Of a DNA stretch of 64,000 nt, positions 1-64,000 are shown one piece after another (position 1 is the first letter of the stretch; each line of letters opens with the position of its first letter). Position numbers and translations under genes: made by a program. Source of the DNA: Demequina sp. NBRC 110056 (GTDB taxonomy: Bacteria; Actinomycetota; Actinomycetes; Actinomycetales; Demequinaceae); assembly GCF_002090155.1 (NCBI RefSeq), contig NZ_BBRM01000002.1:682001-746000 (forward strand). The letters run 5' to 3'. Under the pieces are notes generated by a model. The model did no database searches and was not told where the DNA came from. It saw only the letters and a program-made list of their open reading frames with translations.

Positions 1-1
1 G

Positions 2-58
2 CACCCCGGTGGCACCGCTGTGATGGCGGGCACCGAGATCAACATCGCCCCCTGGTGA
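2..58 (+). CDS. 3' end of an unidentified CDS (partial)
   Basis: Reading from base 2, eighteen codons run in frame to a TGA at 56-58; the visible C-terminus ends in TEINIAPW. The gene starts outside the window, and the fragment is too short to assign to a family. The following 59-180 has no gene and separates it from the leftward radical SAM gene, so the two genes converge. Confidence 0.4.
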   Translation, partial: HPGGTAVMAGTEINIAPW

Positions 59-180
59 GCTCGGGCTCCGGCAGCCGCACGCCGTGGCGGTGTCAGGTCC
101 TTGCCCGCACCCGTGTTGCGCCACTGTGCCGCCACGACGCCGTGGAGTCCGCGCGCACCACGGTGCCTAGAACGAGGCGC

Positions 181-1317
181 TCAGAACAGCGTCGCCTCAG
201 GTGCCGCTGAGGCGAGTTCGGCGAGGTTCGCCGTCGCGCTCGTGCGCCGCCACTCTCCGTTGCCGTCGCGGGCGTTGGCTCGCGAGACCGTCGTAGCCGA
301 TGCTGCGCGGGCCCCGGTCGCATCGGATGCAGTGCTGCCCATCGAGCCGGTGTTCGGGTCCTCCGGGGCCCGCTCGAGACCGTGCGCGAGGATGAGTGGC
401 TTGATGCGGGCAGCGAGCCTGCGGCGGTACTCCTTGGGCGCGTAGGCGCCGTCTCCGTAGAGCTCGCGGTAGCGCGGCGTCAGATCGGGCCGGTGAGTGT
501 TGAGCCACCGGGCGTACCACTCCTTGACCCCGGGGCGCAGGTGCAGCGCGGTGTACGTGACGGAGGTCGCGCCGGCGGCCTTGATCCTCGCGAGCGCGCG
601 GTCCAGGTGCTCCTCCGAGTCGGTGAGGAACGGCAGGATCGGCATCATGAACACGGCGACGTCGAAGCCGGCCTCGGCAGCGGCGGTCACCGTCGCGAGC
701 CGCGCCTGCGCCGTGGGCGTTCCGGGCTCCACGGACTGTTGAAGATCGTCGTCGAGGATCGCGATCGAGAGGGCCAGGTCGACGGGCACGTCCTTGCGCG
801 CCTCGGCGAGCCGCGGCAGGTCGCGGCGCAGCAACGAGCCCTTGGTGAGGATCGAGAACGGCGTTCCCGACTCGGCGAGGGCGTCGATGATCCCCGGCAT
901 GAGTCGGTAGCGACCCTCGGCCCGCTGGTACGGATCGGTGTTGGTGCCGAGCGCGACGTGCTCGCGCGCCCACGAACGCTTCGCGAGGTCCTTGCGCAGC
1001 GCATCCACGATGTTGACCTTGACGATCAGCTGGCTGTCGAAGTCCCGGCCGGCGTCGAGCTCGAGGTACTGGTGCGAGGGTCGGGCGAAGCAGTACACGC
1101 ACGCGTGGCTGCAGCCGCGGTACGGGTTGATGGTCCACGTGAACGGGACGGCGCTCCCCTGCCCCACCTTGTTGAGCGCGCTCTTGGCGAGCACCTCGTG
1201 GAACACGATGCCGTCGAATTCCGGAGTCCGGACGGAGCGCACAAGGTTGTTGAGCCGGGCGAGGCCGGGCAGCGCCTCGTCGTTCTCCGTGGCGATCGCC
1301 TGGCCTTCCCACCGCAT
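181..1317 (-). CDS. Rv2578c-family radical SAM protein
   Basis: A 378-aa protein of the actinobacterial Rv2578c family, related to the SplB/photolyase-like radical SAM proteins. The [4Fe-4S]-binding motif CxxxCxxC is visible as CSHACVYC at residues 69-76, preceded by the family block NPYRGCSHAC and followed by GTNTDPYQRAEGRY and the C-terminal ATLF. The N-terminus MRWEGQA matches the family start, so ATG at 1317 is chosen. The substrate is not known to me; a role in DNA damage is inferred from the family's resemblance to spore photoproduct lyase and from the SOS-type palindrome 8 nt upstream of the start. The Ala/Ser/Thr-rich C-terminal tail is probably unstructured. Transcribed alone. Confidence 0.88.
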   Translation of the reverse strand: MRWEGQAIATENDEALPGLARLNNLVRSVRTPEFDGIVFHEVLAKSALNKVGQGSAVPFTWTINPYRGCSHACVYCFARPSHQYLELDAGRDFDSQLIVKVNIVDALRKDLAKRSWAREHVALGTNTDPYQRAEGRYRLMPGIIDALAESGTPFSILTKGSLLRRDLPRLAEARKDVPVDLALSIAILDDDLQQSVEPGTPTAQARLATVTAAAEAGFDVAVFMMPILPFLTDSEEHLDRALARIKAAGATSVTYTALHLRPGVKEWYARWLNTHRPDLTPRYRELYGDGAYAPKEYRRRLAARIKPLILAHGLERAPEDPNTGSMGSTASDATGARAASATTVSRANARDGNGEWRRTSATANLAELASAAPEATLF

Positions 1318-1325
1318 GCGACCAT

Positions 1326-1341
1326 TCGAACATATGTTCGA
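1326..1341 (-). promoter_or_regulatory. LexA (SOS) box upstream of the radical SAM gene
   Basis: TCGAACATATGTTCGA is a perfect 16-bp palindrome that fits the actinobacterial SOS box (CGAAC-N4-GTTCG). It ends 8 nt before the ATG of the leftward gene and overlaps its only plausible -10 (TATGTT), a good position for repression by LexA. No other match to this box was seen in the window. Confidence 0.85.
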
Positions 1342-1500
1342 CCGCGGTTCAACTGTCTGCGACCGGCGTGGCGGCGAGGCATCCCGCGCGCACGTCGGCG
1401 GGCGTCACCGGCGTGCCGCGATGGGCGACACCAGGTCGGCTCGTTCGCTCCCATCGCCGCCGTCGGGCACGTCGGCCCGCGCGGCGGTAGCGTCACTTCC

Positions 1501-1983
1501 ATGGCCCAGTCCTCGCCCGGCGCACGCTTGGCGACCCCATCCGACGCACCGGTGCTCGCACGCATGCTCACCGAGTTCAACGCGGAGTACGGGGAGCCGT
1601 CGCCGCCGCTTCCGGAGCTGACGGAACGCTTCCGCCTCCTGTTGGGCAGCTCTCGGTTCTGGGCCATCGTCGCGAGCGCCGACGACGGCGTCCCCGTGGG
1701 ATTCGCGACGCTCGCCGAGCGCGACTCGGCCTACTACGCGCGCGGCGCGGTCTACCTCGAGGATCTCTACGTCGTCCCTCGTCTGCGAGGCCAAGCCCTT
1801 GGCGCGGCGATGGTGCAGCTGATGATCGCCGAGTCTCACCGCCGCGGCATCGGCCTTGTCGAGGTCGGCGTCGACGAGCCCGACGTGGATGCGCTGCGCT
1901 TCTACGAGCGCGAGGGCTTCGTCCACCGGGATCCCGGCTCCGGCGATCGGGCGTTCCACCTGCAGATGGAGCTCGAGGGCTGA
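1501..1983 (+). CDS. GNAT-family N-acetyltransferase
   Basis: A 160-aa single-domain GNAT protein. The acetyl-CoA binding motif A is seen as YLEDLYVVPRLRGQALGAAM (near residues 83-102), and the C-terminal strand carries the typical ALRFYEREGF block. The acceptor substrate cannot be predicted. The start at 1501 gives a normal GNAT N-terminus; the open frame runs much further upstream but only antisense to the radical SAM gene. A TAGCGT hexamer ending 7 nt before the ATG suggests a leaderless transcript. It converges with the ACT-domain gene. Confidence 0.85.
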   Translation: MAQSSPGARLATPSDAPVLARMLTEFNAEYGEPSPPLPELTERFRLLLGSSRFWAIVASADDGVPVGFATLAERDSAYYARGAVYLEDLYVVPRLRGQALGAAMVQLMIAESHRRGIGLVEVGVDEPDVDALRFYEREGFVHRDPGSGDRAFHLQMELEG

Positions 1984-2019
1984 GAGACGTCGCGGCCGCC
2001 GGGTCCGACGTCGGTTGCC

Positions 2020-2424
2020 TCAGGCGCCGGCCGCGAGCTCCCGGAGCGCGGCCATCGCCTCCGAGGCGCTGCCGGCGGGCACGAAGATGTGGTCGTGGTG
2101 GAAGCCCGCGACGACGTTGGCGCTGATGCCCGCATTGGTCAGCGCGCTCGCGAACGCCGCCGTCAGGCCGACCGCCTCGAGAGACGAGTGCACAGTGAGC
2201 GTGATGCGCCGGCTCGGGAACTCCACGTTCTCGACGCCGTGCTTCGCCGCGGCATCGATCGGGAGCACCAAGGTCATCCCCTCGCCCTCGCGCACCGTAG
2301 CCACCGCATCGATCAGCGCACCGGCCGAGGCAAGGCCGTCGACGGTTGCCCAGACGTAGGTCACGGGATCGAGCACGGGCTCCATCGACGCGATGAGGGT
2401 CTCGAGATCGGTCTGGCCAGCCAT
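2020..2424 (-). CDS. ACT-domain protein (DUF2241/ACT_3 type)
   Basis: A 134-aa protein with a tandem ACT-like fold: MAGQTDLETLIASMEPVLDP starts the first half, and the second half contains VHSSLEAVGLTAAFASALTNAGISANVVAGFHHDHIFVP. Small proteins of this type are presumed amino-acid-binding regulators; the ligand is unknown. The start at ATG 2424 is preferred over longer frames because it matches the family N-terminus and has TACGCT 7 nt upstream (leaderless). Divergent from the sugar O-acetyltransferase gene. Confidence 0.8.
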   Translation of the reverse strand: MAGQTDLETLIASMEPVLDPVTYVWATVDGLASAGALIDAVATVREGEGMTLVLPIDAAAKHGVENVEFPSRRITLTVHSSLEAVGLTAAFASALTNAGISANVVAGFHHDHIFVPAGSASEAMAALRELAAGA

Positions 2425-2521
2425 GACGCCGAGCGTAACGCGCGGACCCAAGGCACCAAGGTCCCGGCAGGCGCGCCACTTGGCACCGTAGGTTGGAGGC
2501 ACCGACCCCGAGGAGACCCCG

Positions 2522-3136
2522 TTGGACCCCGCCGCGATGCGTGCCGCCATGGCCGAGACCCCTGTTGAGGACCCCACCCGCACCGAGCACGAGAAGCTCT
2601 CCAACGACGAGTGGTTCCGCTACCGCAAGGGGCCCGAGCTCGCGGACATGCAGCGCGCCACGATCGCGCGCCTGCGGGAGCTCGGCGAGCTGTTCTACGC
2701 GGACCCTGACGCCGCGAACGCGGGAGTCGCGGAGCTCGTCGGCGAGTGCGGTCCTGGCCTGGACTTCCGGCCACCGATCTACCTCGAGTACCGCGAGCGC
2801 GTGAGCTTTGGCGCCAACGTCTTCATCAACGCGAACCTCATGATCCTCGGCTCTGGCAAGGTGCGCATCGGCGACAACGCCCTCATCGGGCCCGACGCGC
2901 GCTTCTACACGGTCAACCATCACTTCGATGTCGAGATCCGGCGCGAGGGATGGGAGCGTGCATTCCCGATCACGCTTGAGGACGACGTGTGGCTGGGCGG
3001 GTCGGTGGTGCTGTGCCCCGGCGTCACGGTGGGACGCGGCTCCGTGGTCGCGGCCGGCTCGGTGGTCACGCGGGATGTGCCCCCAGGCGTCGTCGTGGCG
3101 GGCAACCCGGCGCGAGTGGTGCGCGAGCTGGGCTGA
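2522..3136 (+). CDS. Sugar O-acetyltransferase, maltose/galactoside (Maa/LacA) type
   Basis: A 204-aa left-handed beta-helix acyltransferase that acetylates a sugar hydroxyl from acetyl-CoA. An N-terminal Mac domain (LSNDEWFRYRKGPELADMQR, about 26-46) is followed by hexapeptide repeats such as VRIGDNALIGPDARF and WLGGSVVLCPGVTVGRGSVV. The catalytic histidine lies in YTVNHHFD, as in LacA. A TTG start at 2522 is chosen because GAGGAG sits 6-7 nt before it; ATG codons at 2537 and 2549 are alternatives. Acceptor sugar not predictable. It converges with the DUF1801 gene. Confidence 0.87.
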   Translation: MDPAAMRAAMAETPVEDPTRTEHEKLSNDEWFRYRKGPELADMQRATIARLRELGELFYADPDAANAGVAELVGECGPGLDFRPPIYLEYRERVSFGANVFINANLMILGSGKVRIGDNALIGPDARFYTVNHHFDVEIRREGWERAFPITLEDDVWLGGSVVLCPGVTVGRGSVVAAGSVVTRDVPPGVVVAGNPARVVRELG

Positions 3137-3277
3137 CGGCGCGGATCACCGCGACGACGCTCGCCCGGCGCGGGCTCGGCCCGCACCCCGCCGACCGGGG
3201 CGCACCCCATCGAGGCTCGTGGGCCGAGCACTCGTAACGCAGCGGCACATCCAGAGGCCCTGCTCCGCCCGCGCGGG

Positions 3278-3715
3278 TCAGTCGAACGGCTGCACGCGCC
3301 CGGCGTGCGCAGCGAGCTCGGCGAGCACCTCGAGGTCGAGATCCTCTGCCGACGCGAACGTCAGCGCCGCCGCCCCAGCCTTCACCTTGCCGAGGCGCGG
3401 CGCGTAGGTCTTCGACAGGTACTCGCGCCCCTCGGCGGCGTTGACGTACAGGCTCACGTGCCGCTTCTGGCGCGCCAGGCCGAGCAGGAACCACTCGACG
3501 GACTCGCCCCGCGGGCGCGGCTGCTCGATGCGGCCGTAGCCGACGATCGCCTGGTCAGTCCCGCCCCAGAACACCCCGCGCCACAGGGTGCGCGAGATGC
3601 CCGGCAGCGCCTCAATGATGACGCGGTCGACCGCTGCAAGCGTGCCGTCCGGGTCCTCGGCGCCGATGAACGCGTCGACGGACTCGTCGGTGGGGCGCAC
3701 GGAGTCCTCAGCCAT
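3278..3715 (-). CDS. DUF1801-domain protein
   Basis: A 145-aa protein of the DUF1801 (YdhG-like) fold. Family features are visible: VDAFIGAEDPDG near the N-terminus, the aromatic block TLWRGVFWGG, and a C-terminal stretch that starts with RQKRHVSLYVNAAEG. Biochemical role unknown. TAGGGT ends exactly 6 nt before the ATG at 3715, so the message is probably leaderless. Divergent from the CNNM gene pair. Confidence 0.82.
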   Translation of the reverse strand: MAEDSVRPTDESVDAFIGAEDPDGTLAAVDRVIIEALPGISRTLWRGVFWGGTDQAIVGYGRIEQPRPRGESVEWFLLGLARQKRHVSLYVNAAEGREYLSKTYAPRLGKVKAGAAALTFASAEDLDLEVLAELAAHAGRVQPFD

Positions 3716-4013
3716 GACTCGACCCTAGATGCCGCGCGCCCGCAATTCATGCTGAGGAACGACTCCCGATCGCGCCGCATCTCACGTACCATTCCTGCAT
3801 GCCCGACGGCCATAGTCCCAAGCGCCGGCCCGCCGCCTCGCCCCTCGCGAGCGCCCACGGCCCGGCGCCAGCCCTCGCCCACCTGCCTGCCCACCCGGCA
3901 TGTGCCCAGCCTGCGTGTACGTTCCGCGCCGATGCGCGCATCGGCGCACGGAAGTCACGCGCACCCCTCGGCCACGTGACGGGGCACCCCAGCCAGCGCA
4001 TCGGCGCTCTGTC
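3716..4013. other. Intergenic region with a 22-bp perfect palindrome
   Basis: No gene is recognised here. Positions 3926-3947 form a perfect 22-bp palindrome whose half is GCGCCGATGCG; it consists of two head-to-head copies of the window's iterated motif sharing their GCG ends. A further copy lies at about 3998-4007, directly before the CNNM gene start. The region holds the DUF1801 promoter on the left side. Confidence 0.7.
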
Positions 4014-5465
4014 ATGACGCAGGCCTGGCTCCTCCTCGTCCTCGCGATCGCGCTCATCGGCGCGAACGCGCTGTTCGTCGCCGCCGAGTTTGCGTTCGTC
4101 ACCGTCGACCGCCCGACCGTCGACAAGGCCGCGAAGTCGGGTGACAAGCGCGCGGCGTCCCTCAAGGCGGGGCTCGCGACGCTGTCCACGGAGCTGTCCG
4201 GCGCCCAGCTGGGCATCACCGTGACGAGCCTGCTTGTGGGCTTCATCGCCGAGCCGTCGATCGCGACCCTGCTCCGCTCGCCACTCGACGCGGCAGGGCT
4301 TCCGGAGGGCACCGCGCTCGCGATCTCGCTGACCGCAGCGTTCATTCTCGCGACGGCGACGCAGATGATCTTCGGCGAACTCGTGCCGAAGAACTGGGCG
4401 ATCGCCGAGCCGCTGCGCGTGGGTCGCGCCGTCGCGGGCGCGCAGCGAGGCTTCACGTGGTTCATGGGGCCGCTCATCCGCTTCCTCAACGGCTCGGCCA
4501 ACTGGCTGGTGCGCCGCCTCGGCATCGAGCCCGTGGAGGAGCTGGCTTCGGCACGCTCGGCGCAGGAGCTCGAGTCGCTCGCGATTCGCTCGGCCGCGCA
4601 GGGAACGCTCGAGCCGCGCGTCGCCACGCGCCTCGCCCGCGCCGCCGAGATGCGCGAGCGCACCGCCTCAGACGCGATGACGCCGCGCACCCGCGTGACC
4701 TTCGTGGAGGCCGATGCGCCCGTCGCCGAGGTGCTCGCCCTCGCCTCCCGCACAGGTCACGCCCGCTTTCCTGTCATGGGCGACAGCGTCGACGACATCG
4801 TGGGCGTCGCGCACTTCAAGAAGGCGCTCGCGGTCGCCGCGCGCCAGCGGAAGACCATGACCGTCCGCGACATCTGCCTGCCCGTCGAGTCGGTGCCGTC
4901 GACCATGCCGCTGAGCTCGGTGCTCGACGCGCTGCGACGCGGCTCCCAGATCGCGATCGTGGTCGACGAGTACGGCGGCACCGACGGCGTCGTCACGCTC
5001 GAGGACCTGGTCGAGGAGATCGTCGGCGAGATCGAGGACGAGCAGGACCTGCCCGTGTCGCGCCACCGGCAGATCGGCGAGGGCAAGTGGTCCCTGTCCG
5101 GCCTGCTGCGGCCCGACGAGGCCGGCGAGATCATGGGCCTCGACATGCCGGAGGCGCGCGAGTCCGACACCATCGGCGGCCTCCTCACCGAGCACCTCGA
5201 GCGCTTCCCGACCTTGGGCGATCAGATCACCGTCGAGGCGCGCGACGAGCAGCACCGCGACGAGGACGACATCCCGACGCCCATCGACGTCCGCATCACC
5301 GTGACCCGCCTCGACGGCCACCGCGTGGACCGCGTCATGGTCGAGCTCATGCCGCGCGAGGACGAGGACGGCAAGCCCTCGTCCAGCGAGCACCGGACCC
5401 GCGAGACCTCGGGCGGCCGCTCCGGGGACGCCGGCGACGACCGGAAGGGGGCCTCCGATGTCTGA
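4014..5465 (+). CDS. CNNM/CorC-type (hemolysin C family) membrane transporter, first of a pair
   Basis: A 483-aa inner-membrane protein of the HlyC/CorC/CNNM family, whose members are linked to divalent-cation (Mg/Co) export. The N-terminal DUF21 membrane domain has hydrophobic segments near 1-25, 60-85 and 95-130 and the conserved [16 protein letters not shown] and [15 protein letters not shown] blocks. A CBS pair follows (about 215-345, with [20 protein letters not shown]), then a CorC_HlyC C-terminal domain with a charged tail. ATG 4014 starts directly at the first membrane helix; no clear SD is seen. Its stop overlaps the next start by 8 bp, so the pair is one operon. Confidence 0.88.
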
Positions 5466-6507
5466 CGGACTTGCGATCGCGCTCGCCGTGGCGCTGCTCG
5501 TCGGCAACGCCTTCTTCGTGGGCGCCGAGTTCGCCCTCGTCTCCGCGCGCCGCACCCAGATCGAGCCTCGCGCCGCCGAAGGCTCGTGGTCGGCTCGCAT
5601 CACCGTGCGCGCCATGGAGCGCGTGTCCCTCATGATGGCGGGCGCCCAGCTGGGCATCACGATGTGCTCGCTCGGGCTGGGTGCGATCGGCGAGCCCGCC
5701 GTCGCGCATCAACTCGAGAAGCCGCTCGCGGCCATTGGCATCGAGGGCGCGTGGCTGCACGGCATCGCGTTCGGCATCGCTCTGGCGATCGTCGTCTTCC
5801 TGCACATGGTGCTCGGCGAGATGGTGCCCAAGAACATCGCGCTCGCGGGGCCGGAGCGGTCGGCGATGATCCTCGGCCCGGTGCTCTACGGCATCGTGTG
5901 GGTCCTCAAGCCCGTCATCTGGGCCCTCAACTGGATCGCGAACTGCGTGCTCCGGCTGCTCAAGGTGGACCCGCGCGACGAGGTCGAGAGCGCGTTCGAC
6001 GCCGACCAGGTCGCCTCCTTCGTGGCCGAGTCGCGCGAGGAGGGCCTGCTTGACGACGAGGAGCACCAGGTGCTCTCCGGATCGCTCACGCTCGCGTTCG
6101 AGACCGTCGAGACGGTGCTGACGCCGCGATCGGAGCTTGTCACGCTGCCGGTCGACGTCACTCCGCAGCAGGCGCAGAAGGCGTCGCTCAAGACGGGCTT
6201 CTCGCGCTTCCCCATCGTCGACGACTCCGACGAGTTCGTGGGCTACCTGCACCTCAAGGATTTCGTCGAGGTGCCGCGCGGTGGGGCGACCAAGCCCGTG
6301 GCCGAGGAGGCGATCCGGCCGCTGACCTTCATCAGCGCCGATGCGTCCCTCGAGTCCGCGCTGACTGCCATGCAGGCACGGGGCACCCACATCGCGCTCG
6401 TCCACAAGGGCGGCGCCGTGGTGGGCGCGGCGATGCTCGAGGACGTCATCGAGCGGCTCGTCGGCGAGGTCGTCGATGCCGGCCAGGCGGTGGTCTCCGA
6501 GGCGTGA
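5458..6507 (+). CDS. CNNM/CorC-type membrane protein, second of the pair
   Basis: A 349-aa paralogue of the preceding gene: a DUF21 domain with MAGAQLGITMCSLGLG and LGEMVPKNIALAGPE, then a CBS pair from about residue 205 (PRSELVTLPVDVTPQQ, GYLHLKDFVEVP). Unlike the first gene it lacks the CorC_HlyC C-terminal domain, ending soon after AMLEDVIERLVGEV. Translation is probably coupled to the upstream gene through the 8-bp overlap. The two proteins may form a hetero-oligomer, which is inference. Cation specificity unknown. Confidence 0.87.
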   Translation: MSDGLAIALAVALLVGNAFFVGAEFALVSARRTQIEPRAAEGSWSARITVRAMERVSLMMAGAQLGITMCSLGLGAIGEPAVAHQLEKPLAAIGIEGAWLHGIAFGIALAIVVFLHMVLGEMVPKNIALAGPERSAMILGPVLYGIVWVLKPVIWALNWIANCVLRLLKVDPRDEVESAFDADQVASFVAESREEGLLDDEEHQVLSGSLTLAFETVETVLTPRSELVTLPVDVTPQQAQKASLKTGFSRFPIVDDSDEFVGYLHLKDFVEVPRGGATKPVAEEAIRPLTFISADASLESALTAMQARGTHIALVHKGGAVVGAAMLEDVIERLVGEVVDAGQAVVSEA

Positions 6508-6560
6508 CGGCGGTCGCCGGCGGTGGCTGCTCAGCTGCGGTGCGCGCGGTTGAGCGGGCG

Positions 6561-6711
6561 GCGCGACCGTGAGGCACCAGCAGGATCCGGCGACCTCTCA
6601 GAACCGACAGCCACGCACCACCTGGACGCCAAGGCGGAGGCGGGATCCGGCGCGACGCTGAGACACCAGCAGGATCCGGCGACCTCTCGGAACCGACAGC
6701 CACGCACCACC
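6561..6711 (+). repeat. Dispersed intergenic repeat, two tandem copies (family R1)
   Basis: Two nearly identical units start at 6561 and 6650 (period 89). Each reads GCGCGAC, then GAGRCACCAGCAGGATCCGG, CGACCTCTC and the core CCGACAGCCACGCACCACCT. The same core recurs at 47782-47804 and, inverted, at about 27724-27755. The element occupies most of the 294-bp space between the convergent CNNM and metS genes (6508-6801), which holds no gene. Confidence 0.85.
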
Positions 6712-6801
6712 TCCGCGCTCAGGCGGCAGAACAACTCGGAGTCGGGGCAACTGACGCTCGTTCGCGGCACCGGCGGACCCGGCGGTGTCGCGCGTCTGGG
6801 C

Positions 6802-6945
6802 TCAGCTGGGCGCTGGGGTGTCCTCGCCGCCCTCGGGCAGGTCGGTTCTCTCGGGCTTGCGGGCGAGCACCGCGACAGAGATGCCCAGCCCACCCCAGAT
6901 GACGGCCATGGAGACGACCATGAGGACGATGGCATCGGCGCTCAT
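6802..6945 (-). CDS. metS: MetS-like small subunit of an NSS transporter
   Basis: A 47-aa protein with one membrane helix (about residues 5-27, IVLMVVSMAVIWGGLGISVA) and a polar tail. This is the signature of the MetS-type small subunit that accompanies sodium-coupled methionine/alanine importers in actinobacteria. Its ATG overlaps the transporter's TGA by 4 bp (ATGA), so the two are translationally coupled. The symbol is by family and position. Confidence 0.8.
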   Translation of the reverse strand: MSADAIVLMVVSMAVIWGGLGISVAVLARKPERTDLPEGGEDTPAPS

Positions 6946-8621
6946 GACGGGCTCCCCTCGGTCGAGCCGGCGTCGACGCGCCGGTCGGGGCGTTGCAGGT
7001 GGAGCTGCTGGCGCGTCGGCCACACCGAGAACCTCGAGATGTCGCGCCTCCAGCCGAACAGCGGCAGCACCACGGCGACCAGCAACAGGAACGCCACGGT
7101 CCCCCATCCGGCGAGGATCAGGTAGCCGCCGGGGTAGCCGCCGTAGCCATCGGCGATGAACTCGACCGTCTTCTGGATCAGCATGAAGATCAGCACGAGC
7201 GCGACGACGTTGACGAGCACGCGCCACAGCACCCCCGGTCGGTAGGTCGAAGTCGCGCTGAGGTGTCGGTCGAGCTCGACCGTGCGCCGGCCGAGCCACA
7301 GCGCGGCGACGATCATGCCCACCGCGCCGGCGACGATGCCGAGCTGGTTCGAGAAGGCGTCGACGACGTCCAAGAGGTACAGCCCGGTGGCCGTCGAGAA
7401 GCCGAGGATCGACAGCACCGCCGAGACGCCCCCGACGGTCACCGCCGCCACGCGCGGCGACAGCGAGAACTTGTCCTGCAGCGCCGCTGAGATGGTCTGC
7501 AGCACCGAGATCAGCGACGTGAGGCCCGCGATGACGAGCGAGGCGAAGAACAGGGCGCCGAACAGCTGTCCGCCGGGCATCTGCGCGATCACGGCGGGGA
7601 AGGTCACGAAGGACAGCTGGACGCCGGCAAGGCCCTCGAGCTCGGAGACCGCCACGCCCTGCTGCGCGGCGAGAAACCCCAGCGTCGCGAAGACACCCAA
7701 GCCCGCAAGCAGCGAGAAGGACGAGTTGCCGAAGGCCACCACCAGGGCCGGTCCCGTGAGGTTCGAGCGACGCCGCCGGTACGAGGCGTAGGTGATCATC
7801 ACTCCGTAGGCGAGCGACAGGGAGAAGAACACCTGACCGAAGGCCGCGATCCACACCGCCGGGTCGCTCAGCGCGGCGAAGTCCGGAGTGAAGAGTGCCT
7901 CGATGCCCTCGGCGGCTCCATCGAGGAACAGTGCGCGCACCACCAGGACGCCGAACGTGATCACGAGCAGCGGGATGCCGATGACGTTGAGCTTCTCCAC
8001 GCCGTTCGCGACGCCGAGCGCCAGCACCAGGATCGCGACGGCCCACAGCGCGGCGAGCGGGATCAACACCGCCGGCACGAAGTCGAGGCTGAAGGTGCCC
8101 GCCTCGCCCAGCTGCAGGTACTCGTTGTTGAAGAAGCCGGTCGGATCGTCGGCGTAGCGCAGGTCGAAGCTGTAGACGAAGTAGCTCACCGCCCAGGCGA
8201 TGATCACCGTGTAGTAGAGGCCGATGACGAAGCAGATCGCGACGTGGAACCATCCCACGGACTCGCCGCCAGGCCCGGCCCGCTTCATCGCCAGCGGCGC
8301 CGATCCGCGGAAGCGGTGACCGATCGCGTTCTCCAGGAACAGGATCGGAATGCCCGCCACCACAAGGGCGACGAGGTACGGGATCATGAACGCCCCGCCA
8401 CCGTTCTCGTACGCCTGGCCCGGGAACCGCCAGATGTTGCCGAGGCCTACGGCCGAGCCGATCGCCGCGAGGATGAAGGCCGTCTGGCCCGACCAGTGCT
8501 CGCGCTTGTCAGCCCGTGCGGACGTCGCGTCTGCAGAGCGCGGGGCCCGCGAGGAGCCCGACTCCTGAGGCGCACTCGGGCTCGATGAGCTACCGGCGGC
8601 TCCGGCGTCATCTCCGGCCAT
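6942..8621 (-). CDS. metP: Sodium-dependent amino-acid transporter, NSS/SNF family (MetP-like)
   Basis: A 559-aa neurotransmitter:sodium symporter. The first membrane helix carries the family signature IGSAVGLGNIWRFPGQAYEN (about 54-73) with its sodium-binding Gly/Ala/Asn positions; 11-12 hydrophobic segments follow. The N-terminal 40 residues are Ser/Ala-rich and cytoplasmic. Import of methionine or other neutral amino acids is inferred from the paired MetS-type subunit. ATG 8621 is supported by GGGGAG 8 nt upstream; a TACCGT hexamer further upstream (about 8655-8660) is a plausible -10. Confidence 0.88.
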   Translation of the reverse strand: MAGDDAGAAGSSSSPSAPQESGSSRAPRSADATSARADKREHWSGQTAFILAAIGSAVGLGNIWRFPGQAYENGGGAFMIPYLVALVVAGIPILFLENAIGHRFRGSAPLAMKRAGPGGESVGWFHVAICFVIGLYYTVIIAWAVSYFVYSFDLRYADDPTGFFNNEYLQLGEAGTFSLDFVPAVLIPLAALWAVAILVLALGVANGVEKLNVIGIPLLVITFGVLVVRALFLDGAAEGIEALFTPDFAALSDPAVWIAAFGQVFFSLSLAYGVMITYASYRRRRSNLTGPALVVAFGNSSFSLLAGLGVFATLGFLAAQQGVAVSELEGLAGVQLSFVTFPAVIAQMPGGQLFGALFFASLVIAGLTSLISVLQTISAALQDKFSLSPRVAAVTVGGVSAVLSILGFSTATGLYLLDVVDAFSNQLGIVAGAVGMIVAALWLGRRTVELDRHLSATSTYRPGVLWRVLVNVVALVLIFMLIQKTVEFIADGYGGYPGGYLILAGWGTVAFLLLVAVVLPLFGWRRDISRFSVWPTRQQLHLQRPDRRVDAGSTEGSPS

Positions 8622-8755
8622 CGTGATCTCCCCTGGTTCGCAGGCGTTTGTCCCTACGGTAGCCCCGGACCAGGGCCGATGCGCGGGCTGAGCGCGGCGG
8701 CCAGGAACGAGACCGCCGCCTCGGCCTCTCCTGCGGGACCGGCTGACGAGCGAGA

Positions 8756-8831
8756 GTGTGGCGCGCGGGCCAGGGTGCGGCGCGTGAGCGGGGGTGTGGC
8801 GCCCGGGCGAGGGTGTGGCGCACGGGCGAGG
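8756..8831 (+). repeat. Four tandem 19-bp repeats
   Basis: GTGTGGCGC (GTGCGGCGC in the second unit) recurs at 8756, 8775, 8794 and 8813, exactly every 19 bp; the consensus is GTGTGGCGCNCGGGCGAGG. It lies in the gene-free 8622-8898 between metP and the HNH gene. The 19-bp period is not a multiple of a codon, which argues against a coding repeat. Function unknown. Confidence 0.75.
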
Positions 8832-8898
8832 ACAGCGCTGCGCTGCGTGTTCCTCCTGGGGCTCCCGTGGAGTGTGCGGGTGGCTGAATGTTGGCTGG

Positions 8899-10647
8899 TC
8901 AGGGTGTGGCGATGAGTTCGCGGGGGTTGGTGGCTTGTTGTGTGGCGTCCCAGTCGGCGATCAAGGCTTGGAGCTGGTCGTCGGTGATGAGGTCGGGCTT
9001 TGCGCCTTGGTGCGGGAGGCTGCGGATGAACGCTTCGTCGTCGGGGGTGACGGGTGGGTCGATGAACTGGTCGACGGTGTGGATGCCGGTGAGGTCGACG
9101 TCGAACACGCTCTCGCCACCGGGTTGAGGCGTGCGGTCGGGGTCGATGTTCGTTGGTGGTGTGAAGGTGACGCGTCTGCCGTCGATGGTGATGCGCCAGC
9201 CCAGGCGGTGGATGTCGTGATGACATCGGGTGCACAACATGACGCCGTTGCTCAGGTCGGTCATTCCGCCGTCTTCCCAGAACTGGATGTGGTGAGCTTC
9301 GCAGTACTCCGGCGGAGCATGACACTTCGCACACCCGCCATCCCGTTCAAGCATCGCCAAACGCTGCGAGGCGCTGAATCGGCGTTGGGTGCGGCCGAGC
9401 TCCAGGACGGTGCCGTCGCCGGCGAGGACTTCGGGGATGAAGCCGGCATCTCCGGCCAGACGGCGGGCTTCACGCACCGACACCGGGGTGGTGATCCCGT
9501 CGATCTTCGCCAGCCCCACCCCGCCCATGAGGTCTGCCAGGCTCATCCGCACCACGATGGTGGTGCGCACTCCCGACCGATGGGTGTTGGTGCAGCCGAG
9601 TGCGTGACGAGCGAGGTCGTGCAGTGCGTCGGCGCGGATCTGACCGATCGTGCGGTGCTCGACCGGCTCACCCGTGCACCCCTCACAGTGTCCTTCCAGG
9701 CACGCGCCGGGTCCGTCGCAGTCGTGACCGGCGTGGTTGACCTGACAGCCGCACACTTCGGTGATCGCACCGGTGTCGGGGTCGACCGTGCCTGGTGTGC
9801 CGGGGCGGGACTGCTTGCGGACCTGCAGGGTCGTCATCTGCTCCAACACGGTCAGGATCGGTGCTGCGGTGACGGCATCGAGCTCGCCATGGAAGACGAC
9901 CATCCCGGTGTGGTCCTGCTTCCACCACACATACCGCTTGTCGTGGTTGACCTTCTCGCGCTCCTGATGCTCCTCCACATCGATCCGCGCGATCGCGCGT
10001 GCGACCATGCGCTTGACGAGGTTCACCTGCATACCGCGGGCCTTGTTCACGAACCGCGTCTCGAGCTCCACCAGAGTCTCGGCGCTCACGCGTCCGGCCA
10101 GCTGGTTCAAACCGTTGACGATCGCAGCAGCCGCCTCCACCGCCAGATCCCCAGCCACCTGAGCACCCGCCACCAGCGGATACTTGTTACGGGTCCGCTT
10201 TACCGGCGGCGCAGGCGGCTCCACCACAGGCTCGGGCAGCAACGTCGGCTCCACGTCACCGTCCGGCTCACCGTCGGGCAGCGCGCCCGGCTCGACGGGG
10301 ACAGCGACTGGCTCGGGCGTGTCGTCCTCGACCGGCGTGAACGCGTCCCCGGCATCGACCGACCAGCGTGCCCGCCCCACCGAGCCGCCTTGGATCTTGG
10401 AGAACATCGTCGGCGCGTCCCCGTGACCCTCGACACGGGCGAGACCACCACCGGGCAGGTCCGGGTCCGTGCGCCGCGCGACCTCACCTGCGTAGCGGGC
10501 CTCCAAAGCGCCGACTGTGCGTGAGATCTGCCCTACCGTGTCCAACCGGTCCAATAACTCGGCCTTCGCCAACGCCGACACGTCCTCACGGGCAGCACCA
10601 GCCAGCAGCTCGTGAAGCTGCTTCCAGTCCGCCTCCGTGAAGGTCAT
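8899..10647 (-). CDS. HNH endonuclease, DUF222/13E12 repeat family
   Basis: A 582-aa protein with an N-terminal DUF222 region (about 1-350, interrupted by an acidic Pro-rich linker near 95-145) and a C-terminal HNH nuclease motif near 430-475: CAKCHAPPEYCEAHHIQFW, then NGVMLCTRCHHDIHR, giving two CxxC knuckles and the catalytic His pair. A second Cys cluster (CGCQV..CDGPGACLEGHCEGC) precedes it. 13E12 proteins occur as many copies per actinobacterial genome and behave like selfish or defence-associated nucleases; the role is unproven. GGAG lies 8 nt before the ATG. The gene contains none of the window's iterated motif and has visibly lower GC than its neighbours, which suggests a separate history. 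Confidence 0.88.
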   Translation of the reverse strand: MTFTEADWKQLHELLAGAAREDVSALAKAELLDRLDTVGQISRTVGALEARYAGEVARRTDPDLPGGGLARVEGHGDAPTMFSKIQGGSVGRARWSVDAGDAFTPVEDDTPEPVAVPVEPGALPDGEPDGDVEPTLLPEPVVEPPAPPVKRTRNKYPLVAGAQVAGDLAVEAAAAIVNGLNQLAGRVSAETLVELETRFVNKARGMQVNLVKRMVARAIARIDVEEHQEREKVNHDKRYVWWKQDHTGMVVFHGELDAVTAAPILTVLEQMTTLQVRKQSRPGTPGTVDPDTGAITEVCGCQVNHAGHDCDGPGACLEGHCEGCTGEPVEHRTIGQIRADALHDLARHALGCTNTHRSGVRTTIVVRMSLADLMGGVGLAKIDGITTPVSVREARRLAGDAGFIPEVLAGDGTVLELGRTQRRFSASQRLAMLERDGGCAKCHAPPEYCEAHHIQFWEDGGMTDLSNGVMLCTRCHHDIHRLGWRITIDGRRVTFTPPTNIDPDRTPQPGGESVFDVDLTGIHTVDQFIDPPVTPDDEAFIRSLPHQGAKPDLITDDQLQALIADWDATQQATNPRELIATP

Positions 10648-10873
10648 GAGAACACTCCATCACGAGGCACTGACATCACCCGCACGCCATCCACAGACAC
10701 CACGACAGCGGCACCGAGACACACGCGAGAGAAGTCCATGAGCTCATCTCACCACGCGGGTCTGACATCGCTAGAGACGCCCACTTACCAGGCCGAACAC
10801 CACCACCAACCCAGCAACCGCATCGGCCCTCCGGCGCGGCTCACGCGACGACAGAGACGACCACAGGAACGAC

Positions 10874-11218
10874 CTACCCCTCGCGGATCGTCATCGACGC
10901 GATGCGCCCCTCCTCGGGCACGAACTCGAAGCTCGACAGGCCGTTCGCATGCGAGGACCGCCAGTCGCCTACGCCCGTCACGACGTGCCCCTCGACCTCG
11001 ACCTCCCGCACGTCGAGCGTGCCGTTCGCGCCCAGGAACTCCTTGTCGCTCCACGCCTTGATCTCGTCGCGGCCGCGGAAGATCCGCCCCCAGTCGTCGA
11101 CGTACCCGCCCTGGACGAACGCCTCGAGGAACGCGGTCTCGTCGTGACCGTTGACCGCGGCGATGAACGACGCGATGGGCTCGGGGATGTGCTGCTCGGA
11201 CGGCTGCTGCTCGGACAT
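10874..11218 (-). CDS. SnoaL/NTF2-like fold protein
   Basis: A 114-aa protein with the NTF2-like pattern IASFIAAVNGHDETAFLEAF..GYVDDWGRIFRGRDEIKAWSD, typical of the SnoaL-like/nuclear-transport-factor-2 superfamily (ligand-binding or isomerase scaffolds). No catalytic residues can be assigned. ATG 11218 is chosen because GGGGGAGAGGA lies just upstream and the longer frame has no family similarity. The upstream 11219-11372 is a divergent promoter region shared with the transglutaminase-like gene. Confidence 0.75.
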   Translation of the reverse strand: MSEQQPSEQHIPEPIASFIAAVNGHDETAFLEAFVQGGYVDDWGRIFRGRDEIKAWSDKEFLGANGTLDVREVEVEGHVVTGVGDWRSSHANGLSSFEFVPEEGRIASMTIREG

Positions 11219-11372
11219 CGGCGGTTCCTCTCCCCCGGATCCAGGTACGCCTTCGAGCATGCGGCACTCGTGACACGCTGTCGACTCCACCACACGAGGG
11301 TGCTCCTTCCCCCTGGTAGGCACTACATTCGCCACAGGCCGCGCGGGCCTGGAACCACCACCAAGGGACGGC

Positions 11373-12569
11373 ATGACACACGACGGAACGCAGCCGAGCC
11401 ACAGCGGCGCACCCCGTCTCCCTCCCGCCGGCTGGCTCCCGGACCCCGCGCACACGGACCTCGAGCGCTTCTGGGACGGCGCCCGGTGGACGGGCCGGAC
11501 GCGCGACCGCTTCACGCGGGTCGAGAGCCCTCCCCCGGTGAGCCTCGCCTACGAGCCGCGCACGTGGAGTCCCGAGCCCGCGCATCGGCGCTCCAGGCCG
11601 CGGAAGTCCTTCAGCATCGGCCGGGTGCTCGGCGCCACCGTCGCGATCATCACCCTGTCCGGCGTGGGCTACATGTACGCCGCGGACGCCGGCTACGTCG
11701 AGCCGCTCATCCCGGCGGCCGCGCAGCCCGCGGGTCCCGTGGCCACCGTCCCGACCCAGCCGGCCCCGAGCGCTCGCCCCACCGTCGCCCCCGCCGCGAC
11801 ACCCGTCGACTACCCGCTCCACGGCTCGAACGAGCTCGTGCGCCACCTCGAGGCCGCCCTCATCGCCCAGGAGCCCGAGATCGACGTGAGCTTCTGGGGG
11901 TTCGAGGTCGGCGCCGACGGCATCATCGACGCGATGCACGAGGCCCTCACCCAGAGCCCCTACGCGTACTCGACGGCGTGGGAGGTCATGACGCTCGGCG
12001 AGGCCATGACCGTGGTCCCCGACTACACCTACGACGATGCCGAGGCCGAGCGCCGCCGCTCGGCGACGCGACAGGCAGGGGCCGATGCGCTCGTCGCCTC
12101 AGGCGCCCACGACGCCGACGACCCGGTCGAGCGGGTCACGCTCATCCACGACTGGATCGTCGACAACGCGACCTACGACATGGGCGTGTTCGAGGCCGTC
12201 GAGGCAGGCGAACGATCGCCGCGCGTCGACCAGTCGCAGGAGGCCTACGGCATCCTCGTGATGGGCACCGCCGTGTGCACCGGGTACGCGAAGGCGTTCA
12301 CGGTGATGGCGGAGCAGGCCGGCCTGGACACCATCCTCATCACGGGGTCCGACACCGCGGGCGCCACGGGCGGCAACCACGCGTGGAACAAGGTGCTCAT
12401 CGACGGCGAGTGGCTGCTCGTCGACACGACGTGGGACGACCCCATCGCGCCCGAGCCCGTCCTGCGCCACGACTACCTGCTGGTCGAGGACGGAGACCCG
12501 ATCCTCGACTCGCGCACCACCGACGCCGGCTGGATCGTCGACGCGAGCCTGGGCGACTACGGCGCGTAG
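11373..12569 (+). CDS. DUF2510 and transglutaminase-like membrane protein
   Basis: A 398-aa protein. An N-terminal DUF2510 motif (PAGWLPDPAHTDLERFWDGARWTGRTR, split here as PAGWLPDPAH and FWDGARWTGRTR) is followed by one membrane helix (about 87-110), a Pro/Ala linker, and an extracytoplasmic transglutaminase-like cysteine peptidase fold. The catalytic triad is visible: Cys in GTAVCTGYAKAF, His in GGNHAWNKV, Asp in LLVDTTWDDP. The likely role is a surface peptidase or crosslinking enzyme, but the substrate is unknown. AAGGGAC before the ATG at 11373 is a usable SD. Confidence 0.82.
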   Translation: MTHDGTQPSHSGAPRLPPAGWLPDPAHTDLERFWDGARWTGRTRDRFTRVESPPPVSLAYEPRTWSPEPAHRRSRPRKSFSIGRVLGATVAIITLSGVGYMYAADAGYVEPLIPAAAQPAGPVATVPTQPAPSARPTVAPAATPVDYPLHGSNELVRHLEAALIAQEPEIDVSFWGFEVGADGIIDAMHEALTQSPYAYSTAWEVMTLGEAMTVVPDYTYDDAEAERRRSATRQAGADALVASGAHDADDPVERVTLIHDWIVDNATYDMGVFEAVEAGERSPRVDQSQEAYGILVMGTAVCTGYAKAFTVMAEQAGLDTILITGSDTAGATGGNHAWNKVLIDGEWLLVDTTWDDPIAPEPVLRHDYLLVEDGDPILDSRTTDAGWIVDASLGDYGA

Positions 12570-12587
12570 ACGCTCGCCCCGGGGACG

Positions 12588-12833
12588 CTACGACCGCCGC
12601 ACCCCGCCCGCGCCGTCCACGGTGAGGACCACGCGGTCCACCTTGCGGTTCGCGAGCCGGTAGATGACGTAGATGAGCCACAGCCCGGCGGTGAGCAGCA
12701 CGAAGATCGTGTTCCAGAACCAACCGATCCGCCGCTGCTTGGCGAGCACCACCTGCGTGGGCGTGCGCGACTCGATGCCGTACCCGCGCGCCACGTAGTG
12801 CGCGACCTCGGCGTCCAGGACGGACTGGTTCAT
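12588..12833 (-). CDS. Small membrane protein of unknown function
   Basis: An 81-aa protein: a soluble N-terminal half (MNQSVLDAEVAHYVARGYGI, ESRTPTQVVLAKQRR), one strong membrane helix (about 36-58, WFWNTIFVLLTAGLWLIYVI), and a short basic tail. AAGGAGG lies 6 nt before the ATG. Similar short proteins occur in actinobacteria but I know no function. It converges with the transglutaminase-like gene, with only 18 bp between stops. Confidence 0.7.
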   Translation of the reverse strand: MNQSVLDAEVAHYVARGYGIESRTPTQVVLAKQRRIGWFWNTIFVLLTAGLWLIYVIYRLANRKVDRVVLTVDGAGGVRRS

Positions 12834-12939
12834 GGCTGCCTCCTTCTGCCCTTCGAGACTACGGGAGGACTACGACGGGCCGATGCGACCTCGGACCTAG
12901 GCACGCGCCCTCACCCCTGTGCGAGGTGGGCGCGCACGC

Positions 12940-13707
12940 CTACTTCCGTACGAGGGTCACCCAGTTCCGCGCCTGCACCCGCGCCGCGTCGATCGCCGCG
13001 CGCCGGGCGCGCAGCTCGTCCGACGTGGCGCCGGGCTGGGTCGACGTCTCGTCGTCGAGCGCACCGGCAAGCGCGCGCGTCGCGCTGAGTCCGTGCGCCG
13101 CACGCCCGCTGCGCGCCTCCGACGGCGCCGTCTCCTCGAGCTCGTGGAGCGTCCGGTCGAGGTCGATGATGCGGGGCTTCGCCGCCTGCCACATCGCCGC
13201 GGCCTCGGCCGCGGTCGGCTTGGAGAGCACCTGGGGCACGAGCGAGTCCTCGAACCACGACAGCTCGGCGGCACCCGCACCCAGGCGCTTGTCCCAGCCG
13301 CGGCGCTTCGCGGCGACCGCCCACCACCAGATCAACAGTCCCAGCACGGGGATGGCCAGCAGCAGCCACGGCCACCAGGAGGTGCCCTCGTCGTCGGAGG
13401 CATCCGCGTCGGCCGATGCAGTGGGCGTCGGGCTCGGCTCCGCCGTGACCGTCTCGGTCGGCACGGGCTCCGGCTCGGGCTCCTCAGTCACCGTCTCGGT
13501 GGGCACGGGCTCGGGGTCCGTGGTCTCTGTCTCCGTCGGCTGCGGGTCCGAGGTATCCGTGGGCTCGGGGTCCGGCCCGTCCGTGGTGCGCGTGATGTCC
13601 GGCAGCCGCGACGGGTCGATGTCGGGCAGCTGATCGCACGCGGTCAGCCCCGTGACGAGCGCGAGGCCCAGGAGGACGGAGACGGCGGGCCTGGCGGTTG
13701 CTCTCAC
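12940..13707 (-). CDS. Lipoprotein with Pro/Thr/Glu linker and a membrane helix
   Basis: A 255-aa protein. An N-terminal signal peptide ends in a lipobox (LVTGLTAC, Cys near 24). Residues 30-105 are a low-complexity PET/VPTETVT region with internal direct repeats. A membrane helix (about 112-130, WPWLLLAIPVLGLLIWWW) precedes a helical cytoplasmic-type domain. A lipid anchor plus a second membrane segment is unusual, and the N-terminal segment may instead be a simple membrane anchor. GTG 13707 is supported by GGGAGAACTC. Function unknown. Confidence 0.7.
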   Translation of the reverse strand: MRATARPAVSVLLGLALVTGLTACDQLPDIDPSRLPDITRTTDGPDPEPTDTSDPQPTETETTDPEPVPTETVTEEPEPEPVPTETVTAEPSPTPTASADADASDDEGTSWWPWLLLAIPVLGLLIWWWAVAAKRRGWDKRLGAGAAELSWFEDSLVPQVLSKPTAAEAAAMWQAAKPRIIDLDRTLHELEETAPSEARSGRAAHGLSATRALAGALDDETSTQPGATSDELRARRAAIDAARVQARNWVTLVRK

Positions 13708-13790
13708 GAGTTCTCCCGGAGGTCTGGGCTGCAGGGGCTTCGTCGATCGGGTGCCTCGACCCTACCGAACGCCGCGGGCATCCGCCCTGG

Positions 13791-14513
13791 TCAGGCCGCG
13801 GCGAGCCGCTCGACGCCGTCGAGGATCAGCTCGATCCCCACCTCGAACGACGCACCAAAGCTATAGCCGGGCTGCATCGCGTGCTCGGACGCGAAGCGCA
13901 GCAGGTGCGGAAACTCCGCCGGATCCAGCATCTCCTCGAGGGAGCCGGCGACCTCCTCGGCATGCGTGTCGGCGTGGCTGTCGCCCTCGCCGCCCGACTC
14001 CCCGCCAGACTCCCCCACGCCCAGGTACGCCTCCTGCATCGCGAACCCATAGACGAACGAGTCCAGCAGCGCGTACGCGTGCGCGATGCACCACAGCGGC
14101 AGCCCGCCGCGCGTCAGGGCAGCGAGAGTCGCCTCGTGGTGGCGCAGGAGCTCGGGCCCGGGGTTGGAGCGCGACTCGAGCAGCGGGATCGCCCACGGGT
14201 GGCGGATCAGCGCCGCGCGCGCCGACTCGCAGCGGCGCAGGATCGCCTCGCGCCACTCCAGCTCCGCACTGGCCGGCTCCATCTCCGCGATGACCCGGTC
14301 CACCATCCCGTCGAGCAGCGCCTCCTTGCTCTCGACGTGTCGGTACAGCGACATGGGCTTGGCGCCCAGCTCCGAGGCCAGCGAGCGGATGGTCAGCGAC
14401 TCGAGCCCGTCACGATCGGCCAGCTCGACGCCCGTCGCGAGCACCACCAACCTGGACAGCTTCGCCCTGGTAGCACGCTGCTTGGGCGCCTCGCTCTGCT
14501 TGGTGTTCGCCAC
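13791..14513 (-). CDS. TetR/AcrR-family transcriptional regulator
   Basis: A 240-aa repressor. The N-terminal helix-turn-helix is seen at about 43-75 (LTIRSLASELGAKPMSLYRH, VESKEALLDGMVD), followed by a TetR C-terminal-like ligand domain with a Gly/Ser/His-rich insertion. A GTG start at 14513 is chosen: GGGAGAAG lies just upstream and it gives the normal TetR N-terminus, whereas the open frame continues far upstream without similarity. Divergent from the VOC-ADH-DUF4386 operon, which it very likely controls along with itself through two operators in the 105-bp shared region. Confidence 0.87.
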   Translation of the reverse strand: MANTKQSEAPKQRATRAKLSRLVVLATGVELADRDGLESLTIRSLASELGAKPMSLYRHVESKEALLDGMVDRVIAEMEPASAELEWREAILRRCESARAALIRHPWAIPLLESRSNPGPELLRHHEATLAALTRGGLPLWCIAHAYALLDSFVYGFAMQEAYLGVGESGGESGGEGDSHADTHAEEVAGSLEEMLDPAEFPHLLRFASEHAMQPGYSFGASFEVGIELILDGVERLAAA

Positions 14514-14530
14514 GACTTCTCCCGCATCTG

Positions 14531-14587
14531 TTGACAGTGAGTACTTAGTACGCTTAACCTCAACGCTATCAGGCGTACTTAGTACGC
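14531..14587 (+). promoter_or_regulatory. Promoter with twin TetR operators
   Basis: A near-consensus -35 (TTGACA, 14531-14536) is followed 17 bp later by TTAACC (14554-14559). Operator 1, GAGTACTTAGTACGC (14539-14553), fills the promoter spacer; operator 2, GCGTACTTAGTACGC (14573-14587), lies downstream. Each is a near-perfect palindrome around a central T, and their centres are 34 bp apart (about three helical turns). Binding by the divergent TetR protein is inferred from position. Confidence 0.8.
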
Positions 14588-14618
14588 ACAACCACGACAC
14601 ACCTGGAGAACGATCGCC

Positions 14619-15077
14619 ATGAACGCGAACCACGCCGACAAGCACAGCGACCTGCACGCCGACAAGGCCACCGGCGCCGCGCAGCTCCGCCTGGTCGTCC
14701 ACGCCGAGGACCTCGACGCCGCCCTCGCCTTCTACCGCGACGCGCTGGGCCTGTCCCCCGAGCTCGACCTCACCACCGACACCGACGACGGCCCCGCCCG
14801 CGTGGTGGTCCTCGACGCCGGCCGCGCGACGCTCGAGCTCATCGACACCCGCCAGCGCCACCTCATCGACTCGCTCGAGGTCGGCCGGGAAGTCTCCCGC
14901 GAGATCCGCGTGGGCCTCGAGGTGGCCGATGCGCAGGCCGCCACCGACCGCGCCCTCGCCGCCGGCGCCGAGCAGGTCGCGCCTCCCACCCACACCCCCT
15001 GGGGCTCGCTCAACGCGCGCCTCGAAGGACCGGCCGGCCTCCAGCTCACCCTCTTCCAGCAGATCGACCCCGAGTAG
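14619..15077 (+). CDS. VOC-superfamily (glyoxalase/bleomycin-resistance fold) protein
   Basis: A 152-aa VOC protein. A His-rich N-terminal leader (residues 1-16) precedes LRLVVHAEDLDAALAFYRDA and the second module ending GLQLTLFQQ. Candidate metal ligands are His near 28 and Glu in ATLELID, but the set is incomplete by eye. It is the first gene of the TetR-controlled operon; co-regulation with a dehydrogenase suggests a role against a reactive compound (inference). TGGAG lies about 10 nt before the ATG. Confidence 0.82.
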   Translation: MNANHADKHSDLHADKATGAAQLRLVVHAEDLDAALAFYRDALGLSPELDLTTDTDDGPARVVVLDAGRATLELIDTRQRHLIDSLEVGREVSREIRVGLEVADAQAATDRALAAGAEQVAPPTHTPWGSLNARLEGPAGLQLTLFQQIDPE

Positions 15078-15150
15078 CCAGCAACGCAACAGCGACAACT
15101 GGAGCACCCGCCCCGGCCCACCACCCACCACCACATCAAGGAGAACCACC

Positions 15151-16203
15151 ATGACCGCCACCGCCCACACCAAGACCAGCAACAGCACCGCCACCCAGCC
15201 CTCGATCCCCGAGACCATGACCGCCGCCCTCCACCGCTCGTTCGGTGAGGCGCGTACGTCGGTCGAGATCGCATCGGCCTCCATCCCCTCCCCCGGCCCC
15301 ACCCAGGTGCTGGTGAAGGTCGAGGCCGCGGGCATCGCCATCGGCGACTGGCTGACCATGCACGGCCTGCCGTACATCGCCCGCCCGTCGTACGGCTTCG
15401 CGCGGCCCAAGGCGCCCGTCCTCGGCAACGAGGTCGCGGGGACCGTGGTCGCCGTAGGCGACGGGGTCGCCAGCAGCGCCGATGCGCTCTCCCCCGGCGA
15501 CCGCGTGCTCGGCTTCGCGCAGGGCGCCTTCGCGGGGTACGCGGTCACGGAGGCCGCTCACCTGGTCGCCACGCCGGACGACCTCGGCATCGCCGAGGCC
15601 GCAGCGATCCCCGTGTCGGGCGTCGCGGCGTACCAGGCGCTGACCGACCTCGGCGGCGCGACCGCCGGCGACCGCGTGCTGGTGCTCGGCGCCTCGGGCG
15701 CGGTCGGCACCTTCGCCGTGCAGATCGCGAAGGCGCTCGGCATGCACGTCACCGCCGTCGCCTCGGCGCGCAACGCCTCGCTCGTCACCCAGCTGGGCGC
15801 CGACGAGGTGATCGACTACGCCACCCAAGACGTCGCCGAGCTGGGCCAGACCTGGGACGTCGTCATCGACCTCGCCGGCAATCGAGGAGTGCGCTCGCTG
15901 CGCCGCCTGCTGACCGACCGCGGCACGGCCGTGATCGTCGGCGGCAGCGGCGGGCGCGTCACCATGGGCTTCTCTCGCACCATCCGCGCGATGCTACTGA
16001 GCCCGTTCGTGAAGCAGGGCCTCAAGCCGCTGTTCTCGGGTCCCGACAAGGCCGCGCTGACGGCCGTGCGCGACCTGGTCGCGTCGGGCGCCGTCACCCC
16101 GGCCATCGACCGCACCTTCCCGCTGTCGCGCTTCGCGGACGCCATGGACCACATCGGCGGCCGTCACACCCAAGGCAAGTCCGTCATCGCCGTCGACGGC
16201 TGA
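15151..16203 (+). CDS. MDR-family NAD(P)-dependent alcohol dehydrogenase/quinone reductase
   Basis: A 350-aa medium-chain dehydrogenase. A GroES-like N-terminal domain (VKVEAAGIAIGDWLTMHGLP, LGNEVAGTVVAVGDGV) is followed by a Rossmann domain with the nucleotide loop VLVLGASGAVGTFAVQIAKA (about 183-202). The catalytic zinc ligands of classical ADHs are not evident (IAIGDW replaces the CGSD-type motif), so it resembles zinc-free quinone-oxidoreductase-type members. ATG 15151 has AAGGAGAACC upstream. Middle gene of the TetR operon. Confidence 0.85.
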   Translation: MTATAHTKTSNSTATQPSIPETMTAALHRSFGEARTSVEIASASIPSPGPTQVLVKVEAAGIAIGDWLTMHGLPYIARPSYGFARPKAPVLGNEVAGTVVAVGDGVASSADALSPGDRVLGFAQGAFAGYAVTEAAHLVATPDDLGIAEAAAIPVSGVAAYQALTDLGGATAGDRVLVLGASGAVGTFAVQIAKALGMHVTAVASARNASLVTQLGADEVIDYATQDVAELGQTWDVVIDLAGNRGVRSLRRLLTDRGTAVIVGGSGGRVTMGFSRTIRAMLLSPFVKQGLKPLFSGPDKAALTAVRDLVASGAVTPAIDRTFPLSRFADAMDHIGGRHTQGKSVIAVDG

Positions 16204-16241
16204 CGCCGGGCGACACCCCACATCACCTCAGGAGAGACACC

Positions 16242-17030
16242 ATGATCGCCACCGCCACCGACCGCTCCCTCAAGCGCATGAGCCGCGCCGCCGGCGAGCT
16301 CTACGCCGCCATCTTCCTGCTCGCTCCCGTCGGCTTCCTCATCGGCAAGTCGCCCATCACGGGCCTCGGTGAGGGCGAGTCCGCGACCTTCGCCATCCTC
16401 CAGAACGAGCAGCTGTTCCGGCTCGGCATGCTCGCCGAGGTGGGCGTCGTCATCATCGAGCTGGTCCTCGCGGCTCTGCTGTTCGCGCTGTTCCGTCCGG
16501 TGAGCCGCTCGCTCGCCCTGGGCGCGGCGCTCACCCGGGCCGCCGAGGCCACCATCCAGGCCGTGAACCTCGTCCCGAGCTTCATCGCCCTGTCCGCCGC
16601 GACCGGCACCGGCGTCTACGCGGAGATGTCCGCGTCCGGGCGCGAGACCGTCGTGCTCGCGTCCATGGCGGCCTACGAGTTCGGCATCCTCGTGTGGGGC
16701 ATCCCGTTCGCGCTGCACGTGCTGTTCCTGGGACTGCTGGTCGCGCGGTCGGGGCTGATGCCCAAGGTGATCGGCTGGCTGCTCATCGCGGCATCGGCCG
16801 GCTACTTCCTCGACTCGCTCGCCCCCGTGGTGCTGCCCGGCGCGGCCGGCGTCGCCGAGACGCTCGTCATGGTGCTCGCCATCCCCGCCGAGCTGTCCTT
16901 CGCGGTGTGGCTCATCGTCAAGGGCGTCCGGGCCGAGCGGTGGCGTGAGCTTGCCGCGGAGTCCGACGGGCTGAGGGCCGATGCGCTCGTGGGGTCTCGC
17001 GCCGACGTCGCCACGTCCGTGGAGGCCTGA
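16242..17030 (+). CDS. DUF4386-family membrane protein
   Basis: A 262-aa integral membrane protein with about six hydrophobic segments, of the DUF4386 type. An N-terminal helix (AAGELYAAIFLLAPVGFLIG) and a C-terminal pair around PKVIGWLLIAASAGYFLDSL match that family. Function unknown. CAGGAGAG precedes the ATG. It is the last gene of the TetR operon, followed by a strong hairpin; whether it transports the effector is speculation. Confidence 0.8.
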   Translation: MIATATDRSLKRMSRAAGELYAAIFLLAPVGFLIGKSPITGLGEGESATFAILQNEQLFRLGMLAEVGVVIIELVLAALLFALFRPVSRSLALGAALTRAAEATIQAVNLVPSFIALSAATGTGVYAEMSASGRETVVLASMAAYEFGILVWGIPFALHVLFLGLLVARSGLMPKVIGWLLIAASAGYFLDSLAPVVLPGAAGVAETLVMVLAIPAELSFAVWLIVKGVRAERWRELAAESDGLRADALVGSRADVATSVEA

Positions 17031-17048
17031 GCACACCCCGACAGACAG

Positions 17049-17082
17049 CAGTGCCCGGCCGCCTTGTGGCGGCCGGGCACTG
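17049..17082. terminator. Bidirectional hairpin terminator
   Basis: A perfect 15-bp stem, CAGTGCCCGGCCGCC with its reverse complement, around a TTGT loop, lies between the stops of the convergent DUF4386 (17030) and FBP (17092) genes. No clear T-run follows, which is common in high-GC actinobacteria. Confidence 0.85.
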
Positions 17083-17091
17083 GCGCGTTGG

Positions 17092-17574
17092 TCAGACTTC
17101 GGCGGCGAACGCCATGACGCGCAATTGCAGGCTGTCGACTTGCTCCTGGCGCGCAGCCTCAGCATCGAAGCCCTCGTAGAAGGCCCGCGGTGGCCTTCGC
17201 GCGTTGCGCGAGCACTGGAAGTCCTCGCACACGAGCACGCCGACCGTGTCGCCGTTGCGCCCGGCCTTGCCGGCACGCTTGGCCGTGTAGAGGATCACGT
17301 CGTTGGGCAAGGTGACGTCCTGGCACCACGAGCACTGAGCGCGGACGCGCGGCGTGGATCCCGGGTGGCGCAACACGATGCCGGCGTGGCCGCCGTCGAG
17401 CAACGGGATGACCACGTAGGCGCGGCGCTCGAACTTGGGGTCGCGCCAACCGAGGAACTCGATGGCTGCCCAGTCGATCGCGTCGAAGTCGGCGGGCAGG
17501 GACAGGTCGTTGACCTCTCGGCGAGAGGCGTTGATAAAGGACGCGCGCAGCGTCTGGTCGGTGAGAGGGAGCAT
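17092..17574 (-). CDS. FBP-domain (FusB-like/EF-G-binding C-terminal) protein
   Basis: A 160-aa protein of the actinobacterial FBP family, with a C-terminal treble-clef zinc finger like that of FusB-type EF-G binding proteins. Zinc ligands are visible as CSWC (about 81-84) and CEDFQC (near 116-121), with RNGDTVGVLVC between. A ribosome/EF-G-related role is inferred from the fold; the name fibronectin-binding comes from an older assignment. No convincing SD precedes ATG 17574. Confidence 0.8.
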   Translation of the reverse strand: MLPLTDQTLRASFINASRREVNDLSLPADFDAIDWAAIEFLGWRDPKFERRAYVVIPLLDGGHAGIVLRHPGSTPRVRAQCSWCQDVTLPNDVILYTAKRAGKAGRNGDTVGVLVCEDFQCSRNARRPPRAFYEGFDAEAARQEQVDSLQLRVMAFAAEV

Positions 17575-17861
17575 GGGTTGTCACTTTCGGTGACGCCCGG
17601 GCGCGGCGTTCGCGCCGAGCGGGCGGAGGTTGTCAGGGGTCGGCGAAGTCAGCCGTGCCTGAGGGGGCACGGCCGGGGCTCTACGACCTGGTGTCGGCGC
17701 ACACGGCGCCGACCACCTCCTGGATGCTCACCTCTCCAGGGTACGTGAGCAGGTGGACGCCGCTGTCGCATCGGCCCTCCAGCACTAAGGAAGTGCCCCA
17801 GAAACGCCTCGGCTCGGGCAGCTGTCGCCACCCGAGCCGAGGAGATCACTGAACTCTGAGG
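17575..17861. other. Gene-free interval
   Basis: No supported gene lies in these 287 bp. It contains the leader of the FBP gene and the 3' flank of the helicase gene. Short GC-rich inverted repeats are present but none stands out as a terminator. One degenerate copy of the iterated motif (GTCGCATCGGCC) is at about 17767. Confidence 0.5.
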
Positions 17862-19403
17862 TCAGCGCGAGCGGCGCCCGCCGCGACCCGACGAGAAGTC
17901 CGCGGCCGAGCGGTAGCCACCACCCTGCGAGTTGCGGTTGCCCGAGCGGCTGCGGTTGCCGCCGCCCTGGCCGGGCTTCGCGGTCGAGTGACCGGCGTCG
18001 TTGCGGTGGCCGTTGGCCGTGCGCGGGCCGGAGCCGGTTGACTGTCCCTGGGCCCCCGCCGCGTTGCCGCGACCGCTGCCGCCACGACGGCGACGACCGC
18101 CGCCATTCGAGCCGGCGCCAGCACCGGCACCGCCGCGACCGTTCTGGCCACGGCCGCCGTTGCGGCCGCCACCGTTGCCACCCTGACGCTGCGGCTGCGC
18201 CGCGGCCTTCTTGGCGGCGATCGCCGGGTCGACCCACGCGGCGACTTCGCCCACAAGCTCGACGACGGCGGGCGACGTCGCATTGACCTGCACGGGCGCC
18301 ACACTGATCTTGGCCTGACGCAGCAGCTGCGCGGTGTCGCGCTTCTGCTCCGGCAGCACCAGCGTCACCACGTCACCGGCCGATCCGGCACGAGCCGTGC
18401 GGCCCGAGCGGTGCAGGTACGCCTTGTGCTCGGCGGGTGGGTCCACGTGGACCACGAGCTCGATGCCGTCAACGTGCACGCCGCGCGCGGCGACGTCCGT
18501 GGCGACGAGCACCTTGGCCTCACCGGACGAGAACGCCGCGAGGTTGCGGTCGCGCGCATTCTGCGACAGGTTGCCGTGGAGGTCGACGGCGGGGATGCCG
18601 TCGGCGGTGAGCTGCTTGGCCAGGCGCTTGGCGTGGTGCTTGGTGCGCATGAACAGGACTCGGCGACCCGTGCCGGAGGCGAGGGCGCGGACCACGTCCT
18701 TCTTCGCATCGGCGCTCGTGAGGTGGAAGACGTGGTGCGTCATGGCCTCGACAGGGCTCTCGGCGCTGTCGACGCTGTGGGTCGTGGGGTTCGTGAGGAA
18801 GCGCTTGACGAGCTTGTCCACGCCGTTGTCGAGCGTCGCCGAGAACAGCAGGCGCTGGCCCTGCGTGGGCGTGGCGTTCATGATGCGGGTGACGCCGGGC
18901 AGGAAGCCCAGGTCAGCCATGTGGTCGGCCTCGTCGAGCACGGTGATCTCGACGTCGTCGAGGCTCACGATGCGCTGGCCCATGAGGTCCTCGAGGCGGC
19001 CAGGGCACGCCACGGCGATGTCGACGCCGCGGCGCATGGCGACCTCCTGGCGGTGCTGGCTCACGCCGCCGAAGATTGTGGTGGTGGTGAGGCCGTAGGC
19101 GGCGGCGAGCGGCGCGATGACGGCGTCGATCTGCGTCGCGAGCTCGCGCGTGGGGGCAAGGATGAGCGCGCGGGGGCGGCCGGGCTTGGCGTGGCCTCCC
19201 TTGGCGCCCAGGCGCGCAGCGATCGGCAGCGAGAACGCGAGCGTCTTGCCGGAGCCGGTCTTGCCGCGGCCCAGCACGTCGCGTCCGGCGAGAGTATCGG
19301 GCAGGGTCGTGGCCTGGATGGGGAACGCGGCGGTCTTGCCGTCGCGCTCGAGAACCTCGGTGAGCTTGGTGGGCACGCCGAGTTCGGCGAAGGTGTTCGT
19401 CAT
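17862..19403 (-). CDS. DEAD-box RNA helicase with an RGG-like tail (RhlE/CsdA type)
   Basis: A 513-aa ATP-dependent RNA helicase. Motifs in order: Q motif (FPIQATTLP), Walker A GKTGSGKT (about 47-54), PTRELA, a GG motif, DEAD as VLDEADHMADLGF, SAT as LFSATLDN, and domain 2 with ATDVAARGVHVDG and HRSGRTAR. Residues 400-513 form a Gly/Arg/Asn-rich low-complexity tail suited to RNA binding. Likely role: ribosome assembly or cold-shock RNA remodelling. The long upstream region (to 20096) could hold an extended 5' leader, as in cold-shock helicases. Confidence 0.88.
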   Translation of the reverse strand: MTNTFAELGVPTKLTEVLERDGKTAAFPIQATTLPDTLAGRDVLGRGKTGSGKTLAFSLPIAARLGAKGGHAKPGRPRALILAPTRELATQIDAVIAPLAAAYGLTTTTIFGGVSQHRQEVAMRRGVDIAVACPGRLEDLMGQRIVSLDDVEITVLDEADHMADLGFLPGVTRIMNATPTQGQRLLFSATLDNGVDKLVKRFLTNPTTHSVDSAESPVEAMTHHVFHLTSADAKKDVVRALASGTGRRVLFMRTKHHAKRLAKQLTADGIPAVDLHGNLSQNARDRNLAAFSSGEAKVLVATDVAARGVHVDGIELVVHVDPPAEHKAYLHRSGRTARAGSAGDVVTLVLPEQKRDTAQLLRQAKISVAPVQVNATSPAVVELVGEVAAWVDPAIAAKKAAAQPQRQGGNGGGRNGGRGQNGRGGAGAGAGSNGGGRRRRGGSGRGNAAGAQGQSTGSGPRTANGHRNDAGHSTAKPGQGGGNRSRSGNRNSQGGGYRSAADFSSGRGGRRSR

Positions 19404-20096
19404 AGGGACGGGTGAGCCTTTCGGGCTACGGGCCGATGCGCGCGCTTTCTTTGTCTGCGCGCGTGAGTTTCCCTGGGCCGGGTTGTCTCGACAACCAGGG
19501 CACCGGCGATGGTGGCGAATCGCGAAGGTGTCCGCGTTCGTTCGCCGAAGAGAGGATTTCTACGAGCCTGGCGCTTTTCTGTCCCCTGTTGAGGCCGTTG
19601 CGCTGGCGAGAAGTGGAAGCAATCTGCGACGCGTGCCAGCCGATTTTCTGGCTGGGCACAGGTTTAAGGATAGCAGGCAGGTCGCATGCCAGTGCTAGGG
19701 CAAAGGCCTCTGGCCTGCGCGTCGCCATCATGAGGTGGTGAATGCGGCCGCCATGGCTTCGACAACCCGGCGGGATCCTGGCGCGCGCGACGCGCACTCA
19801 CCGCTTGCCCTGCGGGCAGGACCCGTGGCGCGGGTATTTGGGGTTGCGTTGCCGCAAGGGTCACTCCTTTCGTGTTGCCGACTCCCACACGTGACTCGCG
19901 CCAGACGTCAGGGCGACGCCGCGCCCCGAAGTGAGCAGCTTCGAGAAATAGGGGCAGGTCAATGGGCACTAGCCCGGCAACCAAACACTGTCGATCTGAC
20001 CACACGCGTCCGACAGGGCTTGGACTTGCGTACAAGACTCGAGCTGTATCGAATACGGCACACTCCCCGCGCACCGCTGCCCGCTACGGTGATTGC
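19404..20096. other. Gene-poor interval at the left edge of the low-GC island
   Basis: No convincing gene lies in these 693 bp. The leftmost part contains the helicase leader and one iterated-motif copy (about 19434-19443), the last before 24 kb. An imperfect hairpin, GTGCCAGCC with GGCTGGGCAC, spans about 19633-19659. From about 19500 base composition falls and the iterated motif disappears. The 3' part contains the promoter of the DUF4062 gene. Confidence 0.6.
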
Positions 20097-21173
20097 ATGG
20101 CATCTGATCGTCGCGAGCAAGTCTTTGTGAGTTCAACCTACCTAGACCTCAGGAACGAGCGTCAGTCGGTCATTCAGGCGTTGCTAACGGCTGGTTGCAT
20201 ACCCGCAGGTATGGAATTGTTTGTCGCGGGAAACGACGAGAAGTGGCGCCTCATAAAGCGGGTCATATCCGAGTGCGATTACTACGTGCTCGTCATCGGC
20301 GGCAAGTACGGCTCGGTCGACCCTGAGACTGAACTAAGTTACACGGAGATGGAATACGACTTCGCAGACTCCATTGGCAAGCCCGTCATGGCGTTCTTAC
20401 ATGGACAGCCCGGCGAGTTGAAGAGCGACCAGATCGAGCTAGATCCTGCGCCACGTCAACGCCTCAAGGAGTTCAGGGAGAAAGTCGAGGCGGCTCGAGT
20501 CGTGCGCTACTGGACCACGCCAGACGCTTTGCCTGGCGAAGTTGCGCTGTCCTTGATTGAGGCCCGAGAGAACTTCCCAGCCGAGGGCTGGGTTCGCGCG
20601 TCAAACGCCCTCACGCCAGAAACCCGAACGGAGCTCGCTGAACTACGAGCGCGCGTCACCGAGTTAACTCTCGAGGTCGAAACACGTCGGGCTGCCAGCT
20701 TCGAGGCACCCGAGGCGCTCTCACAAGGTGAAGACGAGTCGTCACTCAACCTGACCATCGTCGGATACCTCAAGTCAGAACTGTCGGTTGAAGGGAATGT
20801 CCAGTACAACTCTCGCAAACGCACCTGGACTGTTCCGGTCAAACTGACCTGGAATGAGATTCTTGCAGCCGTCGGGCCGACCATGCTTCACGAGGCGGCT
20901 GAGACTGAGGTCAAGAGCACCCTCTCCGACCTCCTCGTAGCCCAGGTCAACAGTGACGCGAAACTACTCCCAGACGGTTTTGGACGTCTGTCAGAGAGCC
21001 CGACTGTCACAGACCAATCCGTAAGCGACGTTCTCGTTCAGTTCTTCGCGCTCGGCTTGATCGCGCGTGGAGAAAAACAGCGGACTGCCAGCGACACCAA
21101 CAAGTACTGGGTGCTCACGGAGTCCGGACAAGACCAGATGATGAGAATGCGAGCGCAGCGCCGTACAGAGTAA
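20097..21173 (+). CDS. DUF4062-domain protein
   Basis: A 358-aa protein. The N-terminal DUF4062 domain (about 5-110) is clear: EQVFVSSTYLDLRNERQSVI, IPAGMELFVAGNDEKW, CDYYVLVIGGKYGSVD and LSYTEMEYDFA. Residues 175-205 are a predicted coiled coil (LTPETRTELAELRARVTELT), and the C-terminal 140 residues look alpha/beta with a winged-helix-like end; no NTPase domain is present. DUF4062 often heads larger STAND/TPR proteins, some suspected in immunity, so a sensor or effector role is possible but unproven. TACGGT ends 6 nt before the ATG, indicating a leaderless mRNA. GC is lower than in the core genes. Confidence 0.8.
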   Translation: MASDRREQVFVSSTYLDLRNERQSVIQALLTAGCIPAGMELFVAGNDEKWRLIKRVISECDYYVLVIGGKYGSVDPETELSYTEMEYDFADSIGKPVMAFLHGQPGELKSDQIELDPAPRQRLKEFREKVEAARVVRYWTTPDALPGEVALSLIEARENFPAEGWVRASNALTPETRTELAELRARVTELTLEVETRRAASFEAPEALSQGEDESSLNLTIVGYLKSELSVEGNVQYNSRKRTWTVPVKLTWNEILAAVGPTMLHEAAETEVKSTLSDLLVAQVNSDAKLLPDGFGRLSESPTVTDQSVSDVLVQFFALGLIARGEKQRTASDTNKYWVLTESGQDQMMRMRAQRRTE

Positions 21174-21306
21174 GTGTGCAGCGAGCAACGAATCGCACCT
21201 CAGATCGCGCCTGGCGGTATCAGTATCCTCTGCAGATCGCGTTGGGCAGCTATTTGCGGATGCTGTCCAGCGGCCGTCATAGTGACGCGGTGGCGCGTAC
21301 GATTCT

Positions 21307-22569
21307 CTAGCCCTTGCGAGTGACCTTCTCGAGGCCGTGGACGAAGTACGCTCGGTTGTGTCTCACATCTTGCTTCGCCCGAATGGAACTGACGAGCGCT
21401 GTCAACGTTGGCGGCGCTGCTGCCGCGGCGACAGACAACGCAGCAATACCTGTCAGCCCTGAAGCCCACGCCGCACCCACCGCCATCCCAAGCGTCTTGG
21501 TCGCGTCGCTAGCGGACGAAAACAGGTCGAGCGCATTGCGCTTGAAGGTCGCACCCTCGACGTGAATTCTCATATCAGAGATTGCTGGGGCGACTTCGGC
21601 CTCCCATGCGATTTGCAGCAGCCTTCCCTGTTCGAGGGCGTCCGCGTCCTCCAAGTTCGCCGCGGCACTTGTCTCCAGCAGAAACCCTCGGAACGGTTGT
21701 AGATATGGATGCAACTCCTCGCGCACTTCAACTACCTCATCAAGCGGCAACTCAGAGAGGCCTCCAACCATCCTCATCAGTTCGACAGCGCCCGAGACGG
21801 TGGCGGCAGAGCCGATCTCCGCGGGGGTAGCTCCTCGCACGCCCAAACCGTAGGACACCGCCGGATCGAGCATCACGCCGGCCACGGAGTGAAGGACTGC
21901 TGTCTCCATTTGTTCGACCATTCGGTCGCTTGCGGCGTGCTCGCCCACACGCGTGTCAAGGAACTTCTGGTACTGCGTACGCACCGTCGAGTCCCACGGC
22001 TCTTGACGGATGACGGTCGTTGGCATGGCATTCAGACGCGCACTCAAAAACGAGTCTGCACGGCTCTTGAAAATCGCGGCCCTCGCACTTGTGAGGGGTT
22101 GCACCCGATGCCGGAAGCGGGTCTCGGGCTCGGCCCTATTGCCAGTCTCAGCCCGATGCTTGCGATAAGCGTCAGCGAAGTTGAATTCGTCGATCTCCTC
22201 GTCAGTGAACTCTCGGCTAGAGGGGCTCTCCAAGACTCTCTCCCAGGTCTCCATCTCCTCTTCGGACAGCAAGTCCTTGGGGTCGATGCCGTAGCGATCA
22301 AGTTGCTCGGGGTCTCGAGATCGAGAGATCCAGAAGGCGAACGCCTTCGCGGGTGCGAACATGCTGGCTGCCGACGCTTCTCGAAACTCGTCGAGGTAGG
22401 CATCTACCCGGGTGGTCTTGAGAACCGCGCGGTCCGCCAGGAACAACGCAGGTTTCACAAAGTCCTCGTCATAGCGGACGATCTCGGAAGCGTGCCCGAC
22501 GCGCTCTTTCCCATTAGGAGCGGGAGTCACAGCATCGAAGGGGCTACTGAAGATGTTGATCTCGTACAA
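21307..22569 (-). CDS. Unrecognised 420-aa protein with a hydrophobic C-terminal region
   Basis: I do not recognise this family. The N-terminal 330 residues are soluble, charged and mostly helical, with an acidic patch (LLSEEEMETWERVLE, FTDEEIDEFNFAD). Near 365-405 two hydrophobic segments (LGMAVGAAWASGLTGIAALS, VAAAAAPPTLTALV) may form a membrane hairpin, ending in a basic tail. The start is probably TTG at 22569 with GGAGG about 9 nt upstream. It converges with the DUF4062 gene and diverges from the next gene, so the three are not one operon. Confidence 0.65.
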   Translation of the reverse strand: MYEINIFSSPFDAVTPAPNGKERVGHASEIVRYDEDFVKPALFLADRAVLKTTRVDAYLDEFREASAASMFAPAKAFAFWISRSRDPEQLDRYGIDPKDLLSEEEMETWERVLESPSSREFTDEEIDEFNFADAYRKHRAETGNRAEPETRFRHRVQPLTSARAAIFKSRADSFLSARLNAMPTTVIRQEPWDSTVRTQYQKFLDTRVGEHAASDRMVEQMETAVLHSVAGVMLDPAVSYGLGVRGATPAEIGSAATVSGAVELMRMVGGLSELPLDEVVEVREELHPYLQPFRGFLLETSAAANLEDADALEQGRLLQIAWEAEVAPAISDMRIHVEGATFKRNALDLFSSASDATKTLGMAVGAAWASGLTGIAALSVAAAAAPPTLTALVSSIRAKQDVRHNRAYFVHGLEKVTRKG

Positions 22570-22827
22570 GTACGATTCCCTCCGAACTGCGCCCGGCTTG
22601 GACTTCTGTTCTGCACAACGGCCGCTCCACTTGCCTGTCGTACCGCCTCAAGAATTCAGATTACATCGGGCCTTGGGCGCGACAAGTTGCACTGAAACTC
22701 TGGCTATTGCGCCGGTATCAGTATTGCGTGTCGAGATGGCGCCGTTCTCGAAGGTTTCATTGTTGCCGAGTGGCGTTGCGGCCCCTATGTTGGCTTTGCC
22801 ACCCGCCGTAGAAACTTGGAGCTCCGC

Positions 22828-23598
22828 ATGCAGGATAAAGGCAAGTCAGCCCACACTGAAAGCTCTACCTTCACACGTGGCGCCACGGCCCTCGCGATCA
22901 CGGCCGTCGTCTTGGCGGTAGTCGCCGTTGTTTGCTTCGTCTTCCTATCGGCCAAGGGATCCTGGAGTCACGCTTGGCTGGCCGCAGGACTCGCGATTTC
23001 CCTGATAGGGGTGGCCGTGGCTGGAGCGATCTTCGTGCAGCAAGAGAAGTCATCGTCGAATGCAAACAGCAAGTTCGCTGAGATTCTTGACAAACTTGGC
23101 GATCGCTTTGAGAGCAGGTTCGACGGAGTTGATCAAGGCATCGATGCAGTCCGCGACGCGCAGGCGGCCCTCTTGGAGAGAGCGCGCTTGGCGGGTCCAT
23201 CAGTGCCGATGAACGCATCTGAACAGCTGCTCGCCGAACAAGCAGCCGACGGCGACGACATCGACTCAGACTCGTGTGCTACCGAGATCTTCTCGCACGG
23301 AGAGAAAGGTGGCGAGCCCTACTTGCCCGATGCCGTGCCGCTCTACGTGATTGCTGATCTGGTCTGGGGCTGGCGACGTGGTGCGGCGGAACCACCGACT
23401 TCGAGGCGCTGGCTCCTTCACCAGTTGGTTGGGGCTTCTCGAGCTCCCGGACAGGGGAACAACCCATGGATCGTGACGTTCGAGGACCGCGAAGGCAAAC
23501 CTAGGGTCTACAGGCTATTTCGCGGGGGCCAGGGCCAGAGTAGACCGTCCGTTCGCGAGATCACTGACGAAGTGTTGGGCGGCGACGCAAAGGGTTGA
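22828..23598 (+). CDS. Unrecognised membrane protein with coiled coil
   Basis: A 256-aa protein with two N-terminal membrane helices (about 19-42, ALAITAVVLAVVAVVCFVFL; and 51-73), then a probable coiled coil (KFAEILDKLGDRFESRFDGV, about 84-120) and a soluble C-terminal domain with VIADLVWGWRRGA and GNNPWIVTFEDREGKPRVYR. ATG 22828 is chosen over TTG 22816 because TGGAG lies 6 nt before it. Family not recognised. Last gene of the island; the preceding 22570-22827 is a gene-free divergent promoter region. Confidence 0.65.
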   Translation: MQDKGKSAHTESSTFTRGATALAITAVVLAVVAVVCFVFLSAKGSWSHAWLAAGLAISLIGVAVAGAIFVQQEKSSSNANSKFAEILDKLGDRFESRFDGVDQGIDAVRDAQAALLERARLAGPSVPMNASEQLLAEQAADGDDIDSDSCATEIFSHGEKGGEPYLPDAVPLYVIADLVWGWRRGAAEPPTSRRWLLHQLVGASRAPGQGNNPWIVTFEDREGKPRVYRLFRGGQGQSRPSVREITDEVLGGDAKG

Positions 23599-23679
23599 CT
23601 CGATGCCGTCGAAGCGCGCTGGTGCCGGCCCGACAGTTCGAGAGAGTTGACATCCGACTCTGGGCACTGCGGCAACGGC

Positions 23680-26300
23680 CTACCGCAACACGGCCCCAAA
23701 CTCCGCCTCCGCAGCCCCGATGATCGCCTCACGCACCGCGAGCACCTCGTCCGCGGACAGGGTGTGATCGGGAGCTCGCATCACGACGTTCACGGCCAGC
23801 GACTTCTTGCCCTCGCCCACCTGCTCGCCCGTGTAGACGTCGAACACCCGAGCATCCTGAACAACAGAACCGCCCGCGTTGCGGATCACGCGCACCAGGT
23901 CGCCAGCCGCGACATCGGAAGCCACCACGAACGCGAAGTCCTCCTTCGCTAGGACCTGCTGCGACACCGGCTCGGCCGCCTGGATCGCACCCTCGGTGGA
24001 CGCGATCAGGTCGTCGAGCACGATCTCGAACGCCACCGTGCACGCCGGTAGACCGAAGCGCTCGCAAACCTTCGGGTGCAGCTCGCCCGCGTGGGCCACG
24101 AACTCGCCGGACTCCAGCCAGTACGTAGCTCCCCTGCCCGGGTGCCACGGCATCCGCGAACCCTGCGTGACGACGACTGAGCCGCCCGCGGCGGCGACGA
24201 CGCGGTCCACGGCCGCCAGCGCATCGGTCCAATCCCACGCGGTCGCGTGTCCGTTCCAGCCCGCGCGCACGCGGTTGCCCGCCATGATGCCCGCTACACG
24301 GCGCGGCTGTCCCGGAAGCGCCTCGTTAAGTGCCTCGACCTCATGCGGCTGGATGCCGCCGTCCGTGTTGTCGACCGTCGGCAGCACGCCGATATTCTTC
24401 GCCTGGTACGCCCGGCCCAGCTCGTAGACCGCGACATCCTGCTCGCCGCGGCCCAGGTTGACCTTCACCGCATCCACCAGCGTCGCCAGCATCGTGGTGC
24501 GCATGAACGGCTGCTCCGCGCTCAGCGGGTTCGCCAGGCGCACCACGTCGCGGCGCGCGTCCACGTCCGGCACACCCAGCTCATCGAGCCTGGTCTCCGA
24601 CATGAATGGATAGGTCAGCACCTCGGTGAGGCCGGACTCGGCGAGGGTGCGCGCAATGGACCTGCGCACACGCTGCGAGTGCGTCAGACCGCGACCGGGA
24701 GGCGCGACCGGCAGCACCGACGGCAGGTCGTCGTAGCCCTCAAGTCGCGCGACCTCCTCCACGAGGTTGACCGGCTCCTGCAGGTCCGGGCGCCAGGTGG
24801 GCGGGGTGACGAGGAGGGACTCCGCATCGCGATCCACCGAGCAACCGACCAGCTCGAGCGCCGCCACGACCTCGTCGGGCGTGTACTCGACGCCCACAAT
24901 CAGGCTGGGGTACGCGACGTCCATCGCGATCGACGACGGCGCGACGGTGTTGTCGATGTCGAGCCAGTAGTCGTCGATCTCTCCCCCGCCGAACTCCTGC
25001 ATCAGCGTCAGCGCGCGCTCGATCGCCACCGGCGCGAGCTGCGTGTCGACACCACGCTCGTAGCGACGCGAGGCCTCCGAGCCCAATCGATGCCGTCGCG
25101 ACGTGCGCGCGATCGTGATCGGGTCCCAATGCGCGGCCTCGAGCAGCACGTCGACGGTGGACGCGGACACCTCGGTCTCGGCGCCGCCCATGACGCCGCC
25201 CATGCCGATCGGACGCGCACCGCGCCCTCCGGCCGAGTCCGTCACCATCAGGTCCTCGGTGCTGAGGATCCGGTCGACGTCGTCGAGCGTCTTCAGCACC
25301 TCGCCCTTGACCGCGCGACGCACCACGATGGGCTCGACGACCTTGTCCAGGTCGTACGCGTGCAGCGGGTGGCCCAGCTCAAGCATCACGTAGTTGGTGA
25401 CGTCCACCGCGAGCGAGATGGGGCGCATGCCCGCCTGGTCGAGGCGACGCTTCATCCACGACGGCGACTCCGCGGCGGGGTTGAACCCGCGCAGAACCCT
25501 GGCGGCGAAGCGGTCGCAGCCCACGGTGCCCCGAATGGGCGCGTCGTCCTCGATGGCGACCTCGAAGACGCCCTCAGCGAGCGCATCGGCCGTCCGGGCG
25601 CCCGTCACCTCGATGGCGGCGGGGTCACGGAAGACCTGCCCCGTGCTGTGGCTGTACTCGCGCGCGACGCCGCGCACCGAGAAGCTGTAGCCACGGTCGG
25701 GGGTCACGTTGATCTCGAGCGTCTCCTCGTCGAGTCCCAGCAGGGAGATCGCCGATGCGCCCGCCACCAGCTGGTCCTCGCTCACCAGTCCGGGGTAGGT
25801 CACCTCGGACTCGCCCGAGGGCGAGGCGAGCACGATGATGCCGTCGTGGTCCTCGCCCAGGGCGAGCTCTTTGGCCGAGCAGATCATGCCGTCCGACCAG
25901 TGGCCGTACGTCTTGCGGCCGCCGATCTGGAAGTTCCCGGGCAGCACGCCGCCGGGCAGGATGCAGACCACCCAGTCGCCCTCGTGGAAGTTGTGCGCAC
26001 CGCACACGATGCCCTTCGAGGACGGGTAGTCCTCCTTGTTGTCGGGCTTGTGCCCGGGCCCGGCGGGGTCGTTGTGCTCGCCCACGTCGACCCGGCAGTA
26101 GTTGACCGTCTTGCCGTTGGACGCGGTCTCCTTGACCAGGCTCATGACGCGGCCGAGGACCAGCGGACCGGAGACGCCACCGCCCTCGATCCCCTCCTCC
26201 TCGAGGCCAACCTTCGCGAGTGCGGCGGCGACGTCGACGGCGGTGTGGCCGTCGACCAGGTCCACGGACTCCGCGAGCCACTGAAGCGGAATCTTGGGCA

Positions 26301-26301
<1 letters not shown>
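23680..26301 (-). CDS. pheT: Phenylalanine--tRNA ligase beta subunit
   Basis: The 873-aa beta subunit of the alpha2-beta2 PheRS. The N-terminal EMAP/OB-like tRNA-binding domain (about 40-165, GIVCGAHNFHEGDWVV and GMICSAKELALGEDHDGI) is followed by the B3/B4 editing region, B5 (LVEEVARLEGYDDLPS), the catalytic-core-like domain (VYELGRAYQ) and a C-terminal FDX-ACB domain (KEDFAFVVASDV..NVVMRAPDHTL). Slightly longer than the usual 800-850 aa. Its ATG shares one base with the pheS stop (TAATG), giving coupled translation. The low-GC island lies directly beyond its stop. Confidence 0.96.
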
Positions 26302-27425
<1,124 letters not shown>

Positions 27426-27476
27426 CTACCGGCGCGTCCTGGCGGTTGATCGGCGCTGATCCTCGCCCTTGAACCG

Positions 27477-27496
27477 GCGAAATGGATCCATTTCGC
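27477..27496. promoter_or_regulatory. 20-bp perfect palindrome upstream of pheS
   Basis: GCGAAATGGATCCATTTCGC is a perfect palindrome, extendable to 26 bp with one mismatched pair. It lies about 50 bp upstream of the putative pheS -10 and is AT-rich in its middle, unlike its surroundings. It may be an operator for an unknown dimeric regulator, or a hairpin if read through. Confidence 0.6.
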
Positions 27497-27556
27497 TGGT
27501 CTAAGGCGGTAGAGCGACGAGAATCGACCGCGGGGAGTGCGTGCCCGGCGCGGGGC

Positions 27557-27579
27557 GGCCCAGGGGTTCTCCCTGGGCC
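27557..27579 (-). terminator. Hairpin directly after a candidate small ORF
   Basis: GGCCCAGGG pairs perfectly with CCCTGGGCC over a 5-nt loop. On the minus strand it begins at the stop codon of the 32-aa ORF at 27579-27677, which suggests a terminator for a short independent transcript. There is no T-run. Confidence 0.5.
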
Positions 27580-27677
27580 TAGATAAACAGCGAAGGTGCG
27601 GTGCGCTGCGGCGCTCCCGACTCCCGCCGCACGGCGGCGCGGGCCATGGTGGCCCGGTGCTGCTCGCTCGTGCTCAT
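27579..27677 (-). CDS. Candidate leaderless small ORF (32 aa)
   Basis: Thirty-two codons (MSTSEQHRATMARAAVRRES to a C-terminal SLFI) follow TACGCT at exactly 6 nt, the same arrangement as the leaderless genes of this window, and the ORF ends at a 9-bp-stem hairpin. It carries one rare TTT Phe codon before the stop. It could be a small protein, a leader peptide upstream of pheS, or part of a small RNA. No family match is known to me. Confidence 0.35.
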   Translation of the reverse strand: MSTSEQHRATMARAAVRRESGAPQRTAPSLFI

Positions 27678-27721
27678 GGGGCCAGCGTAGCGTGCCTTCG
27701 CGGCGCCGCTCCCCCGTCTCC

Positions 27722-27795
27722 GGTGCCTTGGCGTCCTGATGGTGCGTGGCTGTCGGCTCTGGGCGTGGCGCGTCACCTGATGGCGACTGAGCGAC
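27722..27795 (-). repeat. Dispersed intergenic repeat R1, inverted copy
   Basis: Read on the minus strand this matches the other R1 copies: CGCTCAGTCGCCATCAGG, a variable middle, then CCGACAGCCACGCACCATCA and GGACGCCAAGG. It sits in the gene-poor 27390-27900 between pheS and the SRPBCC gene. That region also contains the small ORF, its hairpin and the 20-bp palindrome; nothing else is recognised there. Confidence 0.8.
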
Positions 27796-27900
27796 GTCGG
27801 TCCCGCACCGCGCATCGTTGCGACGCTATTTCATGCCAGAGTGAAGTACCCGAACACCACTTCCCGTGCCGCGCGAGCGGGCTCGGGTTAGCGTGGGGAG

Positions 27901-28449
27901 ATGATCGAAGTCGGCAGCGTCATCCACACGTCCACCGCCCCGCCCGAGGCGTTCTTCGAGCGCTGGGTGGATCTGCCCACGCATCCCGAGTGGGCGTCCT
28001 CCATGGAGTGGTTCGACGTCGAGACGCCCGTGGCGCTCGGCTCACGCGGCACCGCCAAGTCCGTGGGCAACGACCCCGCGCCCTTCGAGGTGACCGCGCT
28101 CGAAGCGCCGCATGTCTACTCGGACACCACCGTGGTCGCTGAAGACATCGACGGCAACGCCACCACCCTCACCGTGCACCACGAGGCGCGGCCGCTCGAG
28201 AACGGCAGCCGCGTCGAGATCCGCGCGTGGCTCGACGGCCCTCAGGGCCGCGAGCTCGAGATGGAGATGCGCGCCGTCCTCGAGCGCGCGCTCCCCCAGG
28301 ACCTCGCCGCCCTGGTGGCGCTCGTCGAGGGCCGCGACGTCGCCGAAGGTGAGCCGCATAGGCTCGACCCGAACCGCGCGGGCCCGAGCGCGCATCGGCC
28401 GCCCAACCCCGAGATCCCCGACCCCGGAGCCGATCCGACCAACGGGTGA
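27901..28449 (+). CDS. SRPBCC (START/polyketide cyclase-like) protein
   Basis: A 182-aa protein with the SRPBCC/Bet v1-like pattern at the N-terminus (IEVGSVIHTSTAPPEAFFER, WVDLPTHPEWASSMEWFDV), a hydrophobic-ligand-binding fold. The last 35 residues are Pro/Asp-rich and probably disordered. Ligand unknown. TAGCGT ends 6 nt before ATG 27901; GGGGAG directly abuts the start and is too close for an SD, so a leaderless start is favoured. Confidence 0.75.
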   Translation: MIEVGSVIHTSTAPPEAFFERWVDLPTHPEWASSMEWFDVETPVALGSRGTAKSVGNDPAPFEVTALEAPHVYSDTTVVAEDIDGNATTLTVHHEARPLENGSRVEIRAWLDGPQGRELEMEMRAVLERALPQDLAALVALVEGRDVAEGEPHRLDPNRAGPSAHRPPNPEIPDPGADPTNG

Positions 28450-28459
28450 CGCGTCAGCG

Positions 28460-28909
28460 TCAGAGCATGCCCGCCAGGACGTAGAGGATGATGGCGCCTG
28501 CGATCGTGTTGACGATGGGCAGCGCCATGCGCACCGCGCGCGGCATCTGCGGGTTCTTGACCGCGAATACGTTCATGAAGAACAGGATCAGCGCGAGGAT
28601 CATCCCCGGGAACCCGAACACGACCAGCACCAGCGGCAGGAACATCAGGATCTTCTCTGCCAGGGAGGCGTGGCCGCCCATCTGGTAGACGTCCTGGCCG
28701 TCCATCACGAGCTTCTGGAAGCCCGGCAGGATGCCGCGCGACTCGAGCTTGCCGGTGGAGCCGTTGCGCATCGGGATGGGCCAGTGGCCCTTCGCGCGCT
28801 TGATGGGCTGCCCGTCGATGAGCACCTTGTAGAAGACGCCGTCCGCGCCCTCGAGCGCCACGTTGCCGCGCGCGCCGGCGATGTCCAGTGCGACCGTGTT
28901 GTCAGCCAT
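28460..28909 (-). CDS. Membrane protein of unknown function
   Basis: A 149-aa protein: a soluble N-terminal half (VFYKVLIDGQPIKRAKGHWP) and two to three membrane helices in the C-terminal half (about 87-112 and 125-147). I do not recognise the family. GAGAGGGAAC lies before the ATG, and TAGGGT (28934-28939) is a plausible -10. Only 10 bp separate its stop from the convergent SRPBCC gene. Confidence 0.65.
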   Translation of the reverse strand: MADNTVALDIAGARGNVALEGADGVFYKVLIDGQPIKRAKGHWPIPMRNGSTGKLESRGILPGFQKLVMDGQDVYQMGGHASLAEKILMFLPLVLVVFGFPGMILALILFFMNVFAVKNPQMPRAVRMALPIVNTIAGAIILYVLAGML

Positions 28910-28950
28910 CAGTTCCCTCTCGATCCAGGCGGCACCCTAGCATCGCCGGA

Positions 28951-30522
28951 TTACGCGCCGTAGACGCGGCCCTTGCCCTCGCGCTTGCCGGCGACCAGCG
29001 CATCGTCCGCCCGGCCCATGAGCCCGTCGAGCCCGTCCTCGCTCACGGTCGTGGCGTAACCAGCGGTGACGCCCACCTCCTCGCCCCCGAAGACGCGCGT
29101 GTTGAGGGCGTGCTCGATGTGGTCGCGCATGCGGGCGACGACGTCGAAGGGCTCGTCGTTGCGGCGCAGCACCAGGACCGCGACGAACTCGTCGCCGCCG
29201 GTGCGCGCCGCGAGGTCGCCGGCGCGCACGTTCTCGCGCAGCGCCAGCGCCACCGTCTCGAGCGCATGGTCGCCCGCCTCGTGACCATAGGTGTCGTTGA
29301 GCAGCTTGAAGTTGTCGAGGTCGAAGGCCACCGCGAGCACCCGGTCGCCTCGTGCCGCCGCCTTCTCCACCAGCGCAGAGCCGCGGCGCAGCAGCTCGTG
29401 GCGGTTCGCGAGCCCCGTGAGCTGGTCCGTCGCGGCGCGGTCGCGCATCGCGCGCAGCGGGCGCCACACGCGCAGCGCGAGCAGGAGCGCGCCGATCGCG
29501 ATGACCAGCGAGAACAGCGTGATCGCCACGACCGTCGCGGTGAGGCGGTCGAGGCCCGGCGACAGGTCGCCCTCGTCGGCCTCGATCTCGAGGATCCAGT
29601 CGAGGTCCTCGTCGGCCTCGAACGCTCGCGTGAGGAAGATGCGGTCGCCCTGCACGTCGTAGCGGGTCTCCCCCGCACCCAGGTCGTCGGCGGGAGTCGT
29701 GAGCCCGAGGTCGTCGGCCGTGAGCACGCGGCCCTCGGCGTCGACCGTCTCCTGCAGCAGCTCGAGCGCCTCGGGCGGCGCCGCGACGATCGCTCCCGAC
29801 GGCGCGAGCACGTATGCCCGCGCACCGTCGCCGATGGGCAGGTCCGCGAGCACCTGGCTGAGGCTCGTCAGCTCGAGGTCCGCGCCGACGAGCGCGACGA
29901 GGTCGTTGCCCACCTCGGCCGAGCGGGTCGCCGACACGAGGCCCTCGCCCCCGCCGAACTACACGTACGGATCCGTCCACTGCGTCCCGCCGCCCGCGCT
30001 GCCCTGCAGGTACCAGGGCCGCTCACGCGGGTCGTAGTCCACCACCTGCTCGGTCTCGCCCAGCAGCTTGAAGCGCGCGTCGTAGTCGCGCAGCACCGTC
30101 GCCTCGCCGGGACCCGCGCCGATCTGCACGTCGAAGCCGCTGCCATCACGCCGCACCACGAGGTACGAGCCGTCGGGCCGGCCCACGTAGATCGCGCGCA
30201 CCGACGGCTCGCGCACGAGGCGCTGGTAGATGGACCCGAGGAGCTCGGTGGTCTCGATCTCCGGCGTGCGCTGGATCTGCGCCGTCGTGCCGTCGACGAC
30301 GTCGCGGGCTGCCTCCGCGTAGCGAGCCACCCGCTCGGCGGTGAGGTCGCCCACATAGCTGAACGTGTCCCGCGCCGCGTCCTCCGACAGCCGCGTCGCG
30401 GCGATCCCCGCGGCCACCGTCGTCACCATCTGCAGCACGAGGATGCCGACCACCATCGCGGCAGCGATGAGGAAGCCGCGAGAGCGGCTGAGACGCCGCA
30501 GGCGACTCACAGCAGGGGACAT
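28951..30522 (-). pseudogene. Membrane diguanylate cyclase (dCache-GGDEF) interrupted by an amber codon
   Basis: Both parts are in one frame, separated by a single TAG at 29959-29961. The 5' part (187 aa) has a membrane helix (about 15-37) and most of an extracytoplasmic dCache sensor ending WTDPYV. The 3' part continues FGGGEG..VSATR, has a second membrane helix (VVAITLFSLVIAIGALLLAL) and a full GGDEF domain with DQLTGLANR, RTGGDEF and an upstream RxxD inhibitory site (RAGD). In dCache proteins the block after DPYV continues without a break, so a Trp or Tyr codon has probably mutated. TAAAGT lies 6 nt before ATG 30522. It is a pseudogene unless the stop is read through or is a sequencing error; re-initiation downstream would give a sensor-less protein. 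Confidence 0.85.
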
Positions 30523-30700
30523 ACGTCGACTTTACGGAGCGCGGGGGCCGCTCTCAGGACGATTCTGAGTGGAGTTGGTCACGAAGGGGCCGGTTTCACG
30601 TCCTCCGGGACGCCCGCGAACGGGCCGCAGCAGCGCCGATGCGCTCGCTAGGGTGCGCTCGTGGGCGTCACGAGCCGGTGTCGTCAGGAACGCTGCGGCG

Positions 30701-31537
30701 TCAGGAACGCTGGGCCGCGGCCGAGGCGTAGAGGCACACCGAGGCGGCGGTCGCGAGGTTGAGGCTCTCGGCGCGGCCGTAGATGGGGATCCGGACGACG
30801 GTGTCGACGAGCGCGAGGTCGTCCTCGGCGAGGCCCCACGCCTCGTTGCCGAACACCCACGCCGTGGGTCCGCCCAGCGAAGCGCCGCCGGCGCCCTCGC
30901 CGCCCAGCTCCACGGTGCCCGAGCCGTCCGCTGCGAGCAGCGTCAGCCCCGCCTCGCTCAGCGCGATGCAGGCGTCCGCCAGCGGCGCCCTCGCGATGGG
31001 CAGGTGGAACAGGCTCCCCGCGGTCGAGCGCACCACCTTGGGGTTGGTGATGTCCACGCTGTCGCCCGCGAGCACCACGGCGTCGGCTCCCGCAGCATCC
31101 GCGGCCCGGATGACCGTGCCGGCGTTGCCGGGGTCACGCACGTTGCTCAGCACGGCGACGAGCCGCGGCTTCGCGGCGACGATGTCGTCGAGCGACGCTC
31201 CGGCGGTCTCGACCACGGCGAGGATGCCCTGGGAGTCCACGCTCATCGCGGCGACCACCTCGTCCGTCGCGAGGTGCACCCACAGCTCGGCTGCGAGGGC
31301 ATCGGCGACGATCTGCGGGTGCTTGGCGAGCGCATCGGCGCTCAGGTAGACGTCCCGGACACGCTCGGGCGCGAAGGCGACCGCCTCGCGGACCCCCTGC
31401 GGCCCCTCGACCAGGAACTGGCCGGCCCGGGAACGCGCAGGACGCCCCGACAGGGCCGCGACCTTCCTCACTCGCTCCGCTCTCGGGTTGGAGAGCGTGA
31501 CCGTGAGGTCGTCGGGCCCCGTGGGGCGTCCTGTCAT
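30701..31537 (-). CDS. TrmH/SpoU-family RNA 2'-O-methyltransferase
   Basis: A 278-aa SPOUT methyltransferase. An N-terminal L30e-like substrate-binding domain (GQFLVEGPQGVREAV) is followed by the knotted domain with VLSNVRDPGNAGTVIRAADA, VFGNEAWGL and the C-terminal IPIYGRAESLNLATAASVCL (motif 3). It acts on 23S rRNA or tRNA; position after rplT fits the TsnR/RlmB-type genes common in this operon. The last codons lie in a 17-bp tandem duplication (30683-30712). It starts 10 bp after the rplT stop and is likely co-transcribed. Confidence 0.9.
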   Translation of the reverse strand: MTGRPTGPDDLTVTLSNPRAERVRKVAALSGRPARSRAGQFLVEGPQGVREAVAFAPERVRDVYLSADALAKHPQIVADALAAELWVHLATDEVVAAMSVDSQGILAVVETAGASLDDIVAAKPRLVAVLSNVRDPGNAGTVIRAADAAGADAVVLAGDSVDITNPKVVRSTAGSLFHLPIARAPLADACIALSEAGLTLLAADGSGTVELGGEGAGGASLGGPTAWVFGNEAWGLAEDDLALVDTVVRIPIYGRAESLNLATAASVCLYASAAAQRS

Positions 31538-31547
31538 GCTGCGAGAC

Positions 31548-31928
31548 TTACGCGGCGGGCGCGTTCACGTCCTCGGGGAGCGCCTTCTTGGCGGTCTCCA
31601 CGAGGGCGGCGAAGGCGGCCTCGTCGTTCACCGCGAGCTCGGCGAGCATGCGGCGGTCCACCTCGATCTCAGCGGCCTTGAGGCCCTGGATGAAGCGATT
31701 GTAGGTGATGCCGTTCGCGCGAGCGGCGGCGTTGATGCGCTGGATCCACAGCTTGCGGAAGTCGCCCTTGCGCTTGCGACGGTCGTTGTAGCTGTAGACC
31801 ATCGAGTGGGTGACCTGCTCCTTCGCCTTGCGGTAAAGGCGCGAGCGCTGGCCACGGTAACCGTGGGCCCGCTCGAGGGTGCTGCGGCGCTTCTTCTGGG
31901 CGTTGACTGCCCGCTTGACGCGTGCCAT
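31548..31928 (-). CDS. rplT: 50S ribosomal protein L20
   Basis: A 126-aa L20 with the highly conserved N-terminus [47 protein letters not shown] and [18 protein letters not shown]. It binds 23S rRNA early in 50S assembly. Slightly longer than the usual 117-120 aa through an Ala/Pro tail. Third gene of infC-rpmI-rplT. Confidence 0.97.
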
Positions 31929-31963
31929 GTTTCTTACTCCTTGTTACGTGTGTACGCGGGCGC

Positions 31964-32158
31964 TTACTTGCCCAGCAGCTTCTTGACCTTCTTGGAGTCC
32001 GCGTCCGACAGGATCGCGTCCTGCGCCACACGGCGCTTGCGCGAGGACGTCTTCTCCTCGAACTTGTGCACGTTCATCGCGTGCGCGTGCTTCACCTTGC
32101 CGGTGCCGGTGAGCTTGAAGCGCTTCTTGGCGCCCGAGTGGGTCTTGTTCTTCGGCAT
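31964..32158 (-). CDS. rpmI: 50S ribosomal protein L35
   Basis: A 64-aa L35: MPKNKTHSGAKKRFKLTGTG, HAHAMNVHKFEEKTSSRKRR, ending KKVKKLLGK, the normal length and sequence pattern. Lies 50 bp after infC and 35 bp before rplT. Confidence 0.97.
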   Translation of the reverse strand: MPKNKTHSGAKKRFKLTGTGKVKHAHAMNVHKFEEKTSSRKRRVAQDAILSDADSKKVKKLLGK

Positions 32159-32208
32159 GACTGCCCTTCCTTGCGTTCTGCGCGTCCCGGTGGGGACGTG
32201 CGGGTCTG

Positions 32209-32862
32209 TTACTCGGACTCTGCTTCGTCCGAAGCGGGCTCTCCGCCCGACGTCTGCTTGGCCGTCTGGGCAGCCGCACGCTCGGCGCGCTCGGCCTTGC
32301 CGGCCGCCCTGCGCTCCTCGCGAGCCTTGCGCTGCTCCTCCTTGGCCTCCGCCTTCTTCTTCAGCGGGCCGAGGACGAGGGACATGTTGCGGCCCTCCTG
32401 AGACGGCATGTTCTCGACGATGCCGTACTCCTGCAGCTCGTCGGCCAGCTTCAGCAGCAAGCGACGGCCCATCTCGGGACGCGACTGCTCACGACCGCGG
32501 AACATGATCGTGACCTTGACCTTGTCGCCGCCCTTGAGGAAGCGGATGACGTGGCCCTTCTTGGTCTCGTAGTCGTGCTCATCGATCTTGAGGCGGAAAC
32601 GCATCTCCTTGACCTCGGTGTTCGCCTGGTTGCGACGGGCCTCGCGAGCCTTCACCGCCTCCTCGTACCTGAACTTTCCGTAGTCCATGAGCTTGACGAC
32701 AGGGGGACGCGAGTTGGGCGCGACCTCGACGAGGTCGAGATCCGCTTCCTGCGCCAGACGGGTAGCGTCCTCGATGCGGACGATCCCCACCTGCTCGCCG
32801 TTGGGGCCCACCAGGCGGACCTCAGGGACGCGGATGCGATCGTTGATACGGGGCTCGTTGAT
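32209..32862 (-). CDS. infC: Translation initiation factor IF-3, probable ATC start
   Basis: A 217-aa IF-3. The N-domain ([40 protein letters not shown]) and C-domain ([32 protein letters not shown]) are intact, followed by a Lys/Ala/Glu-rich tail of about 40 residues. No ATG, GTG or TTG is available at the family start; GAAGGAG lies 6 nt before an ATC codon at 32862, so ATC is the likely start, as with the AUU start that lets E. coli IF-3 autoregulate. The nearest in-frame ATG (32970) would add 36 unrelated residues. Divergent from the DUF1844 gene. Confidence 0.93.
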
Positions 32863-33084
32863 GAGTGGCTCCTTCTCGTCGTCTTCTCTCCGACGGGCAA
32901 GGAAAAAGGCCCCTACCCGAACGCGAGCAGAGGCCACCGAGGCTTCGGATCCTCCCCATGCCTGAAGCACGGCGAGAGCCGAGACCTGAACCCTGGCCCA
33001 TCAGTTTGGCCCTAGGGTGGGAGGTGGACTCCACTTGCGCGCCGGAGAGCGATCCCCGGCCGGTCAGTCATCAAGGATAGCAGA

Positions 33085-33456
33085 ATGAGCGAATCTTCAC
33101 CGGAATCGGGCGCGCAGGCGTTCCGCGAGGCCTCCGAAGCGGCCGCGCGCGACCTTGCGGACGTCAGCTCCGTGGAACTTATCACCACCGTAAGCGTTCA
33201 TCTCTTGAGCGCTGCCGCGCTCAGGTGCGGACTGGCCGAGGACGGCGAGGACCACAAGGACCTCGACGAGGCGCGCGCGCTCATCAACGCGCTCGCCGGG
33301 CTCGTCACGGCCTCCGCGCCCGATCTCGGCAACACACACGCGCGCTCGCTTCGTGACGGGTTGCGAAGCGTACAGTTGGCGTTCCGGGAGGCCTCGGTCT
33401 TCCCGGATCCCCCGGGCGAAGGTCCGGGCGAGAAGTACACGGGGGCAGTCACCTAG
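33085..33456 (+). CDS. DUF1844-domain protein
   Basis: A 123-aa protein with the DUF1844 core DVSSVELITTVSVHLLSAAA..CGL and DLDEARALINALAGLVTASA. Commonly found next to infC in actinobacteria; function unknown. AAGGA lies 7 nt before ATG 33085. Its TAG is followed directly by the ATG of the next gene, so the three rightward genes to 35237 form one operon. Confidence 0.85.
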   Translation: MSESSPESGAQAFREASEAAARDLADVSSVELITTVSVHLLSAAALRCGLAEDGEDHKDLDEARALINALAGLVTASAPDLGNTHARSLRDGLRSVQLAFREASVFPDPPGEGPGEKYTGAVT

Positions 33457-34506
33457 ATGAGCACGGGGACGGGATCGACCGACGAGCGCACCGACGCTCG
33501 CGCGACCGATGCGGACGCGGCCGACGCGTCCACCGAGACGTCCCCTGCCGAGGCCGACGAGACTCGCGTCGACGGCGCCGATGCGCGTGCCGAGTCGAGC
33601 GGCGACGTCGCCGACGACGCCCCCGCGAGTGACGTGGCAGACCCGGCCGACGCGCCCGAGTCTGCCGATGTGACTGAGCCCGCCGACTCGGCCACCGACT
33701 CCCCCGCTGACGCGGACGAGCCCGAGGTGACGAGCGCATCGGCGCTGCGAGAGGACGGCGTCGACGCGGACGCCGAGGACCTCGACGACGAGTACGACGC
33801 CGAGACCGAGTCCGACGCGTCCGAGGCCGACGAGGACGAGCCGGCCGAGACCACCCCGGTCGCCGCCGCCACCGCGGGCCCGCTGACCGACGACGGCGTG
33901 CCGCATCGGCGCCGCCGCTCCGACCCGCCGCCGGCCGTCTACAACTACGCGGAGGGCGAGCGTCGCCACCGCGACGACCACCGCCGCCGATCGCGCCGAG
34001 GCGCGGGCTGGATCGCCGCCTCGATCGTGCTGTTCCTCCTGCTGGGCGTGTCCGTCGCGCTCAACTGGCACCTGTGGCACACCACGGAGGCGTGGGAGGC
34101 GCGCGCCGACGAGCTGACCGCGATCAACTACGACCTGGGCTCGCGGCTGTCCGCCGAGCAGGCCACGACCATGCAGCTCGAGTCCGAGATCGACCTGGTG
34201 AGCCAGCAGCTCGCGACGTCCAACCAGCGCGTCATCGAGCTGAGCGCCGAGTCCGCGAGCGCCATCGACGAGTCGGCCTTCGCCGACCAGCAGATCGAGC
34301 TGCTCACCGGCCACCTCACGACCGCGACCTCGACCGCGACGTCGCTGCAGCGTTGCGTCGACGGCCAGCAGCAGCTCACCGAGTACCTGCACACCCCCGA
34401 CGAGTACGACCCCGACGAGCTCGCGGACTTCGAGGACAGCGTCAACGAGCTGTGCGCGACGGCTGAGCGCAACCAGCAGCGGATGCTCGCGGAGCTCGCC
34501 GAGTGA
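33457..34506 (+). CDS. Acidic single-pass membrane protein with coiled coil
   Basis: A 349-aa protein. Residues 1-150 are an extremely acidic, Asp/Ala/Glu-rich disordered region; a basic patch (RRRRSDPPP, HRDDHRRRSRRG) precedes one membrane helix (about 185-207), and an extracytoplasmic coiled coil follows (DELTAINYDLGSRLSAEQAT onward). Function unknown. Coupling with the downstream lipoprotein protease (4-bp GTGA overlap) suggests an envelope role. The iterated motif encodes parts of the disordered region (DADAR, SASAL). Confidence 0.75.
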   Translation: MSTGTGSTDERTDARATDADAADASTETSPAEADETRVDGADARAESSGDVADDAPASDVADPADAPESADVTEPADSATDSPADADEPEVTSASALREDGVDADAEDLDDEYDAETESDASEADEDEPAETTPVAAATAGPLTDDGVPHRRRRSDPPPAVYNYAEGERRHRDDHRRRSRRGAGWIAASIVLFLLLGVSVALNWHLWHTTEAWEARADELTAINYDLGSRLSAEQATTMQLESEIDLVSQQLATSNQRVIELSAESASAIDESAFADQQIELLTGHLTTATSTATSLQRCVDGQQQLTEYLHTPDEYDPDELADFEDSVNELCATAERNQQRMLAELAE

Positions 34507-35237
34507 GGCGCGCGCTCGCCCTCGCGGCGGCCGCCGCGCTGACCCTGACCGGGTGCTCGGCGCTGCCGGCCGGTCCCGCGCCGATGCCGTCGGATTGGGT
34601 CCCCGAGCCGACCGCGACTCCCGTCGCCCAGAACGTCGGCCTCTCCCCCGACGGGTTCACGGCCGCGCAGCGCATGACGCTGCGCGTGCGCAACATCGGC
34701 TGCGGCTTCATCAAGACCGGCACCGGCTTCGCGCTCGACGCGTTCACGCTGGTCACCAACCGTCACGTCATCGAGAACTCGCGCGACATCCAGGTGTCGA
34801 CGCACGACGGCCGCGTCATCGAGGCCACCGCAGCGTCCTCGACCACCGTCGCGGACATCGCCATCATCACCACCACCGAGCCCCTGGGCGGCGCCTTCGC
34901 GGCGCGCGCGACCGAGGACCCCGTCGAGGGCGACGTCATCACCGTGGTGGGCTACCCCGGCGGCGGCAAGCTCACCACCGTGTCGGGCGTCGTGCTCGGC
35001 GCGGTGCCCGACCCCGTCGAGGACGGCGGCGCCGTGGACACGGTCCTCGCGACCACCGCGCAGGTGCAGCCCGGCTCCTCCGGCTCGCCCGTGCTCAGCG
35101 ACGAGGGCGAGGTCGTGGGCGTCGTCTACGCGAAGAACGAGACCCAGAGCTTCATCGTCCCGGTGTCGATGCTCAACACGCTGCTCGCGCAGCCGTCGCT
35201 GCTGGTGCCGGACTCGCTGGAGTGCACGACGTCCTGA
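34503..35237 (+). CDS. Trypsin-like serine protease lipoprotein
   Basis: A 244-aa S1-type peptidase. The signal peptide ends in a lipobox LTLTGC (Cys near 18). The triad is visible as His in VTNRHVIEN, Asp in TVADIAII and Ser in QPGSSGSPVL. No PDZ domain follows, so it is a compact HtrA-core-like enzyme at the cell surface. GTG 34503 overlaps the preceding stop by 4 bp. Confidence 0.85.
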   Translation: MRRALALAAAAALTLTGCSALPAGPAPMPSDWVPEPTATPVAQNVGLSPDGFTAAQRMTLRVRNIGCGFIKTGTGFALDAFTLVTNRHVIENSRDIQVSTHDGRVIEATAASSTTVADIAIITTTEPLGGAFAARATEDPVEGDVITVVGYPGGGKLTTVSGVVLGAVPDPVEDGGAVDTVLATTAQVQPGSSGSPVLSDEGEVVGVVYAKNETQSFIVPVSMLNTLLAQPSLLVPDSLECTTS

Positions 35238-35276
35238 CGCGACGCCTGCGGCCCGCTCTCTGAGATCCCCCGCCGC

Positions 35277-36005
35277 CTAGGACGCGGTCGTGAGCTTGAG
35301 CTCGAGGGTGTCGACCCGCTGAGCCACCACGTCCGAGTGCGCGAGCTCGCGCTGGACGCGCTCGACCACCGAGTCGAGCTCGGGCTGCGTCAGCCCCGGC
35401 GCGATGCTGAGCACGATGGAGATCTCCGCGCCGGCGCCCGCGACGGCCTCGACGGCCTTGAGAGCGCTGTCGGTGGTGACGGCGTTCGCGACGGCCTCGC
35501 GCACCTCGTCGACGACGGTGCCGTCGACCACCGCGGGGCGCCACGCCTCCCCCTGGCCGATGGCCCACACCGCCGGGCGCGGGACGAGGATCGTCTCCAT
35601 GCCCGGGTTGATGACGAGGCTCGACCAGCCCTCGGCGACGGCAGCGAGCGCGGCGCGGGGCCCCTCCGCCGGGATGGGTCGGGCCTTGTCGTTCCAGGCC
35701 TTCATCGCGTCGACGTCGGTGAACACGGGCAGCGCGGCGCGGCCGTCGGGCATCTGGACCGCGACCACGCCGGTCGACGCGATCTCGTCCTTCTCGACGC
35801 CGTGCGCGCCCATGACGCGGCGCTCGCCGCTGGCCAGCACGGGAATCAGCACGCGCGCGTAGGCGAGCGCGTCGACCACGTCGGCCAGCGGTGCCTTCCC
35901 GTGGGAGTGGCGGATCAGCGCCTGGGCGAGGTGCGCATCGGCGCTCCCGTCGTCGTCCGCGAAGATCGACTCGGGAATCTCCTTGGCAGGCTCGCCGTCG
36001 CTCAT
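35277..36005 (-). CDS. SseB-family protein
   Basis: A 242-aa protein with an N-terminal SseB domain (ARVLIPVLASGE, ALPVFTDVDAMKAWNDKARP, SLVINPG) and a C-terminal segment (LKAVEAVAGAGAEISIVLSI) as in actinobacterial SseB proteins. Function unclear in this phylum. TAGCAT lies 7 nt before ATG 36005 (leaderless). It lies downstream of hisA in the same direction but a 106-bp repeat element separates them. Confidence 0.85.
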   Translation of the reverse strand: MSDGEPAKEIPESIFADDDGSADAHLAQALIRHSHGKAPLADVVDALAYARVLIPVLASGERRVMGAHGVEKDEIASTGVVAVQMPDGRAALPVFTDVDAMKAWNDKARPIPAEGPRAALAAVAEGWSSLVINPGMETILVPRPAVWAIGQGEAWRPAVVDGTVVDEVREAVANAVTTDSALKAVEAVAGAGAEISIVLSIAPGLTQPELDSVVERVQRELAHSDVVAQRVDTLELKLTTAS

Positions 36006-36051
36006 GGTTCCGATGCTACGTGCTCGGGGTGACGCCGGAACGCTCGTGTGG

Positions 36052-36157
36052 CGTACTCGTCAACACACACTTGGGACGCATGGTGCTCACGGGGCGCATG
36101 GGTAGTCACCGTGGCCACTCAGGTCACATCCGTCACCGCTGTGTATTGAGCGGCCCG
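36052..36157. mobile_element. 106-bp MITE-like element, copy B (degenerate)
   Basis: The right end GCTGTGTATTGAGCGGCCCG (36138-36157) matches copy A's right end at 17 of 20 positions; the left end CGTACTCGTCAACACACACT (36052-36071) pairs with it imperfectly. The length is exactly that of copy A (57024-57129), and the interiors are alignable. It occupies the space between hisA and the SseB gene. Confidence 0.7.
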
Positions 36158-36174
36158 CCGCGCTTGGGCCGAGG

Positions 36175-36912
36175 TCAGGGACGGCCGGCGACGTCGAGCG
36201 CCTGCGGCAGCGTGAAGTTGCCGTTGTAGAGCGCCTTGCCCACGATCGCGCCCTCCACGCCCACGCCCGCGAGGGTGCGGATCGCGGCGATGTCCTCGAG
36301 CGAGCTCACGCCGCCCGACGCGACCACGGGGCGGTCGGTCGCCTCGCACACCTGAGCGAGCAGCTCGAGGTTGGGGCCCGACAGCATGCCGTCCTTCTTG
36401 ACGTCGGTGACGACGTAGCGCGCGCAGCCCTCGGCGTCGAGGCGCGCCAGCACGTCCCACAGGTCGCCGCCGTCGCGGGTCCAGCCGCGGCCCGACAGCG
36501 TGGTGCCGCGCACGTCGAGGCCCACCGCGACGCGGTCGCCGTGCTTGGCGATCGCCGCCCGGGTCCACTCGGGGTTCTCGAGGGCGGCGGTGCCGATGTT
36601 GACGCGCGCGCAGCCGGTCGCGAGCGCCCGCTCGAGCGACTCATCGTCGCGGATGCCGCCGCTCATCTCGACCTTGATGTCGACCGACTTCACGACCGCC
36701 TCGAGCAGCGCCGAGTTCTCGCCGCGCCCGAACGCCGCGTCGAGGTCCACGAGGTGGATCCACTCCGCGCCGCCGTCGACCCAGTCCTGCGCCGCGGACA
36801 GCGGGTCGCCGTAGCCGGTCTCCGAGCCGGCCTCGCCCTGCGTGAGGCGGACGGCCTGGCCATCGGCGACGTCGACGGCGGGAAGGAGCTCGAGGCGCGG
36901 GGAGTCGGTCAT
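36175..36912 (-). CDS. hisA: Phosphoribosyl isomerase A (HisA/PriA)
   Basis: A 245-aa (beta-alpha)8 enzyme that isomerises ProFAR in histidine synthesis; actinobacterial PriA also handles the TrpF substrate PRA. Catalytic Asp residues are in [10 protein letters not shown] and TDVKKDGML; phosphate-binding loops appear as [18 protein letters not shown] and [11 protein letters not shown]. No separate trpF is in the window. ATG 36912 fits the family. Transcribed leftward; the hisH end lies about 1.8 kb away across the inserted CmtR/CDF pair. Confidence 0.94.
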
Positions 36913-37065
36913 GGTCTCGCTTTCGTGTCGTGGCCAGGCGGGAGGTGCGGGGTTCGCAGCGCCGATGCGCGGGCTGGGTCCGCGGGCTGCCTCACCTGGC
37001 GAGGCGGGCACCAGGCTACCGCGCGCGGTGCGCTGCGGCGACGAGCCCGACCGTGACAGTACAGC

Positions 37066-37080
37066 GTTCAATGTATTAAC
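37066..37080. promoter_or_regulatory. Candidate CmtR operator
   Basis: GTTCAATGTATTAAC is an imperfect inverted repeat (outer GTT/AAC pairs) directly abutting the regulator's GTG. CAATGT within it ends 6 nt before the GTG and could be the -10, so binding would block transcription. Autoregulation is inferred from the ArsR family. Confidence 0.5.
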
Positions 37081-37554
37081 GTGGAAAGCATGACCTCGAC
37101 CCCGCCCTCCCCTGTCACGGTCCAGCGCGCCCCCGCCCGCGCATCGGCGCTGCAGGAGGCGCTGCCGGGCGCCGCCCCGGCGTCCCCGGCGCCCGCAGAC
37201 CTGACGGCCGAGCCGCGCGACCACGTCCAGTGCGCGCATCCCGAGCACACCCGCGCGGTGGCGCACGTGGGCCACGCGCTGTCCGACCCCACGCGCGCCG
37301 CGATCCTGCTCGCGCTGCGCCACGGCAGCCACTGCCCGGCAGACCTGGCCGCCGAGCTCGACGTGAGCCGTCAGTCGATGTCGAACCACCTCACCTGCCT
37401 GCGCGGCTGCGGCCTCGTGCGCGCCGAGAAGCGCGGCCGCCACGCCCACTACTCGCTCGCCGACGCGTCCATCGCGACGCCGCTCGACGCGCTGCTCGCG
37501 GTGACCTTCACGCTCGACCCCACCTGCTGCGACGGCGAGGAGTGCACCTGCTGA
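37081..37554 (+). CDS. cmtR: ArsR-family metal sensor, CmtR-like
   Basis: A 157-aa winged-helix repressor. The HTH ([20 protein letters not shown], about 100-119) continues into [20 protein letters not shown], with the CxxxC pair that binds Cd/Pb in mycobacterial CmtR, and the C-terminus is Cys-rich ([12 protein letters not shown]), supplying the further ligand. The N-terminal 45 residues are an Ala/Pro-rich extension. GTG 37081 is preferred as a leaderless start; ATG 37090 is the alternative. The stop overlaps the exporter start (TGATG). Confidence 0.82.
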
Positions 37555-38294
37555 TGACCACGCACGCTCACGCCCAGCACATCCGGTCCGGCCGAGGCAT
37601 GCCGTCCGGCCCGCGCCTGACGCCGGAGCGGCGCGCGCTGCTGACTCGCCGCATCCGGATCATCGTGTCGCTCACCATCGCGTACAACCTGGTCGAGGCC
37701 GTGGTCGCGCTGGCCGCCGGCGCTGCTGCCTCGTCGACCGCGCTGCTGGGCTTCGGGCTCGACTCCGTGGTGGAGGTCACCTCCGCGGCAATCGTGGCGT
37801 GGCAGTTCACGGCCACGGACCCGCGCCGACGCGAGCGGCTCGCGATGCGCCTCATCGCGGTGTCGTTCTTCGCGCTCGCCGCCATCGTGCTGGTCGAGGC
37901 CACCCGGGCGGTGCTGACGGGCGCGCAGCCCGAGGCCTCCCCCGTGGGCATCGTGCTCGCGTCGCTGTCCGTCGCGATCATGCCCACGGTGTCCTACCTC
38001 GAGCGCCGCGCGGGGCGCGAGCTCGGCTCCCCGACGGCGGTCGCGGACTCGCGCCAGACGCTCATCTGCGCCTACCTTTCGGTGGCGCTGCTCCTGGGCC
38101 TGGTGCTCAACGCGTGGCTCGGCTGGTGGTGGGCGGACCCGGCCGCCGCCGCGGTGATCGCGGGCTTCGCCGTGCGGGAGGGGCTCGAGGCCTGGCGCGG
38201 CGACGGGTGCTGCGCGACGTCGGGAGCGCTGCTGCACGGCCACGCGGAGACGTGCGCGTGCGACGCGGGCTGCGACGACGGCTGCTGCGACTGA
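37554..38294 (+). CDS. Cation efflux transporter (CDF-like) with Cys-rich tail
   Basis: A 246-aa membrane protein with about six helices. Conserved acidic/polar positions on helix 2 ([12 protein letters not shown]) and helix 5 ([14 protein letters not shown]) resemble CDF/TMEM163-like transporters. The C-terminus [13 protein letters not shown] is a probable soft-metal-binding tail. The product likely exports Cd/Pb or Zn under control of the adjacent CmtR-like sensor; specificity is inference. It converges with the 38298 gene with 3 bp between. Confidence 0.82.
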
Positions 38295-38297
38295 CGG

Positions 38298-38747
38298 CTA
38301 GGCGGGCGCGAGCGTCGCGACGATCGTGACATCACCCGCGATCTCGACGCGGTCGACGACGATCCGCGTCCCCATGTCGCGCGCGAGCACGTCCGCGAGC
38401 GCGCGGACGTCGACCGCGACGAGCATGGTGGAGCCGCTCACCGAGATGTCGACGGCGCCGGGAGGCAGGCTCGTGCGCTCGGGGCGCCACAGCCGCGCGA
38501 GCGCGACCCGCAACGCGAAGCCGGGCGCGCGCAGGCGTCCGGCGTGCACGTCGGCGACGGCGCGGAGCTGACCGCCCTCGACCGTGACATCGCGGACGGC
38601 CGCCGTGCCGGCCACGTGCATCGGGCCCACCTTGAGGGTGACGTCGATCTCGAGGGTGCCGTCGCGGGTGGTGCGCGCGGCGGTGACCTCGCGGACCTGG
38701 GTGCGCAGCGCAGTGGCGACCTCGTGGGGCTCCAGGACGATGCGCAT
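38298..38747 (-). CDS. Conserved hypothetical protein downstream of hisH
   Basis: A 149-aa protein predicted mostly beta, with no membrane segment and no recognised motif. It reads like an LmeA/DUF2993-style lipid-binding fragment (VTVEGGQLRAVADVHAGRLR, VDISVSGSTMLVAVDVRALA), but the match is weak. It lies 9 bp after the hisH stop, same strand, so it is probably co-transcribed. Confidence 0.6.
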   Translation of the reverse strand: MRIVLEPHEVATALRTQVREVTAARTTRDGTLEIDVTLKVGPMHVAGTAAVRDVTVEGGQLRAVADVHAGRLRAPGFALRVALARLWRPERTSLPPGAVDISVSGSTMLVAVDVRALADVLARDMGTRIVVDRVEIAGDVTIVATLAPA

Positions 38748-38756
38748 GGCGACTCG

Positions 38757-39413
38757 CTAGAGCGTCGCGACCCAGTTGCGCAGCAGCTGCAGCCCGGCCT
38801 CGCCCGACTTCTCGGGGTGGAACTGCGTCGCGGCGAGCGGGCCGTTCTCGACGGCGGCGACGAACCTGTCGGGCGCATCGGCCGTGCCGGCCTCCGACCA
38901 CGTGACGAGCGGCGCGCGGAAGCGGCCGGTGTCCTCGGTGGTGCCGAGCGGGAACTCGCGCGCGCCGTAGGAGTGGACAAAGTAGAAGCGCTCGTCGGCG
39001 ATGCCTTCGAAGAGGCTCGACCCCTCGGGAACATCCACCTGTGCCCAGCCCATGTTGGGCACGACGGGCGCCTGCAGCTTCTCGACGACGCCGGGCCACT
39101 GGTCGAGGCCCTCCGTCTCGACGCCGTGCTCGACGCCGCGCTCGAACATCACCTGCATGCCCACGCAGATGCCGAGCACGGGGCGGCCTCCGGACAGGCG
39201 CCGGCCGATGATCTGCTCGCCGCGCACGCCCTTGAGGCCCGTCATGACGGCCTCGAACGCGCCGACGCCGGGGACGATCAGACCGTCCGCGTTCTCCGCG
39301 ATCACGCGGTCGTCGGTGAGGACCACGCGGGCCCCCACGTGCTCCACCGCGCGCACCGCCGAGCGGACGTTGCCGAAGCCGTAGTCGAGGACGCAGACGA
39401 GGGGGGAGGTCAC
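38757..39413 (-). CDS. hisH: Imidazole glycerol phosphate synthase, glutaminase subunit
   Basis: A 218-aa class I glutamine amidotransferase. The nucleophile is in [10 protein letters not shown], and the His-Glu pair in [13 protein letters not shown]; the N-terminus [17 protein letters not shown] is typical. It supplies ammonia to HisF, which is not in the window. A GTG start at 39413 follows TAGACT by 6 nt, so it probably has its own leaderless promoter. Confidence 0.95.
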
Positions 39414-39498
39414 CGGTTCAGTCTATCGGCGGGCGGCAGCGCCCCTCGCGTCGCCTGAGCAGCGCCGATGCGCGCGCCGGGTCGCGCCCGCGCGCCGC

Positions 39499-40098
39499 CT
39501 ACTCCCCGCTCGGGTCCGGGTTGGAGTTGCGCTTGTTCTCCTGCTGCGCCTGGTACTGCTTCTTCGCGGCCTTGGACGCGCGACGCAGCTCCTTGAACGC
39601 CTCGAAGCGGCCCATGCGCGCCTCGAAGGTCTTGCCCGGGTGCGTCTTGGAGAGCTCCTCGATGGTTTGGGTGCCGGCCATGAGGGTGTGGATCACGCCC
39701 GGAGCCTGGTCGAGGGCGAGGCCCGGGGGCACCGTGTCGCCCTTCTGGCCACCGAGCCAGCGGGTGATGGTGATCTGACCCTTGCGGCGCTCCATCGCGA
39801 GGATGGGCTGCGTCTTGACGAACGCGCTCACCACCTGGCCGGCGGCGTCGACGGCGCCCGGGCTCGTGTCATCGAGCACGGCGAAGGCTCCGGCCGAGGT
39901 CTCGATGGTCTGACCCTTGACGCCGTTGAGCGAGCACACGGCAGCGAGGACGCGGCCGTTCTGGATGGGCGTGAACAGCGCGACGGTGTCGTTGTCGATG
40001 TGCTTGCCGGTCTCCCCCATCGGCTTCGCGTCCGCGAGGCTCGACAGGTCGTCAGGGACGTCGAAACCGTCGTCGGACCGACCCTGCTCGTCCGTCAC
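39499..40098 (-). CDS. Conserved hypothetical protein between hisB and hisH
   Basis: A 199-aa soluble protein: acidic N-terminus ([19 protein letters not shown]), a middle beta-rich part ([40 protein letters not shown]) and a basic helical C-terminus ([20 protein letters not shown]). GTG 40098 overlaps the hisB TGA by 4 bp (GTGA), so it is translationally coupled to hisB. I know no function; no similarity to histidine enzymes was seen. Confidence 0.7.
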
Positions 40099-40706
40099 AG
40101 CGCGCCCTTCGTGGACGGGATGCCCTTGACCCGCGCATCGGCCGTCACCGCGAACCGGAGGGCACGCGCGAGGGCCTTGAACTGCGCCTCGACGATGTGG
40201 TGGGGGTCGCGTCCCGCGAGCACGCGCATGTGCACGCAGATGCCCGCGTGGTGCGCGATGGACTCGAGGGCGTGGCCCGTGAGCGAGCCAGCGAAGTTGC
40301 CGCCGATGAGGTGCGTCGCCTGGCCCACGGGCTCGCCGACGTGCACGAAGTACGGGCGGCCCGACACGTCGACCACGCACTGCGCGAGCGCCTCGTCGAG
40401 CGGCACCAGGGCGTCGCCGAACCGCGAGATGCCGGCCTTGTCGCCCAGGGCGATCTTGAGCGCCTCGCCGATGCAAATCGCGACGTCCTCGACCGTGTGG
40501 TGCGAGTCGATGTGGACGTCGCCGGTCGCCTTCACCGTGAGGTCCATGAGCGAGTGCTTGCCGAGCGCGGTGAGCATGTGGTCGTAGAACGGCACGCCCG
40601 TGCTGATCTCGGTGACGCCGGAGCCGTCGAGGTCGAGCTCGACCAGGACCTCGGACTCGCTGGTCTTGCGCTCGATGCGGCCGGTGCGGGCTGCTGCCTC
40701 GCTCAT
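40095..40706 (-). CDS. hisB: Imidazoleglycerol-phosphate dehydratase
   Basis: A 203-aa IGPD, the monofunctional form. Mn-binding histidine clusters are visible: [37 protein letters not shown] and [20 protein letters not shown] 40706 overlaps the hisC stop by 4 bp (ATGA). Confidence 0.96.
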
Positions 40707-41797
40707 GCAGTGACCTCCAGTAGCGCGCTGCGGAACAGCGCCATCTCCTGCGGCGTGCCGATCGACACCCGCAGCCATCCCTCGGGCCCCGTCACACGGA
40801 TGAGCACTCCGTGCGCCAGCAGCCCCTGAAACACTGTCTCACGGTCCTCGAACGGCCCGAACAGCGCGAAGTTCGCGTCCGTGTCCGCGACCGTGTAGCC
40901 CTGATCGCGCAGCCACGCGACGGTCTCGTCGCGCTCGGCGCGGATCTCGTCGACCTGCGCCTGCAGCTCGCGGTGGTGCGCGAGCGCCGCGCGTGCGGTC
41001 GCCTGCGTCACGGCGCTCAGGTGGTACGGCAGGCGCACCACGCGCAGCGCGTCCACGAGCTCCTCGTGCGCGATGAGGTAACCCAGGCGGCCGCCTGCCA
41101 GGGCGAACGCCTTCGACATGGTGCGGCTCACCGCGAGGTTCTTGTGCCGCGGGATGATGGTCGCCGCGCTCGGCACGCCGTTGCGGCGGAACTCCGCGTA
41201 GGCCTCGTCGATGACGACCACGCAGCCGTCCTCGATCTCGTCGGCCGCGGCGATCAGTGCACGCACGTCGTCGAGGCTCAGCGCCGTGCCCGTCGGGTTG
41301 TTGGGGCTCGCGACGATCACCATGCTGGGCCGGATCTCGCGGATCGCCGCCTGCGCGGCCTCGATGTCGAGCGTGAAGTCCTCGCGCCGCGGCAGCGTCA
41401 CGAACTCGGTGATGGTGTCGCGCGCGTACTCGGGGTACATCGAGTACGTGGGCGCGAAGCTCAGCACCGTGCGGCCCGGGCCGCCGAACGCCTGGTGCAG
41501 GTGCAGCATGACCTCGTTCGAGCCGTTCGCGGCCCAGATGTTGCGCACCTCGACGAAGTCGACGCGGCTCTCCACCGACAGGTAGTGGGCGAGGTCCGCG
41601 CGCAGCGCCGTGAAGTCGCGGTCCGGGTACCGGTTGAGACCCTCGGCGGCCTTGCGCACGGCATTCGCGATGGCGTCCACGACGGACGGCGGCGGCGCGT
41701 ACGGGTTCTCGTTCACGTTGAGACGCGCGGTCACGTCCAGCTGGGGGGCACCATAGGGCTCCAAACCGGCCAGCTCGGGGCGCAGGGGCAGGGTCAT
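40703..41797 (-). CDS. hisC: Histidinol-phosphate aminotransferase
   Basis: A 364-aa fold-type I PLP enzyme. [14 protein letters not shown] opens the protein, the PLP lysine is in [18 protein letters not shown], and the aspartate/tyrosine block is [17 protein letters not shown] lies 7 nt before ATG 41797 (leaderless). First gene of the hisC-hisB-hyp run and divergent from recQ. Confidence 0.95.
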
Positions 41798-41911
41798 GGC
41801 AGGGAGTCTAGTGGCGGGGCTGTGGTCGTCAGAGTCGGCCCCGATGCGCCGGTCTCGCCGGAGCGCCGATGCGCGGGCGGGGATGTCGGTGGCGGCACCT
41901 ACGGTGGTGGC

Positions 41912-44167
41912 ATGGCTGGCGACCCCGCACCGACCGACACCTCCACGATTGAGCCCACGAGCGCATCGGCCCTGCCCGATGCCGAGGGGCCTACCGCCGA
42001 CGCACTCCGAGTCGAGGGTGAGGCGGCACTGCGCGCGCTCGTGGGGCGCGAGGACGTGTCGCTGCGCGAGGACCAGTGGCGCGCGATCGAGGCGCTCGTG
42101 GCGCGGCACGCGCGCGCTCTGGTGGTGCAGCGGACCGGGTGGGGAAAGTCCGCGGTGTACTTCGTGGCGACCACGCTGCTGCGGGCGCGCGGCGCGGGTC
42201 CCACGATCATCGTCTCTCCCCTGCTGGCGCTCATGCGCGACCAGATCGCCGCCGCCTCGCGCGCCGGGATCCGCGCGGCGACGGTGAACTCCGCGAACGT
42301 CACGGAGTGGGACCAGGTCCACGCCGCGATCGCGGCTGGTGAGATCGATGTCCTGCTGTGCTCGCCGGAGCGGCTCAACAACCCGCAGTTCCGCGACGAG
42401 GTGCTCCCGCGGCTCGCGCGCGACGCCGGCCTGGTCGTCATCGACGAGGCGCACTGCATCTCCGACTGGGGGCACGACTTCCGGCCCGACTACCGACGCA
42501 TTCGGACGCTGCTCGCGGAGCTTCCCGACGGGATCCCCGTGCTCGCGACCACCGCGACCGCGAACTCGCGCGTCACCGCGGACGTGGCGGAGCAGCTGGG
42601 CGTGCGCGGCGCAGATCTCACGGCCCGCGAGGACGTGCTCGTGCTGCGCGGGGCGCTCGACCGAGAGTCCTTGCACCTGGCCGTGCAGCAGCTGCCCGAC
42701 CCGGCGACGCGGGTGGCGTGGCTCGCGCAGGCGCTCCGGTCGATGGACGGGTCGGGCATCGTCTACTGCCTCACGGTCTCGGCAGCGGAGGAGGTGGCGT
42801 CGCAGCTGCGCGACGCCGGGCTCGAGGTGGGCGCCTACACGGGCCGCACCGACCCCGCCGAGCGCGAGCAGCTCGAGGACGACCTCAAGTCCAACCGCGT
42901 GAAGGCGCTGGTCGCGACGTCGGCGCTCGGCATGGGCTTCGACAAGCCCGACCTCGCCTTCGTCATCCACGTGGGCGCGCCGTCCTCCCCCATCGCCTAC
43001 TACCAGCAGGTGGGCCGCGCGGGCCGCGGCGTCTCCCGCGCGACCGTGGTGCTGCTGCCCGGCTCCGAGGACCGCGCAATCTGGGAGTGGTTCGGCTCGC
43101 AGGCCTTCCCTCCCGAGGACCAGGTGCGCGCCGCCCTCGCGGCGCTCGGCACGGCGTCGCCCACCTCCGTCGCGGCGCTCGAGACGCAAGTCGAGCTGCG
43201 CCGAGGCAGGCTTGAGTCGATGCTCAAGGTGCTCGACGTCGACGGAGCCGTCCGCCGCGTCCAGGGCGGGTGGATCGCCACCGGCGAGCCGTGGGAGTAC
43301 GACGCGGAGCGGTACGCCCGCGTCGCCGCCGCGCGCACCGCCGAGCAGGACACGATGCTCGAGTACGAGCGCCTCGACACGTGTCGCATGGCCTTCCTGC
43401 GCGGCGTGCTCGACGATCCCGAGCTGGAGGACGGCTGGGCGTGCGGCCGCTGTGACGTCTGCGGCGGCGTGACGCTGCCCGACGCGCCGTCGACGTCGGA
43501 CGTCGAGGCCGTGCGCGACGGGCTCGACCGCGTAGGCGTGGAGCTCGTGGCCCGGCGGCAGTGGCCGAGCGGCCTCGATGCGCTTGGGCTCGACCTACGC
43601 GGCCGCATTCCGGCGGACGAGCAGGCCGCGACCGGCCGCGCCGTCGCACGGCTGGATGGGCTCGGCTGGTCCGTCGCGCTCCGCGAGCTGTTCGAGACGC
43701 GCACGCCGGAGGGCGGTGTGGTCGACGGCGAGACCCCCGTGCCGCTGCGGGGCGCGGCCGTGCGCGCGCTCGAGGACTGGCCGGACCTCTGGCGTCCGGG
43801 ACCCGGCGGCGCGAGGACGACGGTGGTCGAGGGCGTGGTGGCGGTCCGGTCGGTCACCCGTCCGCTGCTCGCAGGGCACCTCGGGCCCGGTCTCGCCCGC
43901 TACCTCGGCGTGCCGTTCCTGGGCTGGGCCGGACCCCGGCCCGGTCTCGAGGAGCCGATGCGCCACGACGTGAACTCCGCGCAGCGCCTCGCAGGGGTGA
44001 CGCGCAGGCTCGACCTCGAGTCCGACGCGACAGCTGGCGTCTCCGGGCGCACCGTGCTGCTCGTCGACGACTCGATCGACTCGGGCTGGACGCTCACGGT
44101 CGCCGCACGGCTTCTGCGGCGCGCTGGGGCGAGCGCGGTCATGCCGTTCGTGCTCGGGGTGCGGTGA
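41912..44167 (+). CDS. RecQ-family helicase fused to a phosphoribosyltransferase-like domain
   Basis: A 751-aa protein. The RecQ core has Walker A QRTGWGKSAVYF (about 74-85), DEAH as VIDEAHCISDWGHDFRP, LATTATAN, and domain 2 with ATSALGMGFDKPDL and QQVGRAGRG. A zinc-binding set follows (CGRCDVCGG, with an upstream Cys in DTCRMAFL). Residues 520-751 contain no HRDC domain; they end in a type I phosphoribosyltransferase-like segment with the PRPP loop VLLVDDSIDSGWTLTVAARL. DNA unwinding is expected; the role of the PRTase-like part is unknown. TACGGT lies 6 nt before ATG 41912 (leaderless). Confidence 0.85.
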   Translation: MAGDPAPTDTSTIEPTSASALPDAEGPTADALRVEGEAALRALVGREDVSLREDQWRAIEALVARHARALVVQRTGWGKSAVYFVATTLLRARGAGPTIIVSPLLALMRDQIAAASRAGIRAATVNSANVTEWDQVHAAIAAGEIDVLLCSPERLNNPQFRDEVLPRLARDAGLVVIDEAHCISDWGHDFRPDYRRIRTLLAELPDGIPVLATTATANSRVTADVAEQLGVRGADLTAREDVLVLRGALDRESLHLAVQQLPDPATRVAWLAQALRSMDGSGIVYCLTVSAAEEVASQLRDAGLEVGAYTGRTDPAEREQLEDDLKSNRVKALVATSALGMGFDKPDLAFVIHVGAPSSPIAYYQQVGRAGRGVSRATVVLLPGSEDRAIWEWFGSQAFPPEDQVRAALAALGTASPTSVAALETQVELRRGRLESMLKVLDVDGAVRRVQGGWIATGEPWEYDAERYARVAAARTAEQDTMLEYERLDTCRMAFLRGVLDDPELEDGWACGRCDVCGGVTLPDAPSTSDVEAVRDGLDRVGVELVARRQWPSGLDALGLDLRGRIPADEQAATGRAVARLDGLGWSVALRELFETRTPEGGVVDGETPVPLRGAAVRALEDWPDLWRPGPGGARTTVVEGVVAVRSVTRPLLAGHLGPGLARYLGVPFLGWAGPRPGLEEPMRHDVNSAQRLAGVTRRLDLESDATAGVSGRTVLLVDDSIDSGWTLTVAARLLRRAGASAVMPFVLGVR

Positions 44168-44183
44168 CGGGTACCGTCCTGCG

Positions 44184-44627
44184 CTACCCGAGGTGCGCGT
44201 CGTCGAGCACCACCACGCCGCGCTCCTGAGCCTCACAGAAGCCGCCGAAGGCCGTGAAGTAACCGTCCCGCTCCCAATCGGGAAGCGCCTCGGCATCCAC
44301 CAGCGCGCCGGTGCCGACCACGGTGTCGCCGTCGGCGACCGCGACGCCGTCGAGCTCGGGCATCGCGCCGCCGTCGGCCGCCGGCGTCTCCGGCGGCCAG
44401 ACGACCCACCGACTGTCGGCCTCGCCCTCGACGGCCAAGTCGACGCACCCGTTGGCGCGCACCGTCACCGTGCCCGAGATCTGCTGGCGGTCTCCCGCGA
44501 CGGCGTCGGCCGAGGGCTGGATCGGCACGCCGAAGCCGCCCTGGGCGTCCTCGTCGCCCGTGCCCTGACACCCGGCGAGCGCGGCACACACGCCGGCGAC
44601 CGCGGCCGCGACGTGTGCTGAGCGCAT
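44184..44627 (-). CDS. Small lipoprotein
   Basis: A 147-aa protein with a signal peptide and lipobox VCAALAGC (Cys near 20). The mature part is acidic and predicted beta (ISGTVTVRANGCVDLAVEGE, WVVWPPETPAADGG) with two further Cys that could form a disulfide. Function unknown. ATG 44627 is 10 bp after the hisD stop, so it is likely co-transcribed with hisD; AGGGAC precedes it. Confidence 0.72.
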   Translation of the reverse strand: MRSAHVAAAVAGVCAALAGCQGTGDEDAQGGFGVPIQPSADAVAGDRQQISGTVTVRANGCVDLAVEGEADSRWVVWPPETPAADGGAMPELDGVAVADGDTVVGTGALVDAEALPDWERDGYFTAFGGFCEAQERGVVVLDDAHLG

Positions 44628-44637
44628 GGGTCCGTCC

Positions 44638-45951
44638 CTACCGCTGTTGCCGGTCGAGACGGGCTTGGATGGCCTCGCCGTGGGCCGGGAGGTCCTCGGC
44701 GTTCGCCAGGGCGACGACCTTGTCTCCCACCTGGGCGAGCGCATCGGCGCTGTAGTGGATCGTCGCGACCGCCTTGAGGAAGCTCGTGACGCCCAAGCCG
44801 CTCGCGAAGCGCGCGGTGCCGCCCGTGGGCAGCACGTGGTTGGAGCCCGCGAGGTAGTCGCCGAGCGGGACGGGAGTGTGCGGGCCCACGAAGATCGCTC
44901 CCGCGCTCGTGATGCGCTCGGCGACGGCGGCGGCGTCGCGGGTGTGGATCTCGAGGTGCTCCGCCCCGTAGGCGTCGGCGACCTGGATCGACTGGTCGAT
45001 GCTGCCCGTGAGGATGACGGCGCTCTGGCGGCCCGTCAGAGCCTCCTTGGTGCGCGCCAGGTGCTTGGTCTCGTCCGCCCGCCGCAGCAGCGCCTCCTCG
45101 ACGCGCTCGGCCAGCTCCTCGTCGTCGGTGATGAGGACCGAGCCGGCCATGGGGTCGTGCTCGGCCTGGCTCAGCAGGTCCGCCGCCACGAAGTCAGCGT
45201 CCGCGGTGTCGTCAGCGATGATCGCGATCTCCGTGGGCCCGGCCTCCGCGTCGATGCCGACCACGCCGTTCACGGCGCGCTTGGCGGCTGCCACGTAGAC
45301 ATTGCCCGGACCGGTGATGACGTCGACGGGCTCACACAGGTCCTCGGCGCCGTAGGCGAGCATGCCGATGGCCTGGGCGCCGCCGACGGCGTAGACCTCG
45401 TCGATGCCCAGCAGCGCGCATGCCGCCAGGATGGTCGGGTGGGGCGCGCCGCCGAAGGCGCGCTGCGGCGGCGTGGCCACCGCGATCGACTCGACGCCTG
45501 CCGCCTGAGCGGTGACCACGTTCATGACGACCGAGCTCGGGTAGACGGCGAGGCCGCCGGGGACGTACAGGCCCACGCGCCCCACGGGGATCCACCGCTG
45601 GCTCACGGTCGCGCCCGGCGCGACCTCGACCGACACGGGCGGCGGGACGGTCGCCTCGTGGAACGCACGCACGCGGGTGATCGACTCGCGCAGCGCGTCG
45701 AGCACGGCCTCGTCCTGGGTCGCGAGCGCGGCCTCGATGCGGTCCGCGGGCACCCGCAGGTGCTCCGGCGTGACGCCGTCGAAGCGCTCGCCGTACTCGC
45801 GCAGGGCCTCGGCTCCCCTCGCGCGGACGTCGGCCAGGATCGGCTGGACCGTCGTGAGCGCATCGGCGACGTCGACGTCTGCCCGGGGCACGACGGAGAG
45901 CAGCTCGCGGGCGGTCAGGTCGCGGTCACGCAGGTCGATTCGGCTCAGCAC
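44638..45951 (-). CDS. hisD: Histidinol dehydrogenase
   Basis: A 437-aa NAD-dependent zinc enzyme for the last two steps of histidine synthesis. Recognisable blocks: GRVGLYVPGGLAVYPSSVVM, VDVITGPGNVYVAAAKRAVN, AGPTEIAIIADDTA, LLSQAEHDPMAGSVL and GSNHVLPTGGTARFASGL. A GTG start at 45951 follows TAGGCT by 6 nt (leaderless). Confidence 0.96.
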   Translation of the reverse strand: MLSRIDLRDRDLTARELLSVVPRADVDVADALTTVQPILADVRARGAEALREYGERFDGVTPEHLRVPADRIEAALATQDEAVLDALRESITRVRAFHEATVPPPVSVEVAPGATVSQRWIPVGRVGLYVPGGLAVYPSSVVMNVVTAQAAGVESIAVATPPQRAFGGAPHPTILAACALLGIDEVYAVGGAQAIGMLAYGAEDLCEPVDVITGPGNVYVAAAKRAVNGVVGIDAEAGPTEIAIIADDTADADFVAADLLSQAEHDPMAGSVLITDDEELAERVEEALLRRADETKHLARTKEALTGRQSAVILTGSIDQSIQVADAYGAEHLEIHTRDAAAVAERITSAGAIFVGPHTPVPLGDYLAGSNHVLPTGGTARFASGLGVTSFLKAVATIHYSADALAQVGDKVVALANAEDLPAHGEAIQARLDRQQR

Positions 45952-45960
45952 GGGATCAGC

Positions 45961-46848
45961 CTAGTCGGGGCCGCGGCTCGGACTGGGTCTGGCGAGCGCC
46001 GCGCGCAGACCGTCCTCGAGCGCAGTGGTGGGACGCCCCGCGAGCTCGGCGAGATCCGCGCCCAGCACGTCCAGCTCGCCGTCGCGCACCGCACGGTCGA
46101 GCGCGACCGCGAACTCCGCGATCGGCTCCGGGGTGCCGGCGCCCAGCAGCGCCTCCAGGTGAGCCGACTCGTCGAGCTGGCGCAACACCACCTGACGACC
46201 GCCCAGGCGACCGGCCGTCTCAGCCAGCTCGCGCATCGTCCACCCGGCGTCGCCTGCGAGCTCGTACCGCTGCCCCGCGTGGCCCGGGGTGGTGAGGACC
46301 GTGGCGGCCGCTGCGGCGAAGTCGGCGCGGGTCGCGGATGCGGTGCGTCCCTCGCCCGCGCTCGTCAGCAGCTCGCCGGAGCGCATCGCCTGGCGAACCT
46401 GGTCGACGTAGTTCTCGGTGTAGAAGCCGTTGCGCAGAACGACGAAGGGCGCGCCGGACTCCTCGAGCACGCGCTCGGTGCCCACGTGCTCGGGGAGCAC
46501 CGGGTTCTCCGTCGCATCGCCCGCCCTCAGCACCGAGGTGTAGGCGATGAGCTCGGCGCCGGCGGCGGCCGCGGCGTGAATCGCGTTCGCGTGCTGCTGG
46601 ACCCGCCGGCCGATCTCGGACCCGGAGATCACGAGCACCTTCTGCACGCCCTCGAAGGCGGCGGCGAGGCTCGGCGGGTTGTCGTAGTTGCCCTGGCGAA
46701 TCGAGACGCCCTGCGCGGCCATGTGGTCGACCTTCGCGGGATCGCGCACCACGGCGACGATCTGCCCGGGCCGCACGCCGCGTTCGAGCAGGGCATCGAC
46801 CACGAGCGGGCCCAGGTTGCCCGAGGCGGCGGTCACGGCGATGGACAC
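45961..46848 (-). CDS. NAD(P)H-binding oxidoreductase, NmrA/QorB-like
   Basis: A 295-aa atypical SDR. The N-terminal nucleotide loop AVTAASGNLGPLVVDALLER and the blocks VQKVLVISGSEI, LIAYTSVL and VLRNGFYTENY match the NmrA/quinone-oxidoreductase-2 group. GTG 46848 is supported by AAGGGAG 7-8 nt upstream. It ends about 10 bp before the hisD start region, same strand, but hisD seems to have its own promoter. Confidence 0.82.
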   Translation of the reverse strand: MSIAVTAASGNLGPLVVDALLERGVRPGQIVAVVRDPAKVDHMAAQGVSIRQGNYDNPPSLAAAFEGVQKVLVISGSEIGRRVQQHANAIHAAAAAGAELIAYTSVLRAGDATENPVLPEHVGTERVLEESGAPFVVLRNGFYTENYVDQVRQAMRSGELLTSAGEGRTASATRADFAAAAATVLTTPGHAGQRYELAGDAGWTMRELAETAGRLGGRQVVLRQLDESAHLEALLGAGTPEPIAEFAVALDRAVRDGELDVLGADLAELAGRPTTALEDGLRAALARPSPSRGPD

Positions 46849-46898
46849 GGCTCGCTCCCTTGTTCGTCTGCCAGGGAGAACCTCGGCGCGTGGTCGGG

Positions 46899-47297
46899 CT
46901 ATTCCCGCGGTGGCGCGGGGTTGGACACGGGGAAGGCGTGCTGCGAGATCGACAGCAGGTTGCCCTCGGAGTCACGGAACCAGGCGATCGCGTCGCCTCC
47001 CGGGGCGTTCCAGACCACGCCATCCTCCGCGAGCGCGAAGTCCTCGAACGTCACGCCCGCGCCGGTGAGGCGCGCGACCTCGGCGTGGATGTCAGCGACC
47101 TCCCATCCGAGCACGGTGAACGGCTGGGGCGTGAAGTCCGCGGCGTCGACGATGCGCACCATCGTGCCGCCCGACTCGCACACCATCGCGAAACCGTCGT
47201 CGCGCACGAACCGCAGGCCGATGACGTCGACGTAGAAGTCCCGCGCCCGCTCCGAGTCGTGCGCGGGCACGAAGGCGATCACGGGCGCGCCGGTCAT
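46899..47297 (-). CDS. VOC-superfamily protein (glyoxalase-like)
   Basis: A 132-aa single VOC domain: VIAFVPAHDSERARDFYVDV, GLRFVRDDGFAMVCESGGTM and the C-terminal WFRDSEGNLLSISQHA. Substrate unknown. Its ATG overlaps the upstream DUF4260 stop by 4 bp, so the pair is coupled. Confidence 0.82.
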   Translation of the reverse strand: MTGAPVIAFVPAHDSERARDFYVDVIGLRFVRDDGFAMVCESGGTMVRIVDAADFTPQPFTVLGWEVADIHAEVARLTGAGVTFEDFALAEDGVVWNAPGGDAIAWFRDSEGNLLSISQHAFPVSNPAPPRE

Positions 47298-47686
47298 GCC
47301 GTGCCCTCCGTCTGTGCCCTGTTCGCGCGGGCCTTGCCGATCCACCCTAGGTGGGTGTGCTCGAAGCTGTCGCCGTGCTTGAGCCCATAGCCGAGCGCGC
47401 GGTCTACGGCGACGTGGAACGCCCAGGCGAGGGCGACGAGGCCGGCCCAGCGCGCATCGGCCGTCAGCGCGACCACCCCCAGGACCGCGGGGCCCCAGTA
47501 CGAGTGCACGAGGTTGTAGAAGAACGCGCCTGCGCGGGTGCCCGCGACGTAGCCGAGCGCCGACAGGTCGAATGCGAGGAACAGCACGAGCAGCCACCAC
47601 CACGCGTAGTCGAGGGTCACCGTCGCGACGATCACGGCGATCGCGATGACGGCGTTCTCGACCCGCTGCCACGTCGTGGTGCTCAT
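47294..47686 (-). CDS. DUF4260-family membrane protein
   Basis: A 130-aa protein with three to four membrane helices and the family pattern LVLFLAFDLSALGYVAGTRA, FFYNLVHSYWGPAVLG and HVAVDRALGYGLKHGDSFEH. Function unknown. TAGCCT lies 7 nt before the ATG (leaderless). Confidence 0.82.
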   Translation of the reverse strand: MSTTTWQRVENAVIAIAVIVATVTLDYAWWWLLVLFLAFDLSALGYVAGTRAGAFFYNLVHSYWGPAVLGVVALTADARWAGLVALAWAFHVAVDRALGYGLKHGDSFEHTHLGWIGKARANRAQTEGTA

Positions 47687-47728
47687 GCCGCCCAGGCTAC
47701 GGGGCTGGTGCGGCGGGCGCTCGGGGGG

Positions 47729-47806
47729 GCGTCGCGACGCTCAGGCACCATCACCGCACACGCGCCCGCGGAAACCGACAGCCACGCACCACCTGGACGC
47801 AAAGGA
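47729..47806 (+). repeat. Dispersed intergenic repeat R1, single copy
   Basis: Matches the 6.6-kb copies: GCGACGCTCAGGCACCATCA, a diverged middle, then CCGACAGCCACGCACCACCT and GGACGCAAAGG. It occupies the 153-bp gap between the DUF4260 promoter and the 3' end of dnaE. Confidence 0.8.
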
Positions 47807-47839
47807 CGAGAGCAGTGGCCTCGCTGAGCTTCGGGCTCG

Positions 47840-50800
47840 CTACGCGCCCGCGAGGCAGCTCGGGCCGAACGCGGCCTTGAGGTCTCCGTAGAGCGCGCTT
47901 GAGCGGGCCACGCGGAACTCGTCGCCCAGCCTCATGGTGATCGGCTCGCCGGAGCCCGTGAGCACCATGCGCACCTCGACCGAGCCGGGATGCGAGCGCA
48001 GGATGCCCTTGATCTCCTCGACCATCGGCGGGTTCACTCGCGCGGCCGGGAGCGTGATGGCCACCGGTGAGGTGTCAACCACGTTGAGGTTGGGCACGCG
48101 CAGCTCGACCGCGGAGAACTGCAGCCCGCCGTCGCCACGCTCGCGCGCACGCACCTTGATGGTGAGCACCGCATCGTCAGCGAGGTCCCGCGCGTAGGTC
48201 TCGTAGGTGCGTCCGAAGAACGAGATCTCCGTCTCGCCCGACAGGTCCTCGAGCGTCACGATCGCGTAGGCGTTGCCGGACTTCGCGACGCGGCGGTCGA
48301 CGCGCGTCACGAGGCCCGCGAACGACACCTGGGCGCCGTCGCTCACGCCGCCGGCCGGCGTCGCGGACAGGATCTGGTGCGACGCCTCCGAACGGATCAC
48401 GTGGTCCAGTCCCGACAGCGGGTGGTCGGACACGTACAGGCCGAGCATGTCGCGCTCGAGGTTGAGCTTGGTCTTCTTGTCCCACTCCTCGAGGTGCGGC
48501 ACGTTGACGGTGACGCCGCCGCCGAGGTCCGCGTCGCCTCCGAACAGGTCGAACTGGCCCGTGGCCTCCTGGCGCTTGACGCCCACGACGGAGTCGATGG
48601 CCTGCTCATGCACCGCGTTGAGCGCGCGGCGGGTGTGTCCCAGCGAGTCGAAGGCGCCGGCCTTGATGAGCGAGTCGATGGTGCGCTTGTTGCACACCGT
48701 CGCGGGCACCTTGTCGAGGAAGTCCTGGAAGGACGTGAAGTTGCCCTTCTCCTGGCGCGTCTGGATGATCGCCTCGACCACGTTGGAGCCCACGTTGCGC
48801 ACGGCGGTCATGCCGAAGCGGATGTCGGTGCCGACGGCCGAGAACAGGTCCTTCGACTCGTTGACGTCCGGCGGCAGCACGGTGATGCCCATGCGGCGGC
48901 ACTCGGCGAGGTACAGCGCCGACTTGTCCTTGTCGGTGCCGACCGACGTGAGTAGCGCCGCCATGTACTCGGTCGGGTAGTGCGCCTTGAGGTAGGCGGT
49001 CCAGAACGACAGCACACCGTATGCGGCGGTGTGCGCCTTGTTGAACGCGTAGTCGGCGAACGGCAGCAGGGTGTCCCACAGCGCCTTGATGGCCGCGTCG
49101 GAGTAGCCGTTGGCCTTCATGCCGGCCTCGAAGGGCTCGAACTCCTTGTCGAGGATCTCCTTCTTCTTCTTGCCCATCGCGCGACGCAGCAGGTCTGCCG
49201 CTCCCAGCGTGTAGCCGGCGACGATCTGCGCGATGCGCTGCACCTGCTCCTGGTACACGATGAGGCCGTAGGTGATCCCCAGCACCTCGCGCAGCGGCTC
49301 GTCGAGCTCGGGGTGGATGGGCTCGATCGGCTGGCGGCCGTTCTTGCGCTCCGCGTAGTTGGTGTGGGAGTTCATGCCCATCGGGCCGGGCCGGTACAGC
49401 GCGAGCACCGCGGAGATGTCCTCGAAGCTGTCGGGCTTCATCTGGCGCAGCAGGGAGCGCATCGCCGTGCCGTCCAGCTGGAACACGCCCAGGGTGTCGC
49501 CGCGGCCCAGCAGGTTGAACGTCTCCTCGTCGGCCAGCTCGAGGTCCTCGAGGACCAGCGGGTCCTTGCCGTTGTCGACGATGTTGTCGAGCGCATCGTC
49601 GAGGATCGTGAGGTTCCTCAGACCCAGGAAGTCCATCTTGACCAGCCCCAGGCCCTCGGCCGTGGGGTAGTCGAACTGGGTGATGACCGCGCCGTCCTGC
49701 TCGCGGCGCATGATCGGGATGATGTCGATGAGCGGGTGGCTCGACATGATGACGCCGGCGGCGTGGACGCCCCACTGGCGCTTCAGCCCCTCGAGGCCCT
49801 GGGCGAGCTCGAACACCTGCTGCGCCTCGGGATCGGCTTCGAGCAGGGCGCGGAAGTCGCCGCCCTCGTGGTGGCGGGCGTGGGTGGAGTCGGTGATGCC
49901 GGCCAAGGGCATGTCCTTGCCCATGATCGCCTCGGGGTACGCCTTGGTGAGCTGCTCCCCCACGGCGAACGGCTTGCCCAGCACGCGGGCCGCGTCCTTG
50001 AGCGCCTGTTTGGCCTTGATGGTGCCGTAGGTCGCGATCATCGCGACCTTCTCCTCGCCGTACTTGTCCGAGACGTAGCGGATCACCTCGCCGCGCCTGC
50101 GCTCGTCGAAGTCGATGTCGAAGTCGGGCTTGGACTCGCGCTCCGGGTTGAGGAAGCGCTCGAAGTACAGCTGGTGGACGATCGGGTCGATGTCCGTGAT
50201 CTTCATCGCGTACGCGGCCATCGAGCCGGCGCCCGAGCCACGGCCGGGGCCCACGCGGATGCCGTTGTCCTTGGCCCACTGGATGAAGTCGGCGACGACG
50301 AGGAAGTATCCCGGGTAGCCCTTGCCCGCGATGACCTCGATCTCGAAGTTCGCGCGCTCCTGGACCTCGGCCGGGATCGTCTCGCCGAACCGCTCGTGCA
50401 GGCCCTTCTGGACCTCCTTCACGAACCAGGAGTGCTCGTCCTCGCCTGGAGGCACGTCGTAGACCGGCATGTAGTCGGCCTTGGTGTCGAACTCGACCTC
50501 GCACTTCTCCGCGATCTCGAGCGTGGAGTCGCACGCCTCGGGCAGCTCGCGCCATAGGTGCCGCATCTCCTCGGCGGACTTGAGGTAGTACCCATCGCCG
50601 TTGAACGCGAAGCGCTTGCCGCCCTGCTCGTAGGTGGGCTCGTTGAGGTTGGACCCCGACTGGACGCACAGCAGCGCCTCGTGGGCCACCGAGTCGTCCT
50701 TGCGCACGTAGTGCGAGTCGTTGGTCGCGACCAGCGGCGCGCCGATCTGGTGGGCGAGGCGCAGGAGGTCCTCGCGCACGCGCTTCTCGAGGTCGAGACC

Positions 50801-51382
50801 GTGGTCCATGAGCTCGACGTAGAAGTTCTCCGCGCCGAAGATGTCCTGAAACTCGCCGGCGGCCTTGAGCGCCTCGTCGTACTGACCCAGGCGCAGGCGG
50901 GTCTGCACCTCACCCGAGGGACAGCCGGTGGTCGCGATGATGCCCTTGGAGTAGCGCTGCAGGAGGTCGCGGTCCATGCGCGGCTTGTGGAAGTGACCCT
51001 CGAGCGACGCGTACGAGGACATGCGGAACAGGTTGTGCATGCCCGCCGTGGTCGAGGCCCACATCGTCATGTGGGTGTAGGCGCCGCCCGCCGAGACGTC
51101 GTCGCCCTCCTGGCCGCGCTCGCCCCAGCGGACTCGCGTCTTGTCCTGGCGAGCGGTGCCCGGCGTGAGGTACGCCTCGACGCCGACGATGGGCTTCACG
51201 CCATGTGCCTGGCCCTTCGCCCAGAAGTCGTAGGCGCCGAAGATGTAGCCGTGGTCCGTGGTCGCGAGCGCGGTCTGGCCCAGCTCCTTCGCGTGCGTGA
51301 ACAGGTCGTCCAGTCGCGCGGCACCGTCCAGCATGGAGTACTCGGTGTGCACATGAAGGTGGACGAAATCACTGCCGGGCAT
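47840..51382 (-). CDS. dnaE: DNA polymerase III alpha subunit
   Basis: The 1180-aa replicative polymerase (DnaE1 type). The N-terminal PHP domain (FVHLHVHTEYSMLDGAARLD) is followed by the C-family palm with catalytic Asp in KPDFDIDFDERRRGEVIRYV, a tandem HhH region (VCNKRTIDSLIKAGAFDSLG) and an OB fold (VSFAGLVTRVDRRVAKSGNA). Length is typical. ATG 51382 matches the family N-terminus, and TAGAAT lies 8 nt upstream. Confidence 0.95.
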   Translation of the reverse strand: MPGSDFVHLHVHTEYSMLDGAARLDDLFTHAKELGQTALATTDHGYIFGAYDFWAKGQAHGVKPIVGVEAYLTPGTARQDKTRVRWGERGQEGDDVSAGGAYTHMTMWASTTAGMHNLFRMSSYASLEGHFHKPRMDRDLLQRYSKGIIATTGCPSGEVQTRLRLGQYDEALKAAGEFQDIFGAENFYVELMDHGLDLEKRVREDLLRLAHQIGAPLVATNDSHYVRKDDSVAHEALLCVQSGSNLNEPTYEQGGKRFAFNGDGYYLKSAEEMRHLWRELPEACDSTLEIAEKCEVEFDTKADYMPVYDVPPGEDEHSWFVKEVQKGLHERFGETIPAEVQERANFEIEVIAGKGYPGYFLVVADFIQWAKDNGIRVGPGRGSGAGSMAAYAMKITDIDPIVHQLYFERFLNPERESKPDFDIDFDERRRGEVIRYVSDKYGEEKVAMIATYGTIKAKQALKDAARVLGKPFAVGEQLTKAYPEAIMGKDMPLAGITDSTHARHHEGGDFRALLEADPEAQQVFELAQGLEGLKRQWGVHAAGVIMSSHPLIDIIPIMRREQDGAVITQFDYPTAEGLGLVKMDFLGLRNLTILDDALDNIVDNGKDPLVLEDLELADEETFNLLGRGDTLGVFQLDGTAMRSLLRQMKPDSFEDISAVLALYRPGPMGMNSHTNYAERKNGRQPIEPIHPELDEPLREVLGITYGLIVYQEQVQRIAQIVAGYTLGAADLLRRAMGKKKKEILDKEFEPFEAGMKANGYSDAAIKALWDTLLPFADYAFNKAHTAAYGVLSFWTAYLKAHYPTEYMAALLTSVGTDKDKSALYLAECRRMGITVLPPDVNESKDLFSAVGTDIRFGMTAVRNVGSNVVEAIIQTRQEKGNFTSFQDFLDKVPATVCNKRTIDSLIKAGAFDSLGHTRRALNAVHEQAIDSVVGVKRQEATGQFDLFGGDADLGGGVTVNVPHLEEWDKKTKLNLERDMLGLYVSDHPLSGLDHVIRSEASHQILSATPAGGVSDGAQVSFAGLVTRVDRRVAKSGNAYAIVTLEDLSGETEISFFGRTYETYARDLADDAVLTIKVRARERGDGGLQFSAVELRVPNLNVVDTSPVAITLPAARVNPPMVEEIKGILRSHPGSVEVRMVLTGSGEPITMRLGDEFRVARSSALYGDLKAAFGPSCLAGA

Positions 51383-51557
51383 GGCACCCGATTCTAGGGC
51401 TGGCAACCGACATCGAGTCCCCTCCTCCACCAACCTCCCGACAGTTTCGAACATCCGCCCAGCAACACGCCGATGATGAGGGGCCGATGCGACCGTCGCG
51501 CCCGCGTGTCGGGCTCACGATGTTCGGAAGTGTCGGGGGAACGGTGTCGAGAGAACT

Positions 51558-54500
51558 ATGAGCAGCTCGAACCTTGGGACAATGGCCGGCGTGAGTCCCC
51601 AGTCCCCCTCGCCCGACGGCAGCAGCGCCGATGCGCGGGCTGGGTCGTCCCCCGACGCGCTCGGGCAGGGGCGACGGTCGGGCCGTCGCAGAGGGCGCGG
51701 CAACCAGGGCCAGCGCGGCAACGGCCAGGGCGAGGAGGCGCAGGGCGGCGCCGGACGTGGCGGCGACCGCCGCGGGCAAGCCCAGCGCGGGGGCGGTGGC
51801 CAGCGCGGGCGCGACCCGCATCGGCGCGTGAGCCGCGGCGAGCTCGAGGCCGCCGCCCGCACCCGCGAGGCCGTCGAGGTCCCGCCGATCACGTACCCGC
51901 CCGAGCTGCCCGTCAGCGCGAGCCGCGACGAGATCTCGCAGGCGATCCGCGACCACCAGGTGGTGATCGTCGCGGGCGAGACCGGCTCGGGCAAGACCAC
52001 GCAGCTTCCCAAGATCGTGCTCGAGCTGGGGCGCGGGCGCGCGGGGCAGATCGGCCACACGCAGCCGCGACGCATCGCCGCGCGGTCGGTGGCGGAGCGC
52101 ATCGCCGAGGAGCTCGGCACCACGCTGGGCGCGATCGTCGGCTACCAGGTGCGCTTCACCGACCAGTCGAGCGAGAAGACTCTCGTCAAGGTGATGACGG
52201 ACGGCATCCTGCTCGCGCAGATCCAGCGCGACCCCGACCTGCTCGCGTACGACACGCTCATCATCGACGAGGCGCACGAGCGCAGCCTCAACATCGACTT
52301 CCTGCTCGGCTACCTCACCAACCTGCTGCCGCGCCGGCCCGACCTCAAGATCATCATCACCTCGGCGACCATCGACTCCGAGCGCTTCGCCCGCCACTTC
52401 GCGCCCGGCGGGCCCCTGCCCCCGCTCGAGGTGGACGACCTCGAGGACCCAGCGAGCGCATCGGCCGACCCTGATGCCCCGGCCACGGCGCCCGTGATCG
52501 AGGTCACCGGCCGCACGTACCCGGTCGAGATCCGTTACCGGCCGCTCGCGGGCGAGACGCGGGGCGAGGAGAAGGACCAGGCGACGGGCATCGTCGACGC
52601 CTGCCAGGAGCTCATGCGCGAGACCACGGGCGACGTGCTCGTGTTCCTGTCCGGCGAGCGGGAGATCAGGGACGCGGCCGATGCGCTCGAGGGCTGGCTC
52701 GGTCCGCGCGCCCGGGACGCCCGCCACCCCCAGCGCGTCGAGATCCTGCCGCTGTACAGCCGACTCTCGGCCGCCGAGCAGCACCGCGTGTTCGAGCGGC
52801 ACTCGCACCGCCGGATCGTGCTGTCGACGAACGTCGCGGAGACCTCGCTGACGGTCCCCGGCATCCACTCGGTCGTGGATCCGGGAACGGCGCGCATCTC
52901 CCGGTACTCGAAGGCCACCAAGGTCCAGCGCCTGCCCATCGAGCCCATCTCGCAGGCGAGCGCCAACCAGCGCTCCGGACGCGCGGGCCGCCTCGCGGAC
53001 GGCATCGCGATCCGCCTCTACGCCGATGAAGACTTCGAGGGGCGCCCCGCCTTCACCGAGCCCGAGATCCTGCGCACGTCGCTCGCGTCGGTGCTGCTGC
53101 AGATGATCGCCGTGGGCGTGGTGTCCTCTCCCGACGACGTCGCGGCCTTCCCCTTCGTCGAGCCGCCCGACACGCGCGCCATCCGCGACGGCGTGCAGCT
53201 GCTCACCGAGCTGGGCGCGATCGCGACCGATGACGGCGGTCGCGCACGGCTCACGACGACGGGACGCTCCCTCGCGCGCCTGCCGATGGACCCGCGCCAG
53301 GCGCGCATGATCGTCGAGGCGGGGCGCCACGGCGTCGCGCGCGAGGTGGCGATCATCGCGGCCGCCCTCAGCATCCAGGATCCGCGCGAGCGGCCGGCCG
53401 AGCACCGCGAGGCCGCCGACGCGCTGCACCGACGCTTCGCTGACCCCACGTCGGACCTGCTTGCCTACCTCAACCTCTGGGAGTACCTGCGCGAGCAGCG
53501 CCGCGACCTGTCCGGCAACGCGTTCCGTCGGCTGTGCAAGAGCGAGCACCTGAACTTCCTGCGCGTGCGCGAGTGGCAGGACGTGGTGGAGCAGATCCGC
53601 ATCACCGCCAAGCCGCTGGGGCTCGCCATGCCCCGCGTTGACGCGCAGCGTTCGTCGGACGTCGCTGATAGTCAGGCGCATCGCTACGTGTGGAACGCCG
53701 ACGCCATCCACCGGTCCGTGCTCGCCGGGCTGCTGTCGCAGCTGGGCATGCAGGAGACCGGCGAGCCCAAGGCGTCGCAGTTCTCCCACCTGCGAGGGCC
53801 GCAGCGCGAGGCGGCGATGCGCCGCGCGAAGAAGCAGGCGCGCAACGAGTACATGGGCGCGCGCGGAGCGCGGTTCGCGATCTTCCCCGGCTCTCCCCTG
53901 TCCAAGAAGCCGCCTGCGTTCATCATGGCCGCGGAGCTGGTCGAGACCAGCCGTCTGTGGGCGCGCGACGTCGCCGCGGTCCAGCCCGAGTGGGCCGAGG
54001 ACCTTGCGGGAGACCTCGCCAAGCGCACGTACTCCGACCCGCACTGGTCCAAGCGCCGCGGCGCGGCCGTCGCGACCGAGAAGGTGCTGCTCTACGGCGT
54101 GCCCATCGTCGCGGACCGCACGGTGCTGTGGGGCCGCGTCCGCCCCGAGGAGGCGCGCGACCTGTTCATCCGCCACGCGCTCGTCGAGGGCGACTGGGAC
54201 ACGCACCACCGCTTCTGGAAGGACAACCAGCGGCTCATCGAGCAGGCGGAAGAGCTCGAGGCTCGCTCCCGCACGCGCGGCCTGCTCGCCGACGACCAGG
54301 CGCTGTTCGACTTCTACGACGAGCGGATCCCCGAGGACGTGGTGTCACAGCGCCACTTCGACCGCTGGTGGAAGGACGAGCGCCGCCGCTCCCCCGAGCT
54401 GCTGACGCTGTCCCTCGACACCGTCGCGCCGGAGCACCAGGACGTCGACACCTCGCAGTACCCCGAGCTGTGGCCGCAGGGCGACCTCGAGCTGCCGCTC

Positions 54501-56021
54501 ACCTACCAGTTCGAGCCGGGCACGGATGCGGACGGCGTCACCGTGCACATCCCCCTCGCGGTGCTCCCGCGGGTGGTGCCCGACGGCTTCGACTGGATGG
54601 TGCCCGGCATGAGCGCCGAGCTCGCCACCGCGACCATCCGCGCGCTGCCCAAGACCGTGCGCCGGCTGCTGGTCCCCGCGCCGGACGCGGCGCGCGACGT
54701 GGTCGCGTGGCTCGCGCGCGAGACGCCGGAGTGGGCCGACATGGCGCGCGCCGGCGACATGGCGGACTCCTATCGCGACGCGTTCACGCGCGCCGTGCGG
54801 GCAGTGCGCGGCGTCGAGATCCCGGCGGAGGCATGGGAGGGCCTCGCGGAGCGCCTCACCGCGCACCTGCGCATGACCTTCCGCGCCGAGGACGAGCGCG
54901 GCCGCACCCTCGAGGAGTCCACCGACCTCGTGCTGCTGCAGCGCTCGCTGGCACCTCAGGCTCAGACCGCGGTGAGCTCGGCGGTCGAGCGCGCCGCACG
55001 GGCCGCTTCCGGTCGCGGCCGCAGCGCCGATGCGCCCGCCGGCTCCCCCGCCGACGTCTCCTCGGGTGGCGGCCAAGACGGCACCAGCCGGGTCGATGCC
55101 GCCGCCCTCGCGGGCGCGGCCTCCGCCTCTGGTCTTGCCGAGCGCGCTGGGCTCGCCACCTGGCCGGACCTTCCGGGAGGCGCGCTGCCCGACGAGGTCA
55201 CCGGCACCGTGGGCGGCGCCACAGTCCGCGGCTATCCGTCGCTCGTCGACGAGGGCAAGGCCGCCGCGCTGCGGGTGCTCGCGTCTGCCGAGGACCGCGC
55301 CGCGGCGCACGCGGCGGGCGTCCAACGCCTGCTCCTGACGGAGTGCGCGCTGGCGCCCAAGCGCATCAGCTCGCGCTGGACCGGACGCGAGGCGCTGACC
55401 CTGGCCGCCGCGCCCTACCGCGGTACGGACGCGCTCGTCGCCGCCCTGCAGGAGACAGCCGTGCGCTCACTGACGTCCGGGCCCGACGTGTCCGCGGCCG
55501 CCGTCATGGACGCCGACGCCTACGGGCGCGCCCGCGACCACGTCCGTGCCCGGATCGAGGACGAGACGCACCGGCTCGCCGGCCTGGTCGTCGCCGCCCT
55601 CGACGCCTACCGCGACCTGGACGCTGCGCTGAGCGGTTCGCGCTCGATGGCCCTGCTCGCCGTCGTCGCCGACATCCGCGCCCAGGCTGACGCGCTCGTC
55701 GGCGACGGCTTCCTCGCCCGCACCCCCCTCGAGCGCCTGCCGCACCTGCCGCGCTACCTCAAGGCGGCTTCGGCGCGGCTCGAGAAGGCGACGGCAGACC
55801 CGAACCGTGACGCCGCGCAGATCTGGACCGTACGCGAGGTGACCGAAGAGCTCGAGGCTGCGCGCGCATCGGCCGCCCAGGGTCGTCCTGACCCCGAGCG
55901 CGCGGCGCAGCTGGACCACGCGCGCTGGATGCTCGAGGAGCTCCGGGTGTCGCTGTTCGCCCAGGGGCTCGGCACGTCCGAGCCGGTCAGCGACAAGCGC
56001 ATCCGCAAGCTGCTCGCATGA
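51558..56021 (+). CDS. hrpA: ATP-dependent RNA helicase HrpA
   Basis: A 1487-aa DEAH-box helicase. An Arg/Gly/Gln-rich N-terminal extension (about 1-95) precedes the core: GETGSGKTTQLPKIVLELG (near 139), IIDEAHERSLNIDFL, TSATIDSERFARHF, domain 2 with STNVAETSLTVPGI and QRSGRAGR, HA2 and OB segments, and a C-terminal DUF3418 region. Longer than E. coli HrpA (1300 aa), mainly by the extension and by linkers that contain iterated-motif peptides (SADAR near 23, SASAD, SADAP). ATG 51558 is the first in frame with GAGAGAAC upstream; a second ATG nine codons on is possible. Confidence 0.92.
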   Translation: MSSSNLGTMAGVSPQSPSPDGSSADARAGSSPDALGQGRRSGRRRGRGNQGQRGNGQGEEAQGGAGRGGDRRGQAQRGGGGQRGRDPHRRVSRGELEAAARTREAVEVPPITYPPELPVSASRDEISQAIRDHQVVIVAGETGSGKTTQLPKIVLELGRGRAGQIGHTQPRRIAARSVAERIAEELGTTLGAIVGYQVRFTDQSSEKTLVKVMTDGILLAQIQRDPDLLAYDTLIIDEAHERSLNIDFLLGYLTNLLPRRPDLKIIITSATIDSERFARHFAPGGPLPPLEVDDLEDPASASADPDAPATAPVIEVTGRTYPVEIRYRPLAGETRGEEKDQATGIVDACQELMRETTGDVLVFLSGEREIRDAADALEGWLGPRARDARHPQRVEILPLYSRLSAAEQHRVFERHSHRRIVLSTNVAETSLTVPGIHSVVDPGTARISRYSKATKVQRLPIEPISQASANQRSGRAGRLADGIAIRLYADEDFEGRPAFTEPEILRTSLASVLLQMIAVGVVSSPDDVAAFPFVEPPDTRAIRDGVQLLTELGAIATDDGGRARLTTTGRSLARLPMDPRQARMIVEAGRHGVAREVAIIAAALSIQDPRERPAEHREAADALHRRFADPTSDLLAYLNLWEYLREQRRDLSGNAFRRLCKSEHLNFLRVREWQDVVEQIRITAKPLGLAMPRVDAQRSSDVADSQAHRYVWNADAIHRSVLAGLLSQLGMQETGEPKASQFSHLRGPQREAAMRRAKKQARNEYMGARGARFAIFPGSPLSKKPPAFIMAAELVETSRLWARDVAAVQPEWAEDLAGDLAKRTYSDPHWSKRRGAAVATEKVLLYGVPIVADRTVLWGRVRPEEARDLFIRHALVEGDWDTHHRFWKDNQRLIEQAEELEARSRTRGLLADDQALFDFYDERIPEDVVSQRHFDRWWKDERRRSPELLTLSLDTVAPEHQDVDTSQYPELWPQGDLELPLTYQFEPGTDADGVTVHIPLAVLPRVVPDGFDWMVPGMSAELATATIRALPKTVRRLLVPAPDAARDVVAWLARETPEWADMARAGDMADSYRDAFTRAVRAVRGVEIPAEAWEGLAERLTAHLRMTFRAEDERGRTLEESTDLVLLQRSLAPQAQTAVSSAVERAARAASGRGRSADAPAGSPADVSSGGGQDGTSRVDAAALAGAASASGLAERAGLATWPDLPGGALPDEVTGTVGGATVRGYPSLVDEGKAAALRVLASAEDRAAAHAAGVQRLLLTECALAPKRISSRWTGREALTLAAAPYRGTDALVAALQETAVRSLTSGPDVSAAAVMDADAYGRARDHVRARIEDETHRLAGLVVAALDAYRDLDAALSGSRSMALLAVVADIRAQADALVGDGFLARTPLERLPHLPRYLKAASARLEKATADPNRDAAQIWTVREVTEELEAARASAAQGRPDPERAAQLDHARWMLEELRVSLFAQGLGTSEPVSDKRIRKLLA

Positions 56022-56040
56022 CGCTCGAGAGGACCCTGCC

Positions 56041-56994
56041 ATGACGTCGCCCGAGAGCACCCCCACGCCCGCCTGGCTGCTGTGGACCGACCGTGTGCTC
56101 GCCGCCGCGGCGCTCGGCGTGGTCGCGTGGGCGTGCGTGACGGCGTGGGGCGCGATCGTGCACGGCCACCCCGCGTACGCGATCCTGCTCGCGCTGACGG
56201 CCATCGGGTCCGTCCTCGTGCTCGTGCTGAGCGTGACGCGTCGCACGGGCCGTCCCGGGTGGCGCCGGGCATTGCGCGTGGGCGGAGCCGTCCTGGGCCT
56301 CGTCTGGATCGTCACCGTCGCGTGGCTGCGCCCCTTCCCCGCGATCGAGCCGGCGCTCATGGCTCTGGAGTCCGATGATGCGGTCGCGGTGACCGAGACC
56401 GCGACCCGGATCGTCTTCGAGCCCGCCGATGGCGGGGACGAGCCGGCGCTGCTGTTCCAACCAGGCGCCCGCGTCGACCCCCGCGCGTACGCCGCGCATC
56501 TGCGGCCGCTCGCCGAGGCCGGTCACCTCGTGGTGATCACCAAGCAGCCGCTCGGGATCGGCTTCCTCAACATGGGCGCCCTCGATGCCGCGCGTGAGGA
56601 CTTCCCGAGGGTGACGTCGTGGGCGGTGGGCGGGCACTCTCTGGGCGGCGTCGTCGCGTCCATGGAGGCCGATGCCAGCGACGATGCCGCGGCTCCGGCG
56701 GCCGGACTCCTACTCTTCGCGTCCTACCCGGCCGGCGACATCAGCTCGACGCTCACGGCCGCCGTGGAGTCGATCTCCGGCACCGAGGACGGGCTGTCGA
56801 CGCCCGAGGCGATCGACGAGTCCCGCGCCAACCTGCCGGCGGACGCGCACTTCACGATCATCGAGGGCGCGAGCCACGCGCAGTTCGGCGATTACGGACC
56901 CCAGCCCGGAGACGGCGTGGCGACGATCTCGGACGACGACGCGCGGGCGCAGATCACCGCGGCGGCGCTCGCGTTCCTCGACTCGCTCTCATAG
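56041..56994 (+). CDS. Alpha/beta-hydrolase membrane protein
   Basis: A 317-aa protein with three N-terminal membrane helices (about 18-38, 42-62, 75-95) and an extracytoplasmic alpha/beta-hydrolase domain. The nucleophile elbow is WAVGGHSLGGVVAS; the acid and His are probably in the C-terminal part (IIEGASHAQFGDYG). Lipase/esterase-like; substrate unknown. GAGAGGACC precedes the ATG, 19 bp after the hrpA stop, so co-transcription is possible. Confidence 0.8.
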   Translation: MTSPESTPTPAWLLWTDRVLAAAALGVVAWACVTAWGAIVHGHPAYAILLALTAIGSVLVLVLSVTRRTGRPGWRRALRVGGAVLGLVWIVTVAWLRPFPAIEPALMALESDDAVAVTETATRIVFEPADGGDEPALLFQPGARVDPRAYAAHLRPLAEAGHLVVITKQPLGIGFLNMGALDAAREDFPRVTSWAVGGHSLGGVVASMEADASDDAAAPAAGLLLFASYPAGDISSTLTAAVESISGTEDGLSTPEAIDESRANLPADAHFTIIEGASHAQFGDYGPQPGDGVATISDDDARAQITAAALAFLDSLS

Positions 56995-57023
56995 AGCTGC
57001 AAGCCCGACCACCCGGAGTCTCG

Positions 57024-57129
57024 CGTACCGCTCAACACACAGCTGGGGCTGAGGTGACGGGTGAGGTCATTGTGCTGTCCCGTGCGCCTCACCAGTCTCC
57101 TGCGTCCCCGCTGTGTGTTGAGCGGTACG
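57024..57129. mobile_element. 106-bp MITE-like element, copy A
   Basis: Perfect 20-bp terminal inverted repeats: CGTACCGCTCAACACACAGC (57024-57043) and its exact reverse complement (57110-57129). The interior continues as an imperfect inverted repeat, so the whole could fold into one hairpin. No coding capacity and no target-site duplication is evident. It lies between the convergent hydrolase and RluA-type genes and could also act as a bidirectional terminator. Confidence 0.8.
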
Positions 57130-57149
57130 AAGAGGAGCGACCTGAGGCC

Positions 57150-58067
57150 TTAGCCGCGGAGCTGCTCGAGCGCGCTCGCGAGGTCCTCGGGGTACTCCGA
57201 CGAGACCCGCACCTCGCCGCCGCGCACGGGGTGCTCGAAGGCGAGCTCGCGCGCGTGCAGCCACTGGCGGGACAGGTTCAGGCGGCGCGCGAGCGCGGGG
57301 TCGGCGCCGTAGGTCTGGTCGCCCACGAGCGGGTGGCGCATCGCGGCCATGTGCACGCGGATCTGGTGCGTGCGGCCGGTCTCGAGGTGGATCTCGAGCA
57401 GCGACGCCGCGGGGAACATCTCGAGCACCTCGTAGTGGGTGATCGATGGCCGGCCGTCCTGCACGACCGCGAACTTGTAGTCCGAGGACGGGTGGCGGCC
57501 GATGGGCGCGTCGATGGTGCCCGCCGTCGGGTCCAGGTGGCCCTGCGCGATCGCGTGGTAGACCTTCTCGACCGTCCGCTCCTTGAACGCCGCCTTGAGC
57601 GCCGAGTACGCCGGCACGGATCGCGCGACGACCATGAGGCCCGAGGTGCCCACGTCGAGGCGGTGCACGATGCCCTTGCGCTCGGCCGGTCCCGCATCGG
57701 CGACCGTGACGCCCATCGAGGCGAGTGCGCCGACGACCGTCGGTCCGGTCCACCCCGGTGACGGGTGCGCGGCGACGCCCACGGGCTTGTCGATCACGAC
57801 CAGGTCAGCGTCCTCGTAGACGATGCCGAGCCCACCGGGAAGCTCGGGCTCCGGGGCCGCCTCGCGCTCGTCGGGGATGTCCACGGCGAGGATGCCGTCG
57901 CTGACGCGATCCGACTTCCCCAGGATCCGCCCGTCGAGCATGACCGCGCCGTCGCTCAGCAACTCGGCGGCCTTGGTGCGGGACAGGCCGAGCATGCGCG
58001 CGAGCGCAGCGTCGGCGCGGTCGCCTACCACCGCATCGGGGACGGGCAGGTAGCGGGTGTCAGCCAC
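57150..58067 (-). CDS. RluA/RluD-family pseudouridine synthase
   Basis: A 305-aa enzyme. An N-terminal S4 domain ([20 protein letters not shown], about 23-42) is followed by the catalytic domain with [14 protein letters not shown] (catalytic Asp), and [15 protein letters not shown]. It modifies uridine in rRNA or tRNA. A GTG start at 58067 overlaps the lspA stop by 8 bp (GTGGCTGA), so lspA and this gene are coupled, as in many actinobacteria. RluD is the likeliest orthologue, not certain. Confidence 0.88.
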
Positions 58068-58671
58068 GGTGGTCGGCGTCGCTCGGCGAGGACGCCGCGG
58101 GAGCGTCGTCCACGACCCCGTCGGTGGGTGACGCGGGAGCGTCGCCGGCGTGCGCATCGGCCGCCTCGACGTTCGACTCAGCCACGCCGTCCTCGCTCGG
58201 CTCGGGCGCCAGGAGCGGCTTGTGCATGAAGCTCAGCAGCAGCACGGCGGCCGCGGCGCCCACGATGGCGATGTCGGCGACGTTGCCCACGAACCAGCCG
58301 TTGTAGTTGATCATGTCGACCACGTGCCCCTGGCCGAAGGACGGCTCCCGGAACAGCCGGTCGATGAGGTTGCCCACCGCGCCGCCGAGGCCGATGCCGA
58401 AGATCACGACCGCGAGCCGCGACTGCGCGCGCCGTGCGTAGTAGACGATGCCCGCCGTCACGATCAGCGCGACGATGGTGAGGATCCACGTCGTGTCGTT
58501 GCCCAGCGAGAACGCGGCCCCGGAGTTGAAGACCAGCTGGAACGACAGCAAGTCCCCCAGGACCTCGACCTGCTCGCCCGGCTCGAGGGCGGCAAGGGCC
58601 CACTGCTTGGTGATCTGATCGATCACCACCACCAGGAGGGCGACCAGCCACAGGGCTGGTCGCCAGGTCAC
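58060..58671 (-). CDS. lspA: Signal peptidase II
   Basis: A 203-aa membrane aspartyl protease that cleaves prolipoprotein signal peptides. Four helices are visible; the catalytic Asp pair is in [12 protein letters not shown] and [14 protein letters not shown]-terminal tail of about 45 residues, acidic and Ser/Ala-rich, is beyond the usual family end. GTG 58671 overlaps the preceding TGA by 4 bp. Several lipoproteins in the window are likely clients. Confidence 0.92.
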
Positions 58672-59120
58672 CGCCGCTCCTCGCGCTGCTTGCAGGTCAC
58701 GCAGTGGGTGGCACGCGGGAACGCCTGGAGGCGAGCCTTGCCGATGCCCTGGCCGCACGACTGGCAGGTGCCGTACGTGCCGGCCTTGACGCGGCGCAGC
58801 GCGTCGACGCTCTGCTCGAGCATGTCGCGCGTGTTGTTGACGATCGACATCTCCTGCTCGCGCTCGAGGGCCGTCGACCCCGCGTCTGCCTGGTCGTCGC
58901 CAGCACCCTCCGAGGTGTGGAGCAGGTCGTCGAGCTCGTGCTCGGCACCGTGGAACTCCTGCACCAGCCGCTCGACGTCAGCGTTGAGCGTCTTGACGAT
59001 CGCGCGAAGTTCGGCGACCTTCCAGGGCTCGTCCCCGTCGCGCACCGCGAGGCGCTTGGCGTCGCCGGCCTTGAGCTCGGCCGGATCGACGACCACGATC
59101 GTCACATCAGTACTGGTCAT
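58668..59120 (-). CDS. TraR/DksA-type C4 zinc-finger protein
   Basis: A 150-aa protein with a helical N-terminal part (about 30-110, partly coiled coil) and a C4 zinc finger near 119-145 (CQSCGQGI, CVTC). DksA-like proteins bind RNA polymerase through the secondary channel; that role here is inferred. GGAAGAGGG precedes the ATG. First gene of dksA-like-lspA-rluD-type. Confidence 0.85.
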   Translation of the reverse strand: MTSTDVTIVVVDPAELKAGDAKRLAVRDGDEPWKVAELRAIVKTLNADVERLVQEFHGAEHELDDLLHTSEGAGDDQADAGSTALEREQEMSIVNNTRDMLEQSVDALRRVKAGTYGTCQSCGQGIGKARLQAFPRATHCVTCKQREERR

Positions 59121-59197
59121 GCCCTCTTCCTCGAATCAGGGTAGTGACGAGAGACTAATCCCGTTTGCCCGGCATCGCAAAGTGCCACGCCAGCACC

Positions 59198-59215
59198 GCG
59201 CGCCGTACGGCGCGC
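59198..59215. terminator. Palindromic hairpin downstream of divIVA
   Basis: GCGCGCCGTACGGCGCGC is an 18-bp perfect palindrome lying 17 bp beyond the divIVA stop and about 80 bp before the DksA-like gene. A terminator for divIVA is the simplest reading; no T-run follows. Confidence 0.55.
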
Positions 59216-59232
59216 CGTCACTCGGTCTCAGC

Positions 59233-60057
59233 TCAGCGCTGCTCGTCCTCGGCGGCCGGCTGCTCGCCGAACACCTGGGCGACGTCGCTCGAGCCGGCGG
59301 GCGATGCGCCCCAGGGCGCGGCGCTCTCGGCCGAGGGCTCCTGGTCGCGCACCTGAGCCCAGGGGCTCTCGGCGGCCTTGGGGCCGTCCTCGTCGGCCGC
59401 GGCCGAAGCAGCGGACGGCGCGTCGGCGACCGAGGCGTCCTCGGCGGCCTGGCCGAAGCCGCCGTCGAAGGCGGGAGCGGCCGCAGGAGCCGCAGGCTCC
59501 TCGGACTTGGCACCGTGGTCAAGGTCACCGAGGAGGTTCTCGAGGTAGCTCTTGAGGCGAGCGCGGTAGTCACGCTCGAAGCGGCGCAGGTCGTCGATCT
59601 TGGTCTCGAGCTCGGTGCGCTCGGTCGCGAGCTGGTCCATGCGGTCGCGGGCGTCCGTCTCGGCCTGCTCGACGATCGACTCGGCCTTGACCTTCGCCTC
59701 GTCGATGAGGCGGTCGCGCTCGGACTCGCCGGCCTGCACGTACTCGTCGTGAAGCTTCTGCGCCATCGCGAGCATGCCGGTCGCGCTGGGCGGAGTGGGG
59801 TCGGTCGCGGCGGCGAGGAGGCCACCCTCGGTCGAGGGCTCGGGCTCGGGGGCCGACGGCTGCGACGGCGTGGTGGCGGTGCCAGCCTGCGCCTGGGCGA
59901 GGCGCTGCGCGAGGTCGTCGCGCTCAGCGGTGAGCGACTGGATCGTGTGCGCGACCTCGTCGAGGAAGTCGTCGACCTCGTCCTGGTCGAAGCCCTCGCG
60001 GTACTTGGTCTTCGAGAACGCCTTGTTGAGAACGTCCTCTGCCGTCAGCAGTGCCAT
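59233..60057 (-). CDS. divIVA: DivIVA/Wag31 polar-growth protein
   Basis: A 274-aa protein. The membrane-binding DivIVA N-domain (LLTAEDVLNKAFSKTKYREG, FDQDEVDDFLDEV) is followed by a Pro/Thr linker (about 55-85), a long coiled coil (90-180) and an acidic Ala/Glu-rich C-terminal tail. In actinobacteria it marks cell poles and directs peptidoglycan synthesis. ATG 60057 has AAGGTGG upstream. An upstream GGCCGG-GATA-CCGGCC hairpin (60086-60101) lies in its leader. Confidence 0.93.
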   Translation of the reverse strand: MALLTAEDVLNKAFSKTKYREGFDQDEVDDFLDEVAHTIQSLTAERDDLAQRLAQAQAGTATTPSQPSAPEPEPSTEGGLLAAATDPTPPSATGMLAMAQKLHDEYVQAGESERDRLIDEAKVKAESIVEQAETDARDRMDQLATERTELETKIDDLRRFERDYRARLKSYLENLLGDLDHGAKSEEPAAPAAAPAFDGGFGQAAEDASVADAPSAASAAADEDGPKAAESPWAQVRDQEPSAESAAPWGASPAGSSDVAQVFGEQPAAEDEQR

Positions 60058-60172
60058 GGTCGAACCACCTTCACTTCCTCGGTCCGGCCGGGATACCGGC
60101 CTTCCGTCTTGGTCACTCTACTCAAGGATGTCTATCGGCACCCGTCGTCGCCCGCTCAAGGGCGAGCGGTCA

Positions 60173-60472
60173 TCACCGGACCGCCACGCTCGCGTACGCC
60201 AGCACCGCGCTCAGCAGGTAGCAGGAGAAGAACAGCACCAGGAACGCGATGTCGAGGCGCAGCTGGCCCAGCTGGAGGGGCGGGATGACCTTGCGCAGCA
60301 CCTTGAGCGGCGGGTCCGTGATCGTGAAGACGGACTCCGTCACCACGAGGGAGATGCCGCTGGGTCGCCAATCGCGCGCGAACGAGAGCACGAGGCCCAG
60401 GATGACGCGCGCGAACAGCGTCAGCATGAACAGGAACAGCGCGAAGCGCAGCGCGTCGAGGATCAGGACCAC
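60173..60472 (-). CDS. YggT-family membrane protein
   Basis: A 99-aa protein with two membrane helices flanking the YggT core VTESVFTITDPPLKVLRKVI. Probable division or osmotic-stress-related role by conserved position between sepF and divIVA. A GTG start at 60472, 19 bp after the sepF stop, suggests co-transcription with sepF. Confidence 0.9.
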   Translation of the reverse strand: MVLILDALRFALFLFMLTLFARVILGLVLSFARDWRPSGISLVVTESVFTITDPPLKVLRKVIPPLQLGQLRLDIAFLVLFFSCYLLSAVLAYASVAVR

Positions 60473-60491
60473 GCAGAGAGCCTAACGGAGG

Positions 60492-60974
60492 CTAGCGGCC
60501 GTTGAAGAACTCGTTCTCGACGGGCTCGGGCTGCTCGGTGTCCATGCCGATCTCGACGTGGGCCGGCGACAGCAGGAACACCGAGGTCGTCACGCGCTCG
60601 ATCGAGCCGTGGAGGCCGAACGACAGGCCCGCCGAGAAGTCGACCAGACGCTTGGCGTCGGCGTCGGACATCTCGGTGAGGTTCATGATGACCGGCACGC
60701 CCTGGCGGAACGCCTCGCCGATGAGACGAGCGTCGTTGTAGGTGCGCGGCTTGATGGTCTGGATGCGGCGCAGGTCGTTCGCCGACATGTGGCTCGCGGG
60801 CGTGCGCTGGCGCTCGTTGCGCGCGGCCTTCGCCGGTGCCTCGTGGCGCTCGCGCACCTCGGACATGTCGTGGAGGTTGGTGACGGGCGCGAGCTCGTCG
60901 TCCGCGTAGTCGTACTCCTCGTGCTGGTTCACGTCGAATCCGAGGTACTGGATCGCCTTGCGCATCGCGCTCAT
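60492..60974 (-). CDS. sepF: Cell division protein SepF
   Basis: A 160-aa protein. The N-terminal amphipathic membrane anchor ([14 protein letters not shown]) is followed by a linker and the SepF domain ([51 protein letters not shown]). It tethers FtsZ to the membrane in actinobacteria. GAAGGAG lies 6-7 nt before ATG 60974; the ATG three codons later is an alternative. Confidence 0.94.
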
Positions 60975-61056
60975 CGGGGGCTCCTTCGAAGATCTCGCTC
61001 TTGGTAGAACGGTAGGTCGGGCGTCGCACCCACTCGGGGAGCGACACGCCGCGCGG

Positions 61057-61779
61057 TCATTCGCACACCACAACTCCGGCGAATCGGCCGGTCACGCCGT
61101 CGCGGCGATGGGAGAACAGGGTGTCCGTCTCGACCGTGCACAGCCGGCTGCGGATGATCTGCTCGAAGCCCAGCTGGGACAGCCGGGTCTCGATGGCGCG
61201 CCCCAGGTCGAGCGACGGCGTTCCCGTGCGGGTCGAGGTGAACGCGGACGGATGGCGGGCCGCGACACGGGCGCGCATCTCCGCGGGGACCTCGTAGCAG
61301 CGGCCGCACACGGACGGCCCGATCGACGCGTGCATCCCGCCGGCGCCGCGGCTGTGGCGGCCCACCCCGCGGATGTCGAGCAGGGAGGCGACGGCGTTGT
61401 CGATGACGCCCGAGAAGAGCCCCTCGCGCCCCGCATGCACCGCGGCGACGGCGCCCGTCGTGGGGTCGTGCATGAGCACGGGGACGCAGTCGGCCGCGAT
61501 CGCTGCGAGGGCGACGCCGGGCACGTCGGTGACGAGCGCATCGGCCGTCTGCGCCACCTCACCGGGGCGCGAGATGCGCGCCACCGCGATCCCGTGCTCC
61601 GCTGACAGGAACGTCACCGGAGCGCCGGCGTGGCGCGCGACCGTCTCCCGGTTGCGCGCCACGGCGGCGGGGTCGTCGCCCACGTGGTCGGCGACGTTGA
61701 GCGAGTCGAAGGGAGCGACGCTCGCGCCCCCTGCGCGACTCGTGAAGAACGCGCGAACTCCCAGTCCGGCGTCGAGCAC
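61057..61779 (-). CDS. pgeF: PgeF-type (laccase-domain, YfiH/COG1496) protein
   Basis: A 240-aa protein of the multicopper-oxidase-domain-like YfiH family, proposed to edit peptidoglycan precursors and also described as a purine nucleoside phosphorylase. Metal-site residues are visible: His in SAEHGI, Cys in ADCVPVL, His in [15 protein letters not shown] start at 61779 is 7 bp after the ftsZ stop, so it belongs to the ftsZ operon. Confidence 0.9.
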
Positions 61780-61785
61780 CTGCCC

Positions 61786-62964
61786 CTACCGCAGGAACTC
61801 GGGCACGTCGAGGGCGTCGGCCTCCTTGCGGACCGGGCTCACGTCGATGGCGTCGGTCGCGGGCGCCGGCTCGGCGTCGTCAGCGTCGATCGCCTGCGGC
61901 ACGGGCGCCGAGGACGACTCGACCGGAACCTTGACCGGCTCCTTCTCCTCGGCCGTCGGGGTCGCCTTCGCGCCCTCGATGGTGCCGAGCGCGCCCGAGT
62001 GGTGACGCGTGGTGGGAGCGCCGCCGTCGAAGCCTGCCGCGATGACCGTGATGCGCAGCTCGTCGCCGAGCGAGTCGTCGATGACCGTTCCGAAGATGAT
62101 GTTCGCCTCGGCGTGGGCGGCCTCGCGCACCAGGCGGGCGGCCGTCTCGACCTCCTTGATGCCCAGGTTCGAGCCACCGGCGATCGACAGCAGCACGCCG
62201 TGCGCGCCCTCGATCGACGCCTCGAGCAGCGGCGACGAGATCGCGCCCTCGGCCGCCTCGAGAGCACGGGACTCGCCGCGCGAGGAGCTCACACCCATGA
62301 GGGCCGTGCCCGCGCCCTGCATGACGGACTTGACGTCGTTGAAGTCGACGTTGATGAGGCCCGGGGTCGTGATGAGGTCCGTGATGCCCTGGACGCCGCC
62401 CTGGAGCACCTGGTCCGCGGCCGCGAACGCGCCGAGGATCGACAGCTCGGTGTCGTCGATGTCGAGCAGGCGGTCGTTGGGGATCACGATGAGGGTGTCG
62501 ACCTCCTCGCGCAGGCGCTGGATGCCGGAGTCGGCCTGGTCCGCGCGGCGGCGGCCCTCGAAGCTGAACGGGCGGGTGACGACGCCCACGGTGAGGGCGC
62601 CCAGTCCGCGCGCGATGCGGGCCACGACGGGCGCGCCACCGGTGCCGGTGCCGCCGCCCTCGCCTGCGGTGACGAACACCATGTCGGCGCCCTTGAGCGC
62701 CTCGGCGATCTCGTCCTCGTGGTCCTCGGCGGCCTGGCGACCCACCTCGGGGTCGGCGCCGGCGCCCAGTCCCCTGGTGAGCTCGCGGCCGATGTCGAGC
62801 TTCACGTCCGCGTCGGACATGAGCAGCGCCTGCGCATCGGTGTTGATGGCGATGAACTCGGCTCCCTTGAGGCCGACGTCGATCATGCGGTTGACGGCGT
62901 TCACGCCGCCGCCGCCCACGCCGACGACCTTGATGGCGGTGATGTAATTCTGCGGTGCGGCCAT
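61786..62964 (-). CDS. ftsZ: Cell division protein FtsZ
   Basis: The 392-aa tubulin-like GTPase that forms the Z ring. The GTP signature is [20 protein letters not shown] (about 102-121), the T7 loop [12 protein letters not shown]; a variable linker ends in the C-terminal binding peptide DVPEFLR, which SepF recognises. ATG 62964 gives the usual start [19 protein letters not shown]; an earlier in-frame ATG at 62979 is less likely. GGGAGAGGG precedes it. Confidence 0.97.
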
Positions 62965-62982
62965 GAGACCCTCTCCCAACCT

Positions 62983-63015
62983 TAACCCTCTAGTTGAGGG
63001 TTATAGTTATGTCAA
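62983..63015 (-). promoter_or_regulatory. ftsZ promoter overlapped by an inverted repeat
   Basis: On the minus strand TTGACA (63015-63010) is followed after 17 nt by TAGAGG (62992-62987), a good actinobacterial sigma-A-like pair. The 8-bp inverted repeat TAACCCTC-N5-GAGGGTTA (62983-63003) covers the -10 and the region just upstream, so a repressor or activator could bind there. The stretch is unusually AT-rich. Confidence 0.7.
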
Positions 63016-63112
63016 CTACTTCCACGTCCGAAGGTACGGCCGGGCGCGCGATCGGCGCGTGAGGCGCGCGCGTGTCGCCGGATAATCGCGGCGACCTTGG
63101 CGGCGGGAGCGG

Positions 63113-63997
63113 TCAGGACACCGTCGGCAGCGTCGGCGCGGAGACGTCGATCACGTCCGCGTCGGCCTGCTCCTCGAGCAGCACCAGCAGCACCTGCGCC
63201 TTGAGCGCGGACTCCTCCGCGCTCCCCCACTCCACGCGTGGCCCGTCGCGCAGCACGAAGTGGATCGAGTCCTCGGTCTGCGCCTCGACGTCCTGGATCC
63301 GGTCGCGCAGGGACACCGGCACCTCGTCGATCACCGCGATCACGCCGTCGAGGATGCGAGAGTTCTCCGCGTCGACCGGCACGTTGACCACGGGCAGGTC
63401 CTCGGGCGCGGCCTCCGCCTCGGCGACCTGGGTGCCGCTCTCGTCGAGCAGGACGAACGTGCCGTCCGCGACCGGGATCGCGGCGACGGGCTCCGCGGAG
63501 TCGATCGTGACGCGCAGGCCCGCGGGCCACACACGCTCGACGCGCGCCTCCTTCACCCCCACGAGCTCCTCGAGGCGGTCGGAGACGTGCGCCGTGTTGA
63601 GCAGCACGAGCGACGTGCCAGCCGACTCCGCCACGATCGCCTCGACGTCCGCGGGGTCGACCACCGTGCCGAAGCCGCTCGCCTCGAGGTTGTCGTCGTC
63701 GAACGCGAACACCGGCGACATCAGCAGCACCCACGCCGCGGCGACTCCTCCTGCGGCGTAGAGAGCCCGGCGTCCCCAGCGCGCCGACAGCAGGCGCCGA
63801 TGCGCGCTGCGCTTCTCCTTGAGCCGGTCCTGCATGCGGGTGGACACGGTCGACGGCGTCGCCGCCGTCTTCGCCCACGGGGTCGCGAGGGTGCCGGAAG
63901 TCGGTGAGGGCCGATGCGCGGGCTGGGTCTCGCTCGCCTCCGCACCCGAGCGGCCGAGGCGGCCGCCGGTGAGGGTCGACAGGGTGCGGCTCAGCAC
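63113..63997 (-). CDS. ftsQ: Cell division protein FtsQ (5' end possibly outside window)
   Basis: At least 294 aa. A disordered cytoplasmic N-terminus (to about 75), one membrane helix (about 79-99, ALYAAGGVAAAWVLLMSPVF), a POTRA domain (SGFGTVVDPADVEAIVAESA) and the FtsQ domain (VERVWPAGLRVTIDSAEPVA). It scaffolds the FtsQ-FtsB-FtsL divisome complex. A GTG at 63997 is the last possible start in the window; the frame is open to the edge, so the true start may lie beyond. The ftsZ promoter lies just after its stop. Confidence 0.9.
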   Translation of the reverse strand: MLSRTLSTLTGGRLGRSGAEASETQPAHRPSPTSGTLATPWAKTAATPSTVSTRMQDRLKEKRSAHRRLLSARWGRRALYAAGGVAAAWVLLMSPVFAFDDDNLEASGFGTVVDPADVEAIVAESAGTSLVLLNTAHVSDRLEELVGVKEARVERVWPAGLRVTIDSAEPVAAIPVADGTFVLLDESGTQVAEAEAAPEDLPVVNVPVDAENSRILDGVIAVIDEVPVSLRDRIQDVEAQTEDSIHFVLRDGPRVEWGSAEESALKAQVLLVLLEEQADADVIDVSAPTLPTVS

Positions 63998-64000
63998 GCC

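Follow-up and report, generated by a model that had tools for sequence, protein, structure and literature searches.

A family of 106 bp intergenic palindromes in Demequina and its association with genes for Vsr-like nucleases

The window, the 64,000 nt stretch of Demequina sp. NBRC 110056 DNA analysed here, contains two copies of a 106 bp palindromic element, both of family A. The better of the two (57024–57129) has perfect terminal inverted repeats of 20 bp (57024–57043 on the forward strand and 57110–57129 on the reverse strand), all 20 bases matching between the ends. On one side is its convergent neighbour, a gene for a 317 aa hydrolase-like protein (56041–56994, forward strand), and on the other a gene for an RluD-like pseudouridine synthase (57150–58157, reverse strand). 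The second copy (36052–36157) is a more degenerate twin of the same length in which the same 20-base end is matched at 15 positions on the left and 17 on the right, and it is flanked by an SseB-like gene (35277–36005, reverse strand). These three gene names were assigned by eye. Both copies are intergenic according to the gene calls around them, and the initial annotation, which had reported the perfect ends, the degenerate twin and the location of both copies between genes, was correct in each respect. A 101 bp palindrome with ends CCCGACAGTTTCGAACATC (51437–51537) is the same kind of element from a different family; this third element in the window (GACAGTTTCGAACATC ends) lies upstream of a large ORF at 51558. 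No strand is assigned to any of the three palindromes.

Inverted ends alone are not rare in the window (14 matches, compared with 3–10 in ten Markov-1 shuffles), and the proof that these are elements therefore rests on the family. A family profile, which was built with both window copies included, gave scores of 119 for the 57024 copy and 96 for the 36052 copy, the 99.99th percentile for the window being −60. In the genome from which the window is taken (G000; 2.94 Mb in 10 contigs), a sequence-only family model made 36 matches over both strands, corresponding to 18 dispersed sites, all 106 bp long and including 36052. The 36052 copy was not recovered by BLAST, which gave 39 matches representing 16 sites and two short chance-like matches. 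Hence, the search for further copies that had been proposed as a check bore out the original observation. When a search pattern consisting of both ends, spaced at a fixed distance, was applied to 84,980 species genomes, a scan from which records close to G000 may have been left out, the 20 stretches found were all from Demequina. BLAST matches at E≤0.001 were present in 6 of 59 genomes, G000 included, and the family model was positive in 27 of 44 Demequina genomes. In most of the model-negative genomes of the genus the best locus read has different ends, representing sister families. An exact-end pattern for the family with GACAGTTTGAACCAA ends, which is too strict, was found in 2 of the 44 genomes. 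Plasmids contained no match to the element and phages yielded one weak match to the nuclease described below. At least 11 of the 18 family-A copies in G000 share their site with another species, indicating that movement or spread is slow.

The 38 distinct copies of family A align without gaps and have conserved ends (CGTACCGCTCAACACAC). Between the ends, invariant or near-invariant columns in these 38 copies reveal a scaffold with a 9 bp period (57045–57108 in the better window copy), made up of G at element positions 22, 31, 40 and 49 (57045, 57054, 57063 and 57072) and mirrored C at positions 58, 67, 76 and 85 (57081, 57090, 57099 and 57108), and the information content of 54 copies has an autocorrelation of 0.73 at lag 9. 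Position 19 is asymmetric in an otherwise symmetric element: none of the 54 copies has C at both ends, 15 have G/G and 39 have mixed bases. A covariation test on the 54 copies counted 995 mirrored interior pairings compared with 997 ± 13.5 in shuffled columns; pairing is no higher than in shuffled columns and thus selection for intra-copy pairing, over and above the consensus, is absent. We read this absence of covariation as pointing to recognition of the element as double-stranded DNA. Recognition through an imperfect single-strand hairpin is possible, as 11 of 12 copies fold more stably than their shuffles (z −2.7 to −10.5; z 0.02 for the 36052 copy). At orthologous sites, interior identity was 0.42–0.74 in 31 of the 33 listed pairs and 0.85 and 0.98 in the other two, near or below an identity like that of third codon positions (0.70–0.82, 11 pairs). 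No claim of hypervariable interiors is made, since saturation could account for low interior identity. One element pair from G024 and G064 fits better when reversed (0.80 compared with 0.74), as do other diverged pairs by small margins, and the G024/G064 pair provides a hint, at most, that an element may invert in place.

The RluD-like and SseB-like neighbours served as anchors for reading the two window sites across 30 genomes. G000 and G032 have family A at the 57024 site, as does G016 past an extra gene; there is a different palindrome of approximately 106 bp in G024 and G064, another in G015 and one further downstream in G006. G030 and G031 have no palindrome between rluD and the hydrolase-like gene, and in most other genomes read rluD is directly followed by another gene. 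The 36052 site is occupied by family A in G000, G032 and G016 and by other palindromes in G024 and G064, and consists of a short gap only in at least G010, G014, G015, G034, G035, G036, G062 and G065. Filled and empty sites in relatives, looked for as a further check, were therefore found at both window sites. Eight further slots were examined, each in a relative without family A there; six hold another family (two of them identified by eye), one is empty and one is ambiguous. The slot comparisons for L157 and L155 in G015 gave no flank match. Thus, one intergenic slot can hold different palindrome families from species to species. Sandwich arrangements were also seen, in which two near-identical copies of one palindrome family enclose a copy of another. 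The enclosed copy is of family A at three loci in G000 (L004, L005 and L141) and A-related at L087 in G034. At two sandwich sites, a relative has family A alone.

In G015 and G024, two copies with the same ends, approximately 1.09 kb apart, bracket a single gene. The same arrangement is present in G064, as judged by spacing and by alignment to G024, and a diverged element pair surrounds the nuclease gene in G004. The product of the bracketed gene appears to be a fusion of an AbiEi-like domain, at the N terminus, and a Vsr/I-Bth0305I-like nuclease, with matches extending over approximately 250–313 aa. Pfam matches to AbiEi_4 and REase_MTES_1575 were mostly below the cut-off (AbiEi_4 below), with DUF559 just above it in one of two nuclease products; the MTES_1575 domain is named as a Vsr-type REase in the part of the earlier report drawn on here (PMC3710099). 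An AlphaFold2 model of the nuclease (mean pLDDT 86.7) matched, using Foldseek, the AbiEi antitoxin 6y8q (E 1.9e-5), the catalytic domain of I-Bth0305I (3r3p; probability 1.00, E 0.023, TM 0.71 by target length, 88 columns) and also Vsr, and a profile search of PDB sequences identified the endonuclease-like protein 3hrl (E 4.5e-5). As D244, D256 and H261 are invariant across 28 nucleases, the match to a homing-type nuclease fold is accompanied by conserved putative catalytic residues. In four related nucleases (L047, L054, L057 and L063), the E that most others have in the ExD motif is replaced by Q (VVQTDG), which may affect catalysis. L072 (G000 C6) is a giant ORF that, like the founding member of the MTES_1575 family, includes this nuclease domain.

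All 37 Demequina genomes of one survey set include 1–5 relatives of the nuclease at E≤1e-10. The nuclease genes adjoin ftsH at 22 of 30 loci in a first set and 3 of 20 in a second, with clades A, B, C and D all represented, and others adjoin a second conserved gene; they appear to be residents of a few places, as RAYTs are (PMC8266576). Flank similarity of at least 30 bits was detected at 38 of 51 Demequina nuclease loci compared with 6 of 60 control loci. In the first set, the numbers were 27 of 30 nuclease loci, 3 of 30 rluD loci and 3 of 30 sseB loci, and at 40 bits 16 nuclease loci, no rluD locus and one sseB locus. One sseB control (L217) reached 93 bits, probably because the two flanking stretches compared overlap, and was kept in the control count. 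The second set, mostly second paralogues, gave 11 of 21 at 30 bits and 7 of 21 at 40 bits. When flanks were swapped between genomes, 12 of 30 still reached 30 bits, but this is a poor control because families are shared between genomes. A strict inverted-repeat pair finder recovered 14 of the 30 nuclease loci, and 13 of the 51 loci have no matched flanks.

The palindrome ends were sorted into groups by eye, which left 13 rows without a label on a nuclease tree of 30 and 27 on one of 51. Groups A, B, C and D and the class with a 9 bp period each require a single change on the trees of 30 and 51 nucleases. Shuffled labels did as well in 0 of 500 trials for B and C on both trees and 0 of 500 for the period-9 class, in 21 of 500 (smaller tree) and 2 of 500 (larger tree) for D, and in 25 of 500 for A on the smaller tree. 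Hence, those palindrome ends that could be grouped appear to follow the nuclease clades. As near relatives inherit both clade and ends by descent, this match reflects co-inheritance and not causation. G004, G009, G010, G025 and G029 each have one dispersed period-9 copy with ends that, by eye, are those flanking their own nuclease. Among the nuclease loci of G000, other palindromes flank L070 and L075 (GACAGTTTGAACCAA ends) as well as L073 and L074, and L076 is unflanked. G000 and G032 carry many family-A solo copies, yet none of their nucleases placed on the tree (two each) belongs to the A clade, the placement covering two G000 nucleases with the other PF18741 matches of G000 outside the tree. 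The window copies are therefore orphans, or their gene is among the unplaced ones or in a gap.

Beyond Demequina, 20 nuclease loci were chosen (16 shorter ORFs picked from the PF18741 list and four from the genus-survey search), of which 9 had flank similarity of at least 30 bits, a count with no matched control; among the nine, L291 is a tandem array and L296 is not evidently palindromic. Across the order, Pfam PF18741 ranks mostly giant fusions first and picks up the small nucleases poorly. Matching repeats also flank small AbiEi-REase-like genes from further genera within the order, namely L288 (G056), L292 (G052), L295 (G127), L298 (G119) and L299 (G084); by eye, several of these repeats are palindromic.

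An occupied and an unoccupied target at the same site were found in one case. G025 has an element, the nuclease gene and a second element where G026 has one solo element of 101 bp; alignment of the two flanks is at 93 % and 86 %, and in G026 the flanks join at the element. In 5 of 18 flanked pairs, one half-element is near-identical between the two copies (0.82–0.94), with the next best at ≤0.68 and a background maximum of 0.79 over 153 pairs of G000 family-A copies, a background derived from family A from which other families may differ. The other 13 pairs lack this signature. Judging from the half-element identity, the point at which the gene unit is gained or lost may be close to the centre of the palindrome, and long-stagger cutting was considered as a possible source of the flanking duplicates.

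The explanation that we regard as probable, with modest confidence, is a partnership like REP/RAYT in which the enzyme is unrelated, resembles homing endonucleases and acts on the palindrome in double-stranded form. The association of repeat and enzyme is well supported; cleavage and mobilisation we infer from sequence comparisons. The window elements would then be solo copies of a repeat family whose cognate DNA-cutting enzyme, with a gene enclosed by a pair of its own palindromes, is or once was present in the genome. Multimers of the enzyme would bind the palindrome as double-stranded DNA along its periodic array and would cut or recombine near its centre, and repair by recombination with other copies would insert or remove the gene, allowing families to turn over in shared intergenic slots. 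Points that weigh against this explanation are the clade mismatch of the placed G000 and G032 nucleases, the slow spread, the absence of target duplications from 66 copies, and the nuclease loci and element pairs that lack matched flanks or the half-element signature. More tentatively, and with somewhat less conviction than doubt, we propose a new class of bacterial mobile repeat, in which Vsr-like nucleases with an AbiEi-type domain could maintain and spread palindromes of approximately 100 bp by double-strand cutting. The gene would itself insert into a palindrome, half of which would be duplicated, and the palindrome families would compete for shared intergenic slots and diverge together with their enzymes, both in Demequina and in other bacterial families of its order.

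The elements can be read in another way, which we consider unlikely. They may be solo-LTR-like remnants, left by recombination between the two elements of inserted full units, in which case the palindrome is a terminus and not a re-invaded target. G025 and G026 are exactly the two alleles expected, and G000 has few nuclease genes compared with 18 solos. However, the G025/G026 difference gives no direction of change, and most nuclease genes are at fixed places (the 22 of 30 by ftsH, and others by one conserved gene), so that solos elsewhere have no known full predecessor.

It is still less likely that the palindromes are host sites for regulation or chromosome organisation, two of which merely control the nuclease gene, though the constant 106 bp length and the invariant positions 9 bp apart would suit such a role. 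Placement would suit it too, as none of 56 copies from five genomes (one site, L166/L255, counted twice; genes called by a simple codon model) overlaps a predicted gene, and the neighbouring genes are convergent for 22 copies, tandem for 23 and divergent for 11, compared with 10, 36 and 10, respectively, of the gene pairs in the window. This reading is at odds with the patchy presence, the empty sites and the different families in one slot among related species, and with palindrome ends that follow nuclease clades.

A classical MITE moved by a DDE transposase encoded elsewhere would share the short length and inverted ends but is highly improbable, given that exact matches of 3–9 bp flanking 66 copies were at chance levels for five boundary choices and that the gene found with the same ends encodes a nuclease. 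At 2 bp, two boundary choices inside the conserved ends did exceed shuffles (3 compared with 0.6 ± 0.7, and 34 compared with 27.8 ± 2.3). Hence, the initial annotation of a miniature inverted-repeat element, which had recommended looking for target-site duplications and for a parent with the same ends, holds in kind (there are 18 copies, relatives have both occupied and empty sites, and a longer relative shares the ends) and not as a classical, DDE-type MITE, as no target duplication was seen in the 66 copies and the longer relative encodes a Vsr-like nuclease and not a transposase. Its other suggestion, a mobile hairpin terminator, found no support: an RNA hairpin or bidirectional terminator would fit the folding of 11 of the 12 copies and the convergent placement but is barely credible, as a scan of 50000–60000 for T-run intrinsic terminators found none, an Rfam search with the element found no match, covariation was absent from the 54 copies (which together with the Rfam result speaks against a structured RNA) and the 36052 copy folds like its shuffles.

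In the literature covered (titles and abstract openings, with no preprints and few subscription journals), palindromic repeats tied to DUF559/MTES_1575 nucleases were not described. If the partnership of palindrome and homing-endonuclease-like enzyme is real, it would be a second, unrelated enzyme with REP/RAYT-like genomic behaviour, and would suggest that resident nucleases can come to maintain populations of repeats. It would also give a likely role to the small AbiEi/Vsr-type proteins present in every one of the 37 surveyed Demequina genomes, and would make available, as a naturally occurring series, pairs of nuclease and target whose ends have diverged together.

The Demequina elements resemble parts of several known systems. 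Like MITEs they are short, non-coding and intergenic with inverted ends, but they have no target duplications and the related gene is not a transposase gene. The N-terminal fold of the enzyme is that of AbiEi antitoxins and AbiEi-like regulators (the 6y8q match) but, unlike in the antitoxins, this domain is fused to a nuclease. The catalytic fold is shared with the EDxHD homing endonuclease I-Bth0305I (the 3r3p match), for which a long, dimeric target of nearly 60 bp is given in the portion of the report cited (PMC3943268), and the presumed Demequina target is also long. However, I-Bth0305I differs from the Demequina nuclease, which has the AbiEi-like N-terminal domain and with which no intron or intein was seen, and, unlike homing endonuclease genes, the Demequina gene is flanked by whole copies of its presumed target and does not split it.

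The closest parallel is with REP/RAYT. In the sections of earlier studies drawn on here (PMC3116915, PMC8266576), REPs are palindromes of 20–50 nt, usually with GTAG, and the E. coli TnpA_REP is an HUH enzyme acting on a single strand; the manner in which the REP palindromes associated with HUH-type RAYT enzymes spread is still to be elucidated (PMC8266576). The Demequina elements are larger (approximately 88–110 bp, and 106 bp with ends CGTACCGC... in the 38 family-A copies), one class has the 9 bp period, and the enzyme, unlike TnpA_REP/RAYT, is a Vsr-like nuclease. The Y1 (HUH) transposase domain PF01797 was detected at E≤0.001 in none of 8 genomes, including G000, compared with 5 of 14 control genomes, and a RAYT was rejected as a candidate on this basis. 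The same sections (PMC3116915, PMC8266576) describe many small, dispersed extragenic palindromes and a few-copy enzyme gene that lies beside its own palindromes and behaves as a resident gene, with enzyme groups that match palindrome groups. The Demequina palindromes are likewise dispersed, and a few-copy enzyme gene is located beside its own palindromes, as in the 'REPtrons', with groups that match. Hence, though it fails the defining tests of REP/RAYT, the partnership between repeat and enzyme in Demequina works like it.
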